A stretch of 50,506 bases of DNA. It comes from Synergistaceae bacterium. GTDB taxonomy: Bacteria; Synergistota; Synergistia; Synergistales; Synergistaceae. The notes beneath the pieces were generated by a model. The model saw nothing but the letters and a program-made list of their open reading frames with translations. It did not search any database and was not told the DNA's origin. The first letter of the stretch is position 1. Each line of letters starts with the position of its first letter. The position numbers were made by a program, and so were the translations under genes. The DNA is taken from NCBI GenBank assembly GCA_031269245.1, contig JAISZL010000004.1, positions 1 to 50,506 on the forward strand, read 5' to 3'. Positions 1 through 50,506 of this stretch are shown here, piece by piece.

Positions 1-206
1 GCTCTGATACGCTTACTCAGCTTCTCAATGCTAGCGCTAATCAAGAACCTGCCAAAACTCGTCGCGGATAGCGCCGCGTGCTTTTCAGCGTCGTTGATCA
101 GCTTGATAAGCCTTTTAGCCCCTTTGGCGGACATTTGCTCCTCCAAAACGTATTGCTCTTTCATCACGGCTTCTGAAATAGGCAAGACAACTTCACCACC
201 TGACAA
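1..206 (-). CDS. Partial small protein, unknown, runs off the left edge
   Basis: The minus strand is open from a TTG at 206 to the window edge, giving 68 codons with no stop. I chose this start because GAGGTGG lies six bases upstream. The visible protein is charged and helical; the stretch ALSATSFGRFLISASIEKL is reminiscent of the second half of ribbon-helix-helix antitoxin or MobC-like proteins, but that is a loose resemblance and not a family call. An alternative start is an ATG at 251-253: it is followed by six A residues and reads into a stop at once, but one extra A would put it in frame with this gene, so a homopolymer frameshift (real or sequencing) is possible. The gene is on the same strand as the recombinase and belongs to the accessory left edge. 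The opposite-strand frame looks like a shadow. Confidence 0.4.
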   Translation of the reverse strand, partial: MSGGEVVLPISEAVMKEQYVLEEQMSAKGAKRLIKLINDAEKHAALSATSFGRFLISASIEKLSKRIR

Positions 207-217
207 CTTCACCACCT
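186..217. repeat. 16-bp perfect tandem duplication at a gene start
   Basis: The unit GACAACTTCACCACCT occurs twice back to back (186-201 and 202-217). On the minus strand each copy carries an AGGTGG ribosome-binding-like site followed by TTG. Because 16 is not a multiple of three, only the outer TTG (206) opens the long frame; the inner one stops after eight codons. Confidence 0.75.
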
Positions 218-264
218 CTTCACGGGTATTATTTTTGGGTATTATTTTTTCATATTGCTAGGGA

Positions 265-1061
265 AAATTTTCCAGCGGCTACAGTTTAATTTTTATCCAT
301 CTTCCTTCGATACTGGCCCCTATTTTGTTTTTTAATTATGTAATTTTTGACGAAGAGAAGAGGTTTCAACTACCCTGTTTTTGATCCCCCAAAAGGAGGT
401 CCTAAGACAGCTAATTTTATATACAGGTGGTAATTAAGACAGTCACTTTATTTACTGATGAGTAACAATATATGTATAGAAGACATCCCACATGTTCTTT
501 TAGCCTTCTTACTACAATCAGCATATCTTCGACATGCTAATTGTATATAGACAACCTATTTATTTACTATTTTACTGCAAATTAGTTTCTACTTAGGTAA
601 AAGGATAAGTAATAATAAGACAATCCATTAAATTATTTCCTATATTTAATTATCAAGGTTCTATTTAATGTTTATTTATATATATTATATATATATTTAT
701 TGTTTTTAACTTATTCTGATCTTAATCTATTGACTTTCTTATAATTTATGCTACTCTAATACTAGAATCTTTATAAGTTCTTTTAAATCTTTTAATTCTT
801 CTTATTAGTTATAAGTAATTTATATATATTATTTATAATTAATCTATAAATAATTCTCCTAATATTAGTTACTAATATCATATTTAACTAAGTTATTTTT
901 CCTATTAATAGTATTTAAGTTATTAATATTATATTATTTAGGAAATCTTTTCTTAGTTTCTTATGGATTTAGTAACAATAATACTATTTAATTACTAGAT
1001 ATTCTCTCCTCTCTTTCCTTTCTCTCATTACCTAGATATTCCTAGATACTTATCAGGAAGC
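265..1061. other. Gene-free, strongly A+T-rich stretch next to the recombinase
   Basis: No convincing gene is present on either strand. By hand count, positions 601-960 hold 56 G or C in 360 bases (about 16%), against about 72% in a counted row inside murC. The stretch is rich in TATATA and TTAATA runs. Near the recombinase stop there are repeated TATCTAG words and a pyrimidine tract at 1005-1030. I could not identify an attachment site or a tRNA here. It is typical of the margin of integrated DNA. Confidence 0.6.
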
Positions 1062-1964
1062 TTATTCGATATATTGTTCTAACTGATTGTCTGTTAAATG
1101 CATGTATCTAGCAGTAGTCGTTATTGTCGTATGTCCTGCCCATTGCTGGATATGTGTTATAGGAACTCCCCGCGTTGCTAAATTGGTTAAACAAGAATGT
1201 CTTAGAATATGTGGAACAAATTCAGGATTATTTACCAGGTAGTCCAGCCCGTGCAAGCACTGTTTCATACGTGTCCACTTGGCGTATACCTCATTTTTGG
1301 TATAGCGGAATAATTTTCCTTCTTCCCCTAACCGTGATGTTATGACGTTCTTGGCAGCTTCAGTCATAGGTATCGTTCGGGGTTTATTGTTCTTAGATAC
1401 ATTGACCGTTAAGTATCCATATTTTCCCTTATTAGGGTTGATGTCATTTTGTTCAAGTCTCAAGAGTTCTGATAAACGCAAGCCAGTTGCATATAGCACA
1501 ATGAAGATATCACGCATATCAAGATCACAAAGCTGCTCGATTATGTTTGCGTATTCATGTTGAGTTATTGTCAACATTCTCCTGTTGTTCTCTTTTAGTT
1601 GGCTTATTTCGATTATTTCGTTTGTGTATCCCATTATTCGAGCATGTTTGATCAAGACTTTCAAAGCGGATAGGTGACGGTTAATTGTCGCGGGTTTTAT
1701 CCCTTCAGAGAGTTCCCTTGAGATGAAGTCATGAACTTGTCTATTCGTGATAGTACATACTGAGGTATCGCCGCCAAAGAAGTTGACGACGTGCTTTAAT
1801 GCGCTGTTTATATTTTTAGAGCTTTTCAGCAACGACCAACGAGTTTGTGTAAGTTCTTGGATTAAAGCCAAGAGTTTTACACATGGAGTTACTGGTGTTT
1901 GCCTTATTTGTGGATCATTGTTAATTATGGCGCTTTTGGTGCTTGTTTCTTTACTTTCTAGCAT
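1062..1964 (-). CDS. Tyrosine recombinase / integrase (XerC/D-like)
   Basis: A 300-residue site-specific recombinase of the phage-integrase family, which cuts and rejoins DNA through a 3'-phosphotyrosine link. All catalytic residues are visible: Arg163 (in ATGLRLSELL), Lys191 (in VSKNNKPRT), His252 and Arg255 (HILRHS), His278 (WAGHTT) and the nucleophile Tyr287 (TARYMHL). Residues about 35-115 form the SAM-like core-binding domain. The ATG start has AGAGGT just upstream. Length and architecture match compact Xer-like integrases, but the A+T-rich flank, and the lack of a housekeeping neighbour, argue for an element-borne enzyme rather than the chromosomal XerC or XerD. No partner excisionase is visible. 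Only noncoding A+T-rich sequence separates it from the next gene. Confidence 0.93.
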   Translation of the reverse strand: MLESKETSTKSAIINNDPQIRQTPVTPCVKLLALIQELTQTRWSLLKSSKNINSALKHVVNFFGGDTSVCTITNRQVHDFISRELSEGIKPATINRHLSALKVLIKHARIMGYTNEIIEISQLKENNRRMLTITQHEYANIIEQLCDLDMRDIFIVLYATGLRLSELLRLEQNDINPNKGKYGYLTVNVSKNNKPRTIPMTEAAKNVITSRLGEEGKLFRYTKNEVYAKWTRMKQCLHGLDYLVNNPEFVPHILRHSCLTNLATRGVPITHIQQWAGHTTITTTARYMHLTDNQLEQYIE

Positions 1965-2097
1965 TTTGTTACCTCTTTTGCTGGTATTCTAAGCAATAAA
2001 GATGGAAACTTAAAATACCTATTGTATTTTTAACAAAAGAGGTTTACAATTGAATCAAAATAGAACAAATGGTTAAATAAATGACACATAATAATAC

Positions 2098-2985
2098 TTA
2101 TGTACTATACGAACTTTTCCACAGAAGCCTGTTGTCCTCGAACGTGGCATCGATGCATCCCTCGTCGTTGAGATACGACAGGAACGACCGTATCGTACAG
2201 CCGACGAGTGTGTACTGGCTCAGATCCATTGACATCCCGTAGGAGTCGAACAAGTACTTCAAAATCTCCTCGAACTGGGCACCCATCTCGCAGATAGCCG
2301 TGATTTTGTCCGCGATATCCAACACCCTCCGGCGGTTCGCGTCGACGAGCGGTTTCACGTCGGAGGTCGCTGGCGAGTGAGACGGTATGAATAGCCTTCC
2401 GGCGAGGGTTTCCACCGTCGAGAGCGTTTCGAGGTATTTCCTGACGTCATACAAAAAAGGAATCCCGTACTTTTTGAGCGTCGTCTCGCTAGCCAGAGAA
2501 TCCGCGATGAACCAAACGTCGTCGGGGGTCCTGATCCCCAGCATTGCGAACGAGTGTCCGTCCAGCCGCAGGGTCTCGAGTCCGTCCGGGAGCGAATCCC
2601 GCGCGAGCTCGCTCACGTCGCTCGGCGCGGAGTAAAGCAGCTTGTTTCTCATGGCCTTTGCTGGGAATCCTCCGCACACGAAGGACGTGTTCAAGATGGA
2701 GTTCTTTATGATCGCAGCTTCCTCCCCTGCCGCATATATCCCGCAACCCGTGCGGGATTGCAGGAAGTTGTTGCCTCCGACGTGGTCCGCGTGCGAGTGC
2801 GTGTTGATTATGGTCTCCGGCCTCCATCCCCTCTCCTCCAAGATGCGAAGCACCCTCTTACCGACGTCCTTGTCGATGCCGCTGTCTATGAGACAGACGC
2901 TCGACTCACCCGCCCTGTATACCCCTATCTTGGACGGGCTGTCGATGTAATACGTCCTCTCGCCCGCCTGGATCAATTCGTACAC
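2098..2985 (-). CDS. Metallo-beta-lactamase-fold hydrolase
   Basis: A 295-residue protein of the metallo-beta-lactamase superfamily. The metal-binding HSHADH motif is at about residues 63-68, preceded by an LIDSG strand, and later His and Asp ligands appear in LDGHSFAMLG and IADS. The last 80 residues are helical and resemble a winged-helix-like tail, as in other standalone MBL proteins. I chose the GTG at 2985 because GGGGGGCGAGGT lies just upstream; the ATG at 3084 would add 33 residues that look like translated promoter sequence and has no ribosome-binding site. The substrate cannot be told from sequence. It is divergent from the ACR3 exporter, with about 140 bases between the starts, which could mean shared control but does not show it. 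Confidence 0.85.
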   Translation of the reverse strand: MYELIQAGERTYYIDSPSKIGVYRAGESSVCLIDSGIDKDVGKRVLRILEERGWRPETIINTHSHADHVGGNNFLQSRTGCGIYAAGEEAAIIKNSILNTSFVCGGFPAKAMRNKLLYSAPSDVSELARDSLPDGLETLRLDGHSFAMLGIRTPDDVWFIADSLASETTLKKYGIPFLYDVRKYLETLSTVETLAGRLFIPSHSPATSDVKPLVDANRRRVLDIADKITAICEMGAQFEEILKYLFDSYGMSMDLSQYTLVGCTIRSFLSYLNDEGCIDATFEDNRLLWKSSYST

Positions 2986-3126
2986 GCGACCTCGCCCCCC
3001 AATCGATTTAATACATGTAAAGCATAATAATATCACAGTGAGCGTCACGATGGACTCAGGCGCGACCTCAAGCGCATTTGACATTCATCTATGTGATACA
3101 TATAATATCGCGAGGGGGGTTGCGAT

Positions 3127-4188
3127 ATGGGAAAAGCGAAAGATGCTGGCATGGGTTTTTTCGAGAAATACTTGACGCTTTGGGTCGTTCTCTGCATGGT
3201 CTCGGGCGTTTTCGTAGGGAAATACATGCCGTTTGTTCCAGCGTTTTTGAGTCGTTTCGAGTACGCAAACGTATCTATCCCCATTGCGGTTTTGATATGG
3301 GGCATGATTTATCCGATGATGTTAAAGGTGGATTTCCCCAGCGTGAAAAATGTGGGGAAAAACCCGAAGGGGCTTTTTGTTACATGGATTACGAACTGGT
3401 TGATAAAGCCATTTACCATGTTTGGCATCGCAGGCCTGTTTTTCCACGTGATATTCAATGCCTTCATCCCGGGCGAACTGGCGAGAGACTATCTTGCCGG
3501 AGCGGTTCTTCTCGGGGCCGCGCCATGCACCGCGATGGTTTTTGTTTGGAGCCACCTTGCGAAGGGCGACGCCGCATATACGGTTGTCCAGGTCGCGACG
3601 AATGATTTGATCATCCTTGTTGCCTTCACTCCGATTGTCGCTTTCTTGCTGGGCGTGAGCGGGGTTTCCGTCCCGTGGGATACGCTGTTGCTGTCTGTGG
3701 TTTTGTTCGTGGTGACACCGCTTGCGGGCGGGGTGGCTACACGCAACTCGGTCATAAAACACAAGGGGGCAGATTACTTTCAAAACAGCTTCATTCCAAA
3801 GTTCAACAATATAACGGTGGCCGGTCTGTTGCTCACACTTGTAATTATCTTCTCCTTTCAGGGGGGCGTTATTTTAGAAAATCCTTTGCATATCGTACTG
3901 ATTGCCGTGCCGCTCGTGATTCAAACATTTTTAATTTTCTTCATAGCCTACCTGGCGGGCCTGATGCTGAAACTGCCGCACGACATAGCCGCACCCGCCG
4001 GAATGATCGGCGCTTCAAATTTTTTCGAGCTGGCTGTCGCTGTGGCAATTTCGCTGTTCGGGGCCTCTTCCCCGGTCGCGCTCGCCACTATCGTCGGTGT
4101 ATTGGTTGAAGTTCCCGTTATGCTGACCTTGGTTCAAATCGCGAACAAAACACGCGTTTGGTTCCCCAATGCCGCGGAAAAAATGTGA
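3127..4188 (+). CDS. ACR3-family arsenite efflux transporter
   Basis: A 353-residue inner-membrane protein with about ten transmembrane helices, matching the ACR3 (arsenical resistance-3) family of the bile acid/arsenite transporter superfamily, which exports arsenite by the proton-motive force. The family hallmark GAAPCTAMVFVWSHL is present with its essential cysteine at residue 134, and the conserved glutamate lies in SNFFELAVAVAISLFG near residue 301. Length is normal for the family. The ATG has GAGGGGGG seven bases upstream, and TATAAT lies at about 3101-3106. No arsR, arsC or arsenic-sensing gene is next to it, which is unusual for an ars locus, so the substrate could be another oxyanion. 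Base composition is close to that of the core genes. Confidence 0.9.
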   Translation: MGKAKDAGMGFFEKYLTLWVVLCMVSGVFVGKYMPFVPAFLSRFEYANVSIPIAVLIWGMIYPMMLKVDFPSVKNVGKNPKGLFVTWITNWLIKPFTMFGIAGLFFHVIFNAFIPGELARDYLAGAVLLGAAPCTAMVFVWSHLAKGDAAYTVVQVATNDLIILVAFTPIVAFLLGVSGVSVPWDTLLLSVVLFVVTPLAGGVATRNSVIKHKGADYFQNSFIPKFNNITVAGLLLTLVIIFSFQGGVILENPLHIVLIAVPLVIQTFLIFFIAYLAGLMLKLPHDIAAPAGMIGASNFFELAVAVAISLFGASSPVALATIVGVLVEVPVMLTLVQIANKTRVWFPNAAEKM

Positions 4189-4264
4189 TCTTATACCAGA
4201 AGAAGAACGAACGCGGTAAACGATAAAGCTCATCGGTAGGTGCCGTTGCGGCATAACACAGACA

Positions 4265-4293
4265 GGCGCGCAACCCATATGGAGATGCGCGCC
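4265..4293. terminator. Hairpin between convergent ACR3 and tpiA
   Basis: GGCGCGCA and TGCGCGCC form an 8-bp stem around a 13-base loop. ATTTTCG follows on the plus strand, so it may end the ACR3 transcript and possibly tpiA from the other side. The T-run is short. Confidence 0.55.
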
Positions 4294-4309
4294 ATTTTCG
4301 CAAAAGTCC

Positions 4310-5104
4310 TTACAGCGCGGACTCTATGATTTTCTCGAACTGCTCCACGTCGAGCGACGCGCCGCCTATGAGCAGTCCGTCGATGTCGCTCTGTGCCAGC
4401 AGAGCGCCGCTGTTCTCCGGCTTGACCGACCCGCCGTAGAGTATCCTCAGCGAGTCGGACGCGGCGATGCCGAATTTATCGTAGGCGAGCGTGCGGATGA
4501 AGTCGCATGCGTCCTCCGCGTCGGAGTCGCTGGCTGTCTTGCCGGTGCCTATAGCCCACACAGGCTCATAGGCAATGACCACCATCTCCCCTATCACGTC
4601 GCTTGTAAGGGAGCTCCAAGCTGAAGTCAACTGGGAGCTCAATACCTTTTCCATGCTGCCGGACGTGCGCTCATCGAGCGTCTCCCCGACGCAAAAGATG
4701 GGGAGCACCCCTGACTCCAGGGTGGCGATCAGCTTCTTCTCCAACGCATCGTCGGTCTCACCGAAAACGTGCCGCCGCTCACTGTGCCCGATGATGACGT
4801 ACTTGCAGCCGGACTCCTCGATCATCGGCAGGGACACCTCGCCGGTAAAGGCTCCGCCGCGCTTGTGATGCGCGTTCTGCGCCGCTATGTCGATCAGATT
4901 CGTCCTCCGCGCCGCAACGGCGCTCGCTATAGACGTGAAGGGCGGCGCCAGGACTATCTCTATCCTCCCGGACGAGACGGCGTCCGCGGATCTTTTGCCG
5001 CCCCGGTCGGAGGCGAACCACTCCTCCAGCGCGGAGACGAAGTCCTCCGCGGCTGCCGGCCCGTTGTTCATCTTCCAGTTGCCCGCGATCATTTTCCTGC
5101 GCAT
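4310..5104 (-). CDS. tpiA: Triosephosphate isomerase
   Basis: This enzyme interconverts dihydroxyacetone phosphate and glyceraldehyde 3-phosphate in glycolysis and gluconeogenesis. The protein of 264 residues has the AGNWKMN motif with Lys11, the catalytic His107 in IIGHSERR, the catalytic Glu180 in AYEPVWAIGTG, and the phosphate-binding YGGSVKPEN near the end. I chose the ATG at 5104, which has GGGGGG five bases upstream, over an ATG six codons earlier. It is the last gene of gap-pgk-tpiA, 44 bases after pgk. Length is normal and all catalytic residues are intact. Confidence 0.97.
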   Translation of the reverse strand: MRRKMIAGNWKMNNGPAAAEDFVSALEEWFASDRGGKRSADAVSSGRIEIVLAPPFTSIASAVAARRTNLIDIAAQNAHHKRGGAFTGEVSLPMIEESGCKYVIIGHSERRHVFGETDDALEKKLIATLESGVLPIFCVGETLDERTSGSMEKVLSSQLTSAWSSLTSDVIGEMVVIAYEPVWAIGTGKTASDSDAEDACDFIRTLAYDKFGIAASDSLRILYGGSVKPENSGALLAQSDIDGLLIGGASLDVEQFEKIIESAL

Positions 5105-5148
5105 CGGTATCCCCCCTATCATATCCTCAACGATAAATCAGCCTTTTC

Positions 5149-6339
5149 CTAAATGATAAAGGGCTCCACGCCGGGCAGGACCCTGCCCTCGAAGAACTCG
5201 AGGGACGCCCCGCCGCCCGTGGAGACGTGAGTCACGTCGCGCTCATGGCCGAACTGCGCTATCGCCGCCGCCGAGTCGCCGCCGCCTACGACCGTAAGCG
5301 CGCCGTCCTTCGTGGCGGCGGCCATCTCGTCCGCTATGGCGGCCGTCCCGGCGGCGAAGGGAGACAGCTCGAACACGCCCATCGGGCCGTTCCACAGAAC
5401 CGTCTCAGCCTTCCTCAGCTCCGCCCTGAACGCCTTTGCGGTCTTGGGGCCAATGTCCAGCCCCATCAGGTCATGCGGTATGGCATTGGCCGCGACCACG
5501 GTTGGCGTCGAGTCGGCGGATACCTCGGCCGCTGCGACGACGTCCGTTGGCAGCAACAACGGCACGCCCTTCTTTCGCGCGCGCTCCGACATCTCCCTTG
5601 CGAAGTCGAGCTTGTCAGCCTCGCAGAGCGAGTGGCCTATCTCATGCCCGTCTGCCTTCAGGAAGGTGAAAGCCATTCCGCCTCCGATTATGATTGAGTC
5701 CGCCGAGCCGAGCATGTTCTCGATCACGCCGATCTTGTCGGACACCTTTGCCCCGCCCAGTATCAAGACGAACGGGTGCCTGGGGTTGTCGCGGACCGAG
5801 CTCAGCATCTCAATCTCCCGGATCAGCAGAGGCCCAGCGAACGACGGCAGGAAGGTCACTACCGCCCTCGTGGAGGCGTGAGCTCTGTGCGCCGCGCTGA
5901 AGGCGTCCATTATGAACACCTCGAAAGGCGCGGCGAGTCTTTCGGCGAACGGCGCGTCATTCTCCTCCTCGTAGGGGTAAAAACGCAGGTTCTCGAGGAC
6001 TGCCACGTCCCCGGGGGACATGGCGCCGACGGCGGACTGTACCTGTTCGCCTATGCAGTCCTGGACGAACGTGACCTTTTTGCCGATCGTCTCCGACAGT
6101 GCGTCCGCAATCGGTTCGAGGGAGTACTTCGGAGCGACGGCGCCCTTCGGCCTGCCGAGGTGGGAGCAGAGCGTGACGCGCGCCCCCAGGGATGAGAGCT
6201 CCCTTATCAGGGGAACGTGCGCGTTGATCCTCATAGCGTCGGAGACGCGGCCGTCAGGCGACAGCGGCACGTTGAAATCGACGCGGACAAGGACCCTTTT
6301 ACCCGACACGTCGGATGGGGAGAATGTCCTGAGCTTCAA
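5149..6339 (-). CDS. pgk: Phosphoglycerate kinase
   Basis: This kinase makes ATP from 1,3-bisphosphoglycerate and ADP. The 396-residue protein starts with the family signature RVLVRVDFNVPLSPDG (from about residue 15), has the hinge-region LILGGAKVSDKIGV, and ends with the nucleotide-binding GGGDSAAAIAQFG followed by STGGGASLEFFEG. It starts only three bases after the gap stop codon, so the two are translated from one mRNA. It forms the middle of the gap-pgk-tpiA glycolytic operon. Nothing unusual was seen; length is typical of the monomeric bacterial enzyme. Confidence 0.97.
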   Translation of the reverse strand: MKLRTFSPSDVSGKRVLVRVDFNVPLSPDGRVSDAMRINAHVPLIRELSSLGARVTLCSHLGRPKGAVAPKYSLEPIADALSETIGKKVTFVQDCIGEQVQSAVGAMSPGDVAVLENLRFYPYEEENDAPFAERLAAPFEVFIMDAFSAAHRAHASTRAVVTFLPSFAGPLLIREIEMLSSVRDNPRHPFVLILGGAKVSDKIGVIENMLGSADSIIIGGGMAFTFLKADGHEIGHSLCEADKLDFAREMSERARKKGVPLLLPTDVVAAAEVSADSTPTVVAANAIPHDLMGLDIGPKTAKAFRAELRKAETVLWNGPMGVFELSPFAAGTAAIADEMAAATKDGALTVVGGGDSAAAIAQFGHERDVTHVSTGGGASLEFFEGRVLPGVEPFII

Positions 6340-6342
6340 TGC

Positions 6343-7368
6343 TTACAGCCCCTTTTCGACGATGAGGCCGACGAGGTCAACCACCCTCGCGCTGTAGCCC
6401 CACTCGTTGTCGTACCACGACAGCACCTTGGCCATGTTGTCTATCACCGTGGTGTGCTTCGGCGCGAATATGGACGAGTGGGGATCACCGACGAAGTCCA
6501 TCGACACGAGGTCGTCAGGCTCATAGCCCAGTATCCCCTTGAGCTGGCCCTCCGCGTACTCCTTGACCGCGGCGTTGATCTCGTCCTTCGTCGCCGGGCG
6601 CGCCAGCTCGGCGGTGAAGTCGACCACTGACACGTCCGGCGTGGGGACGCGGAGCGAGAAGCCGTTCAGTTTGCCCTTGAGCTCGGGCATGACCTCGGCT
6701 ATGGCCTTCGCGGCGCCTGTGCTCGTCGGTATTATGGAGAGCGCCGCCGCCCTCCCGCGCGTTATGGCGCTCATCCCCTTGCGCGGCGGGAAGTCGAGCG
6801 TGACCTGGTCGTTCGTGTACGAGTGAACCGTGTTCATCAGACCCTTGACTATGCCGAAGCGCTCGTGGAGCACCTTCACGACCGGAGCCAGGCAGTTCGT
6901 CGTGCAGGACGCGTTGGATATGATGTTGTGGCGAGCCGGGTCGTAGGATTTTTCGTTGACCCCCATGACTATCGTGACGTCTTGGTTTGTGGCCGGCGCG
7001 GAGATGAGGACCTTCTTGGCCCCAGCCTCTATGTGGGCCCTCGCCTTCGCTCCGTCGGTGAAACGCCCCGTGCTCTCTATGACGATGTCAACGCCCATGT
7101 CCTTCCACGGGAGCTTTGCCGGGTCGGCCTCGGCCGTCGCCTTTATCCTGTGCCCATTTACCTCCAGCGTGTCCCCCGACAGCTCTACCGTCCCGTCGAA
7201 CCTGCGGAACACCGAGTCGTACTTCAACAGATACGCCAGCACGTCCGGCGGGGTCAGGTCGTTCACCGCCACGACGTCGAAACCGCGCTCCCCGCGCGAG
7301 AAGAACGAGCGGAGGACCAGACGGCCGATCCGGCCAAAACCGTTGATAGCTACCTTGCTCCTTGCCAT
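6343..7368 (-). CDS. gap: Glyceraldehyde-3-phosphate dehydrogenase (type I)
   Basis: This enzyme oxidises glyceraldehyde 3-phosphate to 1,3-bisphosphoglycerate with reduction of NAD. The protein of 341 residues has the Rossmann motif INGFGRIGR at 8-16, NDL near residue 36 as in NAD-preferring enzymes, the catalytic cysteine Cys155 in SNASCTTNCLAP and the base His182 in MNTVHSYTND. The WYDNEWGYS motif near the C-terminus is intact. The start is supported by AAGGAGGTC nine bases upstream, the strongest ribosome-binding site in this operon. It leads gap-pgk-tpiA, which follows the debranching-enzyme gene in the same direction but after a terminator-like hairpin, so it probably has its own promoter. 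Confidence 0.97.
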   Translation of the reverse strand: MARSKVAINGFGRIGRLVLRSFFSRGERGFDVVAVNDLTPPDVLAYLLKYDSVFRRFDGTVELSGDTLEVNGHRIKATAEADPAKLPWKDMGVDIVIESTGRFTDGAKARAHIEAGAKKVLISAPATNQDVTIVMGVNEKSYDPARHNIISNASCTTNCLAPVVKVLHERFGIVKGLMNTVHSYTNDQVTLDFPPRKGMSAITRGRAAALSIIPTSTGAAKAIAEVMPELKGKLNGFSLRVPTPDVSVVDFTAELARPATKDEINAAVKEYAEGQLKGILGYEPDDLVSMDFVGDPHSSIFAPKHTTVIDNMAKVLSWYDNEWGYSARVVDLVGLIVEKGL

Positions 7369-7425
7369 TGTAAAGACCTCCTTGGAGTGTAATGTTTTTT
7401 GAAGGATTTTTCCGCCTCATGCCAT

Positions 7426-7453
7426 ATCATACAGCCATTAAAGAAATCCCCAA
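7426..7453 (-). promoter_or_regulatory. Candidate promoter of gap-pgk-tpiA
   Basis: Read on the minus strand, TTGGGG (7448-7453) and TATGAT (7426-7431) are 16 bases apart, about 60 bases before the gap start. A second possible -35, TTGACC, lies farther upstream. The match to sigma-70 consensus is fair at -10 and weak at -35. Confidence 0.45.
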
Positions 7454-7518
7454 CCCATGACAGACTAGCAAAAAAGGCATGAACGGTCAATGCGGCACCG
7501 AAATTTTTGCCGATGCCG

Positions 7519-7556
7519 AACGATGCCGAGGGGCTCGATAACCCCGAGGCATCGTT
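7519..7556 (-). terminator. Hairpin overlapping the debranching-enzyme stop codon
   Basis: Arms AACGATGCC/GGCATCGTT (9 bp) and GGGG/CCCC (4 bp) are separated by a symmetric GA/GA internal loop and enclose an 8-base loop. The hairpin reaches into the TAA stop codon of the debranching enzyme. No good T-run follows on the minus strand, so it may stabilise or separate the upstream mRNA from gap rather than act as a strong terminator. Confidence 0.6.
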
Positions 7557-9535
7557 TACTGGCTCAGGTTCTCGTGCGCGACCCTCAGGAGATCTCCCAG
7601 AGACATCGCGCAGAGCACATCGCCATGCGGCTTGTACGGCATGACGCCGTCGAAGTACTCTGCGACACCGCCGAGGCACCCCATGCGCAGGTGCGACGAG
7701 AACGGGCGGAGGAAGCTCCAGCCCATCTCGGTCGACCCCGGGTTGTAGCGCATGTAGGCGCTTATGAACTGGCCCAGGAGCCACGGCCACGCCATCCCGC
7801 GCAAGCGGGCCTTCTTCCTCTGGTCGAGACGCCCCTCGGCGCGCCCCTTGAATTTGTCGTGGCGCGGCTCCAGGGTGCGCAGGCCATAGGTCGTGTAGAG
7901 CTCGTTCCACGATGTCGCGAAGACAATCCTGCCGAGCTCGTCGTCCAGGACGGCAAAGGGCAGCGACACGGCCAATATCGCGTTCGGGCGTATCGAATCG
8001 TCGCGGTCGCCGTTGGACGGATCGACCCAGTCGTACAGGTATTTCTTGGACTCGTTCCAGAACACGGACTTAAACGACGATGCGGCCTCGGCGGCCAGAG
8101 ACGAGTACCCCGCCGAAGCCTTCCCGTCCTTCGCGGCCGAGGCGACCGACTCCATGAATCGCAGCGCGTTGTACCAGAGCGCGTTCATCTCGACCAGGTA
8201 TCCCCCGCGATCGACAAGCGGCTCCCCGTTGACGTCGCCGGACATCCAGTGGCGCGCGCCTTCCTTGTTGAAGTATTTTATCAGCTTCGTGGACGGATCC
8301 ATGACCGCGCCCAGCTCTGCGGGGCCCTCGATGTATTTTTCCAGTACGGTCCTCATGGCCGCGTATTTCTCCGAGGCGAAGCCCAGCCCCTGGTTCGCTG
8401 AGTACTTCTGCGCCGCGTACATGAACCAGAGGCCGGCGTCTATGTCCCCGAACGACGCGGTGCCGCGAGAATCAATCGACGACGGCATGAGCCCGCCGGA
8501 CGAGAGCGCCCGGTCGAGCCAGCTCTCCAGTATTCCGCGAGCGGCGGCAGCCCTGCCCGTCGCGAGCGTCAGCCCTGGGAGCGCTACGAACGTGTCCCGC
8601 GCGCGCCGCTCGACCGAGGGAAAACCGGACAATATAGCCGGGACAGCCCCCTTGTTGTCGGCGACGAGATGATACGACGACTGCACCATGTCCTGCAGCG
8701 CGCTGACGTTAGCGCCGGTGAAGGCGGTTTTTACGAACGAGCCCAGCCTTTCGGCGGTCTCCCGCTCCAGGGATTCTATGTCGGAGGCGGAGTACGATGA
8801 GGCGTCCGCCGAAAGCGCGGCGTAAGCCACGTCCCCACACCTCATCTCCATCGCGCCGAAGCCGGGCGACCAGAGCGAGTCCGTCTCGCGCTCGTCGGGG
8901 AGCGAGTTATTTTCATATATTATGTTTTCGAACCACAGTGGTTTGGGGGACCACTCGACGCCGTCCGCGCCGCCGGCGAACGATATGTGACTGACGTACC
9001 CCCTGCCCTTGACGCTTATCGCCCCGTTCGGGAGGACGGCCGACTCGAAGGCGGAGTCGTCTTTTTTGTGGCACGAGTCCTTGTTCGTCCGGTGCGCGAA
9101 GAGAGGGCGGATGTCTATGCGAACGGGCTCGGGGGATGCGACGAGCTCGTACTTGACTATCGTGGAAGAGCCGTTTTGCGGCATAAAAATGGACTTCTTC
9201 AAAAATATGCTGTGGATCACGAAGAGCATACTCGGGTACGGCGTCGCCTGATACTCCTGGACATATCTGAAACCGTCGGGGTAGATGAGGTCCTTGTAGC
9301 GGTTTGTCGAAAGCAGGTACTTCTTGTTGTGAGCGTACAGAGTCTCCTCGAGTTTGCTCACCAGAACCGCGTGGTGCTCGGAATCGGAGGGGCGAACGAC
9401 CAGCAGTCCATGCTCGCTTCTCGTGTTCGCCCCCACCACCGTGGAGGACCCATAGCCCCCGACCCCGTTCGATACGAGAAATTCGCGTTCCACCCCCTTA
9501 TCGTAGGTGTTTACGTCTGCCTTTCCAAGGTACAT
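7556..9535 (-). CDS. Glycogen debranching enzyme (amylo-alpha-1,6-glucosidase type)
   Basis: This 659-residue enzyme is likely to hydrolyse alpha-1,6 branches of glycogen-like polysaccharide in the cytoplasm. The N-terminal domain carries the family signature SNGVGGYGSSTVVGANTR followed by HGLLVV, as in archaeal-type GDE proteins. The C-terminal half is an alpha/alpha-barrel glucosidase domain with LWFMYAAQKY, EMNALWYNAL, RPNAILAVSLPF and GMAWPWLLGQFISAY. I chose the ATG at 9535 because AAGGGG is nine bases upstream; an ATG three codons earlier is also possible. The start overlaps the end of whiA by 38 bases. The gene closes the block that begins with moaA, and it precedes the glycolysis operon, so glycogen sugar could flow straight into gap-pgk-tpiA. 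Confidence 0.9.
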   Translation of the reverse strand: MYLGKADVNTYDKGVEREFLVSNGVGGYGSSTVVGANTRSEHGLLVVRPSDSEHHAVLVSKLEETLYAHNKKYLLSTNRYKDLIYPDGFRYVQEYQATPYPSMLFVIHSIFLKKSIFMPQNGSSTIVKYELVASPEPVRIDIRPLFAHRTNKDSCHKKDDSAFESAVLPNGAISVKGRGYVSHISFAGGADGVEWSPKPLWFENIIYENNSLPDERETDSLWSPGFGAMEMRCGDVAYAALSADASSYSASDIESLERETAERLGSFVKTAFTGANVSALQDMVQSSYHLVADNKGAVPAILSGFPSVERRARDTFVALPGLTLATGRAAAARGILESWLDRALSSGGLMPSSIDSRGTASFGDIDAGLWFMYAAQKYSANQGLGFASEKYAAMRTVLEKYIEGPAELGAVMDPSTKLIKYFNKEGARHWMSGDVNGEPLVDRGGYLVEMNALWYNALRFMESVASAAKDGKASAGYSSLAAEAASSFKSVFWNESKKYLYDWVDPSNGDRDDSIRPNAILAVSLPFAVLDDELGRIVFATSWNELYTTYGLRTLEPRHDKFKGRAEGRLDQRKKARLRGMAWPWLLGQFISAYMRYNPGSTEMGWSFLRPFSSHLRMGCLGGVAEYFDGVMPYKPHGDVLCAMSLGDLLRVAHENLSQ

Positions 9536-10457
9536 GGCAATCATCCCCTTCGCATTGTCTGTAATTATCCCCCGTTATGAGGAATTCAAGTCTTCTCCAT
9601 CTATACTCGACTGTGCTTTTGCTGACCGGCTTCGACAGAATTTGCCCCAGTTCCCCGAGCGACGCGCTTGGGTTCTCCCTTCGCGCGACCGCGAGCTCCG
9701 CGAGCGCCGGAGTCAGTCGGTCCCACAGCCCTCGCGCGTCCAGCGTCTCGACCAGCGCCATCTGCGCCCTTGCCGCGCTGAGGCTCTTGCCGATGTTGGC
9801 CGAGTCGCAGTTGACCATTTTGTTGGCCCGGTCCCGAAGGGAGCGCATGATGGCTGTCTCCTCCAGCAGGAGTGACGTTCGGACCAGCCCCATCTTGGAC
9901 AGGCACGTGACGATCTTCTCCTGGTCGCGTATCGTGTACTCGTCGCCGCTCCGGCCCGCCCTCGCCTTCGGGGCGATGCCGGCGGACCCCAGGACCCTCC
10001 GGATCCTGCCGCCGAGGTTCCCCCGATTCGCCGCGCGCAGAGTCATATAGTAACCGCTCTGAGGCAGATATATAGCCCCGCTCCCCCCCCACGCGCCCCG
10101 GAACCACGCCCACCTTACGAGGGTAGGGCGGGAACCTGCGACCGCCTCGGACCTTCCGGCTCTGACCAGCTCGGAGTACATGCGGGCCGGAATTCGAAAC
10201 AGCACCCTTCCGCGTGATTTGTCGAGTTCGAGAGAGCCACCGTCGCATGACATTTTCCCATCAAACTCCCCCCTGTTCAAGTCCTTCCAGAGCTTGACCA
10301 CCCTGCGGGCCGCGACGAGTTTTTTTATGCACATGACGGCCGAGCCGTCCTCATGCGATACGGGCAGCGTCTCCAGAAAGCCGGACAGCTCCTCCGCCGC
10401 GTCGGCGGTTGGAAGGCCCAGGAATTCGTCCCACAGGACCGTGCTTATCTTCTCCAT
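9498..10457 (-). CDS. whiA: WhiA-type DNA-binding regulator
   Basis: WhiA proteins combine a degenerate LAGLIDADG homing-endonuclease fold with a C-terminal helix-turn-helix; they control sporulation genes in Streptomyces and affect division and chromosome segregation in Bacillus. This 319-residue copy has the LAGLIDADG-like part around WAWFRGAWGGSGAIY (residues about 108-122) and the diagnostic C-terminal helix-turn-helix LGELGQILSKPVSKSTVEYR (about 265-285). It starts nine bases after yvcK ends and its 3' end overlaps the debranching enzyme start. The order rapZ-yvcK-whiA is the classic conserved one, which makes the assignment firm although overall similarity to Gram-positive WhiA is modest. 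The target genes cannot be read from here. Confidence 0.9.
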   Translation of the reverse strand: MEKISTVLWDEFLGLPTADAAEELSGFLETLPVSHEDGSAVMCIKKLVAARRVVKLWKDLNRGEFDGKMSCDGGSLELDKSRGRVLFRIPARMYSELVRAGRSEAVAGSRPTLVRWAWFRGAWGGSGAIYLPQSGYYMTLRAANRGNLGGRIRRVLGSAGIAPKARAGRSGDEYTIRDQEKIVTCLSKMGLVRTSLLLEETAIMRSLRDRANKMVNCDSANIGKSLSAARAQMALVETLDARGLWDRLTPALAELAVARRENPSASLGELGQILSKPVSKSTVEYRWRRLEFLITGDNYRQCEGDDCHVPWKGRRKHLR

Positions 10458-10466
10458 GAGCGGCAG

Positions 10467-11600
10467 CTACCCTCGGTCTGGATAGCTATCGTCCTTCGCT
10501 ATTCGCATCAGGATCTCCGCCAGGTTGCGCGAGTGGTGTCTCAAATACTTGTTGTCCTTGATGTTGACCAGATCGGCGTATACTATGCGGCGGCCGCCGC
10601 GCTCCAGGTAGAGCTCCTCCTCCCTGGAGAGGTAGAGCGGTTCGGCCCCCCCTTCCCTGTAGCGTTCGAGGAAGTCGCCGGGTATCGGCGTGTGGTTCGC
10701 GATTATGTAGTCCGGCATCTCGCCCAGAACACTCGCTATCCAGTCGAGGTGCGCGGATATGTTCATCCTCTCCGTCTCGCCCCTCTGTGTCATTAGGTTT
10801 GCTACGTATACCTTCGGGGCCCTGGAGTCGCGGATTGCCAGGGAGACCTCCTCCAGCAGCAGGTTGGGCAGTATGCTCGTGAAGAGGCTGCCCGGTCCGA
10901 GGACTATCAGGTCCGCGTCCGGGATGGCGTCTATGACGTCCTGAAGGGGTTTGGCGGAGGTCGGTTCCAGCCACATCCGCTTCAGTTTTCCGCCGTTGTC
11001 CGATATCTCCAGCTCCCCCTTCAGCGGTTTACCGTCGGAGGTCTCGCCGTGGAGCACCACCGTCTCCGTCGTTACCGGCAGCACTCTGCCCCTGATCGCC
11101 AGGAGCCTGTTGAGCTCCTCGACCGCCCTGCTGAAGTCGCCGGTCAGTTCGCAGGCCGCGAGCAGTATGAGGTTGCCCAGGCTGTGTCCCTCGAGCTCGC
11201 CCCTGTCGAAGCGGAAGTTGAGTATCCGGTTGAGCGAGTTGTCGTCCTCGGCCAAGGCCACGAGGCAGTTTCTGACGTCGCCTGGCGGCAGCACCCCCCA
11301 CTCCTGGCGCAGGCGCCCGGAGCTTCCTCCCTCGTCCGTGACCGCCACGACTGCCGTTATGTTCCTCGAGAAGCTCTTGAGCCCCGAGAGCAGCGTCGAC
11401 AGTCCCGTTCCCCCTCCCACGCACACGAAGTTCGGGCCCTGGAGCAATCCAGACTCGACGATGCTCCCCATTATGTCCCTGCGCCTGTGAGAGCTCCCTC
11501 CCGGCGGCCGCCCGCGCGGGCCCTTCCTCAGCGGGAAGAGGGCCGTGGCGGCGCACCCTATCAGAAACCCAGCGGCCAAAAGAATCGGCGCGCTGTCCAT
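10467..11600 (-). CDS. yvcK: YvcK/CofD-like regulator with N-terminal membrane segment
   Basis: YvcK proteins bind UDP-sugars and are needed for growth on gluconeogenic carbon and for normal cell shape in Bacillus. The 377-residue protein has the nucleotide-binding GGGTGLSTLLSGLK at about 62-75, VTDEGGSSGRLR, the PPGDVRNCL motif and DADLIVLGPGSLFTSILPNLL. Before the core lies a clear transmembrane segment (about residues 5-22) and a basic linker, absent from the Bacillus protein, so this form is probably tethered to the membrane. The ATG overlaps the rapZ stop as TGATG and has GGAGGG upstream. A longer open frame upstream of this ATG is only the shadow of rapZ. It sits between rapZ and whiA, in one operon. 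Confidence 0.93.
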   Translation of the reverse strand: MDSAPILLAAGFLIGCAATALFPLRKGPRGRPPGGSSHRRRDIMGSIVESGLLQGPNFVCVGGGTGLSTLLSGLKSFSRNITAVVAVTDEGGSSGRLRQEWGVLPPGDVRNCLVALAEDDNSLNRILNFRFDRGELEGHSLGNLILLAACELTGDFSRAVEELNRLLAIRGRVLPVTTETVVLHGETSDGKPLKGELEISDNGGKLKRMWLEPTSAKPLQDVIDAIPDADLIVLGPGSLFTSILPNLLLEEVSLAIRDSRAPKVYVANLMTQRGETERMNISAHLDWIASVLGEMPDYIIANHTPIPGDFLERYREGGAEPLYLSREEELYLERGGRRIVYADLVNIKDNKYLRHHSRNLAEILMRIAKDDSYPDRG

Positions 11601-12472
11601 CACGAACCCTCCAGCTCTATGTCGCGGTGATTCATCACGGCAACGTACCCCATGTCGGAGACGCGGCGCGCTAGGGATTCGGCCACGGCCACCGAGCGGT
11701 GCCTGCCCCCGGTGCAACCGATGGCGACGTGTAGCTGTTTTTTGTCCGTTCTCTCGTATTGCGCGAGTATAAATCGCATGAGCGAGCCCAGCCTCTCCAT
11801 AAGGGCGCGTTTTTCCGGCAGGTCCTCTAGGTATTCCTTGACCGCCGCATCCCTCCCCGACAGGTTCTTGAGCGTCGGCACGTAGTTCGGATTCGGCAGG
11901 AACCTCACGTCGAACATGTAATCGCAGTCCTTCGGGATGCCGTTTTTGAAGCCGAACGAGCTGATGATGACGGTGAACGAGCCCTCGTTGAGGTCGAGCT
12001 TGGAGAGCAGACTCGATCTCAGGTCGTCGGGGAACAGTGAGGAGGTATCCAGCACCGCGTCCGATTGCGCCTTGATCGCGCCGAGCTTCGAGCGCTCGAG
12101 CGCTATGCCCTCGAGTATGGTGATCCCCTCCCCCATCGGGTGGCGTCTCCTGGTCGTCTCGTACCGCCTCACGAGCCAATCGTCCGACGCGTCCAGAAAG
12201 ATCAGGTTCGACTCGACGCCGGCACTTTCGATGCTCTCGATCGACGACGAGAGGTCCTCGAGGATGCCCTCTCCCCGCAGGTCTATGACTATGGCCACGC
12301 CCACGGAGACTGCGGGTCCGTTCCTCGAGAGCGCCCGCATCAGGTCTGGCATCAGGGCGGGCGGAAGGTTGTCCACGGCATAGAACCCGCGGTCCTCCAA
12401 TACCTTGAGCGCCGTGCTCTTTCCCGCCCCCGACAGGCCGGTGATTATTACGCAACGTCCGACCCCTTTCAT
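11600..12472 (-). CDS. rapZ: RapZ-type RNase adapter / nucleotide-binding protein
   Basis: In enteric bacteria RapZ delivers GlmZ small RNA to RNase E and so controls glucosamine-6-phosphate synthase; in Bacillus the homologue YvcJ is a nucleotide-binding protein. The 290-residue protein has the Walker A motif GLSGAGKS (12-19), VDNLPPALMPDL, a second nucleotide-contacting region at IDLRGEG, and the C-terminal signature AIGCTGGRHRSVAVAE. Length is normal. The ATG is one base after the stop of the mog gene, so it is probably translated by coupling. There is no GlmZ-like RNA that I can recognise in the window, so the RNA role is untested here. Confidence 0.95.
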   Translation of the reverse strand: MKGVGRCVIITGLSGAGKSTALKVLEDRGFYAVDNLPPALMPDLMRALSRNGPAVSVGVAIVIDLRGEGILEDLSSSIESIESAGVESNLIFLDASDDWLVRRYETTRRRHPMGEGITILEGIALERSKLGAIKAQSDAVLDTSSLFPDDLRSSLLSKLDLNEGSFTVIISSFGFKNGIPKDCDYMFDVRFLPNPNYVPTLKNLSGRDAAVKEYLEDLPEKRALMERLGSLMRFILAQYERTDKKQLHVAIGCTGGRHRSVAVAESLARRVSDMGYVAVMNHRDIELEGS

Positions 12473-12473
12473 G

Positions 12474-13277
12474 TCAGCCGTGTCCGCACTCCGAGTCCCA
12501 GCCGCTCAGCGTCTCGACCCCGTGCCTGAGAGCAGGGGCAAGGACCTCGAAACACTGCCTGACGGCCCTTTCGCTGCCGGGGAACGCGACTATCAGGGTG
12601 CCTCCGCGAGTCACCGCCAGGCTTCGGGATAGGTAGCCCCGCTCGGTGTACAGCATCGCGTGAGAGCGCATGATCTCGCCGAAGCCCGGGGCGACCCTGT
12701 CATGCACGTCCATGAGCGCCTCCGGGGTCACATCCCTCCTCGACAGCCCGGTCCCGCCGGTCGTCAATATCAGGTGCAGGCGCTTCTCGTCGGCCCACTC
12801 CATCAGCTTGGCGGCGATGGTTCCGCGGTCGTCGGGCACGATGTCGGCGCAGGCTACCTCAGACCCCAAGGTCCCGGCCAGATCCGCAAGCGCCGGTCCA
12901 GACGCGTCCTCCCTCAGGCCGCGCGACCCCTTGTCGCTTATCGTCAGAATCCCGGCCTTGATCGGGCGCAGAAACTCAATCCTGTCCGACACGCACACGA
13001 AGCCGGGGCGGACGGACGCGATGCCGGAGCTCTCGTCCGCCCAGAGCATCGTCTCGCCGGAGTTGATTGCGACGAAGACCGAACGGGGCCTTGGAGGACC
13101 GGGGGCGACGACTACTGCGAAACCCTCGTGCCCGGCGGAGCGGCTCTCCCCGGCGAAGCGGATCGCCGCCTCGGCCGGCCTTCCGTTCACGCACAGCTCG
13201 CCGCTCGCGTTGCTGTGCATGTAGGCGAGCTTGCACCACTCGTCGGACGCGGCATCATGCAACCCCAGAATTTTCAA
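12474..13277 (-). CDS. MogA/MoaB-type molybdopterin adenylyltransferase with an extra N-terminal domain
   Basis: The C-terminal 160 residues match the MogA/MoaB family, which adenylylates molybdopterin before molybdenum insertion: AGILTISDKGSRG opens the domain, and ILTTGGTGLSRRDVTPEAL holds the catalytic GGTG. The first roughly 107 residues form a separate domain that I do not recognise; it is not a normal part of MogA and does not show MOSC signatures. I chose the TTG at 13277, eight bases after GGGGAG; a GTG at 13286 that overlaps the moaC stop as GTGA is the alternative. It lies between moaC and rapZ with almost no spacing, so it shares their mRNA. Function of the C-terminal domain is confident; that of the fusion is not known. 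Confidence 0.88.
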   Translation of the reverse strand: MKILGLHDAASDEWCKLAYMHSNASGELCVNGRPAEAAIRFAGESRSAGHEGFAVVVAPGPPRPRSVFVAINSGETMLWADESSGIASVRPGFVCVSDRIEFLRPIKAGILTISDKGSRGLREDASGPALADLAGTLGSEVACADIVPDDRGTIAAKLMEWADEKRLHLILTTGGTGLSRRDVTPEALMDVHDRVAPGFGEIMRSHAMLYTERGYLSRSLAVTRGGTLIVAFPGSERAVRQCFEVLAPALRHGVETLSGWDSECGHG

Positions 13278-13282
13278 TGACC

Positions 13283-13831
13283 TCACTCCCCCCTCGTCTC
13301 CTGAAAGAGTTCTGAGCGAGGTCCGCTCCAGTCCCCGCTCTTCCCGCCCGATTTCTCGATCAGTCTCAGATCCCTTATGACCAGCCCCTTGTCCAGCGCC
13401 TTGCACATGTCGTAAAAGACCAGAGCGGCGACGCTGGCCCCGGTCAGTGCCTCCATCTCGACGCCGGTCACGTCCTTCGCCGCCGCCTCGCACTCGATGC
13501 GAAGGAAACGCCTCGGCCGCCCCCCTCGGCGCGCTGTCTCGTCCGAGCCGTCCGAACGAAGCTCGCATCGGACCTTGACGCTCTCCAGCCTTATGTTGTG
13601 GCAGAGAGGTATGATCTCCGGCGTCCGCTTTGCCCCCATTATCCCGCCCAGCTCGCACACGGATATTGGGTCCCCTTTTAGCACCTGCCGGCCGCGCACC
13701 GCCTCGTAAACCGCTTCGGTCAGGTCGACCCAGCACTCCGCCGAGGCTCTGCGCGTCGCGGCGCTCTTACCGCCGACGTCCACCATCACGGGCCTGCCCT
13801 CCCCGTCGAAGTGCGTCCAATCCGTCGTCAT
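13283..13831 (-). CDS. moaC: Cyclic pyranopterin monophosphate synthase MoaC
   Basis: MoaC converts the MoaA product, 3',8-cyclo-7,8-dihydro-GTP, into cyclic pyranopterin monophosphate in molybdenum-cofactor synthesis. The 182-residue protein has MVDVGGKSAATRRA near the start, the active-site region GIMGAKRTPEIIPLCHNI, and GVEMEALTGASVAALVFYDMCK followed by KGLVIRDLRLIEKSGGKSG. About 15 extra residues, rich in Arg and Gly, lie between about 97 and 111, and a short tail follows the usual end; both lengthen it beyond the usual 160 residues. It starts seven bases after moaA ends. All residues expected for catalysis appear intact. Confidence 0.96.
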   Translation of the reverse strand: MTTDWTHFDGEGRPVMVDVGGKSAATRRASAECWVDLTEAVYEAVRGRQVLKGDPISVCELGGIMGAKRTPEIIPLCHNIRLESVKVRCELRSDGSDETARRGGRPRRFLRIECEAAAKDVTGVEMEALTGASVAALVFYDMCKALDKGLVIRDLRLIEKSGGKSGDWSGPRSELFQETRGE

Positions 13832-13838
13832 TATACTC

Positions 13839-14840
13839 CTACCCCCCTATGCCGGACATGTGTCCCCGGCCGTTCCTCACGTCGTTCCACGACAGAGGCT
13901 TAGCGTCTATGCCGCGCAGTATCTCCCGTTTGGCGGACGCGGTGTCCCTAGATTTGACGACGTCAAAGAGAGGCGTCTCAGCGCCGTTGAAAAGGCACGA
14001 CCTCATGCCGCCGGACGACGTTATCCTGAGCCTGTTGCAACGCGAGCAGAAGTGATTCGACACGGCTTCGATGATCCCCGCCGTTAGCCCGCTCGCCGCG
14101 TTCGAGTAATACCTCGCGGGCCCGCTGGGCACATCCCCGTCCGCACTCGCGCACGGCGAGACGAGGGCCCACTCGCCCATCTTCTCCCTGAGGACGCGCA
14201 ATATCTCGCCGCTCCCCATGAACCTCTCTCGCGTCCACACGCCGTGACAGAGCGGCATGAACTCTATGAACCGCGGTACGATGCCGTTGTCCCACGCGAA
14301 TTCTATTATTCGCGGCAGCTCCGAGTCGTTGAAGCCCAGAATCGGAACCGCGTTGATCTTTATCGGTGATATGCCAATATCTCGCGCCGCGGCGATCCCC
14401 GACATGACGTCCATGATGTCGCCGCCTCTCGTCATCTCCCTGAACTTGTCCGGATCCAGGGTGTCGAGGCTTATGTTCATGCCGAGGCGAGGGACCTGGG
14501 CCAGCGCGCGCGCGTTTTGCGCCACCAGCGAGGCGTTCGTTGTGACGGACAGCGCCATCTCGGGGAAGACGTCCCGGAAGTCCTTAAGAAATCCCGCCAT
14601 GCCGCGCCTCACCAGCGGTTCGCCCCCGGTGAACCTCGTCTTTTTGACGCCCAGCTCGGAGAGTATCCCGGCTAGCCACAGTATGTCCTCGTACCTCATG
14701 ATGTCGTCATGAGAGAGCGGCGGCACTCCCTCCGGGGGCATACAGTAGATGCAACGGTAGTTGCACCTGTCGGTCACGGATATGCGCGCGTAATCTATGC
14801 GCCGTCCCCTCCGGTCGACTATGCCGTCTCTAAAGGGCAT
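13839..14840 (-). CDS. moaA: GTP 3',8-cyclase MoaA (radical SAM)
   Basis: MoaA is the radical SAM enzyme that performs the first step of molybdenum-cofactor synthesis from GTP. From the ATG at 14840 it has 333 residues: the SAM cluster CNYRCIYC (Cys26, Cys30, Cys33), TGGEPLVR, NISLDTLDPDKF, and the second cluster with Cys265, Cys268 and Cys282 (CSRCNRLRITSSG). The C-terminus ends in Gly-Gly, as required in MoaA. The frame is open 28 codons further up, to an ATG at 14924, but that stretch runs through a terminator hairpin, so I prefer the internal start (GGAG eleven bases upstream). It heads the moaA-moaC-mog-rapZ-yvcK-whiA block. Confidence 0.95.
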   Translation of the reverse strand: MPFRDGIVDRRGRRIDYARISVTDRCNYRCIYCMPPEGVPPLSHDDIMRYEDILWLAGILSELGVKKTRFTGGEPLVRRGMAGFLKDFRDVFPEMALSVTTNASLVAQNARALAQVPRLGMNISLDTLDPDKFREMTRGGDIMDVMSGIAAARDIGISPIKINAVPILGFNDSELPRIIEFAWDNGIVPRFIEFMPLCHGVWTRERFMGSGEILRVLREKMGEWALVSPCASADGDVPSGPARYYSNAASGLTAGIIEAVSNHFCSRCNRLRITSSGGMRSCLFNGAETPLFDVVKSRDTASAKREILRGIDAKPLSWNDVRNGRGHMSGIGG

Positions 14841-14860
14841 GGGACGCGGCGCTCCGGCGC

Positions 14861-14891
14861 AAAAAAACTGGCGCTCCATCGGAGACGCCAG
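14861..14891 (-). terminator. Intrinsic terminator (possible attenuator) before moaA
   Basis: On the minus strand CTGGCG..CTCC pairs with GGAG..CGCCAG (one bulged base, loop GAT) and is followed at once by seven T residues. It lies 21 bases before the chosen moaA start. It may end the dcw/SPOR transcript, or regulate read-through into moaA from the promoter-like -10 at 14961-14966. Confidence 0.8.
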
Positions 14892-14960
14892 CGTCCAGCG
14901 GATATTTTCGATACTCGATGGCATCCGGCATGTTCCTCGTCGACTCCCTCATCGCGGTGA

Positions 14961-14966
14961 TTTATA
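14961..14966 (-). promoter_or_regulatory. Candidate -10 element upstream of the moaA terminator
   Basis: TATAAA (followed by T) on the minus strand is a good -10 match in otherwise G+C-rich DNA. No convincing -35 at normal spacing was seen. A transcript from here would pass through the 14861-14891 hairpin before moaA. Confidence 0.35.
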
Positions 14967-14990
14967 TCAATTCAGTTCCAATCGTGCCTT

Positions 14991-15026
14991 GACGGCGCGC
15001 GCGCGGCCGAACGCGCTGACGCCGTC
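14991..15026. other. G+C-rich hairpin downstream of the SPOR gene
   Basis: GACGGCG and CGCCGTC form a 7-bp stem around a G+C-rich interior that can add a few pairs. No T-run follows on either strand, so it is not a standard terminator; it may protect the 3' end of the dcw transcript. Confidence 0.4.
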
Positions 15027-15074
15027 ATCGTTCGAATCATGTAACGCCGGGCGGCTGATCGCAAATCGCATCTG

Positions 15075-15788
15075 TCAGGGCAGCGGGACGACGGCCACTG
15101 GGTATCCCTTTCTCTCCAATTCAGCCGCCAGTTCCGCCGCGGCCTCCCTGGAGTTCCCCGCGCTCACCCGCACCCGGTGGAAGGTCTTGCCGGACGAGTC
15201 GACCTTGCTTATCGATGCGGCGTAACCCTGTTTCTCGACCTCGGACTGGAGCGTGGACGCGCCCTCACGTTTCACGAACGCGCCTATTTGAACCGCCCAT
15301 TTACCGCTCGCGCCTGCGGCAGCATTGGCGGTCTGCCGCTGTTTCGCCGGATTGGACGCGGCCGGCGTCTTCTCCTTCGCGTCTGCGGGGCGCGCTGAAA
15401 CGCCCTTCGCCTGCGTACTCGACGACGCCCTGACCGGTGTCCCGTTTGGGGCTATCGGCCCCGCCAGGATCATCGACTCGCCAGCCTTGCCGTCCGCCGC
15501 CGTATGGCCTGCCGGCCCGGCGGGACTCGCACTCTCCCGTTCCGCGAACTCGGGCTCCGGGGCTATGGGTGCCGCGGTAAGGGAGTTTTGAGCGTTCTCC
15601 TCGGCAATTGAGGGGGAAATGACCTCGATCCCCTCGATTCTGTCAACGGGCATCAGAAAAAAGAGCTTTATCCCGACGAACAGCAACACGAGAGCTATCA
15701 CGGCCGCGATCGGCAGAGCGAAATGACCGAACGTGAAACCCGATCCCCTATCCTTGTAACTTCTGCTTCTTCTTGACGTGGCTGCCAT
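15075..15788 (-). CDS. SPOR-domain membrane protein
   Basis: A bitopic inner-membrane protein of 237 residues. A basic cytoplasmic tail (1-24) is followed by one transmembrane helix (about 25-48), a long Ala/Pro/Thr-rich periplasmic linker (about 60-155), and a C-terminal SPOR domain (about 160-237) that begins WAVQIGAFVKREGA and contains FHRVRVSAG. SPOR domains bind glycan strands lacking stem peptides at division septa, as in FtsN and DedD, so a septal role is likely. It starts 12 bases after the radical SAM gene and is the last gene of the dcw cluster. It could be a functional analogue of FtsN, but that is inference from topology and context only. Confidence 0.85.
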   Translation of the reverse strand: MAATSRRSRSYKDRGSGFTFGHFALPIAAVIALVLLFVGIKLFFLMPVDRIEGIEVISPSIAEENAQNSLTAAPIAPEPEFAERESASPAGPAGHTAADGKAGESMILAGPIAPNGTPVRASSSTQAKGVSARPADAKEKTPAASNPAKQRQTANAAAGASGKWAVQIGAFVKREGASTLQSEVEKQGYAASISKVDSSGKTFHRVRVSAGNSREAAAELAAELERKGYPVAVVPLP

Positions 15789-15800
15789 GACAATACCTCC

Positions 15801-17336
15801 TTATTTAAGCTTTGCGATATCGCGCGTCAACCCCAGGCGTCTCAGTTCACTCGCGGCCTCCGGTCTGCTGACCTCATACAATAGCCTATTGTATGAAAAA
15901 CCCAGCGGCGCCCCATCCACCAAACGCCTGGACGTCTCAGGCGTCGCCCAGGAGAGCGCGTACTCCAGACACGCCTCCTTGATGCTCGCGATTTCCGCTA
16001 TCCCGCGTAGCGAGCCGTGGAATGACTTCAACAGGACGTCGCGCCCGCGCTTCAATTTTTTCAACGCATTCCCCTCCCCCTCGCCGCCGAATGGAGCATC
16101 GGCCCACCTCGTTCCCGGCTTTGGCACGAACGGCGCTATCGTCGCCGTCACCCGCAGACCAGTCGATTCCCTCACCCTCAGACAGAGATTCGAGATGGAC
16201 AGGAGGTGATGATCCTCCTCCCCGGGCAGCCCCATCATGAAGTACAGTTTCGCGCTCCTCACTCCCTCTCCCTTTGCCATTCGGAGCGTCTCGACTATGA
16301 GGTCATTGGTGAAACTCTTTCCGCATCGAGCCCTCAGCCGGTCGTCACCGCTCTCGGGAGCGACCGTGACGCTGCGCCTTCCGCCTCGGACGAGCGCGCG
16401 CACCATCTTTTGCGTCATCCCGTCCAGTCTGAGGGACGCGAACGAAATTCCCATTCCCCTCTCGCCGGCGAAGTCCAGCAACTCGTCCAGATCTTTATAA
16501 TCGCCCGCCTCCGGCGTAACGAGGCCTATCCTGCCGAGTTCGCTCCCGCGCGCGGCTTCGTCTATGTCGCGCTTCACCAGATCCAGATCTCTCTGCCTAG
16601 GAGGGCTGAAACACGCGGGCAGCGTACAGAATCCGCACCCTCTCGCGCAGCCCCTTTGAAGCTCAACCAGAAACGCGGCACCGAAAACCGTGCGAGGCGT
16701 CACCCAGTTCCCGTGACCGAAGTCGAGGTCGATGCCGCGCCTCGACGTCTCCAGAAGGTGAACCCCGCTCTCGTGTATCGCCGGAACGTATATCGAAGGG
16801 TGTTCCGCGAGCAGGGAAAGAACCCTGTCCCTCAAACGCTGCGACCTGACGACCTCCACGACGTGAGGCACAACGCCCACCCCGTCTCCCAGGACTACGA
16901 AGTCCGCGATCGCCGATAGCAGACACGGGTTTATGTACGTTACCGCGCCCCCGCAACCTATCAGAGGAGCCCCGCCGCGGCTCGCCCGCTCGGTCCTGGA
17001 TGGGGGTATCCCGGCGGACTCGAGCCACTTGACCAAGACGCGGGCGTCGGCCTCGTAGGATATGCCGCTCAAAATGACCTGAAACCTCTCCAGCAGCGTG
17101 TCCCTCTCGACTGAGCGGTGCGGCGCCGGCGACGCGAAGAAACGTTCCGCGGCGACGCCGAGCTCGCGAAGAGCTCTATATATATAATGAAATCCAAGGT
17201 TCGCCATCCCCACCGAGTAATCGGCCGGGAAGAAGAGCGCGCACGGCGAATCCCCCCCCGCCGGCAAGCTCGTCGTTGGTATCTCGTCAGCCCTGTAGCC
17301 GGACCAGGTGGCCCACGTCGTCGCCCTGTTGCCCAA
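15801..17336 (-). CDS. Radical SAM protein of unknown substrate, next to ftsZ
   Basis: A 511-residue radical SAM enzyme. The N-terminal 160 residues resemble the cobalamin-binding-like or Rossmann domain of uncharacterised radical SAM proteins (FFPADYSVGMANLGFHYIYR at 35-54). The SAM cluster motif is CARGCGFC (Cys230, Cys234, Cys237), followed by a barrel with YFMMGLPGEED and APESGDDRLR. The start is a TTG at 17336 with GAGGTGAG just upstream. It follows ftsZ by 84 bases and precedes the SPOR gene by 12, on the same strand, so it is probably co-transcribed with division genes. The substrate is unknown: methylthiolation, a peptide modification or another radical reaction are all possible. Confidence 0.85.
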   Translation of the reverse strand: MGNRATTWATWSGYRADEIPTTSLPAGGDSPCALFFPADYSVGMANLGFHYIYRALRELGVAAERFFASPAPHRSVERDTLLERFQVILSGISYEADARVLVKWLESAGIPPSRTERASRGGAPLIGCGGAVTYINPCLLSAIADFVVLGDGVGVVPHVVEVVRSQRLRDRVLSLLAEHPSIYVPAIHESGVHLLETSRRGIDLDFGHGNWVTPRTVFGAAFLVELQRGCARGCGFCTLPACFSPPRQRDLDLVKRDIDEAARGSELGRIGLVTPEAGDYKDLDELLDFAGERGMGISFASLRLDGMTQKMVRALVRGGRRSVTVAPESGDDRLRARCGKSFTNDLIVETLRMAKGEGVRSAKLYFMMGLPGEEDHHLLSISNLCLRVRESTGLRVTATIAPFVPKPGTRWADAPFGGEGEGNALKKLKRGRDVLLKSFHGSLRGIAEIASIKEACLEYALSWATPETSRRLVDGAPLGFSYNRLLYEVSRPEAASELRRLGLTRDIAKLK

Positions 17337-17420
17337 ATTCTCACCTCATGATGTCAAGATTCCCTCCGCTGAAACCTGGCTCCTCCAGGCCGCCGCTCCT
17401 CGCGGCGCGTTGTCGGCGGA

Positions 17421-18677
17421 TTATTTTTTCTTCTTTCTGTAGAATGCCGGAGAGTCCAGCTGGTCCTTCGGAATTCCCTGAGCGCTGAACAGGTCCTCCC
17501 CATCGGCCCCCGCGCCGGAGAACCGCGCGTCCGCCTCCCCAGTTTCCGGCCTTGCCTTGAATGGGATGGCCGGGCTCGGTTTCGGCGTCTGCGCCGGTTG
17601 CGGCCCCACCGTGGCCTCCGTTAAGGAGACTCTCGCTGGGCGCGACAGAGTCCTGCCGCCGGGAGCGCCCATTGTTGATGGTATGACCTGGGACGACTCC
17701 GCTTCGGCGATTTTGTTTTCGTCGAAACCCGTCGCGATGATGGTGATTCTGACCACGTCCTCCATGTCGGGGTCGAACACCTGGCCCCATATTATGTTGG
17801 CGTCCGGGTCGCTCGCGTCCGTTATGATGTTGGCTGCCTCCTCGACCTCGTGAATGCCTATGTTGGCGCCGCCGGAGACGTTGAAGAGCACGCCCTTCGC
17901 CCCTATCATCGGGACCTCCATCAGGGGGCTGTTGATCGCGTTGTGCGCGGCTGTCGACACCCTGTTCTCGCCGTAGCCCTCTCCAATGCCCATGATCGCC
18001 GCCCCCGAGTTGCTCATTATCGTGCATACGTCAGCGAAGTCCACGTTCACGAGGCCGGGCTTCAGGATGAGGTCCGTCACGCCCTGGACGGCCTGGTGGA
18101 GCACGTTGTCCGCCATCTCGAACGCCTTGTTGAGCGTGGTCCTCTTGTCGGAGATCGAGAGGAGTCTGTCGTTTGGGATGACTATCAGCGCGTCGACCTG
18201 TTCCTTGAGACGGAGTATGCCCTCGGCCGCGTTGGCTATGCGGCGGCGGCCCTCGAACTGGAACGGCCTGGTCACGACTGCCACCACGAGCGCGCCGGTC
18301 TCCTTCGCTATGTGCGCTATGATGGGAGACGCACCGGTCCCAGTGCCGCCGCCCATCCCGGCGGCGAGGAAAACCATGTCGGCCCCCTCCAGCACGGCCC
18401 TTATCTCCTCCTTAGACTCGTTGGCCGCCTTTTCGCCCACGGATGGGTCGGCGCCGGCGCCAAGCCCCCTGGTCAGCTCCCTCCCTAGGGTTATCTTGAA
18501 CGGCGCTTCGGATAGCTCAAGGTGCGCTTGATCTGTATTGGCGGCGATGAACTCCACCCCTCCGACCCCACCCTTCATTATGTGGTTGAGTGCGTTGTTC
18601 CCCCCGCCGCCCACTCCCACTACCTTTATTATTTCGTGATGCGACTTGTCCCCGTCCATCTTGTAAACTCCCTGCAT
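17421..18677 (-). CDS. ftsZ: Cell division GTPase FtsZ
   Basis: FtsZ polymerises into the cytokinetic ring and organises septal wall synthesis. The 418-residue protein has the GTP-binding GGGTGTG at 109-115, [13 protein letters not shown] near the start, NTDQAHL, and the T7-loop region [11 protein letters not shown] needed for GTP hydrolysis in the polymer. Residues about 330-400 form a variable linker; the C-terminal tail [12 protein letters not shown] resembles the short conserved peptide that binds FtsA, with a run of lysines at the very end. The ATG has GGAGGAG six bases upstream. It lies about 100 bases after ftsA in the usual order. Confidence 0.98.
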
Positions 18678-18775
18678 CAGATCTCCTCCTACCCGGCCAA
18701 ATGGGGCAAATAAGCGGAATGAATCTCCATATCCCGGCCTGTTCCGAATTACGCCCTGCTCAGCTCAAGCTCGCG

Positions 18776-20128
18776 TCAGAACAACTCCTTCAGCAGATCC
18801 TTGAGGTACTGGGTTATGTTCTTTCCGCCAAAGAGAGGTTCTCTGTCTCGTTCTTCGCTCTGGTCGCCGCTCCTCTGCGCCTTGCCTCCGCTTACGATGC
18901 CGCTGTTCTTCAGTTGGTCGAGCGACTGCTCCAGATAGCGGAAGGGGTCGCGCTCCTGCTCGAGCGCGTATCGGATTATTCCGGCCGCGCAGGTGAACTC
19001 GGGGCCGTTTCTCCCCGGGGGCATTCGGTTGGAGTCCAGAGGGAGCGACACGCGCACCGGAATGTTCATGACGCCCGAGAGGTACTGATCGATACCAGCG
19101 CTCTTCGCCCCCCCGCCTGTGATCACCAGCCCGGCCGGCAGCATCGTCACCCCGGACATGGCGATTTCGTTGCCCACGAGAGTGGAGAACAGCTCCTCGA
19201 CCCTGCACTGGACTATGTCGGTGAGCTCCCTCATGGAGTACGAGTAGTTCCTGCCCATGTATTCGAAATCCGGGCTGGCGCCATCCAGATCCTCGTCGCA
19301 TGGCATCAAGTCCACCTCTTTTTTTATCTCCTCCGCCTTGTTGAGCGGCATCTTCAGGACCGACGCCACGTCGTTCGTTATGTGGTCCCCGCCGACCGAC
19401 ACGACTGCCAGGTGCTTCGGCCTGTCACCGGAGAACACCGCCACGCCGCACGTACCACCGCCTATGTCGACCACAGCGGCGCCCGCCATGCTCTCCTCTG
19501 GCGTGAGGACGCCCAGCGCGGACGCGAGAGGCTTTATCACGAATCCATTGACCGCCAGCCCAGCTTTTTCGACGCAGTTGTACACGTTCTGAACCGTGGC
19601 GGTCGGTACTATCACCGATTCCAGATCAATGTCCAGCCTCATCCCGGTCATGCCCAGAGGGTCGTCTATGCCGGAGTTTCCATCCAGGGAATACTCAACT
19701 GGTATAGTGTGAAGTATCATCTGATTGTTTGGAACGGCCACGTTCGCCTGCGCCGCCTCTATAACGCGCTCGATGTCGAACTGCATGACCGTCCGGGGGG
19801 CCCTGCCCAGCGATATCATGCCCTTCGTCCTAACGCTTTTCACGTCGCCCCCGCTGAACGACACGGTCGCGTCGGACAGGTCGAGCCCGACCATGTTCTC
19901 CGCGTCGACTATGGCCTGTCTAAGTGAGCGGACGGACTGATCCAAGTTCACTATCAGTCCCTTCCTGATTCCGTGGGACGGAGCCTGGCCCATGCCTATT
20001 ATCTGGGCCTCTCCCGTCGGGCCGTCTCGTTCGGCCACCACCACCGTGACCTTGCTCGTCCCTAAATCCAACCCCACTAGAACTTCCGGATCCCTGTAGC
20101 CGGACGTAGTTGAAGTTTTTTTAAACAA
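18776..20128 (-). CDS. ftsA: Cell division protein FtsA
   Basis: FtsA is an actin-like ATPase that anchors FtsZ filaments to the membrane. The 450-residue protein opens with GLDLGTSKVTVVVAE (phosphate 1), has the DIGGGTCGVAVFSG phosphate-2 loop and VITGGGAKSAGIDQYL, and ends with a short amphipathic helix QYLKDLLKELF, the expected membrane-targeting sequence. The start is a TTG at 20128 with GGGGG eight bases upstream. It lies between the ftsQ-like gene and ftsZ. The region of about 380-430 before the terminal helix is hydrophilic and variable. Confidence 0.97.
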   Translation of the reverse strand: MFKKTSTTSGYRDPEVLVGLDLGTSKVTVVVAERDGPTGEAQIIGMGQAPSHGIRKGLIVNLDQSVRSLRQAIVDAENMVGLDLSDATVSFSGGDVKSVRTKGMISLGRAPRTVMQFDIERVIEAAQANVAVPNNQMILHTIPVEYSLDGNSGIDDPLGMTGMRLDIDLESVIVPTATVQNVYNCVEKAGLAVNGFVIKPLASALGVLTPEESMAGAAVVDIGGGTCGVAVFSGDRPKHLAVVSVGGDHITNDVASVLKMPLNKAEEIKKEVDLMPCDEDLDGASPDFEYMGRNYSYSMRELTDIVQCRVEELFSTLVGNEIAMSGVTMLPAGLVITGGGAKSAGIDQYLSGVMNIPVRVSLPLDSNRMPPGRNGPEFTCAAGIIRYALEQERDPFRYLEQSLDQLKNSGIVSGGKAQRSGDQSEERDREPLFGGKNITQYLKDLLKELF

Positions 20129-20191
20129 TGCGGGGTCCCCCTATCAATAAAAATATTTTCCATCGTTATAATCATTGAAATTCGCGCGCCT

Positions 20192-20998
20192 TCACTTCGC
20201 CCCTCTGTTGGTCACGGTAAATATCGTGTCGGTGAACGTAGCGTTTATAATCAGCCCCGGCGGCACCTTCCCGGCTCTTCCCGGGTAGATTTTCTCGAGC
20301 GCCGCCGCGAGCGGCAGCCAGTCCGAGGCATCGTCCTTCACTATGATTTCGCCCGTTATCCGCTCCTCCGAGCCTAGGAGTATCTGCACGACGGGGCGGC
20401 CGTCGGCCTTCTTCGCCAGAAGACAGTATATCTCCTCGTTCCACGCGATTTTTTCGATAGTATCGTACCACTTCACTATCTTGGCCATCGGAAGGCTCGA
20501 CGGGTACACGTCGCCCATCTGCCTTTCTGGGTCTATAGGCATCGCCATCTCGGGGTCCCACGCGAGTATGGGGCGGTTTGGAAACCTGAGTCCCCTGACT
20601 GACGCGCTTGACGGCAGATCGGCCCGCCACATCCTCTTGTTCGCGGACAGCCACCAGAACTTGGAGTTCCACGACACGCCCAGAAAGACGTCCAGCGGCG
20701 AGACGCTCACCTTGTATCGCCCCCACCCGGCCAGCTTGAGTTTTACGTCGACCGGGTAGTAATCGGCGACCCCGCGCACGAAATCCCTCCCGCGAAACAG
20801 CAGGCAAGGCCAAAAAACATTCGCGTTTCCGGGGACGGCCCGCCAGATTATATCGTCCGACAGAACGTTCGCCGGCGTTATCGCTAGGTCCCTCAGCCTG
20901 AAGAACTCGTATCGCCCCTCCGTGAAGTAAAGAACCCCGCACAGCGCGCTGAACAATAAAATATAAACCTTCCATCCTCGTCCTCTAAAGCCCGGCAT
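20192..20998 (-). CDS. FtsQ/DivIB-like division protein (divergent)
   Basis: A 268-residue bitopic protein: short basic cytoplasmic tail, one transmembrane helix (about 9-25), then a periplasmic part. The segment after the helix, FFRLRDLAITPANVLSDDII with Trp and Pro residues following, fits a POTRA-like domain as in FtsQ, which links early and late division proteins. Overall sequence similarity to known FtsQ is low to the eye, so the call rests on topology and position: it overlaps murB by 14 bases and lies just before ftsA, exactly where ftsQ belongs. The rest of the protein is rich in Trp and has no motif I recognise. Confidence 0.7.
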   Translation of the reverse strand: MPGFRGRGWKVYILLFSALCGVLYFTEGRYEFFRLRDLAITPANVLSDDIIWRAVPGNANVFWPCLLFRGRDFVRGVADYYPVDVKLKLAGWGRYKVSVSPLDVFLGVSWNSKFWWLSANKRMWRADLPSSASVRGLRFPNRPILAWDPEMAMPIDPERQMGDVYPSSLPMAKIVKWYDTIEKIAWNEEIYCLLAKKADGRPVVQILLGSEERITGEIIVKDDASDWLPLAAALEKIYPGRAGKVPPGLIINATFTDTIFTVTNRGAK

Positions 20999-21917
20999 AT
21001 ATCATTTCCTCTTCGACGCCCAAAGTCTTTATCTCGAAATCCAACGTTACCCCGAACATGTCGAAGACCATCTTCCTGCACATGGCGGCCAGCCTCACGA
21101 TGTCCCGCGCCGAACAGCCCCCGGCGTTCTCTATGAAGTTGGCGTGAACGGAGGAGACGCGCGCGTCTCCCTGCACCAGCCCCTTGCACCCGGCCTTGTC
21201 GAGTAGCATCCCCGCGCTTTGCCCCTGAGGGTTTTTAAATACGCAACCCGCGGTACGGCATCCGACGGGCTGGAGGCGCCTTGCCTCGATCGCCTCTTTT
21301 ACCCCGGCCCGCACGCGCTCCCCCGTCGAGACCGAGAGCTTGAACGACGCGCCCGTTACCACTCTGCCGGAGCCCTCGATCAGGCCGCATCTTCTGTAGC
21401 TCCACCCCATGTCGGCGGAGTCCCGTTCGACTGTCTCCCCGTCCTCCTCCAGAGTCCTCACCTTGACCACGCTCGACGCGGCGGACCCAGTTAACGCGCC
21501 GGCGTTCCCCGTTATCGCCCCGCCCACTGTGCCGGGTATGCCGGCCGCGAATTCGAGACCGCTCCACCCCTCTTTTATGGCTATGCCCAGGACGTTAGAC
21601 AGCTTTGCCCCCGCGGAGCAATCTATGAACGCGCTGGCGCCCTCTACGCGAAGCTCGATATCCGACACGCCCGCGGTCAGCAACACCGGGACGTTGATAG
21701 GCCCGTCGCCTATCAGGACGTTCGAACCGCCGCCCAGCGTGAAAAACCCCTCCCCTTCGGATTGCGCCCACCTGACCGCGTCAATCAGCTCGTCGCGGGA
21801 ACGAGGGGCGAGCAGCGTTTCCGCAACCCCTCCGACGCCCCATGTCGTCAGGGGCGCGAGCGGGCGGCTGTGGAGGACGAAAGGGCGTACGCTACCCGGC
21901 GGCCGCGCCTTCGACAT
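20985..21917 (-). CDS. murB: UDP-N-acetylenolpyruvoylglucosamine reductase
   Basis: MurB is the FAD enzyme that reduces UDP-GlcNAc-enolpyruvate to UDP-MurNAc with NADPH. The 310-residue protein has TTWGVGGVAE, the FAD-binding FTLGGGSNVLIGDG, LEFAAGIPGTVGGAITGNAG and GCVFKNPQG, and C-terminal SVHANFIENAGG. The pattern with YRRCGL rather than the longer loop suggests a type II (shorter) MurB. It overlaps murC by 26 bases and the ftsQ-like gene by 14, so all three must be translated in concert. The start lacks a strong ribosome-binding site, which fits coupling to murC. Confidence 0.97.
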   Translation of the reverse strand: MSKARPPGSVRPFVLHSRPLAPLTTWGVGGVAETLLAPRSRDELIDAVRWAQSEGEGFFTLGGGSNVLIGDGPINVPVLLTAGVSDIELRVEGASAFIDCSAGAKLSNVLGIAIKEGWSGLEFAAGIPGTVGGAITGNAGALTGSAASSVVKVRTLEEDGETVERDSADMGWSYRRCGLIEGSGRVVTGASFKLSVSTGERVRAGVKEAIEARRLQPVGCRTAGCVFKNPQGQSAGMLLDKAGCKGLVQGDARVSSVHANFIENAGGCSARDIVRLAAMCRKMVFDMFGVTLDFEIKTLGVEEEMIYAGL

Positions 21918-23337
21918 TTGCCACTAGCTCTTTTTTCTTCAGCCCGTCCAATATCCTCTTGCTCAGCGTCTCTATGCTGCCGGCGCCTATCGTCAGCACC
22001 AGCTCGCCCGGTCTCGCGGCGCCGCATATCAGCTCGGACGCCTCCTGGAAGTCCCCGCACACCACGGCGTCGCTCCGGCCCATCGCGGAGAGTTCGTCGG
22101 CTATCAGGAAGGACGAGACGCCGGCTATCGGGGGCTCGTCGGCCGAATATATCGGAAGCAGGTAAATGTGCGCCGCGTTCCGCAGAACGCCCGCGAAGTC
22201 GCGATACAGGGCCTCCGTCCTCGTGTACCTGTGGGGCTGGAAGACAAGCCGCACCGGACGCCCGGGGAACGCGTGGCACACCGCTCCCATCGTGGCCGCT
22301 ATCTCGCGGGGATGGTGCCCGTAATCGTCGTAGACGAGCACACCGCCAACATCGCCTATGAACTGGAGCCTTCGCTTCGCGCCGCGAAAATCCCCTAGGG
22401 AGGTCCTTGCCGATTGAAAGGGCACGCCCATCCTGTCACTCGCCGCTATGGCGGCCAATGCGTTGAGGACGTTGTGCTCGCCCGACACCTTCAGGCTGAT
22501 GTCGCCCACATGCGCGCCGTCGCGATTCGCGAAGAACTCCACCCCCCCGCCGGGCAGGTGCCTCAAGTTCGTGGCGCCCCAGTTCCACTCCACGCCCCAG
22601 CCGTATGTCACCGCGCCGCCGTGATTCCCAGACTCCAGCAGCCTCCGCACGCCGCTGTCCTCGGCGCACACGACGAGCGACGACGTCTCCTTCCTGCCGC
22701 GAGCGTACCTGTCAAACGCGTCTATCACGGAGTCGTAAGTGGGATAGTAGTCGATGTGGTCCCAGTCGACATTAGTGATCACCGCCACGTCGGGGGAGAA
22801 AAACTCGAACGACCCGTCGCTCTCGTCGAGCTCGGCGACCATGTACTCCCCGCTCCCCAGCTTCGCGTTGCACCCGATGTCGGATATCTCCCCGCCTATG
22901 GCGACGGTCGGGTCCATCCCGGCCCGCTCGGCGACCAGCGAGATCATAGACGACGTCGTGGTCTTGCCGTGGGTCCCGGCGACTCCCACGCCCCTCCTGC
23001 TGTTGAATATCAGGCTCAGGACCTCCGCCCTTCTCGCGACCGTTATCCCGCGCTTTCTCGCCTCGATCAGCTCCGGGTGGTCCTGGGCGATCGCGCTCGT
23101 GTGGATGATCAAGTCCGGGGAGTACAGGTCCAAATGCGTCTTATGGTGCCCGAGGGATATCTCGACCCCCTCTTTTCGCACCTTGTCAGCGTAGAAGGTG
23201 TTCAGGGCGTCGCATCCGCTCACGCAGTGCCCCATGGAGTTCAAGAGGAGCGCCAGCCCGCTCATTCCGGCGCCGCCGATGCCCATGAGATGTATATGTT
23301 TTCGCCCCTTTATGTCAATGAAGGCCTCTGCCCCCAA
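21892..23337 (-). CDS. murC: UDP-N-acetylmuramate--L-alanine ligase
   Basis: MurC adds L-alanine to UDP-MurNAc, the first step of stem-peptide assembly in the cytoplasm. From the TTG at 23337 the protein has 481 residues: HLMGIGGAGMSGLA near the start, the ATP-binding GVAGTHGKTTTSS, ELDESDGSF, TNVDWDHIDYY, and the C-terminal FQPHRYTR. I chose TTG because AGGAGAGG is six to nine bases upstream; a longer frame begins at an ATG at 23415 inside murG but carries 26 residues that are not conserved in the family. The start overlaps murG by 23 bases. The order murG-murC-murB is standard in dcw clusters. Confidence 0.96.
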   Translation of the reverse strand: MGAEAFIDIKGRKHIHLMGIGGAGMSGLALLLNSMGHCVSGCDALNTFYADKVRKEGVEISLGHHKTHLDLYSPDLIIHTSAIAQDHPELIEARKRGITVARRAEVLSLIFNSRRGVGVAGTHGKTTTSSMISLVAERAGMDPTVAIGGEISDIGCNAKLGSGEYMVAELDESDGSFEFFSPDVAVITNVDWDHIDYYPTYDSVIDAFDRYARGRKETSSLVVCAEDSGVRRLLESGNHGGAVTYGWGVEWNWGATNLRHLPGGGVEFFANRDGAHVGDISLKVSGEHNVLNALAAIAASDRMGVPFQSARTSLGDFRGAKRRLQFIGDVGGVLVYDDYGHHPREIAATMGAVCHAFPGRPVRLVFQPHRYTRTEALYRDFAGVLRNAAHIYLLPIYSADEPPIAGVSSFLIADELSAMGRSDAVVCGDFQEASELICGAARPGELVLTIGAGSIETLSKRILDGLKKKELVANVEGAAAG

Positions 23338-24454
23338 AACTAACCTCTCCTTTCCTGGGATCAGCCGCGAAACCCCACAAAACACCGCATGTTTTTTCGC
23401 GAACTTTACCCGCATTATACAACCTTTTGACAGTATGATTAGCTTCCATTAGATGAATTCCGCTGAGATCACTCAATTTACCGGCCAAATCGCTCAATGA
23501 CTCCGAGGATTCATCCCAAACCCTGATCAGGGGGGAAGCGGCCATCTGCAGGGCGTTTTTCATCTGGTGGTCATCGGCCGACGCCCTCCAGGGCACGACT
23601 ACGGATGGGATGGAGAGCGCCTCGACCTCCGACAGCGTGGACCCTCCCGCCCTGGTCACCAGCATGTCGGAGACCTCGTAGAGAGGAGAGATGTCCCACA
23701 TCCTTGGAATATGCATCACATTGCGCTCAATTTTCGTCGGGGAGCTGACCTCCGGGTTTATGACGACGAACCGCCACGCGGCGAACTTCTCCATGCGGGA
23801 GAGCTTGCTCAGGACCGCCGAGAGCCGTCCGCTGCCGAGTGAGCCTGTCAGCACCGAGACGAGTGGGCCTTCGAGCCAGCCGGGATCTATCCCCAGGACC
23901 CGAAGAGCCTCGTCTCTTCCGATCCCCGCGAATCGCCTTATCGGGACGCCCACCTTCACATAGCCACCTCTCTTCAGCGGGCAGCACTCGTCCCACCCCG
24001 ACGCCACCGGCACACCGAACTTGCGGGCGAGCCTGGTGGCCTTGCCCGCGCGGGCGTTCTGCTCGTGAAAGACGGAGCGGATGCCCTTGACGCGGCAGAC
24101 CAGCAGAGCCGGTATCGAGACGTAGCCGCCGAACATGATGCACAGGTCGTGCGACCCTCTCCTAATGTATCGCCACGCCTGAAGGACGCTTGCCAGCATG
24201 TCGAACCAACGGGAGATTTTTTCCGCGCGCGGCGCGCCGGCCGGCGACCCCGAAGCCCTCACCGCGAACGGCTCTATGCCGTGGGCCCGATATATCTCGA
24301 GCTCCACCGGCCTCGCTCCTGACATGTAGCTCACCTTGACGCCCGCGCGCTCGCGCCGCACCCAGTCTCCGAACGCCACCGCTGGCAGGATGTGCCCTCC
24401 CGTTCCGCCGGCGACCAGCAACAGTGATGCGGGGGATTGAGGCCGTCCGCGCAC
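23315..24454 (-). CDS. murG: Lipid II synthase MurG
   Basis: MurG transfers GlcNAc from UDP-GlcNAc to lipid I on the inner face of the membrane. The 379-residue protein begins with LLLVAGGTGGHILPA (GGTGGH at 16-21), has HEQNARAGKATRLARK, VLTGSLGSGRL and TRAGGSTLSEVEAL, and so contains both glycosyltransferase-fold halves. I chose the GTG at 24454, which follows AGGAGG and begins two bases beyond the ftsW stop; the longer open frame overlaps ftsW. The last 40 residues run on over the murC start and look less conserved than the rest. Confidence 0.95.
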   Translation of the reverse strand: MRGRPQSPASLLLVAGGTGGHILPAVAFGDWVRRERAGVKVSYMSGARPVELEIYRAHGIEPFAVRASGSPAGAPRAEKISRWFDMLASVLQAWRYIRRGSHDLCIMFGGYVSIPALLVCRVKGIRSVFHEQNARAGKATRLARKFGVPVASGWDECCPLKRGGYVKVGVPIRRFAGIGRDEALRVLGIDPGWLEGPLVSVLTGSLGSGRLSAVLSKLSRMEKFAAWRFVVINPEVSSPTKIERNVMHIPRMWDISPLYEVSDMLVTRAGGSTLSEVEALSIPSVVVPWRASADDHQMKNALQMAASPLIRVWDESSESLSDLAGKLSDLSGIHLMEANHTVKRLYNAGKVREKTCGVLWGFAADPRKGEVSFGGRGLH

Positions 24455-24455
24455 C

Positions 24456-25580
24456 TCAGGCCTCCTCCTCCCGGCACTTCCTGCACAGGCGCAGCAGTAT
24501 GCCAACTCTCATCCACATCATGACCAGGGAACTCCCCCCGTAGCTGATGAAGGGGAGCGGCATCCCGGTGAGGGGTATCATGTTCGTCACCCCGGCTATG
24601 TTTATGCAGAACGGCAGAATTATGGTGAGGGATATCCCCCACGCTAGCGCCGTGTCGAAGCCCTCCTCCACGTGATTGTAGAGGGAGCGGCACCGTCCGA
24701 GCCACATCAGGCACAGCGTGAGCACCCCGAGCGTGCCGGGAAGCCCCAGTTCCTCCCCAAGTGCGGCGTATATGAAGTCGGTGGACGCGGCGGGAAGGTA
24801 TTGCAGTTTCTGGAATCCGTGCCCGAGGCCGGAGCCCAGGATGCCTCCATTGGCGAAAGCGATTAGCCCCTGAATGGTTTGAAACCCGGAGTCGAGCGGG
24901 TCCTCCCACGGGTTGAAGTACGCGTTCACCCTGCGCAGCCTATAGGGTTCAACCGCGATGAGCAGCACCAAGAGCGCCGCGCAGATCCCTCCGGCGGTCA
25001 GGGGCAGCTTCCACCCGAAGCGCTCGACGTACATGCCCATGCAGATCATCATCATGAGAATGGTGGAGCCGAGGTCGGGCTGCAGCAGGAGGAGCGGCGA
25101 GGAGACGCACAGGATCGAGAGCGTCATGGCGAAACACGAGTGAGGGTTCAGCTCGTTTTTATGCGAGAACTTCGCTATGAACAACGCGGTCGCGAAGATC
25201 ATGACCTCGGACGTCTGGACCGACACACCTCCCATCCTGATCCAGCGCCTGGCCCCGCCAACCGCCGTACCTATGCCCGGGACCAGGGTCACCGCCACAA
25301 ACAGCAGGGACAGAAGCCAGAGGGCCCCGCCTATCCTGCGCCAGAAGCTAACGGGTACGCTGTACGTCGCCAGCATCGCGGCCCCGCCGACGGCGAGCCA
25401 CTTGAGCTGCCGCATCCCGGTGGTAAACGAAGTCCCGTACAGCTCATACGAAACGCGGCTGGTGGTGGACGTAACCATCAAAATGCCGATGCCGCTCAGT
25501 ACGAGAGGTATGAGCCAGAGCAACGGGTCCGTCTTGAACGCGCCGCATCTCTCGCCCAGCGTGTCTTCAGCCGCCCTCAT
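24456..25580 (-). CDS. ftsW: SEDS-family septal glycosyltransferase FtsW
   Basis: FtsW polymerises lipid II at the septum together with its partner transpeptidase FtsI. The 374-residue protein has about ten transmembrane helices and the SEDS signatures: LQPDLGSTILM in the middle, the large extracytoplasmic loop that ends near YLPAASTDFIYAALGEELG, and GMPLPFISYGGSSL before the last helix. It overlaps murD by four bases (ATGA). Its position between murD and murG, and the presence of ftsI in the same cluster, favour FtsW over RodA. The C-terminal tail is short and charged. Confidence 0.95.
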   Translation of the reverse strand: MRAAEDTLGERCGAFKTDPLLWLIPLVLSGIGILMVTSTTSRVSYELYGTSFTTGMRQLKWLAVGGAAMLATYSVPVSFWRRIGGALWLLSLLFVAVTLVPGIGTAVGGARRWIRMGGVSVQTSEVMIFATALFIAKFSHKNELNPHSCFAMTLSILCVSSPLLLLQPDLGSTILMMMICMGMYVERFGWKLPLTAGGICAALLVLLIAVEPYRLRRVNAYFNPWEDPLDSGFQTIQGLIAFANGGILGSGLGHGFQKLQYLPAASTDFIYAALGEELGLPGTLGVLTLCLMWLGRCRSLYNHVEEGFDTALAWGISLTIILPFCINIAGVTNMIPLTGMPLPFISYGGSSLVMMWMRVGILLRLCRKCREEEA

Positions 25581-26932
25581 ATCAGTTCGCCCTTCACGTG
25601 TTTGACAACGAGCGAGGCGAAGTGGTCCCCCCGCTCATTGTAGTTCCTGTACGCGTCCCAGCTTGTACAGGCCGGCGAGAGCAGCACGACGTCACCCGGC
25701 TCGGCGGCGCCGGCGGCGGTCCTGACAGCCGACTCCATGTCCCCCGCCTTGCGGCAGCGGTCGTACCCGCCGCTCTCCAGCGCGCGTTCTATCGCGTCGG
25801 CTTCCTCCCCTATCAGTATGGCGAGTTTCGCGTTCTCCCGGAGGGGCTGAACGAGCTCTCCGTAGTCCTCTCCCTTGCCCCTGCCGCCGAGTATGATTAT
25901 CTTCCGGCCCTCTATGGAGGTCATTGCCGCGACGGCAGCGGCTATGTTTGTGCCCTTGGAGTCGTCCACGTACCTGACACCGTTCGACACGGCGACGAGA
26001 CCGCACCTGTGCGGCGGGGGCGTGAACGTCGGCAGCGCGGCGCTCGCTGGTCCAGCGCCGCCGCGCCCGAGCAGTTTCACCGCCGCCGCGGCCATTGCCG
26101 CGTTCTCCAGGTTGTGAGAGCCGATCAGCTTCACGTCGTCGAAGCCGAACAGCTCGCGGCCGTCCATCCTCACCGCGCGCTCGCGTTCGCTCAGCGTGAT
26201 GGCGCGGTCATTCTCCTCCTCGTCCCAGCTCAGCGCGAATACACCCTCTCCCGCCGCACCCAGGGCATCGATATCGCGCCTCTGCACGATGGAAAATCCT
26301 CCCCCGCTCACCATGCTGAGTATGCGAGCCTTGGCCGCCGCGTATTTTTCGTATGAGCCGTGCCAATCTATGTGATCCGGCGCGAGGTTCGTCACGACGG
26401 CCCCAGCGAGACGGGCGGAGCGAACCCAGTGGAGCTGAAAGCTGCTGAGCTCGACCACGGTGAATTCGAGCTCGGCGCCGGCCGCATCGGCGAGCGGGCG
26501 CCCGATGTTGCCCGCAACCGCCGCGTTGTACCCGGATGACTTCAACAGGTGGCCTATGAGGGACGTGGTCGTCGTCTTGCCGTTGCTGCCAGTGACCCCC
26601 ACGACCTTACCCCTTATATGCGGCATGACGAAGTCTATCTCGCCCGTCGGGACGACGCCGCGCCGCGACATTCTTTCGATTATCTCCGCGGACGGAGGGA
26701 AACCCGAGCCCAGCACCACGGTGTCTCGCTCGAAGATGCGGTCGGTGTGTCCCCCCGACTCGCATTCGATGCGGGAGGCTTCGAGGATTTCCCGCGCGTC
26801 CGGCGAGATCTCGCGCGCCTCGGAGAGAAACACGTCACAGCCCAACCTGCGAGCCATGAGGGCGAGCGATAGCCCGCTCACCCCGGCCCCAAGCACCGTT
26901 ACACTGGATACACCGCCGCCGTCAGCGAGCAC
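25577..26932 (-). CDS. murD: UDP-N-acetylmuramoylalanine--D-glutamate ligase
   Basis: MurD adds D-glutamate to UDP-MurNAc-L-Ala. The 451-residue protein opens with VTVLGAGVSGLSLALMA (Rossmann-like), has the ATP site GVTGSNGKTTTTS, ELSSFQLHWV, TNLAPDHIDWHGSYE and YVDDSKGTNIAA, and the C-terminal LLSPACTSWDAYRNYNERG. The start is a GTG at 26932 with GGGGGGAG six bases upstream and lies inside the end of mraY (11-base overlap). All residues expected for ATP, carbamylated Lys and substrate binding appear conserved. Confidence 0.97.
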   Translation of the reverse strand: MLADGGGVSSVTVLGAGVSGLSLALMARRLGCDVFLSEAREISPDAREILEASRIECESGGHTDRIFERDTVVLGSGFPPSAEIIERMSRRGVVPTGEIDFVMPHIRGKVVGVTGSNGKTTTTSLIGHLLKSSGYNAAVAGNIGRPLADAAGAELEFTVVELSSFQLHWVRSARLAGAVVTNLAPDHIDWHGSYEKYAAAKARILSMVSGGGFSIVQRRDIDALGAAGEGVFALSWDEEENDRAITLSERERAVRMDGRELFGFDDVKLIGSHNLENAAMAAAAVKLLGRGGAGPASAALPTFTPPPHRCGLVAVSNGVRYVDDSKGTNIAAAVAAMTSIEGRKIIILGGRGKGEDYGELVQPLRENAKLAILIGEEADAIERALESGGYDRCRKAGDMESAVRTAAGAAEPGDVVLLSPACTSWDAYRNYNERGDHFASLVVKHVKGELI

Positions 26933-27893
26933 TCGCGACTCCCCCCCTCAAAACGGTCAATATCAAGATAGCCGCGGCGGTCGCACCGGCCGCGTGAACC
27001 AACCAGAACCTGACAACTATAGACGGCTCGCTCCACCCCGCCAGCTCGAAGTGATGGTGCAGCGGGCTCATCTTGAATACCTTTCTCTTAAATCCCCTGA
27101 TAGCCGCTATCTGAATGGCAACGGCGGCGAGCTCTATCCCGAACAAAAATCCCGCCGGTATGACGAAAATCAATGAATCCCCCTCGACGCACAGGCTCAG
27201 GATCAACCCGGCCCAGAGGTGGGAGCCGACGTCTCCCATGAACAGCTGCGCCGGGTTCGAGTTGTGCCATAAAAACGCCGTCACCGCCGCGAGCCCCAGC
27301 GCCGCGGATGCCGTCAGCGATTCCGAGCGCGACCACATCAGCACGGATATAAGAGATATGGCCACCGCTCCGCCGGCGAGGCCGTCCAGCCCGTCCGTCA
27401 CGTTGACCGCGTTCTGGATGCCGACCCCCAGGAACGTCAGGAGCGGGACTCCGTATTCGGGCGGCACCGTGATGTCCGGTGTCAGGCAGACCCCGCCGCG
27501 CGACGCGAAATATGCCCACGGGATGGAGACGGCCGTCTGCAGAGCCAATTTTTGGAGGCTGCTCAAGCCCTCACTCGACCTGCCTCGATACTTCAATATG
27601 TCGTCCAGCAGACCGACGGAGGCCGCCAGCGCCGGGTAGGACCATATGCGAAGCATCTCCCCGGCGTCCGATGCGCCGGAAGCGCAAGCGGCCCATGCCA
27701 TCATGGGCGAGAGCAGGAGCGCTATGATCCCCCCCATGCCGGGCGTGCCTCTTTTCTTGAGATGCGCCTCGGGGCCATAGTTCTTTATGGCCTCGCCCAT
27801 GTTGAACCTCCTCATGCCGCGTATCAGGATGCCCTGGCAATAGAGGGACACCGCGAAAAATATCAGCGAGAGGCAGAGGATTTTAATCGTCAT
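26922..27893 (-). CDS. mraY: Phospho-N-acetylmuramoyl-pentapeptide-transferase
   Basis: MraY makes lipid I by moving phospho-MurNAc-pentapeptide onto undecaprenyl phosphate. The 323-residue protein has about ten transmembrane helices, KRGTPGMGGIIALL near the start, the catalytic aspartate motif NAVNVTDGLDGLAGG, FMGDVGSHLWAG, and the HHHFELAGWSEPSIVVRFW motif (the three histidines are characteristic). It overlaps murF by 11 bases and murD by 11. Length is slightly short of the enteric enzyme but normal for many other bacteria. Confidence 0.97.
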   Translation of the reverse strand: MTIKILCLSLIFFAVSLYCQGILIRGMRRFNMGEAIKNYGPEAHLKKRGTPGMGGIIALLLSPMMAWAACASGASDAGEMLRIWSYPALAASVGLLDDILKYRGRSSEGLSSLQKLALQTAVSIPWAYFASRGGVCLTPDITVPPEYGVPLLTFLGVGIQNAVNVTDGLDGLAGGAVAISLISVLMWSRSESLTASAALGLAAVTAFLWHNSNPAQLFMGDVGSHLWAGLILSLCVEGDSLIFVIPAGFLFGIELAAVAIQIAAIRGFKRKVFKMSPLHHHFELAGWSEPSIVVRFWLVHAAGATAAAILILTVLRGGVASAR

Positions 27894-29322
27894 GGCGCTT
27901 CTCCTCGAAGCGTTCGATAAGGCGATCCAGGCCGTAGAAGCGCGATCCCTTTATGAGTGTTATGGACTTCGGAACCCCGCCGGAGCCGAAGTTCGCCATG
28001 AAGTCACCGGCGGTTTCCCACATGCCCTTTATGGAGTCGTGTTTTCTCCACGTCTCAGGCCATTCGCCGCCTATCAGGTAGACCTCGTCGAGCAATGCCG
28101 CCCTGCTCATTATGATCTCGTGCCAGCGGGGCGACGCGTCCCCAAGCTCACGCATTCCCCCCAGAATCGCTATCCTTTTGAACTCCGGGGCCAACTCCAG
28201 TTCGAGCACGTTCTTCAGAGCGTGCGACACGGAGGCCGGATTGGCGTTGTACGTCTCGTCAACCAATATGCCGCCTCCGACCGCACGTGACAGCACACCC
28301 CTCCCTGAAGGTATCCTGAAGGACGCGGCGGAGCTGATGAAATCATCGTCCCCGACCCCGAGCTGAGACGACGCGGCGTAGGCGAACGCTATGTTCCTGG
28401 CGTGCTGCCTTCCGAACACCCGCGCCTCGCACTGGAATTTTCTGTCCCCGCGCGAAATGATCATCGACAGCTTAGGCGTCATGTCCTCGCTCACACTCTG
28501 CCTCACGTTCATGATCCGCACCCCTGAGTCCGAGTATCCGACACCCACCGCTCTGACGCGTCCTCCGCCGTCCCTGAGCCCCTTCATGTATTTGGAGACG
28601 GCCGCGGCCAAGTTCTCGTTATCAGAATTATAAGACAAAAATTCAATGCTCCCGGATTTGACGATCTCCATCTTCGCCTCGACCACCCCGTCGAGGTCCC
28701 TCAAACCCTCCAAGTGCGCTGGCGCGGCTTCCGTTATTATCCCGTGCGTGACGGGGAAGTTCCTCACCAGCTCCTCTATGTCGCCGATGTGACTAGTGCC
28801 CAGCTCGAGGACCAGAACCTCCGTGTCGCCGGGCATGGAGAGTATCGTCATCCCGCACCCAGTCATGGTGTTATAGCTCTTCCCGGCCGAGTGGGTGCGG
28901 AATGAGCCGCCCGCCGAGGCGCGCAAAAACTCGCGCGTCGTCGTCTTGCCGACGCTCCCGGTGATGCCCGCGACTTTGGGGGAGACCAGGTCGAGCCACG
29001 CGCGGGCCAGTTTGGACAGGGCGAGCGACGAATTTGGGACCGGCATCAGGATCGTGCCGAGACCGAGCAATTCCTCCCTGTGCGTATCGAAGTATGAGGA
29101 GTCGAGCATCACGCACGACGCGCCGGCCTGCGCTGACTCGCTTATATAATTGTGTCCGTCGTCCCTCTCGCCCGGCAGGGCCACGAAGACGTCGCCAGTC
29201 CCGACGTTCCTGCTGTCGCACCTGAAGTCCTGCGACATGGGGATATCGGCGTATTGCTTCGGAAAAAAATCCGAACCGGCGGCGAGCGCGGCCTCCGCTA
29301 TCGTGAAAAATTCGCGGCTCAT
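27883..29322 (-). CDS. murF: UDP-N-acetylmuramoyl-tripeptide--D-alanyl-D-alanine ligase
   Basis: MurF attaches D-Ala-D-Ala and completes the UDP-MurNAc-pentapeptide. From the ATG at 29322 it has 479 residues: DSRNVGTGDVFVALPGE, the P-loop GITGSVGKTTTREFL, ELGTSHIGDIEELV, VDETYNANPASVSHAL and the C-terminal LIKGSRFYGLD. The start overlaps the murE stop as TGATG and has GGAGGTGAG upstream, which decides against a start 12 codons earlier. The P-loop reads GSVGKT in place of the GTNGKT usual in other Mur ligases, as is common in MurF. Confidence 0.97.
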   Translation of the reverse strand: MSREFFTIAEAALAAGSDFFPKQYADIPMSQDFRCDSRNVGTGDVFVALPGERDDGHNYISESAQAGASCVMLDSSYFDTHREELLGLGTILMPVPNSSLALSKLARAWLDLVSPKVAGITGSVGKTTTREFLRASAGGSFRTHSAGKSYNTMTGCGMTILSMPGDTEVLVLELGTSHIGDIEELVRNFPVTHGIITEAAPAHLEGLRDLDGVVEAKMEIVKSGSIEFLSYNSDNENLAAAVSKYMKGLRDGGGRVRAVGVGYSDSGVRIMNVRQSVSEDMTPKLSMIISRGDRKFQCEARVFGRQHARNIAFAYAASSQLGVGDDDFISSAASFRIPSGRGVLSRAVGGGILVDETYNANPASVSHALKNVLELELAPEFKRIAILGGMRELGDASPRWHEIIMSRAALLDEVYLIGGEWPETWRKHDSIKGMWETAGDFMANFGSGGVPKSITLIKGSRFYGLDRLIERFEEKRHDD

Positions 29323-30839
29323 CAACCACTCACCTCCAGGGAGCGTTCGCCCGCCCACTCCAAAACGGACTCCGTATCGCTGAACGGCACTTTGCGGTCC
29401 TTATACTCGACGAAACGCTCGGGTCCCTTCCCGGCTATGAGCAGGATGTCCCCCGGCTCCGATGAGTCGAGGGCGAAGTATATAGCATCGCGCCTGTCGA
29501 GAATGGTATCGGACTTCGCCCTGCCGGCGCGCGCGCGCACCCCCCGCTCCACGTCCCTCGCGATGTCCGCCGGGTCCTCGCTTCGCGGGTTGTCAGTCGT
29601 GACTATCACGTGGTCGGCGTAACGCGCCATTATCTCCCCCACCTCGGGGCGCTTCAGCGGCGATCTGTCACCTCCGGCCCCCCACAGCACCCTGAGGCCT
29701 CCGCGCGCGAAGCGCGAAAGGGTGTCGAGCGTCTGCTTCATCCCGTCCGGGCTGTGTGCGAAGTCCACGAACACCGTGACTCCGTTCGATAGGCAGTACC
29801 GCTCCAGGCGCCCGGGAACCCTCGGGCACTCGGCGATGCCCCGCCGCATCGCCTCCGCGTCTATACCCAGCGAGTCCGCTATCGCGATGCTCTCTATTAT
29901 GTTGTACGCGTTGTGCGGGCCGATAAGCGGCGATGTGACGCTGAACTCCCTCCCGTCGGGGCACCTCGCGTCGAGCGACATGCCGGTCAGGCACTGGGAT
30001 GCCAGCACGATGCTGTAGACTCCGGGGCGCACCGCGGTGCCGGGGAGAGCGGCGGAGAAGGGCCGTGCGCTATCCTGAAACTCGCCGAGCAGCCTCAGGC
30101 CGTACTCGTCGTCGGCGTTCACGGCCCCTATGAATCCCCTGTTAGCGTACTCGGTGAACAGCAGGCGCTTCGCCTCGAAATAATTCTCCATGCCGGAGTG
30201 ATATTCGAGGTGCTCTGGAGTGAGGTTGCTGAATCCGGCCCTGTCGAAGAGACAGCCGCTCAGCCTCCCCTGGTCCAGCCCGTGGGACGATGCCTCCATG
30301 ACGCAGCACTCGACGCCGTTCCCCGCCATGGAGGAGAGCATCTCCTGGATGTCGGGGCCCTCTGGAGTGGTGCGGCCCGCGAACGTCTCCTCCCTGCCGT
30401 CATCGTACACTATGGTCCCCAGCATCCCGGTGGTCTGGCCGGAGGCTCGGACGATCGACCTGATCAAATACGCGCACGTCGTCTTCCCGTTAGTGCCCGT
30501 CAACCCGATCATGGTCATTCCGGCGGACGGGCGGCCGTACAAAATCGCGGCGGCCTCGCCCATAGCCGCCCGCACGTTCGGCAAAATTATCTGCGGCACG
30601 TCGAACGGCATCCCGCGCTCGCAGAGCAGCGCCACCGCTCCCGACGATATGGCGCTCCCGGCGAAGTCGTGCCCGTCGGAGTTCTCTCCTGGCGCGCACG
30701 CGAATATCACTCCCCCGTCGCCCGGGCACAGCGTCCTGCTGTCATATTTTAACCTCGCGACGTCGGGATCGGCCCTGGACGCGTTTTCGAGAGTCCTCTC
30801 CGCCTTTCGCATTTTGTGAAACAGATCGCTCAGCCTCAC
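29322..30839 (-). CDS. murE: UDP-MurNAc-L-Ala-D-Glu:meso-diaminopimelate ligase
   Basis: MurE adds the third residue of the stem peptide. The 505-residue protein has YDSRTLCPGDGGVIFACA, the ATP site GLTGTNGKTTCAYL, MEASSHGLDQGR, and the amino-acid selectivity motif DNPR at 416-419 (TTDNPRSEDP). DNPR is the signature of enzymes that use meso-diaminopimelate, so the organism should have DAP-type peptidoglycan, as expected of a diderm. The start is a GTG with GGAGGG upstream. About 155 bases separate it from ftsI, the largest gap inside this stretch of the cluster, and a perfect palindrome lies there. Confidence 0.97.
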   Translation of the reverse strand: MRLSDLFHKMRKAERTLENASRADPDVARLKYDSRTLCPGDGGVIFACAPGENSDGHDFAGSAISSGAVALLCERGMPFDVPQIILPNVRAAMGEAAAILYGRPSAGMTMIGLTGTNGKTTCAYLIRSIVRASGQTTGMLGTIVYDDGREETFAGRTTPEGPDIQEMLSSMAGNGVECCVMEASSHGLDQGRLSGCLFDRAGFSNLTPEHLEYHSGMENYFEAKRLLFTEYANRGFIGAVNADDEYGLRLLGEFQDSARPFSAALPGTAVRPGVYSIVLASQCLTGMSLDARCPDGREFSVTSPLIGPHNAYNIIESIAIADSLGIDAEAMRRGIAECPRVPGRLERYCLSNGVTVFVDFAHSPDGMKQTLDTLSRFARGGLRVLWGAGGDRSPLKRPEVGEIMARYADHVIVTTDNPRSEDPADIARDVERGVRARAGRAKSDTILDRRDAIYFALDSSEPGDILLIAGKGPERFVEYKDRKVPFSDTESVLEWAGERSLEVSG

Positions 30840-30911
30840 GCCAAACCCTCCTTCGGCAAGCCCATCGCCATATGCCGACGTATCGCTCTGACGCTGCCCT
30901 AATGGCTAATC

Positions 30912-30937
30912 CCCCGCCCATTCTAGAATGGGCGGGG
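30912..30937. repeat. 26-bp perfect palindrome between ftsI and murE
   Basis: CCCCGCCCATTCT is followed at once by its exact reverse complement, centred on TCTAGA. In the mRNA it would be a very stable 11-12-bp hairpin. On the plus strand CCGTTTTA follows, but on the minus strand, where the genes lie, no T-run follows, so it does not look like a terminator for ftsI. Operator, RNA processing site or attenuator are possible. Confidence 0.8.
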
Positions 30938-30994
30938 CCGTTTTACCTCATTTACGGCAACCGCGCACGGCTTGCCCGGATGCTTTCGCTTTCG

Positions 30995-32683
30995 CTATTT
31001 TTTCGCGGCAACGTAGATCTGGGACATGTCCTCCACAACGGCTCTGAATACCGGCGCCGCTATCTCTCCTCCGTAATACTTCCCCTTGCCCGGCTCGCCG
31101 AGCACGACGAGAAGTATGTAGCTTGGTTTCTGGTAAGGCCAGAACCCGACGAACGAGCTGACGTACTGCCCCTTTGTGTACACCCCCCTGACCGCGATCT
31201 GAGCCGTGCCCGTCTTGCCGGCGAGCGCGATGTCGGCGACCCTGGCGGATTTTCCAGTGCCCGTCTCCACTGTCTTGTAGAGGGCCTCCCGCAGCCACGC
31301 GGTTGTCTTAGGGCTCAAAACCGTGTTTCTGACCCTTTTTTTGCCCTTGTATATTGCCTCGCCATGCGCGTTCTTGACCTCCGCTATGATGTACGGCTTC
31401 AGCAGGTCCCCCCCGTTCGCGATGGCGCTTATAGCCATCGCCAGCTGCAGTGGCGTGACCGCCAGGCCCTGGCCTATCGCGATATTGGCCCTCGCCATAC
31501 CCAGCCACTCCTCCGGGGTCCTCATGAGCCCCTCCTCCTCTCCGGCTATCTCGACGTCGGATTTCACCCCGAAGCCAAACTGCTTCAACATGCCGTATGA
31601 TTTGAGCGAGTTCATTTTGTTCCCTATAGACGCCATGCCGATGTTGCACGATTTAATCAGTAGCCCCTCCAACGTCAAATCCCCGTGCGCGCTGACGTCC
31701 TTTATCACCCCGTCCGCTATGGCGGCCCTGCCGCTGCAGTGGAAACGGTCTCCGTTCGAGGCGAGGCCCATCTCCTTAGCGATGCCGAGCACAATTGGTT
31801 TGAAGGTGGAGCCGGGCTCGTAAACCCTCCCGATGACGTTGTTACGCAGCGTTTCGGCGTCGCCGAAATTTTTCCGGTCGTTGAGATCGATCCAAGGGTA
31901 GCTGGCCATGGCCAATATTTCGCCCGTCTGGGGGTTCACGCAGATTCCCGCCCCCCACTTCGCCCCGCTCGACTCCGCTCCCTCCTTCAGCCTCCACTCG
32001 ACTATCTGCTGTATCTTGGAGTCCAGCGTGAGCTGAATGGAGCCGGTGCCGGCCTGAAGCGTCCCAGCGTTGCTGCCTATCAGGTCGAGGAGGTTCCCCT
32101 TAGCGTCCTTAACGAAGCTCCTCCTCTGCGGCGGGGAGTAAAGCGCCTTGTTCCACGCCATCTCGACTCCGCTCAACCCGTAGTCGTCTATGTCGCAAAA
32201 ACCTATTACGTGCGACGCGAGCTCCCCGTGAGGATACATGCGCCTGCTCTCCCTGACCGTGAAAAGCCCGGGAGCCTTTTTGTCGATCAGCGGCTGGGCT
32301 GTGTCCGCCGGCACTTTTCTTGCCACCCAATGAAACCGGCCTCGCAGGGGCTTCGCGAATTTCCGGGCGACCTGGTGCCCGAAGCAATCCTCCAGCACGT
32401 CCGCGCTCGCCGTCTGCCAATATGCGGGATCGATGAAAAAACTCACCGACGGGACGGAGATCGCCAGGGGGATGTCGTTCCTGTCCCTTATGTCCCCGCG
32501 AGACGTCGAGACGTCTATGTTGGCCCAGTACTGATTTTGCGACTGCCTCATCACGCGCGGGTCGGGAAAAGCGTGGACCCTGACGGTTTGAGCGGCCAGG
32601 ACCAGGAGTACTAAAAACGCCAACAGCCAAGCCGTTTTCGAGTTCCATGATTCGCGAGGGAGATGGTTCTTAATTTTGGGCAT
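30995..32683 (-). CDS. ftsI: Septal penicillin-binding protein (FtsI/PBP3 class B transpeptidase)
   Basis: This enzyme cross-links septal peptidoglycan as partner of FtsW. The 562-residue protein has an N-terminal membrane anchor (about 17-34), the dimerisation-domain motif SRGDIRDRN at 61-69, and a transpeptidase domain with the nucleophile Ser292 in GSTFKP, SCN at 345-347 and KTGT at 490-493. The domain order is that of class B PBPs; no PASTA domain follows, unlike the Gram-positive type. It overlaps the ftsL-like gene by 14 bases. The short end of the protein, KYYGGEIAAPVFRAVVED, is typical of FtsI. Confidence 0.97.
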   Translation of the reverse strand: MPKIKNHLPRESWNSKTAWLLAFLVLLVLAAQTVRVHAFPDPRVMRQSQNQYWANIDVSTSRGDIRDRNDIPLAISVPSVSFFIDPAYWQTASADVLEDCFGHQVARKFAKPLRGRFHWVARKVPADTAQPLIDKKAPGLFTVRESRRMYPHGELASHVIGFCDIDDYGLSGVEMAWNKALYSPPQRRSFVKDAKGNLLDLIGSNAGTLQAGTGSIQLTLDSKIQQIVEWRLKEGAESSGAKWGAGICVNPQTGEILAMASYPWIDLNDRKNFGDAETLRNNVIGRVYEPGSTFKPIVLGIAKEMGLASNGDRFHCSGRAAIADGVIKDVSAHGDLTLEGLLIKSCNIGMASIGNKMNSLKSYGMLKQFGFGVKSDVEIAGEEEGLMRTPEEWLGMARANIAIGQGLAVTPLQLAMAISAIANGGDLLKPYIIAEVKNAHGEAIYKGKKRVRNTVLSPKTTAWLREALYKTVETGTGKSARVADIALAGKTGTAQIAVRGVYTKGQYVSSFVGFWPYQKPSYILLVVLGEPGKGKYYGGEIAAPVFRAVVEDMSQIYVAAKK

Positions 32684-33077
32684 TGGCTATGCCGGTGAAA
32701 AACCCAAGCAGTCCGCCGAATTTTCGCGAGCCCTCTGCGGAGCTCGCCACGGACGAGCCGGCGTCGAAATAGCTTGCGGGCACGTCGAGCTTTATCGTCT
32801 GGACGTCGCTCGCCGCGACCATATTTAACTCCGTCCTGGCGTAGTTGTAGATTCGCGACGGCGAGAGAAGCGCCGCGTGGTACTCCTCCAGCGACGCGAG
32901 CTTGCCGCTGACAGCCTCGATCCTCTTTGTCACGGACGCAAGCCTGTGTTCCAAATAAAGGCCGTAAAGGCGCATGCTGCCAAGCGACATGGCTGACAAC
33001 AGAACGCCCAGCAGAATCGCCGCGCAAATCATCGACTGGGAACTCGCTCTTTCGTGCCTTGGTACAGGAGCTTTCAT
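32670..33077 (-). CDS. FtsL-like division protein
   Basis: A 135-residue bitopic protein with a short cytoplasmic tail, one transmembrane helix (about 15-37), and a periplasmic heptad-rich segment (about 40-75), followed by LLSPSRIYNYARTELNMVAA, which matches the end-of-coiled-coil pattern of FtsL (an R-I-x-x-Y-A run with a final hydrophobic residue). FtsL forms the FtsQLB complex that activates FtsWI. Sequence identity in this family is always low, so the call rests on size, topology and the position between rsmH and ftsI. The C-terminal 35 residues are Gly/Ala/Ser-rich. Confidence 0.8.
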   Translation of the reverse strand: MKAPVPRHERASSQSMICAAILLGVLLSAMSLGSMRLYGLYLEHRLASVTKRIEAVSGKLASLEEYHAALLSPSRIYNYARTELNMVAASDVQTIKLDVPASYFDAGSSVASSAEGSRKFGGLLGFFTGIANAQN

Positions 33078-33091
33078 GACTACCCCCCCCC

Positions 33092-34024
33092 TTATGCCCG
33101 GATGGCCCTTTTCATATCGTCTATGACAAACGCCCTCAGTTTGGCGCTTCTAGAGCTTCTGTTGGACTCTCGCTCCTTCTCCGACGGGATAACGGGCTTA
33201 CGTGTAAGAGTCCTCCCGTATCCCTCTTCCGTCCAGTGTCGGAACGTCCTCTTCACGATCCTGTCCTCCAGGGAGTGATAGGAAATGACGATTATCGCGC
33301 CCCCTCCCCTGACGGATTCGTATGCGCCCATGAGCCCCTCGGGAATCACGTCTAGCTCGGAGTTCACCGCTATCCGCAACGCTTGAAAAACCCTTCGCGC
33401 CGGGTGCGTACCCATTTTTCTCTGCATTGGCGCCGGCAGCGTCCTTCGTATGAGTGCCGTCAGTTCCGCGCCGGTCGCCGGGAGATTCCCCGTGGTCCTC
33501 GATCGGGTGATGGCGCGGGCGATTGTGAAGGCGTTCCTCTCCTCTCCGTAATCCCTAAATATCCGTGTCAGTTCTCTCTCGTCGCAATCCCTTAGAATGT
33601 CCCATGCCCTCAGTGAGCTGCCCGATGCGTTCATCCTCATGTCCAGCGGTCCGTCGCTCTGGTACGAAAAACCCCTCTCGGGAGTCGTGAGCTGCATATT
33701 CGACACGCCGAGGTCGAATAGCGCGGCGCAGGCGCCCTCGTCCCTCTCGGAGTCCTCAAGTGACTCGAACATCTCAATGAAGTTCTCCCCGACTATCCGC
33801 ACCCTGTCGCCGAATTCAGCGAGACGCTCTCTCGCGATCTCACGCGCGCTCTCGTCCTGGTCGAAGCCGACAAGGCGCATGCCGCGATATTTTTCCAGGA
33901 CGGCGCGCGAGTGGCCGCCCCCGCCGAGCGTCGCATCGATAAAAAACGCACCGGCGTCCAAGGGGACGCGCGACATGAAAATATCCATGACCTCGTTCAG
34001 CATTACTGGAACGTGAGGGCTCAT
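33092..34024 (-). CDS. rsmH: 16S rRNA (cytosine(1402)-N4)-methyltransferase
   Basis: RsmH (MraW) methylates N4 of C1402 in the ribosomal P site with SAM as donor. The 310-residue protein starts MSPHVPVMLNEVMD, has the SAM-binding FIDATLGGGGHSRAVLE, FDQDESARE, DLGVSNMQL, the inserted substrate domain, and the C-terminal VISYHSLEDRIVKRTFRHW. Its start overlaps the mraZ stop by four bases (ATGA). It is the second gene of the dcw cluster, as in most bacteria. Confidence 0.97.
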   Translation of the reverse strand: MSPHVPVMLNEVMDIFMSRVPLDAGAFFIDATLGGGGHSRAVLEKYRGMRLVGFDQDESAREIARERLAEFGDRVRIVGENFIEMFESLEDSERDEGACAALFDLGVSNMQLTTPERGFSYQSDGPLDMRMNASGSSLRAWDILRDCDERELTRIFRDYGEERNAFTIARAITRSRTTGNLPATGAELTALIRRTLPAPMQRKMGTHPARRVFQALRIAVNSELDVIPEGLMGAYESVRGGGAIIVISYHSLEDRIVKRTFRHWTEEGYGRTLTRKPVIPSEKERESNRSSRSAKLRAFVIDDMKRAIRA

Positions 34025-34449
34025 AATCCAGGTATCAGCCTCGTCACTTCATTTGGAATCGGGTACATCTCGCTTACGAATTCGTTCCACACGCCCAGGT
34101 CCCATATCTCCAATTTTTCCACGTTCCCATTTACGCTCACGTCCTGCACGATGTTCACTCGGCTCCTCAACTGCTGGGGGAGCAGGATGCGCCCCATCGA
34201 ATCTATCTCCATGCTATGCGCGGACGCGATGATCGCCCTCCGGAAAGCGCTGACCTCGTGGTTCGACATGGAAGCCTCGGTCAGTCTCGAGACGGTGATC
34301 TCCCATTCGCTCTTTGGGTACACGGAAATATAGCTGCTCCCCACAAGGGCCGCCACCACATGATCGCCCAACTCGTCGCGAAAACGGGCGGGAAGCACGA
34401 TTCTTCCTTTTGCGTCGAGCTTGTGTGTGTAACTGCCCTGAAGCAACAT
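34021..34449 (-). CDS. mraZ: Transcriptional regulator MraZ
   Basis: MraZ is an AbrB-like DNA-binding protein that represses or tunes its own dcw operon. The 142-residue protein has the two tandem SpoVT/AbrB-type halves: HKLDAKGRIVLPARFRDELG near the start and ITVSRLTEASM-like spacer followed by DSMGRILLPQQLRS (about 90-105). It is the first gene of the cluster. The ATG has no close ribosome-binding site; the best, AAGGGG, is 17 bases upstream inside the repeat array, so the start may be weak or leader-controlled. Its probable operator is the repeat array at 34465-34511. Confidence 0.96.
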   Translation of the reverse strand: MLLQGSYTHKLDAKGRIVLPARFRDELGDHVVAALVGSSYISVYPKSEWEITVSRLTEASMSNHEVSAFRRAIIASAHSMEIDSMGRILLPQQLRSRVNIVQDVSVNGNVEKLEIWDLGVWNEFVSEMYPIPNEVTRLIPGL

Positions 34450-34464
34450 TGACGACCGTTCGCA

Positions 34465-34511
34465 TCCCCTTCAACCACTTTATGACATTGATTGCTACTT
34501 TTAGCCACTTT
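34465..34511 (-). promoter_or_regulatory. MraZ-box array (five direct repeats at 10-bp pitch)
   Basis: Read on the minus strand the 7-base boxes are AAAGTGG, AAAGTAG, TCAATGT, AAAGTGG and AAGGGGA, each separated by three bases. Two are exact copies, one is close, two are degenerate. The spacing and AAAGTG core are those described for MraZ operators in Mycoplasma. The first box overlaps the probable -10 element, which fits autorepression. Confidence 0.75.
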
Positions 34512-34535
34512 ACCATGATATCTCCCCTAAATCAA
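34507..34535 (-). promoter_or_regulatory. Candidate mraZ/dcw promoter
   Basis: On the minus strand TTGATT (34530-34535) and TAAAGT (34507-34512) are 17 bases apart. The -10 shares bases with the first MraZ box. Transcription would start near 34500, leaving a leader of about 50 bases that contains the other boxes. Confidence 0.5.
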
Positions 34536-34866
34536 GGGTATCGAGGAATATCAGCATAAAAATTGTTTCAAAAATCTACATTACTATTTGTATGTCCATT
34601 TACCTTTTTAAAACATCCATGCGCGTGAGGGCACAGCTGTGTTTGAACTGATATATTCGAAAATATTCAGAGGCGGTTTGTTTCCATCATCGTCGACGAG
34701 CACAAACTGAATGTATCGCATACTCACCGCTGTCGGACGGCATATTGAAAGCGTGCTGAAGACAGAAGCTCCCCGGACGGGAAGGCGCCAAGGCTCTCGC
34801 TGTTGCCCCGGCGTGGGTGAACGCGGCAGGTTTTCCCCTGAAAATTTCAGTCGTACCCCGCGCCGA
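34536..34866. other. Gene-free accessory spacer between mraZ and the formyltransferase
   Basis: I see no convincing gene. On the minus strand a short frame at about 34608-34721 reads MRYIQFVLVDDDGNKPPLNI and continues to a stop; it has no ribosome-binding site and could be a decayed gene end. The G+C content changes within the stretch, from low near 34560-34620 to high near 34760-34850, as if unrelated pieces were joined. Confidence 0.4.
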
Positions 34867-34867
34867 G

Positions 34868-34876
34868 TGCTATAAT
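34868..34876 (+). promoter_or_regulatory. Extended -10 promoter of the formyltransferase gene
   Basis: TGCTATAAT is a perfect extended -10 element (TG, one base, TATAAT), about 95 bases before the ATG at 34971. No strong -35 is present, as is usual for extended -10 promoters. Confidence 0.6.
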
Positions 34877-34947
34877 GCATAAAATCAGTTTTATACACGA
34901 TTCCTAAAATCATCAAGCAAGACCAAACAATGTAGTATTTATTTGAG

Positions 34948-34974
34948 ATGAGGAAGGTGTTTTGTAAATTATGA
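34948..34974 (+). promoter_or_regulatory. Eight-codon upstream frame overlapping the formyltransferase start
   Basis: ATG at 34948 opens eight codons and stops at TGA 34972-34974, so the stop overlaps the ATG at 34971 as ATGA. The only ribosome-binding-like site for the main ATG, GGAAGG at 34952-34957, lies 13 bases away inside this short frame. Coupled re-initiation is possible; a meaningless overlap is equally so. Confidence 0.3.
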
Positions 34975-35695
34975 AACCAACCAACCAACCAACCAACCAA
35001 CCAACCAACCAACCAACCAACCAACCAGTAAATCTATACTTTTTCTTGGCAAAAAAAACGACGAATATTGTGGTAAGGCACTGACTTTTACGCAAAAAAA
35101 CTTTGAAAATGTGACGCATTTTCTAGGTAAATGGGGCGACTCTCTGCCGGAGGATATTAGCTGGTGGGAAGGCGATTATATCATATCGTACTTGTCTCGA
35201 TGGGTGATCCCCGAGTATATGATAAAAAAAGCGAAAAAAGCCGCTATTAATTTTCATCCAGCATCTCCAGCCTATCCTGGAGTTGGTTGCTGTAATTTCG
35301 CTTTATATGAAAATGCATCGGAATATGGGGTCACTTGCCATCGCATGAATAAAAATATCGACGCTGGTGATATCATTGCCGTCAAATATTTTCCCGTATT
35401 CCCCACAGATGACGTCCATTCATTGCTTTCACGGACATATGATTTCCAGTTGACTTTATTCTATGAGATTATCGGGAAAATTATCATGGGTGAAGATCTC
35501 CCCGCATCGTCCGAAAAATGGGGGAGAAAACCTTTTTCAAGAAAAGAATTAAATGAGTTATACAAAATCACCATTGAGATGGATCAAGCTGAAATTAAAA
35601 AACGCATTAGGGCGACAAATTATATGCGATTTAAACCCACTATACTGCTTGGCGATTATCAGTTTGTATTGAAAGAACAAATATATAATTCCTGA
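34971..35695 (+). CDS. Sugar formyltransferase, phase-variable, start codon out of frame (OFF)
   Basis: The enzyme is likely to transfer a formyl group from formyl-tetrahydrofolate to an amino sugar used in surface glycans. Continuous protein similarity begins right after the repeats (SKSILFLGKKNDEYCGKALT from about 35027) and runs to 35695. It includes AAINFHPASPAYPGVGC, with the Asn and His of the formyltransferase Asn-His-Asp triad, and HRMNKNIDAGDII with the Asp. The only start with correct context, ATG 34971, is 140 bases before the in-frame GTG at 35111, so it is off by two; it now yields a 37-residue peptide ending at TGA 35082-35084. One more AACC, or two fewer, restores a 242-residue enzyme of normal family length. 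Starting at GTG 35111 would lose the N-terminal strand. G+C is about 37-40% in rows counted, well below the core. The exact sugar is unknown. Confidence 0.85.
34975..35026 (+). repeat. Tetranucleotide repeat (AACC)13 inside the formyltransferase start
   Basis: Thirteen perfect, uninterrupted AACC units (equivalently twelve CCAA units plus CCA) begin two bases after the ATG codon at 34971. They encode a repeating Pro-Thr-Asn-Gln peptide in any frame order. Such repeats change length by slipped-strand mispairing and are the hallmark of phase-variable genes. Confidence 0.95.
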
Positions 35696-35770
35696 ATCAC
35701 GGCGCGAAAAACGCCCGGAGCCTCGCAGCCGCGTTTCATCTGCGCAGACTCCAGGCTGGCTGTGCTGTGA

Positions 35771-36595
35771 TCAGCGGCAGCGCTGCTTCGTCAGGATGAT
35801 CTCAGCGCCATTCCTCGCTATCAGCGTAAGTTCGTTTCTCTGAATCCTGAACCTCGACACGTGCGACAGCAGATCGAGGAACTCGTCCTCCTGCTTCATC
35901 AACTCAGGCCTTCCTCCCATCCGTGTCGTCACTCCTCGGCCTATGATGATCCTGCTGCCGTGTTTCAGCCACGCGACGTTGTAGCTGTTGACCGACGCGT
36001 TTCCGCTAATGCGCCCGTCGGAGTGGAAGGTGACTGTCACGTTTGAGCCATCGATGACATCGCTGCCGCCGATGCTCTTGGCTCTCCACTCGACTTCGGC
36101 CGGCAGGTCTTGGTCCGGCAGCCATATGCCGCCTCTCTCCATCCACGCCTCGTAGTCTGAGTAGTCATTTCCCTCAATCGACAGCATGGCCGCTGGGCCC
36201 TTGCTCCAGAAGACGGTGGCAGGGTCGTCCAACGCCTCGTATTTCGCGCCCGACGCCGACACAACTTGCCTCATCGCATAGTTTTTGCCGTCCGCCGTGA
36301 GGATCAGCCCGCCCTCGCCGAGCGAGTCCCTCAGTAACACGTAGCGTGTCTGTTCCAGACCCTCGATCGCAAAGACCGAGTATCCCCCGTTGCTCGAGAA
36401 GCAGGTCGATGGGTCGCCCGTAGCCTCATACCTCTCGCCCGAGGACGACCGCGCCCGATTTAGGACGTACATCCTGCCGTTCTTGTAGAAGAAGAGCTCA
36501 TCCGTCGCGGAACTCGTATCCGCAAGCGCGCCCACCTCCAAAATAGCCAAAATCACCGCCGCGAGCATCGCCGCCTTGAAGAATTTTCCAGTCAT
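35771..36595 (-). CDS. Secreted protein with two MliC-like repeats and a META domain
   Basis: A 274-residue exported protein. The ATG at 36595 has GGAGGCAGGGG upstream; the frame is open 31 codons more but without signal. Residues 1-25 form a signal peptide ending GALA. Two similar segments follow: about 33-80 (NRARSSSGERYEATGDPSTC) and about 95-141 (RQVVSASGAKYEALDDPATV then FWSKG). They match the SASGARY and FWxKG pattern of MliC, an inhibitor of C-type lysozyme. Residues about 165-271 form a META/HslJ domain (FHSDGRISGNASVNSY, TTRMGGRPELMKQEDEF). The two cysteines usual in META domains are replaced (ASVN, MGG). It may protect peptidoglycan from host lysozyme. It is a single gene convergent with the formyltransferase. 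Confidence 0.7.
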   Translation of the reverse strand: MTGKFFKAAMLAAVILAILEVGALADTSSATDELFFYKNGRMYVLNRARSSSGERYEATGDPSTCFSSNGGYSVFAIEGLEQTRYVLLRDSLGEGGLILTADGKNYAMRQVVSASGAKYEALDDPATVFWSKGPAAMLSIEGNDYSDYEAWMERGGIWLPDQDLPAEVEWRAKSIGGSDVIDGSNVTVTFHSDGRISGNASVNSYNVAWLKHGSRIIIGRGVTTRMGGRPELMKQEDEFLDLLSHVSRFRIQRNELTLIARNGAEIILTKQRCR

Positions 36596-36981
36596 GCCCC
36601 CTGCCTCCTTATTGGGTAGTATTGTTTTGGAGCGAATATATTTTACATCCCCCGGGGAAAAATAAAACGATAAATCTCGCGTTGTCATCGAAGAGACCGG
36701 CAGGGGACATCGAGACCATCATCTCGGGCGAAAGAGCGGGCTGACGCCGCTCAAAAATGACCGCGCTTACCAGACAGGCCATAATTCATTTGCTTTTGGC
36801 GATATGCGAGAGTATGCTGTAACAAGTCAAGGAAACGCTGATTTGCCGCTAAGGGTCTGAACGGCAAAGAGTCAAATCAAGCCGCGGCATGTTCCCTAAA
36901 ACGCTTGAATGGCGTTTAGGTCGTTTAACCAGCGATTCCTTGACCAAGCACGTTTGGATTTGCGGGGGAGGGGTATGCGCG
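36596..36981. other. Gene-free region between two divergent genes
   Basis: No gene was found. It should hold the promoters of the MliC/META gene (TAAAAT and TATATT words near 36635-36650 on the minus strand) and of the transporter (TTGACC near 36938). A weak inverted repeat, CTAAAACGC with GCGTTTAG, lies at about 36895-36918; it has no T-run. Confidence 0.5.
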
Positions 36982-37929
36982 ATGCCTGTGTGGGGTTTCT
37001 TATTGTCGTTCTTCATCGCCTTCTTGTGGGCTATCTCTCCCGTCCTCATGAAGGAGGGGTTGAAGAGCTGCTCTCCGAGCGAAGTGCCGGCTATTCGTTC
37101 CGCGGCGTTCGTGGTCGGCATGTCGATCATAATGTTGTATGCGCAGCCTGGCAGGATGCCATACCTGACGCCAAAGCTCCTGATGTACGCCTTCGCGAGC
37201 GTCGGCCTCTCCACATTCCTGGGCGATCTGCTGTACACGCAATCGATAAACCTGATAGGCGCGAGCCTGGCCGTCTCTGTGAGCAGCGCTTACCCGCTGG
37301 TGGTCACGTGCTTCTCCATACTGATCCTGGGCGAGAGGATCACATCCCTTGTGTGGGCCGGGACAATCCTGGTAATAGCGGGGCTCGCCGTCATAGAGAT
37401 AGAGGCGTCAAGGGCGGTGAGGATGAAACAGGCGCCCAACTACGGGCTGGTCGACATCGCGGAGAGGTCCAAGGCGAGGCGCAATTTGGCGAAGGGGGTG
37501 TCGTTGGCGCTCTTCGCCGCGCTATGCTGGGGCATCAACATGCCGCTGATCAAGCTGACGATGGACGCCGGCGGATGGACGCCGATAGAGAACTACTTCG
37601 TCAGGAGCGTCACGTTCTTCATCCTGGCGTGGGGAATGAGGTGGATACAACAGCGGAAATTCCCCAACACCATCAGGCCAATCGAGAAAATCTCATTCAA
37701 ATCCCTGATGGCGTTGATATTGAGCGCCTTGTTAGCGCTCGTACTGGGCGGCATACTCTACGGTTCTTGTATCGCGAATCTGCCCGTGTCCGTCGTCACC
37801 CCTATAACCGCGTCGAGCCCCTTCATCACCGCGATCTTGTCGCGTATCGCGTTCAAGGAGAGGATGTCGCTGATTCAAAGCGCGGGCGCATCGCTTGTCG
37901 TTGTCGGCTCGATAGCGGTCAGCCTTTGA
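36982..37929 (+). CDS. EamA/DMT-superfamily transporter
   Basis: A 315-residue inner-membrane protein with about ten transmembrane helices in two EamA repeats (roughly 3-135 and 165-315). Features include FIAFLWAISPVLMKEGL in the first helix, PLVVTCFSILILGERIT at the end of repeat one, CWGINMPLIKL opening repeat two, and SSPFITAILSRIAFKERM near the end, the usual E-R motif after each fourth helix. The substrate is unknown; family members export metabolites, amino acids or nucleotide-sugar precursors. I chose the ATG at 36982, which has GGAGGGG eight bases upstream, over a start 31 codons earlier. It ends in an 11-base tail-to-tail overlap with the next gene. Confidence 0.88.
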   Translation: MPVWGFLLSFFIAFLWAISPVLMKEGLKSCSPSEVPAIRSAAFVVGMSIIMLYAQPGRMPYLTPKLLMYAFASVGLSTFLGDLLYTQSINLIGASLAVSVSSAYPLVVTCFSILILGERITSLVWAGTILVIAGLAVIEIEASRAVRMKQAPNYGLVDIAERSKARRNLAKGVSLALFAALCWGINMPLIKLTMDAGGWTPIENYFVRSVTFFILAWGMRWIQQRKFPNTIRPIEKISFKSLMALILSALLALVLGGILYGSCIANLPVSVVTPITASSPFITAILSRIAFKERMSLIQSAGASLVVVGSIAVSL

Positions 37930-38380
37930 GATCCACCCTGTTCCCACGCCCACTGCGCCCAGTCCCCGGTGTCTGTTGGTCCTCCGCGCGCAAGAGCGCG
38001 TTCGGCGAGATGTCCTCAAGCGCCGTAGCGTCCGCGACTGGCGCGGCGTGGTGTTCGGGCAGGGGCAGCCCCTGCACTATCGCCACGACGGTGTTGTGAA
38101 TTTCCGTCAGCATCTCCGGTCCCAACACCTCCCTGTCCGCGTTCGGGCGCGCCTCGCCGTTCAGCTCGTACCAGTCGTCCAAGATGGTCTCCACCCCGTC
38201 CATGAACTCCACGGACGCCTCGGCGAACTTGCGTTCGTAATACTCCACCAACTCCTGGTTCTCGTTCGCCCTGGCTGTGTCGATCCTGTTGGTCAGAGTG
38301 TCGAGCTTTAGGATGAGCTTGTCGGTGTTCTGAGCGGCACTCCTGATCCGTTCCTCTATCTCGGGGTTTCTCGGGCTCAC
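37919..38380 (-). CDS. Small coiled-coil protein, function unknown
   Basis: I do not recognise this 153-residue protein. Residues 5-75 are strongly helical and charged, with heptad-like spacing in KLILKLDTLTNRIDTARANE and VEYYERKFAEASVEFMDGVE, and no membrane segment or signal peptide. The C-terminal third is low-complexity and ends in Arg/Gly-rich sequence. The start is GTG with AAGGAGG at ideal spacing, so it is very probably translated. It lies 48 bases after the LpxB-like gene, on the same strand, as the last member of that operon, and its end overlaps the transporter by 11 bases. Confidence 0.7.
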   Translation of the reverse strand: MSPRNPEIEERIRSAAQNTDKLILKLDTLTNRIDTARANENQELVEYYERKFAEASVEFMDGVETILDDWYELNGEARPNADREVLGPEMLTEIHNTVVAIVQGLPLPEHHAAPVADATALEDISPNALLRAEDQQTPGTGRSGRGNRVDLKG

Positions 38381-38428
38381 GGATTTTCCTCCTTAACAAT
38401 AATTAAAACCTTGCTCGTCGTCATGCCC

Positions 38429-39655
38429 TCAGCGAGCCCATTCCGCTACGCGCTCGGCCAAGCGCGCGGATGCCCCGCGTTCATGCGTTAGGTCCCAGAA
38501 GGCGCGTGACATCTCCCTCAGCCTCTCCGGGGACGTAAGGAGCGATATGGCGAGGCGCGAGACGACTTCTGGCTTGAATATGCCCCTCACTTCCGGCGCT
38601 ATCATCCTTCCGGCCAGTTTGTTTGGCAGGCTGACGCAACTCGTCCTGTCGTTGAGCCGGGTTATGTGGGTTCTCTTGAGCCGCCTTACGCCGGGAAGCC
38701 AGAGCGGCAAGATGCCGGGTATACCGTCCAGTGGGTACTCGTCCGCCCAGTCGAGCGGCAGTATCATTATAAACGGTATGTAGAGCGCGGCCGCCTGGAG
38801 GTTGTTCGTCCCCGGTACGGCTATGGCGAGCTGTGAGCAGTTCAGCGCCTCGAGCGTCCTCCCTCGAAGCGCGGTCCCCCACCTCCCGCCGCCAAGCTCT
38901 ATCTCTCGAACCCGCTCCTTGCCCCTCCAAGAGATGCCGGCGTCCTTCAGCGATTCCATTAAAATATCCTCCCGCACTGTGGGCGCCAACGGGAACAGCA
39001 CCCGCACGCCGGGGAATTTTTCCAGAATCAAACGAGAGATGGATACGAAGAGGGGAATTCCCCTGGAGTACTCGACCGGCCTGCTTCCGGCAAGGAATGT
39101 CAGCACCGGCTCGTCGGGTCCTATGCCGAGAGATCTCCTCGTCTCACCCTCGCTCTCGCCGAGTGATACGCTGTCCAGGATCAGGTTGCCGATGCGCTCG
39201 TATCTGTCGGGCGATAGCTTTGACGCCTTGAAACGCTCGAAGGCGGCATCGTCAGGCACGAAGAATTTGCTCACGAAACGCGACCAGCGGGGGCGTGAGG
39301 CGTACGCCCAGAGCGTGGCCCCGAGTCTCTTCGAGAGGAAGACGGAGAAGAAAAAGTCCCCTCCCATGTGCAGCACCATTTTCTTTTTCGGGGATACTTT
39401 CGCGCTTGCGTCGGCCTTCGCCAACTCGCCCGCGCGGTCCACCGTAACGCAGCGATCGGCCCCGCTGGCCGCGCCGTAGGAGAGCTCCGAGCCGCTCGCG
39501 TACTGGCATGGAAGTATGACGAGCGTGGTTCTGCAGCCCCGCGCCCTGGGGCGCAATTCGCGCAAGAACGGGATAACCCAGCCGGCGATCTCACCGGGCG
39601 AGTTTGTCGTTATATAGAGGTCGAGGGCTATGTCAGGCCGATCGGCTGAGCTCAT
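38429..39655 (-). CDS. LpxB-like glycosyltransferase (lipid-A-disaccharide synthase-related)
   Basis: A 408-residue protein with the two-domain glycosyltransferase-B shape of LpxB (family GT19). Visible signatures are TTNSPGEIAGWVIPFLREL at the start, corresponding to the GE-A-G-x(n) motif of LpxB, VLTFLAGSRPVEYSRGIP (the phosphate-binding G-S-R), and AIAVPGTNNLQAAALYIPF (the S/A-G-T acceptor motif), followed by LPNKLAGRMIAPE. Classic LpxB joins UDP-diacylglucosamine with lipid X. This protein diverges from LpxB and matches the lipid-A-disaccharide synthase-related group of cyanobacteria and Synergistota, so the acceptor is unsure. The ATG has a weak ribosome-binding site. It is 34 bases after the MBL gene. 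Confidence 0.8.
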   Translation of the reverse strand: MSSADRPDIALDLYITTNSPGEIAGWVIPFLRELRPRARGCRTTLVILPCQYASGSELSYGAASGADRCVTVDRAGELAKADASAKVSPKKKMVLHMGGDFFFSVFLSKRLGATLWAYASRPRWSRFVSKFFVPDDAAFERFKASKLSPDRYERIGNLILDSVSLGESEGETRRSLGIGPDEPVLTFLAGSRPVEYSRGIPLFVSISRLILEKFPGVRVLFPLAPTVREDILMESLKDAGISWRGKERVREIELGGGRWGTALRGRTLEALNCSQLAIAVPGTNNLQAAALYIPFIMILPLDWADEYPLDGIPGILPLWLPGVRRLKRTHITRLNDRTSCVSLPNKLAGRMIAPEVRGIFKPEVVSRLAISLLTSPERLREMSRAFWDLTHERGASARLAERVAEWAR

Positions 39656-39689
39656 CTCGAACTAAAAAATTTTGCCGGCACAACCGCGG

Positions 39690-40319
39690 TCAGCGAGGCC
39701 AGAAGGGGTTGAGACGTCTTTCGTCCCCTATAGTGGTGTCGGGGCCGTGGCCAGGATATACCCTCAGCGAGTCGCTGAAGCTCTCCAGCTTTTTGAGCGA
39801 CTCAATCAAGGTCCCCTCGTCCCCTCCCGGCAGGTCAGACCTGCCTATGCTGCGGGCGAAAAGCGTGTCCCCTGAAATAAGCAGCTCCTCCCCGTCCTCG
39901 GTGGCGTAAAAGCAACAGCCGCCCGGGGTGTGGCCGGGTGTGTGTATCGTCTGGATCCTCATGTCTCCGACCTCGATGACGTCCCCGTCATTGAGGTTCG
40001 TCTCAGCGGCGCCGAACGCGACGGCGCGCCCCATGTCGTTCGAGAGGTTCATCGCCGCGCTGGTGACGCATGAGGCATCCTCGGAGTGGATTGCCACTCC
40101 GTCCGACGCCATCCCCCTGATCTCGCCTAGTCCCATCAAGTGGTCGCCGTGCCCATGCGTGAGGATTATCCTGCGCAGCGCGAGGCGCTCACCCTCGATA
40201 AAATCCCTGACCTCCTCCGTCGCGCCCCCCGGGTCGATCACGACCGCGTCTCCCGTTCTACTCCAGAGGACGTAGCAATTCGTCCATAGCACGCCAAGCT
40301 GAAAAAGTTTTATCCGCAT
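39690..40319 (-). CDS. Metallo-beta-lactamase-fold hydrolase (glyoxalase II-like)
   Basis: A 209-residue MBL-fold protein with the metal motif HGHGDH (about residues 55-60) in LTHGHGDHLMG, HTPGHTPGGCCFY for the next histidine, SGDTLF for the bridging aspartate and YPGHGPDTTIGDER for the final histidine. This pattern and length match the short YcbL/GloB-like group of glyoxalase II-like hydrolases. It lacks the C-terminal glutathione-binding part of true GloB, so the substrate may not be a glutathione thioester. GGAGGCGGG precedes the ATG. It lies 24 bases after dtd in one operon. Confidence 0.9.
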   Translation of the reverse strand: MRIKLFQLGVLWTNCYVLWSRTGDAVVIDPGGATEEVRDFIEGERLALRRIILTHGHGDHLMGLGEIRGMASDGVAIHSEDASCVTSAAMNLSNDMGRAVAFGAAETNLNDGDVIEVGDMRIQTIHTPGHTPGGCCFYATEDGEELLISGDTLFARSIGRSDLPGGDEGTLIESLKKLESFSDSLRVYPGHGPDTTIGDERRLNPFWPR

Positions 40320-40343
40320 TGTCCCGCCTCCAGCAGTTTTATT

Positions 40344-40808
40344 CTATATTATCGGCTGTTTAGGCATGTCGTCCGTATCGAGAATAATGGTGACCGGCCC
40401 CTCGTTCGTGAGACTCACCCTCATGTCGGCGCCGAATATCCCGGTTTCCACCGGAACACCCGCGTCACGCAGGAACTTCGCCAGCATCTCGTAGATGGCG
40501 TTACCATGCCCAGGCGGCGCCGCTGCCGCGAAAGATGGTCTCCTACCTCTTTTGCAGTCCGCGTACAGGGTGAACTGGGATATCAGGAGAATGCCGCCGC
40601 CAACGTCAAGTACGGATCTGTTCATCCTGCCCGACTCGTCGTCGAAGATGCGGATGCGCGCCATCTTGTCCGCCGCCCACGCGGCCTCCCGCGCGGTGTC
40701 GTCGGGCGACACCGCTACCAGCAGGCAGAGGCCCAACCCCGTCCTCCCCACCAGATCCCCATCCACAGTCACGCTTGCCGATGAAACTCTTTGCGCCACG
40801 ATCCTCAA
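40344..40808 (-). CDS. dtd: D-aminoacyl-tRNA deacylase
   Basis: Dtd removes D-amino acids wrongly charged onto tRNA (and glycine from tRNA-Ala). The 154-residue protein begins RIVAQRVSSASVTVDG, has the active-site region LLISQFTLYADCKRGRRPSF and the C-terminal LTNEGPVTIILDT carrying the cross-subunit Gly-Pro. I chose the TTG at 40808 with GGGG eight bases upstream; a much longer open frame upstream is only the shadow of rel. It lies 17 bases after rel, the order rel-dtd being conserved in many bacteria. Confidence 0.96.
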   Translation of the reverse strand: MRIVAQRVSSASVTVDGDLVGRTGLGLCLLVAVSPDDTAREAAWAADKMARIRIFDDESGRMNRSVLDVGGGILLISQFTLYADCKRGRRPSFAAAAPPGHGNAIYEMLAKFLRDAGVPVETGIFGADMRVSLTNEGPVTIILDTDDMPKQPII

Positions 40809-40825
40809 CGCGAAAGCCCCGCTCC

Positions 40826-43153
40826 CTATCCCCTCGTAGTCTCGATGGTCCCGCTCATAAGGTTGATCCTCGCTATGATGCGGTACAGGTGTTCCAGATC
40901 CCACACTTGAAGCTCTATCACGAACCTGGTTCTCGTGCCGTTCACCACGGCGCCCCTTATGCTGGCTATCATCCCGTCCGTCTGGCTTATCGCAGCCCCC
41001 AGGTCCGCGAATACCCCAGCTCTGTCGTTGGCCTCCACCCTTATCCTCGCCGTGTATCTCGCGTCGCGTTTCTTCCCCCAACTGACCGAGACGCGCCTTT
41101 CGACCGGCGCCTTTTCGAGGTTGGCGCAGTCGTGGCGATGGACCGTGATGCCCCTGCTCTGCGTGACGCAGCCCACTATTTTGTCCCCCGGCACAGGACA
41201 GCAACACATGGAGAGCGAGACCAGCACCCCGCCGGCACCCTCTACTGAGACGACGGAATCGACCTCCTTCGGGATCTTCGCGGTGAGTTTCGACGGCATC
41301 TGGGCCGACTCCTCGTCGCGCGCTATATAGCCGTCCATTCGCGCTATCACGCCCTGCGCGCTGTGGTGAGCGTTGCCGACGGACATTATCAGGTCGTCCA
41401 CGCTGGAGCACGCGAGGTCGTTGGCCACGCGGTTCAACGCGTGGGTGAAATTGTCGAGGGACAGCCCCTTCCCGGGGTTCCTGCGCTGTATCTCCCTCTC
41501 CAGGAGCTCGCGTCCCCTGTCGAGATACCCGTCGCGCTCCGCCCTGTCTATCTGGCGGAAGTAGCTTCGTATTTTGTTCCTGGTCCTGTTGGATTTGGCT
41601 ATCTTGAGCCAATCCCGCGATGGCTTGCCCTGAGGGGAAGTCACTATCCTCACGATATCGCCGTTCTGCAGTATGTAGTCCATCGGAACTATCCGCCCGT
41701 TGACCATCGCGCCGACGCACTTGTGCCCGATCTCCGTGTGCACCGCATACGCGAAGTCTATCGGCGTCGACCCGGCGGGCACTGAGATAACCATACCCTG
41801 CGGGGTGAACACGAAGACCTCCGTCGAAAGGACGTCCGTCTTCAGGTGATCGAGAAAATCAGACGGCTCGGACTCGCTCTGGCTCTCAAGCGCCTGACGA
41901 ATCCATGAGAGCTTTATGTCCATGTCGGTGACCTTGCTCTTCTGTTCCTTGTACTGCCAGTGGGCAGCGATCCCATATTCCGCGAGGCGGTGCATCTCCC
42001 ACGTCCGTATCTGCACCTCCAGTGGGTCGCCCTCCGGCCCGACGACCGTCGAGTGCAGCGACTGGTACATGTTCCCCTTGGGGTTGGCGATATAGTCGTC
42101 GAACTGGCCCGGTATGGGCTTCCAGAGGGTATGGACGATGCCCAGCACCTGATAGCACTCCGCCAGGGTGTTCACGATGACGCGGAGTGCCAGGAGGTCA
42201 TAGATCTGATCCAGGGATAGGTTCTTGCGGTTCATTTTCTCGTATATGCTGTAGTAGTGTTTGGGGCGCCCTAGTATCTCGGCGCGGACGCCCTCGGCAC
42301 CAAGGCGCTCGCGCAGAATCTCCATGCCCTTCTTGAGGACGTTCTCGCTCTCCGGCATCTTCTTCCGCACCCGCCTGCGGATGTCGTAGTACATCTCGGG
42401 GTCTATCACCTTGAAGGACATGTCCTCGAGCTCCCTCTTTATATGGTAGATCCCGAGCCTGTGGGCCAGAGGGGCGTATATCTCGAGCGTCTCGTTGGCG
42501 ATGGCGATCTGCTTCTCACGCTTGTGGCCGGTTATCGTGCTCATGTTGTGCACCCGGTCAGCCAGCTTTATCAGAACGACGCGGATATCCTTCGCCATGA
42601 CGAGAAACATCTTGCGCAGGTTCTCCGCCTGATACTCCTCCACGTTCTTGAACGGAAGCCTTCCCAGCTTCGTCACCCCGTCGACTAGGGTGAGGACGTC
42701 CGGGCCGAACTTGGCTCCAAGATCCTCCGGAGTTATGGCGGTGTCCTCTATGACGTCGTGGAGCAGCGCCGCTATGAGGGTTTGGACGTCGAGCTGCATG
42801 TCCGAGAGCACGCTCGCTGCGCCGAGCGCGTGAACTATGTACGGGTCGTCATTGTGCCTGAGCTGGCTCCCGTGCGACTCCGCGGCGTACACGAAGGCAT
42901 CCCCCATCTGCATCAGATCCTCCTTCTGCAGATAGCGGGATGCCCTGTACCAAAGCTCCTGCCACGATCTTCTGACGCTTGCCGCGCGCTGCTGGGCCGG
43001 GATCCTGCCGATGTAGCTCTCCATCAGCGCCCTCATGGCGCGGTCCATGTTGAGCTTCACCGCGCCATGAACGTTTGTGGGTTTCAGCGGCTGCGGATCT
43101 TTACCGGCCTCCGCCGTCTCGCCGGAGCTTTTCGGAGTGTCCTCTTCGTCCAT
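40826..43153 (-). CDS. rel: Bifunctional (p)ppGpp synthetase/hydrolase (Rel/SpoT)
   Basis: This enzyme makes and degrades the stringent-response alarmone. The protein has 775 residues: an HD hydrolase domain with LIAALLHDVIEDT and KLADRVHNM (about 90-190), the synthetase domain with GRPKHYYSIYEKM and DLLALRVIV and YIANPKGNMYQSLHSTV, a TGS domain with VFVFTPQGMVISVPAGSTP, the CCCPVPGDKIVG zinc-finger-like/helical region, and a C-terminal ACT domain. Both catalytic halves appear intact, so it is the single long RSH. I chose the ATG at 43153; the longer frame upstream overlaps recJ. It is in an operon with recJ and dtd. Confidence 0.97.
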   Translation of the reverse strand: MDEEDTPKSSGETAEAGKDPQPLKPTNVHGAVKLNMDRAMRALMESYIGRIPAQQRAASVRRSWQELWYRASRYLQKEDLMQMGDAFVYAAESHGSQLRHNDDPYIVHALGAASVLSDMQLDVQTLIAALLHDVIEDTAITPEDLGAKFGPDVLTLVDGVTKLGRLPFKNVEEYQAENLRKMFLVMAKDIRVVLIKLADRVHNMSTITGHKREKQIAIANETLEIYAPLAHRLGIYHIKRELEDMSFKVIDPEMYYDIRRRVRKKMPESENVLKKGMEILRERLGAEGVRAEILGRPKHYYSIYEKMNRKNLSLDQIYDLLALRVIVNTLAECYQVLGIVHTLWKPIPGQFDDYIANPKGNMYQSLHSTVVGPEGDPLEVQIRTWEMHRLAEYGIAAHWQYKEQKSKVTDMDIKLSWIRQALESQSESEPSDFLDHLKTDVLSTEVFVFTPQGMVISVPAGSTPIDFAYAVHTEIGHKCVGAMVNGRIVPMDYILQNGDIVRIVTSPQGKPSRDWLKIAKSNRTRNKIRSYFRQIDRAERDGYLDRGRELLEREIQRRNPGKGLSLDNFTHALNRVANDLACSSVDDLIMSVGNAHHSAQGVIARMDGYIARDEESAQMPSKLTAKIPKEVDSVVSVEGAGGVLVSLSMCCCPVPGDKIVGCVTQSRGITVHRHDCANLEKAPVERRVSVSWGKKRDARYTARIRVEANDRAGVFADLGAAISQTDGMIASIRGAVVNGTRTRFVIELQVWDLEHLYRIIARINLMSGTIETTRG

Positions 43154-43161
43154 GTCCGTTT

Positions 43162-44838
43162 CTACGCTGCCCCCACGACTATTTTTTCGAGCACTAGCTG
43201 AAGGCTCTCGCTCGACCTCCAAAAGTTCACGCGAGGCTTGTAAACCCAGCCTGACGGAGAAACCTCGTTCCTCAGCAGGTGATCGCCGGAGAACCCGAGC
43301 AGCTCGCGCCCCTCCACGAATATCTTCACGTGATTGCCCTTCCTGCCCATCGGCTCGGCGCAGATATCGCCTCTGTGCGAGCAATAGAGCCTTGGATGCG
43401 GGTTGCCCACGCCGAACGGGCCGAGGCGCTCCGCGTCGCGCCAGGAGACCAGGTCGATCTCGGCGGGGGACCAACGGAGGATATCCTCCTTTTCCGGAAC
43501 GCACTCTATGTCGGACAGTATGTCCTCCAATTTGCGCTGCACGGACGGCCAGTTCACCGAGTCCACGCTGAACCCCGCAGCCATCCTGTGGCCTCCCCAG
43601 CTCATGAGGTCACCGGAGATCGAGGAGAGTATCGCCTCCGCGTCGACACCGGCCGGAACCCGCAGCGTGCCCCTGATGAGGGGTGTGTGGGCCGGGGCCG
43701 CCAGGACAACCGACGTGTTCCTCGAACAGCAGACCTGGCTCGCTACGCTGCTCAAGACCCCGGCGGGCCAGTCCTCCCCGTAGAGGACGTGCCTGGATTC
43801 GCCTCCGACCTTGCCTCTTTCTATGTCGCTGATTATTTTGGTCGACAGGTCGCGCCTTCGCCTGTTCAAATCTATCAGATCCTGGGCGTGCTGCTGCACG
43901 TCCCTGTTGGGGAAGAATATCTTCATCGACAGGTCCGCCAGCTCCAGCCTGCCCGCCGCGTTCAGGCACGGTATGATGCGCATCGACAGCGCATCGGTGT
44001 CCAGCGAGAGCACGTCGAGGTCGACGCCGCGCATAAGTGCCCGCAGGCCTGGACGCCTGCTTGAGCGGAGAATTTTCAAGCCTTCACGCACAATAGCCCG
44101 GTTGACCGGGGAGGACATGGGCACGCAGTCGGCTATGGTCGCCATCGCGGGGAGGTCGAGGTTGTCCGTCAGCCAATCTTTGGGAGCGAGCTCGTTCTTC
44201 CAGGCCCAACTCCACACGACACCGGCCGCGCAGAGTTTGCGCCCCTCCTCGTTCCCGTCGACGTGCGGATTTATCAGCGCATCGCTCGTCGCCAGCGCTC
44301 CTCTAGCCAGGTGATGGTCGAAAATAATCACCGGTATGCCGAACGACCTGGCGAGCTCCGCGGCCTCAACGTTCTGGGTGCCGCAGTCGACCACCACCAG
44401 AAGGTCGCACTTGCGGCTCGACTTCGCAAGCGTCCGAACCACACTGCCATGAAATCCGTAGCCCTGATTGTACCTGTGCGGGATGTAATACCGCACCCTC
44501 GCCCCGCGAAGCATGGCGAGCTCGATCATGAAGGTGGTGGAGGCTATCCCGTCGACGTCATAGTCCCCGTACACGACGATATTGCTGTTCTCCGAGACGG
44601 TGGACCATATCTCCCGCGCCGCGGCGGAACCGCTCCCCAGGTCGATCCTGTCCATCCAGTAGCCGAGATCGGGCTTGACCCACTTCAACCTCTCGTCCTG
44701 ATGGGAGCCCTCACCCACCCCCCGCATCCAGAGCAGGGACGCCATGAAGTCCGTGCAGCGGAACTCCCTGGCGATGCCCCCTATAGAGCCGTTCGGCTCC
44801 CACAAGCGCAGTTTTTCTTCAGAACACGAGGGGATCAA
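43162..44838 (-). CDS. recJ: Single-stranded-DNA-specific exonuclease RecJ
   Basis: RecJ degrades single-stranded DNA 5' to 3' in recombinational and mismatch repair. The 558-residue protein has the DHH-family motifs: VVYGDYDVDGIASTTF, LLVVVDCGTQN, IIFDHH (DHH) and NPHVDG, then the DHHA1 domain with LSSISGDLMSWGGHRMAAGF and a C-terminal OB-like part. I prefer the TTG at 44838, whose TTGA overlaps the LapA-gene stop; an ATG at 44901 would add 21 arginine-rich residues that mirror the end of the LapA gene. The end lies eight bases before rel. Length is normal. Confidence 0.94.
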   Translation of the reverse strand: MIPSCSEEKLRLWEPNGSIGGIAREFRCTDFMASLLWMRGVGEGSHQDERLKWVKPDLGYWMDRIDLGSGSAAAREIWSTVSENSNIVVYGDYDVDGIASTTFMIELAMLRGARVRYYIPHRYNQGYGFHGSVVRTLAKSSRKCDLLVVVDCGTQNVEAAELARSFGIPVIIFDHHLARGALATSDALINPHVDGNEEGRKLCAAGVVWSWAWKNELAPKDWLTDNLDLPAMATIADCVPMSSPVNRAIVREGLKILRSSRRPGLRALMRGVDLDVLSLDTDALSMRIIPCLNAAGRLELADLSMKIFFPNRDVQQHAQDLIDLNRRRRDLSTKIISDIERGKVGGESRHVLYGEDWPAGVLSSVASQVCCSRNTSVVLAAPAHTPLIRGTLRVPAGVDAEAILSSISGDLMSWGGHRMAAGFSVDSVNWPSVQRKLEDILSDIECVPEKEDILRWSPAEIDLVSWRDAERLGPFGVGNPHPRLYCSHRGDICAEPMGRKGNHVKIFVEGRELLGFSGDHLLRNEVSPSGWVYKPRVNFWRSSESLQLVLEKIVVGAA

Positions 44839-45278
44839 ACGGGACCCGTTCCCTTTTTCTCCAGATCCGGCCCATCGGACGGAGCGCGCTCGCTCTGACA
44901 TGGCTCGGCCTGGCAGACTCCCTCCAGCGGCGCGTTCGCCTCCGACAAAGCGTGTTCGTCCGAAGCGCCGTGGCCGGCTGGCGGAGCCACGTGCTGGAGT
45001 GCCCCCAGCAGGGATTTTTTCTCCTCCTCGAGGTCCGCTATCCTTTTGTTGAGATCCTTAGTTGTTTTTCGGTTCTTGGAGTAAGTTTCGAACGTGGCTA
45101 AAATGGAAAAGAGCCACATCAGAACGGCGCCCAGCGAGAAGAGAATGGCCTCCCAAACCCCCTGTGGAAAACTTCTCTCGAACATAAAAAAACTGACTGA
45201 TATCTCCGCCGCATTCTGAAACGCGTAAATTGCCGCAAGCAACATCGCCACCGCTATCGCAAGTATATAACTTCGCAT
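44835..45278 (-). CDS. LapA-domain inner-membrane protein
   Basis: A 147-residue membrane protein with two transmembrane helices (about 3-20 and 43-63), a basic and coiled-coil stretch (about 65-95, NRKTTKDLNKRIADLEEEKK) and an acidic/Ala-rich tail. The arrangement, with QNAAEISVSFFMF between the helices, matches the LapA (DUF1049) domain, whose enteric members assist lipopolysaccharide assembly by tuning LpxC turnover. An LpxB-like gene later in the same operon is consistent with an envelope role. It is the first gene of the operon and has a strong extended -10 promoter. Confidence 0.88.
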   Translation of the reverse strand: MRSYILAIAVAMLLAAIYAFQNAAEISVSFFMFERSFPQGVWEAILFSLGAVLMWLFSILATFETYSKNRKTTKDLNKRIADLEEEKKSLLGALQHVAPPAGHGASDEHALSEANAPLEGVCQAEPCQSERAPSDGPDLEKKGTGPV

Positions 45279-45314
45279 ATGAAGCGGGCACTTCCCTTCT
45301 TAAAAATTTTATTG

Positions 45315-45323
45315 ATTATAGCA
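45315..45323 (-). promoter_or_regulatory. Extended -10 promoter of the lapA-recJ-rel operon
   Basis: Read on the minus strand TGCTATAAT is a perfect extended -10, 37 bases before the LapA start. No strong -35 is visible. Confidence 0.6.
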
Positions 45324-45401
45324 CAAAACACAAACGTTAACGCTGGATACAACTGCTTGCGGCATAGTTTACCTTTTTCTTCACAATGCTTTTCGCTCAA
45401 T

Positions 45402-45430
45402 TTCGCAAAAGGCCGATTCACGTATATAAT
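45402..45430 (+). promoter_or_regulatory. Promoter of the aldolase gene
   Basis: TTCGCA (45402-45407) and TATAAT (45425-45430) are 17 bases apart, 58 bases before the aldolase ATG. The -10 is perfect and the -35 matches four of six bases. Confidence 0.6.
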
Positions 45431-45487
45431 TTCAACTATATCATTTCGCAATGTAAGATAACCATTAAAAGACAGGGAGGAATCATC

Positions 45488-46534
45488 ATGCCAAATACAA
45501 TTGATCTGCTGGGTGACAAAGCCGAGAGCATCCTGAACCACAAATGCGCCATAGCGAAGGAGACGTTATGCCTTCCCGGCCCCGACTACCTCGACAGGGC
45601 GTGGGCGTACTCCGACCGGCCGAACAGGGTGCTGGGTTCTCTGGCTGCCCTCTACAACACGGGCAGCCTCGCCGGCACCGGCTATGTCTCCATCCTTCCG
45701 GTCGATCAGGGCATCGAGCACAGCGCCGGCGCCAGTTTCTCGCCGAACCCGATGTACTTCGACCCCGAGAACATCGTCAAACTGGCCATAGAAGCGGGAT
45801 GCAACGCTGTTGCCAGCACGCTCGGGGTGCTCGGCATGACCGCACGGAAGTACGCGCACAGGGTTCCCTATGTCGTCAAGATAAATCACAACGAGTTGCT
45901 CACCTACCCCAACAAACACGACCAGATCCTCTTCGCGTCCGTTGAACAGGCGTGGAACATGGGGGCCGCCGCAATCGGCGCCACCATCTACTTCGGAAGC
46001 GAGGAGTCCGGCCGCCAGATCGTCGAGATCAGCCAGGCGTTCGAGCGCGCCCACGAACTGGGCATGGCGACCATACTCTGGTGCTACCTGCGCAACAACG
46101 CATTCAGCGCGCGGGACGCGGACTACCATCTCGCGGCAGACCTCACGGGTCAGGCCAATCACATCGGCGTGACAATAGAGGCCGACATCATCAAACAGAA
46201 GCTGCCGGAGAACAACGGCGGCTTCACCGCTCTCAAATTCGGCAAATCATCCCCGCGAATGTACGACAAACTATCCACCGACCACCCGATCGACCTGACG
46301 CGCTACCAACTCCTGAACTGCTACTCCGGCAGGATCGCTCTCATCAACTCGGGCGGCGCCTCGGGGAATAACGATCTGGCCGAGGCGGTGTACACGGCGG
46401 CGGTAAACAAGCGTGCCGGCGGAAGCGGACTCATCTTAGGGCGCAAGGCGTTTCAGAAGCCGTTCGGCGAAGGTGCGGAACTCATAAGGGCGGTGCAGTC
46501 CGTCTACCTGGATCCCCAAATCACGATAGCGTGA
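45488..46534 (+). CDS. Class I fructose-bisphosphate aldolase (FbaB/DhnA type)
   Basis: This enzyme cleaves fructose 1,6-bisphosphate, or condenses trioses in gluconeogenesis, through a Schiff-base lysine. The 348-residue protein belongs to the DhnA/FbaB family: [20 protein letters not shown] near residue 70 and [15 protein letters not shown] in the middle, [17 protein letters not shown] and [16 protein letters not shown] near the end. The chosen ATG has GGGAGGAATCATC upstream, an ideal site, and an A+T-rich promoter region. It stands alone on the plus strand between the LapA operon and the chemoreceptor. With gap-pgk-tpiA it covers the middle of glycolysis. Confidence 0.95.
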
Positions 46535-46543
46535 CGTCTCAGC

Positions 46544-46576
46544 GAAGCGGCGGCCTCACCATGAGGCCGCCGCTTC
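46544..46576. terminator. 15-bp perfect hairpin after the aldolase gene
   Basis: GAAGCGGCGGCCTCA pairs perfectly with TGAGGCCGCCGCTTC around a three-base loop, ten bases after the aldolase stop and 38 bases before the end of the convergent chemoreceptor. No T-run follows on the plus strand; it may serve as a bidirectional barrier. Confidence 0.6.
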
Positions 46577-46613
46577 GTGCCGGCGCGTCTGGTTCAGGAC
46601 CTGGTTTTTCGGA

Positions 46614-48398
46614 TTATCCCCGCGCCCTCAAAGCAAGGCGGCCGTTTTTCTTGGTGTTACGCGCGGACACGTTGTTTATCTTGAAGAAATTCAGCTCACC
46701 TTGCAACGTATCCGCTAGAGACGTCAGGTCGTTGGCGCCAGTTGCCATGCGTTCGGCCGCCACCGCCACGTCTCCAATCCCGGAGCGGATGAACTCCCCC
46801 GCCTCGGCGGTGTTCCTGACCTTTGCCGTTATGCTCTCCACCGATTCAGCGATCTCCTCGCTCGAGGCAGCCTGCTCCTGCGATATAGCGGCAAGGTCCT
46901 GAGTGGCCCCGGCTATGTCCTTCAGGAACGAGAGCATGTTCTTTATGATATCCTCCGTCTCGCGCGACAGTTCCTTGGCCTCCTCCGATGCCTGCGCGTT
47001 GTCGAGGGAGATTCTCACTACGTGGTCGAGGTCGGCGGTTATGGTCTTGGCCAGCTCCTGGATGTTTTTGGCCGCGGAGTTGCTGTCCTCGGCCAGCTTA
47101 CGTACCTCTTCCGCCACCACCGCGAAACCCCGGCCGGCGTCGCCCGCTCTGGCGGCCTCTATAGCCGCGTTCAGAGCCAACAGATTGGTCTGGTCGGCGA
47201 TGCTGCCTATCTGAGTCACGAAGCTCTGTATCTGCCTCGTGCGTTCCCCCAGCTCCTGGACGGATTTGGCGGCCTCCGACACGTTGCCGGCGACGCCGTC
47301 TATGCCCTCCACGGCTTTTTGAACCGAGGCCATGCCGCTCTCCCCAGCCGACATGGCCTCTTCGACCTTGCGCGCGATGTCGGTTCCGCGCTCCGCCGTA
47401 GCCTGCGCCCCCGACGCGACCTCCTGGACGGAGGTGTTGACCTGCTCGCCGGTGCTAGCCAGCGCCTCCAGGTTGACGCTCATGTTGTCTACGTTGGCCT
47501 TGAACTCCTCGACCGAGGCGTTAGTCTCCTCAGCCAGAGACGAGAAGTCCTGTGCCGTGTCGTTGATGTCGCCGCTTGCCTCCTTGACGGAGCCGATGAT
47601 CTGGGTCAGGTTGTTCGCCATGCCCTGCAGGCACTGCCCCATCACGGCTATTTCGTCCTTGCCGTCCGTGTCGAATTGTCCGCAGAGATCTCCCTGCGCA
47701 AACTGCATTATGTTCTGCCCCGTCTTCTTGACAGGCCCGGTTATCGTCCTGGCTATCAGCACGGATAGGACGAGGCCGATGACCAGCGCCGCCACCGACA
47801 CGACCAGCGCCTCCAGCTGATCCGCTTTGGCGTTATTGGCGCCTTCCTCGCTCTCCTCGTCCGCGAACTTCACGAGCAGCCTGGCCAAGTCGTCGAGGTT
47901 GCCGATGTACTCGTTCTGGCTGAGCGTTATGTCCCCCTGGATGTTCACCCTGCGGTACATGTTCTTTATGGCATCCTCGTCGCCGGCCATCGCGGTGGCG
48001 ATGACCTCGTCCTGTTTGGCCGCCGCGATTGCCCTGCTCTTAATAATCTTATCGAAAATGACCCTCCCCTCGCTGCTAACTATCCTCTTATCATAGCTCT
48101 CGAACAGCTCCGAGAGCGTGGCCCTGTCACTCTTTATCCTATCGGCTATGCTCTTCCTGCCCTCCGCCTCATAATCGAGCATGCGGGTGACACAGCGCCT
48201 GATCTCGCCCGCGATATACTTGGCGTCCAGGATCCTCATCGCCGGCTTCGCGTAATCCTTGTATATCAGGTTCGCGCTCGTCTCGATTTTTTCACTGGTC
48301 ATGTACCCCATGTAAAATATGGTCATTTGCAAGACGACCATGACCGTGGTTAAGAGAAGAACCTTCGTCATTATGCTCAAGTTTCTGTAAACCCGCAT
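46614..48398 (-). CDS. Methyl-accepting chemotaxis protein
   Basis: A 594-residue transmembrane chemoreceptor. The ATG at 48398 follows GGGGGCGGTGTT. TM1 is about residues 12-33, the periplasmic ligand part (four-helix-bundle type, about 35-183) has no family I recognise, TM2 about 184-206, then a HAMP domain (about 207-260) and the cytoplasmic signalling domain. The hairpin tip is [20 protein letters not shown] with [20 protein letters not shown]. The protein ends [20 protein letters not shown] and has no NWETF-like pentapeptide. Its ligand and the rest of the chemotaxis genes are not in this window. Confidence 0.95.
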
Positions 48399-48564
48399 AA
48401 CACCGCCCCCTTTTGCGGATAATATTTTAAAAATTATGATATATCCGGGGGATGGAGGCCGCAAAGTGTAATTGCCTGAAAAAATCTGGATGATAAAACT
48501 GAATCGCTCACCGGCCTGGGTGGTCATGCCGGCCTCGGACGCGGCCAGCTTTATCAGTGCCTCC

Positions 48565-48592
48565 TTAACGCAACTTTAACTTTGGCGTAATC
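48565..48592 (+). promoter_or_regulatory. Pho-box-like direct repeats upstream of the phosphatase
   Basis: TTAACG (48565), TTAACT (48576) and GTAATC (48587) recur every 11 bases, the spacing and sequence of TT(A/T)ACA-type PhoP boxes of Bacillus and close to the 11-bp PHO box rhythm of enteric bacteria. They are about 65-90 bases before the ATG. A pair of GTAACA words at 48612 and 48622 is 10 bases apart. Confidence 0.5.
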
Positions 48593-48652
48593 TTGCCGAC
48601 ATGAGACATTGGTAACATGACGTAACAAACTATCATGGAGGTGTTGGTTATC

Positions 48653-50398
48653 ATGTCGTTATGGAGATCATCGCTCGCAATCTGTATCCTCGTGCCGTCG
48701 CTCGCATCGCTTCCCGTGCCCGCTCCGGCCGCCGAGCCCGAGCTCGTAGTGCTTCCCATCGACAGGGCCAAATTCTTGGCCGGACAGAAGTTCGATCTGG
48801 AGGTCGAACTTCGCGGAGCGGGCGACGGCGAGATCAAACTTCTGATTGACGGAGCGGACGCCGCGAAGTTCTTCGGCCGGGAGCCGACGGTCAAACGCGG
48901 TGAGGCCTTGAGCGGCTGCCGATTTGACGGCGTTGCCCTGAACAAGGCCGGGGCCGTCAGGGTGGAGGCTTTGGCCACGTCTGGGGGCAGGACGTACAAA
49001 AAGAGCGTGGGCTACGTCGTCGCCGCCCCTCAGCCGCAGGCGGCGAAGAACGTAATCCTGTTCATAGGCGATGGCATGGGGCTTCCCAGCCGGCAGATGG
49101 CGCGCATACTGTCCAAGGGGATAACGCAGGGAAAGTACAACGGGCTTCTAGACATGGAGCTGCTGGACGAGGGGACGGCGCTCATAAACACGTCGGGATA
49201 CGACTCGCTGGTCACCGACTCCGCTAACAGCGCGTCCGCTTACGCCACAGGACACAAGTCCGTCGTGAACGCGATGGGAGTCTATGAGAACTCCGACCCC
49301 GATCCACTGGCCCACCCCAAGGTGGAGAACATAGCGGAGCTGGTGAAGCGCACGCGCGGCATGTCCGTCGGCCTGGTGACCACGTCTAACGTCACCGACG
49401 CGACGCCGGCCGCGATGGTGGCTCATACGAGGCGGCGCGCGGAGCAGAACTTCATCGCCGGCGAGATGCTGAAGGCCGACGTCGTCATGGGTGGTGGCTC
49501 GTGGCAGTTCATACCTCAGAGCTCTCCGGGCTCACGCCGCAAGGACGACCGCAACCTGGTGGAGGAGTTCAAGTCGAAGGGTTACGCGTTCGCCGGGACC
49601 CGCGGCGAGCTCGCGTCCATCGACAGCGGCAGGATACTGGGGCTCTTCAACCTGGACAACATGAACGTATACCTGGACAGGGAGATATTGAAGGATCCCA
49701 GAGTTCTCGGCGGTTTCACCGACCAGCCGGGCCTGGTCGAGATGACGCGGAAGGCCATCGGCGCGCTCAGCAAAAACGAAAACGGATTCTTCCTGATGGT
49801 TGAGGGCGCGTGCATCGACAAGCAGCTTCACGCGATGGATTGGGAACGCTCCGCCTACGACACGATAGAGTTCGACAAGGCGATAGCCGCGGCGCGCGAG
49901 TTCGCGGCAAAGGATGGGTCTACGCTGATCCTGGCGACGGCTGACCACTCCCACGGGGTCAGCATAATGGGTACATACCACGAGCGCGACGGCAAAACCG
50001 GCCGCGAGGCTGTCCGCACCTACGCCAACTCGATATACCCGACATTCCTGGACGCCGACGGCGACGGCTTCCCTGACGACCCCGCACCCGACGTGACGCT
50101 CGCCATAGGGTATGCCAACCATCCTGACTACTACGAGGATTTCAAATTCCGCAAAAAACCGGCATCACCGGCGATAATGTCCGGGGGCGCGGCCATAGCC
50201 AATGAGGCGCGGGCCCGCGGCGGGGTGATGTACATGGGCAACATACCCGTCAGCGAGTCCCAGGAGGTTCACACCGCCGATGACGTGCCGCTCTCGGCCG
50301 CTGGGCCCGGCGCGGATTATTTCAGGGGGGTCATGGACAATACAGAGGTGTTCTTCGGCATCGTGAGAGCCCTTGGAATAGACCTGACGAAGAAATAG
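48653..50398 (+). CDS. Secreted alkaline phosphatase (PhoA family)
   Basis: A 581-residue exported phosphomonoesterase. The ATG at 48653 follows GGAGGTG; residues 1-27 are a signal peptide ending PAPAA. A non-catalytic N-terminal domain (about 29-127) of beta-rich look precedes the phosphatase domain: metal ligand Asp140 in FIGDGMGLPS, catalytic Ser190 in LVTDSANSASAYATGHK, VEGACIDKQLHAMDW, ADHSHGVS and EVHTADDVPLSA near the end. A DxDxDG calcium-loop-like motif (DADGDGFPDD) lies at 467-476. The Pho-like boxes upstream suggest induction by phosphate starvation. It is divergent from the chemoreceptor with a 254-base shared upstream region. Confidence 0.95.
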   Translation: MSLWRSSLAICILVPSLASLPVPAPAAEPELVVLPIDRAKFLAGQKFDLEVELRGAGDGEIKLLIDGADAAKFFGREPTVKRGEALSGCRFDGVALNKAGAVRVEALATSGGRTYKKSVGYVVAAPQPQAAKNVILFIGDGMGLPSRQMARILSKGITQGKYNGLLDMELLDEGTALINTSGYDSLVTDSANSASAYATGHKSVVNAMGVYENSDPDPLAHPKVENIAELVKRTRGMSVGLVTTSNVTDATPAAMVAHTRRRAEQNFIAGEMLKADVVMGGGSWQFIPQSSPGSRRKDDRNLVEEFKSKGYAFAGTRGELASIDSGRILGLFNLDNMNVYLDREILKDPRVLGGFTDQPGLVEMTRKAIGALSKNENGFFLMVEGACIDKQLHAMDWERSAYDTIEFDKAIAAAREFAAKDGSTLILATADHSHGVSIMGTYHERDGKTGREAVRTYANSIYPTFLDADGDGFPDDPAPDVTLAIGYANHPDYYEDFKFRKKPASPAIMSGGAAIANEARARGGVMYMGNIPVSESQEVHTADDVPLSAAGPGADYFRGVMDNTEVFFGIVRALGIDLTKK

Positions 50399-50426
50399 TC
50401 GATGCTTAAAACACACATCACCATGA

Positions 50427-50449
50427 GAGAGGCCGCTCCTTGGCCTCTC
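50427..50449 (+). terminator. Hairpin after the alkaline phosphatase gene
   Basis: GAGAGGCC and GGCCTCTC form an 8-bp stem around GCTCCTT, 28 bases after the stop codon. The following CTCTCC is not a T-run, so it is a weak terminator candidate. Confidence 0.5.
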
Positions 50450-50506
50450 CTCTCCAAATACAGAATCAGGCCGGTTATTCTTCTGATTTTCCTCTCACTT
50501 TCCCAC

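Follow-up and report, generated by a model that had tools for sequence, protein, structure and literature searches.

In Mollicutes the core site of MraZ is given as (AAAGTGKN3)3 (PMC5282649, quoting Fisunov et al. 2016), and an octameric MraZ ring is described for the same group (PMC7761207). Burkholderia cenocepacia has four repeats, each of 7 nt and separated by 3 nt, within a DNA fragment that purified MraZ shifts, and these repeats overlap the start site, downstream of a putative -10 box; the same source places the E. coli operator downstream of the -10 element, and names E. coli, M. gallisepticum and C. glutamicum, in addition to B. cenocepacia, as species in which a MraZ box has been shown (PMC7761207). 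MraZ is stated to repress the cluster in M. genitalium (PMC8475190) and is reported to do so in E. coli (PMC7761207). In M. gallisepticum, FtsZ goes up when MraZ is overexpressed (cited in PMC8475190), a result compatible with activation in that species. A literature search, with most subscription journals outside it, found no report of a MraZ operator in Synergistaceae among the papers listed.

The stretch analysed here, called the window, comprises 50,506 nucleotides from the draft genome of a Synergistaceae bacterium (2.34 Mb in 98 contigs). Its array of boxes in front of mraZ is like the Mollicutes operator in the AAAGTG core, the 10-bp pitch, the G or T at position 7 and the position 5' of a mraZ that heads a division cluster. 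It differs in having four units in register, with a weak variant as the third, and in a predicted -10 element that is fused to box 1, a feature of the genus; the host differs as well, the Synergistaceae cluster carrying the full set of peptidoglycan genes. The operator of B. cenocepacia is alike in the number, length and spacing of its repeats and in overlapping the start site (a predicted one here), and unlike in lying downstream of the putative -10 box, and the E. coli site is also downstream of the -10 element, whereas box 1 here coincides with the predicted one. We consider it about 90% probable that the array serves as the operator by which MraZ, encoded first in the dcw cluster, controls its own expression; MraZ would repress by covering the predicted -10 element, the start site and the leader. 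As a MraZ operator of the known, ordinary kind the array appears well supported by sequence comparison. What we have not seen described is the -10 fusion in the genus, and the split form of the array that in sister species accompanies a changed MraZ residue.

The dcw cluster and its box array

The predicted MraZ contains LDAKGRI at residues 11-17 and IDSMGRI at residues 82-88, the motifs of its two MraZ (AbrB-like) repeats. The curated cut-off of PF02381 is 23 bits, against 97.5 for the protein, and each repeat alone is also above it; the sequence matches the solved MraZ structures 1n0e, 9qlr, 9sx6 and 9qlg, and mraZ is the single PF02381 locus found in the genome. The gene is the first of the dcw cluster, with the array directly upstream of it. 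Beyond rsmH, the Pfam families are transpeptidase/PBP dimer, Mur ligase (four ORFs) and glycosyl transferase 4 (MraY type), as well as FtsW, MurG-type, MurB, FtsA and FtsZ, and two ORFs that have no Pfam match were named ftsL and ftsQ by position only. The cluster had been put at 17 genes in the first-pass annotation, which agrees, as a count of ORFs only, with 17 consecutive minus-strand ORFs of our choosing, 15 of them with a Pfam match and no gap between them above 155 bp; additional minus-strand ORFs continue past the 17. The radical-SAM and SPOR-domain ORFs, which are counted in the 17, possibly lie in the same transcript as ftsZ. The gap upstream of the predicted mraZ promoter holds a run of 13 AACC-type tetranucleotide repeats (34975-35026), and upstream of the dcw cluster an ORF on the minus strand encodes META and MliC (lysozyme-inhibitor) domains (35771-36688).

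Table 1. Features of the array, the predicted promoter and the genes named in the text (window coordinates).
Feature	Position	Strand	Remarks
-35 element TTGATT, predicted	34530..34535	-	17 bp upstream of the -10 element
Extended -10 TGG (TGn), predicted	34513..34515	-	TGn kept in genus members
-10 element TAAAGT, predicted	34507..34512	-	fused with box 1
MraZ box 1, AAAGTG	34506..34511	-	unit 9.1 bits; fused with predicted -10
MraZ box 2, AAAGTA	34496..34501	-	unit 6.1 bits
MraZ box 3, TCAATG, weak	34486..34491	-	unit 0.3 bits
MraZ box 4, AAAGTG	34476..34481	-	unit 11.0 bits
GAAGGGG, including AAGGGG core 34466-34471	34466..34472	-	unit -2.7 bits; putative mraZ ribosome-binding site
mraZ, 142 aa	34021..34449	-	PF02381, 97.5 bits, 2 stretches
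rsmH (mraW)	33092..34024	-	PF01795, 303.7 bits; 4-bp overlap with mraZ
Radical-SAM ORF and SPOR-domain ORF	15075-17336		directly behind ftsZ; Pfam

Read from 34512 along the minus strand, the DNA is TAAAGTGGCT AAAAGTAGCA ATCAATGTCA TAAAGTGGTT GAAGGGGATG. The AAAGTG-type cores, which are GTG-centred direct repeats, follow one another 5' of mraZ at an exact 10-bp pitch from 34511 down to 34476, so the first-pass annotation had the pitch and the location (34465-34535) right. We scored the units with a 10-bp matrix trained on the mraZ upstream regions of 48 relatives, leaving out the genome itself and its nearest relative (L002); the training set included the near-duplicates L015 and L051, and the region of L045 with a misplaced start. 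The matrix consensus is AAAGTG followed by G or T, a variable base, A and a second variable base, with 0.74 G and 0.23 T at position 7. Among the relatives, 13 of 43 penultimate boxes have T at this position, whereas 43 of 48 last boxes have G. By matrix score boxes 1, 2 and 4 are convincing, box 3 is weak, and AAGGGG is no box.

The four-unit site reaches 26.5 bits and ranks first in the 50.5-kb window; among the places listed that lie clear of the array, the top score is 8.3 bits. In 20 dinucleotide shuffles of the window the maxima went up to 16.7 bits, and when the 300 bp upstream of mraZ were shuffled 2000 times the site's score was never reached (top shuffle 14.6). A search of the window with AAAGTGN4AAAGTG, allowing two mismatches, gave 4 matches against 1.56 expected, and at least 4 in 6 of 100 shuffles. 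The plain consensus is a poor test because the boxes of this site are themselves degenerate, but its frequency does speak for reading the array as a chance likeness, made up of an A-rich leader, a -10 element and a ribosome-binding site. The local shuffles argue against this, and so does the conservation of the array with mraZ and its absence without the gene (see below); the probability of a chance likeness is negligible.

The array in genomes with and without mraZ

We examined 53 loci at first, among them the genome itself, L031, whose upstream sequence is that of L002, and two loci that do not belong to the family, L032 and L033. Over four units 52 of the 53 score at least 10.7 bits, 46 lie above the top shuffled-window maximum of 16.7, and 36 outscore the site studied here. 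The exception is L045 with its misplaced start codon, and after correction three of its units exceed 2 bits. When units above 2 bits are counted in 48 loci (omitting L031, L032, L033, L015 and L051), there are two in 4 loci, three in 11, four in 25 and five in 8, and these numbers are low estimates because split arrays were scored by their best sub-array only. The array had been thought to hold more boxes than are found in other taxa, a claim that is not borne out, as four is the commonest number here and B. cenocepacia is also given four (PMC7761207).

From 38 new mraZ-positive genomes we held out a sample of 20, none of them used in training, and all 20 score at least 10.6 bits. In regions of equal length, 315 bases, the score was reached by none of 300 shuffles in 19 of the genomes and by one of 300 in the last, although the lowest locus scores (10.6-15.2 bits) overlap with single shuffle maxima. 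In one held-out genome (L078) the array stands 121 bp ahead of the assumed start. The first-pass annotation had proposed a MraZ-type operator overlapping the dcw promoter and had made it depend on the boxes recurring upstream of mraZ in relatives; they do recur, and at the level of sequence comparison this proposal appears to be sound, with the promoter being a predicted one. Outside the relatives the comparison covers E. coli K-12 and the distant MAG loci L032 and L033, which have three units above 2 bits each, beginning 108 nt before the gene. Three loci of family f11 (L085, L086, L087) have short arrays of two or three units above 2 bits, with TGTGGATAAC immediately before.

No PF02381 match was found in 42 of 121 genomes, but these are drafts and a missing mraZ can reflect an assembly gap. 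We took 13 of the 42 together with G037, G046 and G054, and of these 16 genomes 15 have a readable region upstream of rsmH, G073 being without an rsmH match. In an earlier set of mraZ-less genomes there was no rsmH match in G019, G028 and G057, and the region upstream of rsmH was unreadable in G008, G010 and G045. In all 15 readable genomes the upstream region of rsmH, taken at equal length, scores -0.9 bits or less, and its best score is reached by 11 to 269 of 300 shuffles. The array is thus found with mraZ in 20 of 20 held-out genomes, and absent in 15 of 15 where mraZ is absent. As 14 of the 15 belong to one genus, g23, and the last is G021, they represent about two independent losses. All 19 genomes of g23, in family f3 (G037, G046, G054 and G078-G093), are without PF02381 while other genera of f3 have it, and the loss of mraZ is probably genus-wide. 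In G021 (L058), where mraZ was not found, TTGCCA-17-TAGAGTG persists about 216 bp upstream of rsmH, with no array above shuffles. In G129 (L068), from the same genus, mraZ is present, together with TTGTCA-17-TAAAGTG and an array that scores 24.5 bits. In this way the known range of the MraZ box comes to include Synergistaceae and the phylum they belong to, and the presence of arrays with mraZ and their absence without it serve as a natural control.

A two-unit pattern was searched in 60 relatives and the genome itself, and 37 of its 46 matches lie directly upstream of mraZ; the remaining 9 compare with 15 for a reversed control. This concentration at mraZ suggests that MraZ in the lineage regulates its own cluster. 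At the same stringency the two-unit pattern gave no match in the genome studied here, its own site included. A pattern made from boxes 1, 2 and 4 matched the genome with one mismatch at the site only, and with three mismatches at one other place, the control giving one match. Three consecutive units with up to three mismatches missed the site, which needs four, and hit two other places against three control matches. A wider regulon in this genome was rejected, since pattern matches elsewhere were not above controls. One relative, G043, has a second two-unit pair about 7.4 kb downstream of mraZ (G043:C1:236955-236973), and two other genomes of its genus, searched at up to one mismatch, gave no such pair.

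A fifth unit and the boxes of E. coli

When the mraZ operator of E. coli K-12, reportedly the one of Eraso et al. 2014, is scored with the same matrix, the register is the same and there are four successive units above 2 bits. These are TCAGTGGGAA, ATTGTGGGGC, AAAGTGGGAA and TAAGGGGTGA with 4.4, 7.2, 12.0 and 3.3 bits, the third containing AAAGTGGG, and the last unit probably overlaps the ribosome-binding site. Because E. coli fits the same matrix, the contrast between a Mycoplasma and an enteric box falls, and with it the view of the first-pass annotation that the array was of the former rather than the latter type. The two kinds of box fit one motif.

The first-pass annotation had also counted five boxes, with AAGGGG as a weak fifth site whose partial occupancy might tune expression. 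The core of AAGGGG is in exact register, and the unit at its place scores 9.2 in L004, a member of the genus. Across many further genera the last box merges into the likely ribosome-binding site, and TAAGGGGTGA of E. coli is in register too. The AAGGGG unit itself scores negatively with the matrix, and GAAGGGG is explicable by ribosome binding alone; the relatives have a G-rich stretch resembling a ribosome-binding site near its position.

We compared the site with the nearest relative, L002, whose MraZ is 85% identical (a scan of genome contigs with MraZ returned three relatives). In an ungapped alignment from the -35 element the cores of boxes 2 and 4 are kept in 6 of 6 bases each and that of box 1 in 5 of 6, as compared to 1 of 6 for the AAGGGG core. 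As a yardstick, 70 of 120 third codon positions agree where the amino acid is conserved. Box 3 is intermediate, with 3 of 6 core bases kept, and the heptamer ATGTCAT across and after its core (34488-34482) is identical. Immediately 5' of the -35 element 21 of 26 bases are kept, so the array is not the sole conserved stretch. The fifth unit neither resembles a MraZ box nor is conserved like one, and a five-box operator is unlikely. The array is best read as an operator of four boxes with a weak third, and AAGGGG as a candidate ribosome-binding site.

The predicted promoter, proposed repression and possible changes in the genus

The boxes had been said to start in the -10 region, and this agrees with the predicted promoter, where box 1 is fused to the -10 element. 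The geometry TTGnnn-17-TAnnnTG, with a TGn before the -10 element and TAnnnTG forming box 1, is present in nine of the nine mraZ-bearing genus members searched, the genome itself included, so that the count comes from related species; in a chance control TTG-N20-TAnnnTG was present in 177 of 9000 shuffled upstream regions. The pair TCGATA/TATCAT from a simple promoter scan was set aside and the conserved pair TTGATT/TAAAGT preferred. In the 48 loci, a TTG at the distance of the promoter with box 1 is the commonest arrangement, with 17 loci, followed by a distance of 38 bp with 10; TAnnnT at the first box is found in 31 loci and a TGn preceding it in 16. These counts imply that the fusion of box 1 with the -10 element is not phylum-wide. 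In G129 the TAAAGTG of the -10 element does not share the register of the array that follows.

Box 1 lies on the predicted -10 element and boxes 2-4 span the predicted start site and the leader, and we therefore propose that binding excludes RNA polymerase. A MraZ ring would bind up to four AAAGTG(G/T)-type units, spaced about one helical turn, and the bound protein would keep the polymerase away, giving less transcription of mraZ, rsmH and the genes behind. At low MraZ the extended -10 promoter would fire and MraZ would be restored. A first box that doubles as the predicted -10 element offers a simple and testable geometry for repression.

It is conceivable that MraZ is instead an activator of the cluster here, as the rise of FtsZ with MraZ overexpression in M. 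gallisepticum (cited in PMC8475190) could suggest. This we regard as quite improbable, for the position of box 1 on the predicted -10 element and of the other boxes downstream is a geometry of steric repression, and in the mraZ-less G021 a promoter motif of the same geometry is still readable without an array. The array also lies mostly downstream of the predicted start site, and the repeats might then work in the RNA leader, through structure or protein binding, and not as a DNA operator. Box 1 is within the predicted -10 element and hence upstream of the transcript, the 71 nt from 34500 to 34430 do not fold better than shuffled sequence (z +0.98; of 200 shuffles, 169 folded as well or better), and Rfam gave no match up to E 1 in 33900-35300. 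It is very improbable that the repeats act in this way, and steric repression by MraZ on the DNA is the reading we prefer.

The array is split in five of the nine genus members, the second sub-array beginning 30-31 bp after box 1. It may be that the operator has been rebuilt in this genus, with box 1 turned into the -10 element of an extended -10 promoter, the array weakened or split by 30-31 bp, and MraZ changed along with it (Cys22), but we hold this tentatively and at somewhat less than even odds. If true, the genus would have a lineage-specific pair of MraZ and operator, in which autorepression is kept with fewer strong boxes. Residue 22 of MraZ is Cys in seven of the nine genus members (L003-L006, L009, L012 and L023), and not the usual Arg or Lys after LP[AS]; five of these loci have the split operator. 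Outside the genus, L047, L050 and L051 have Pro at this residue.
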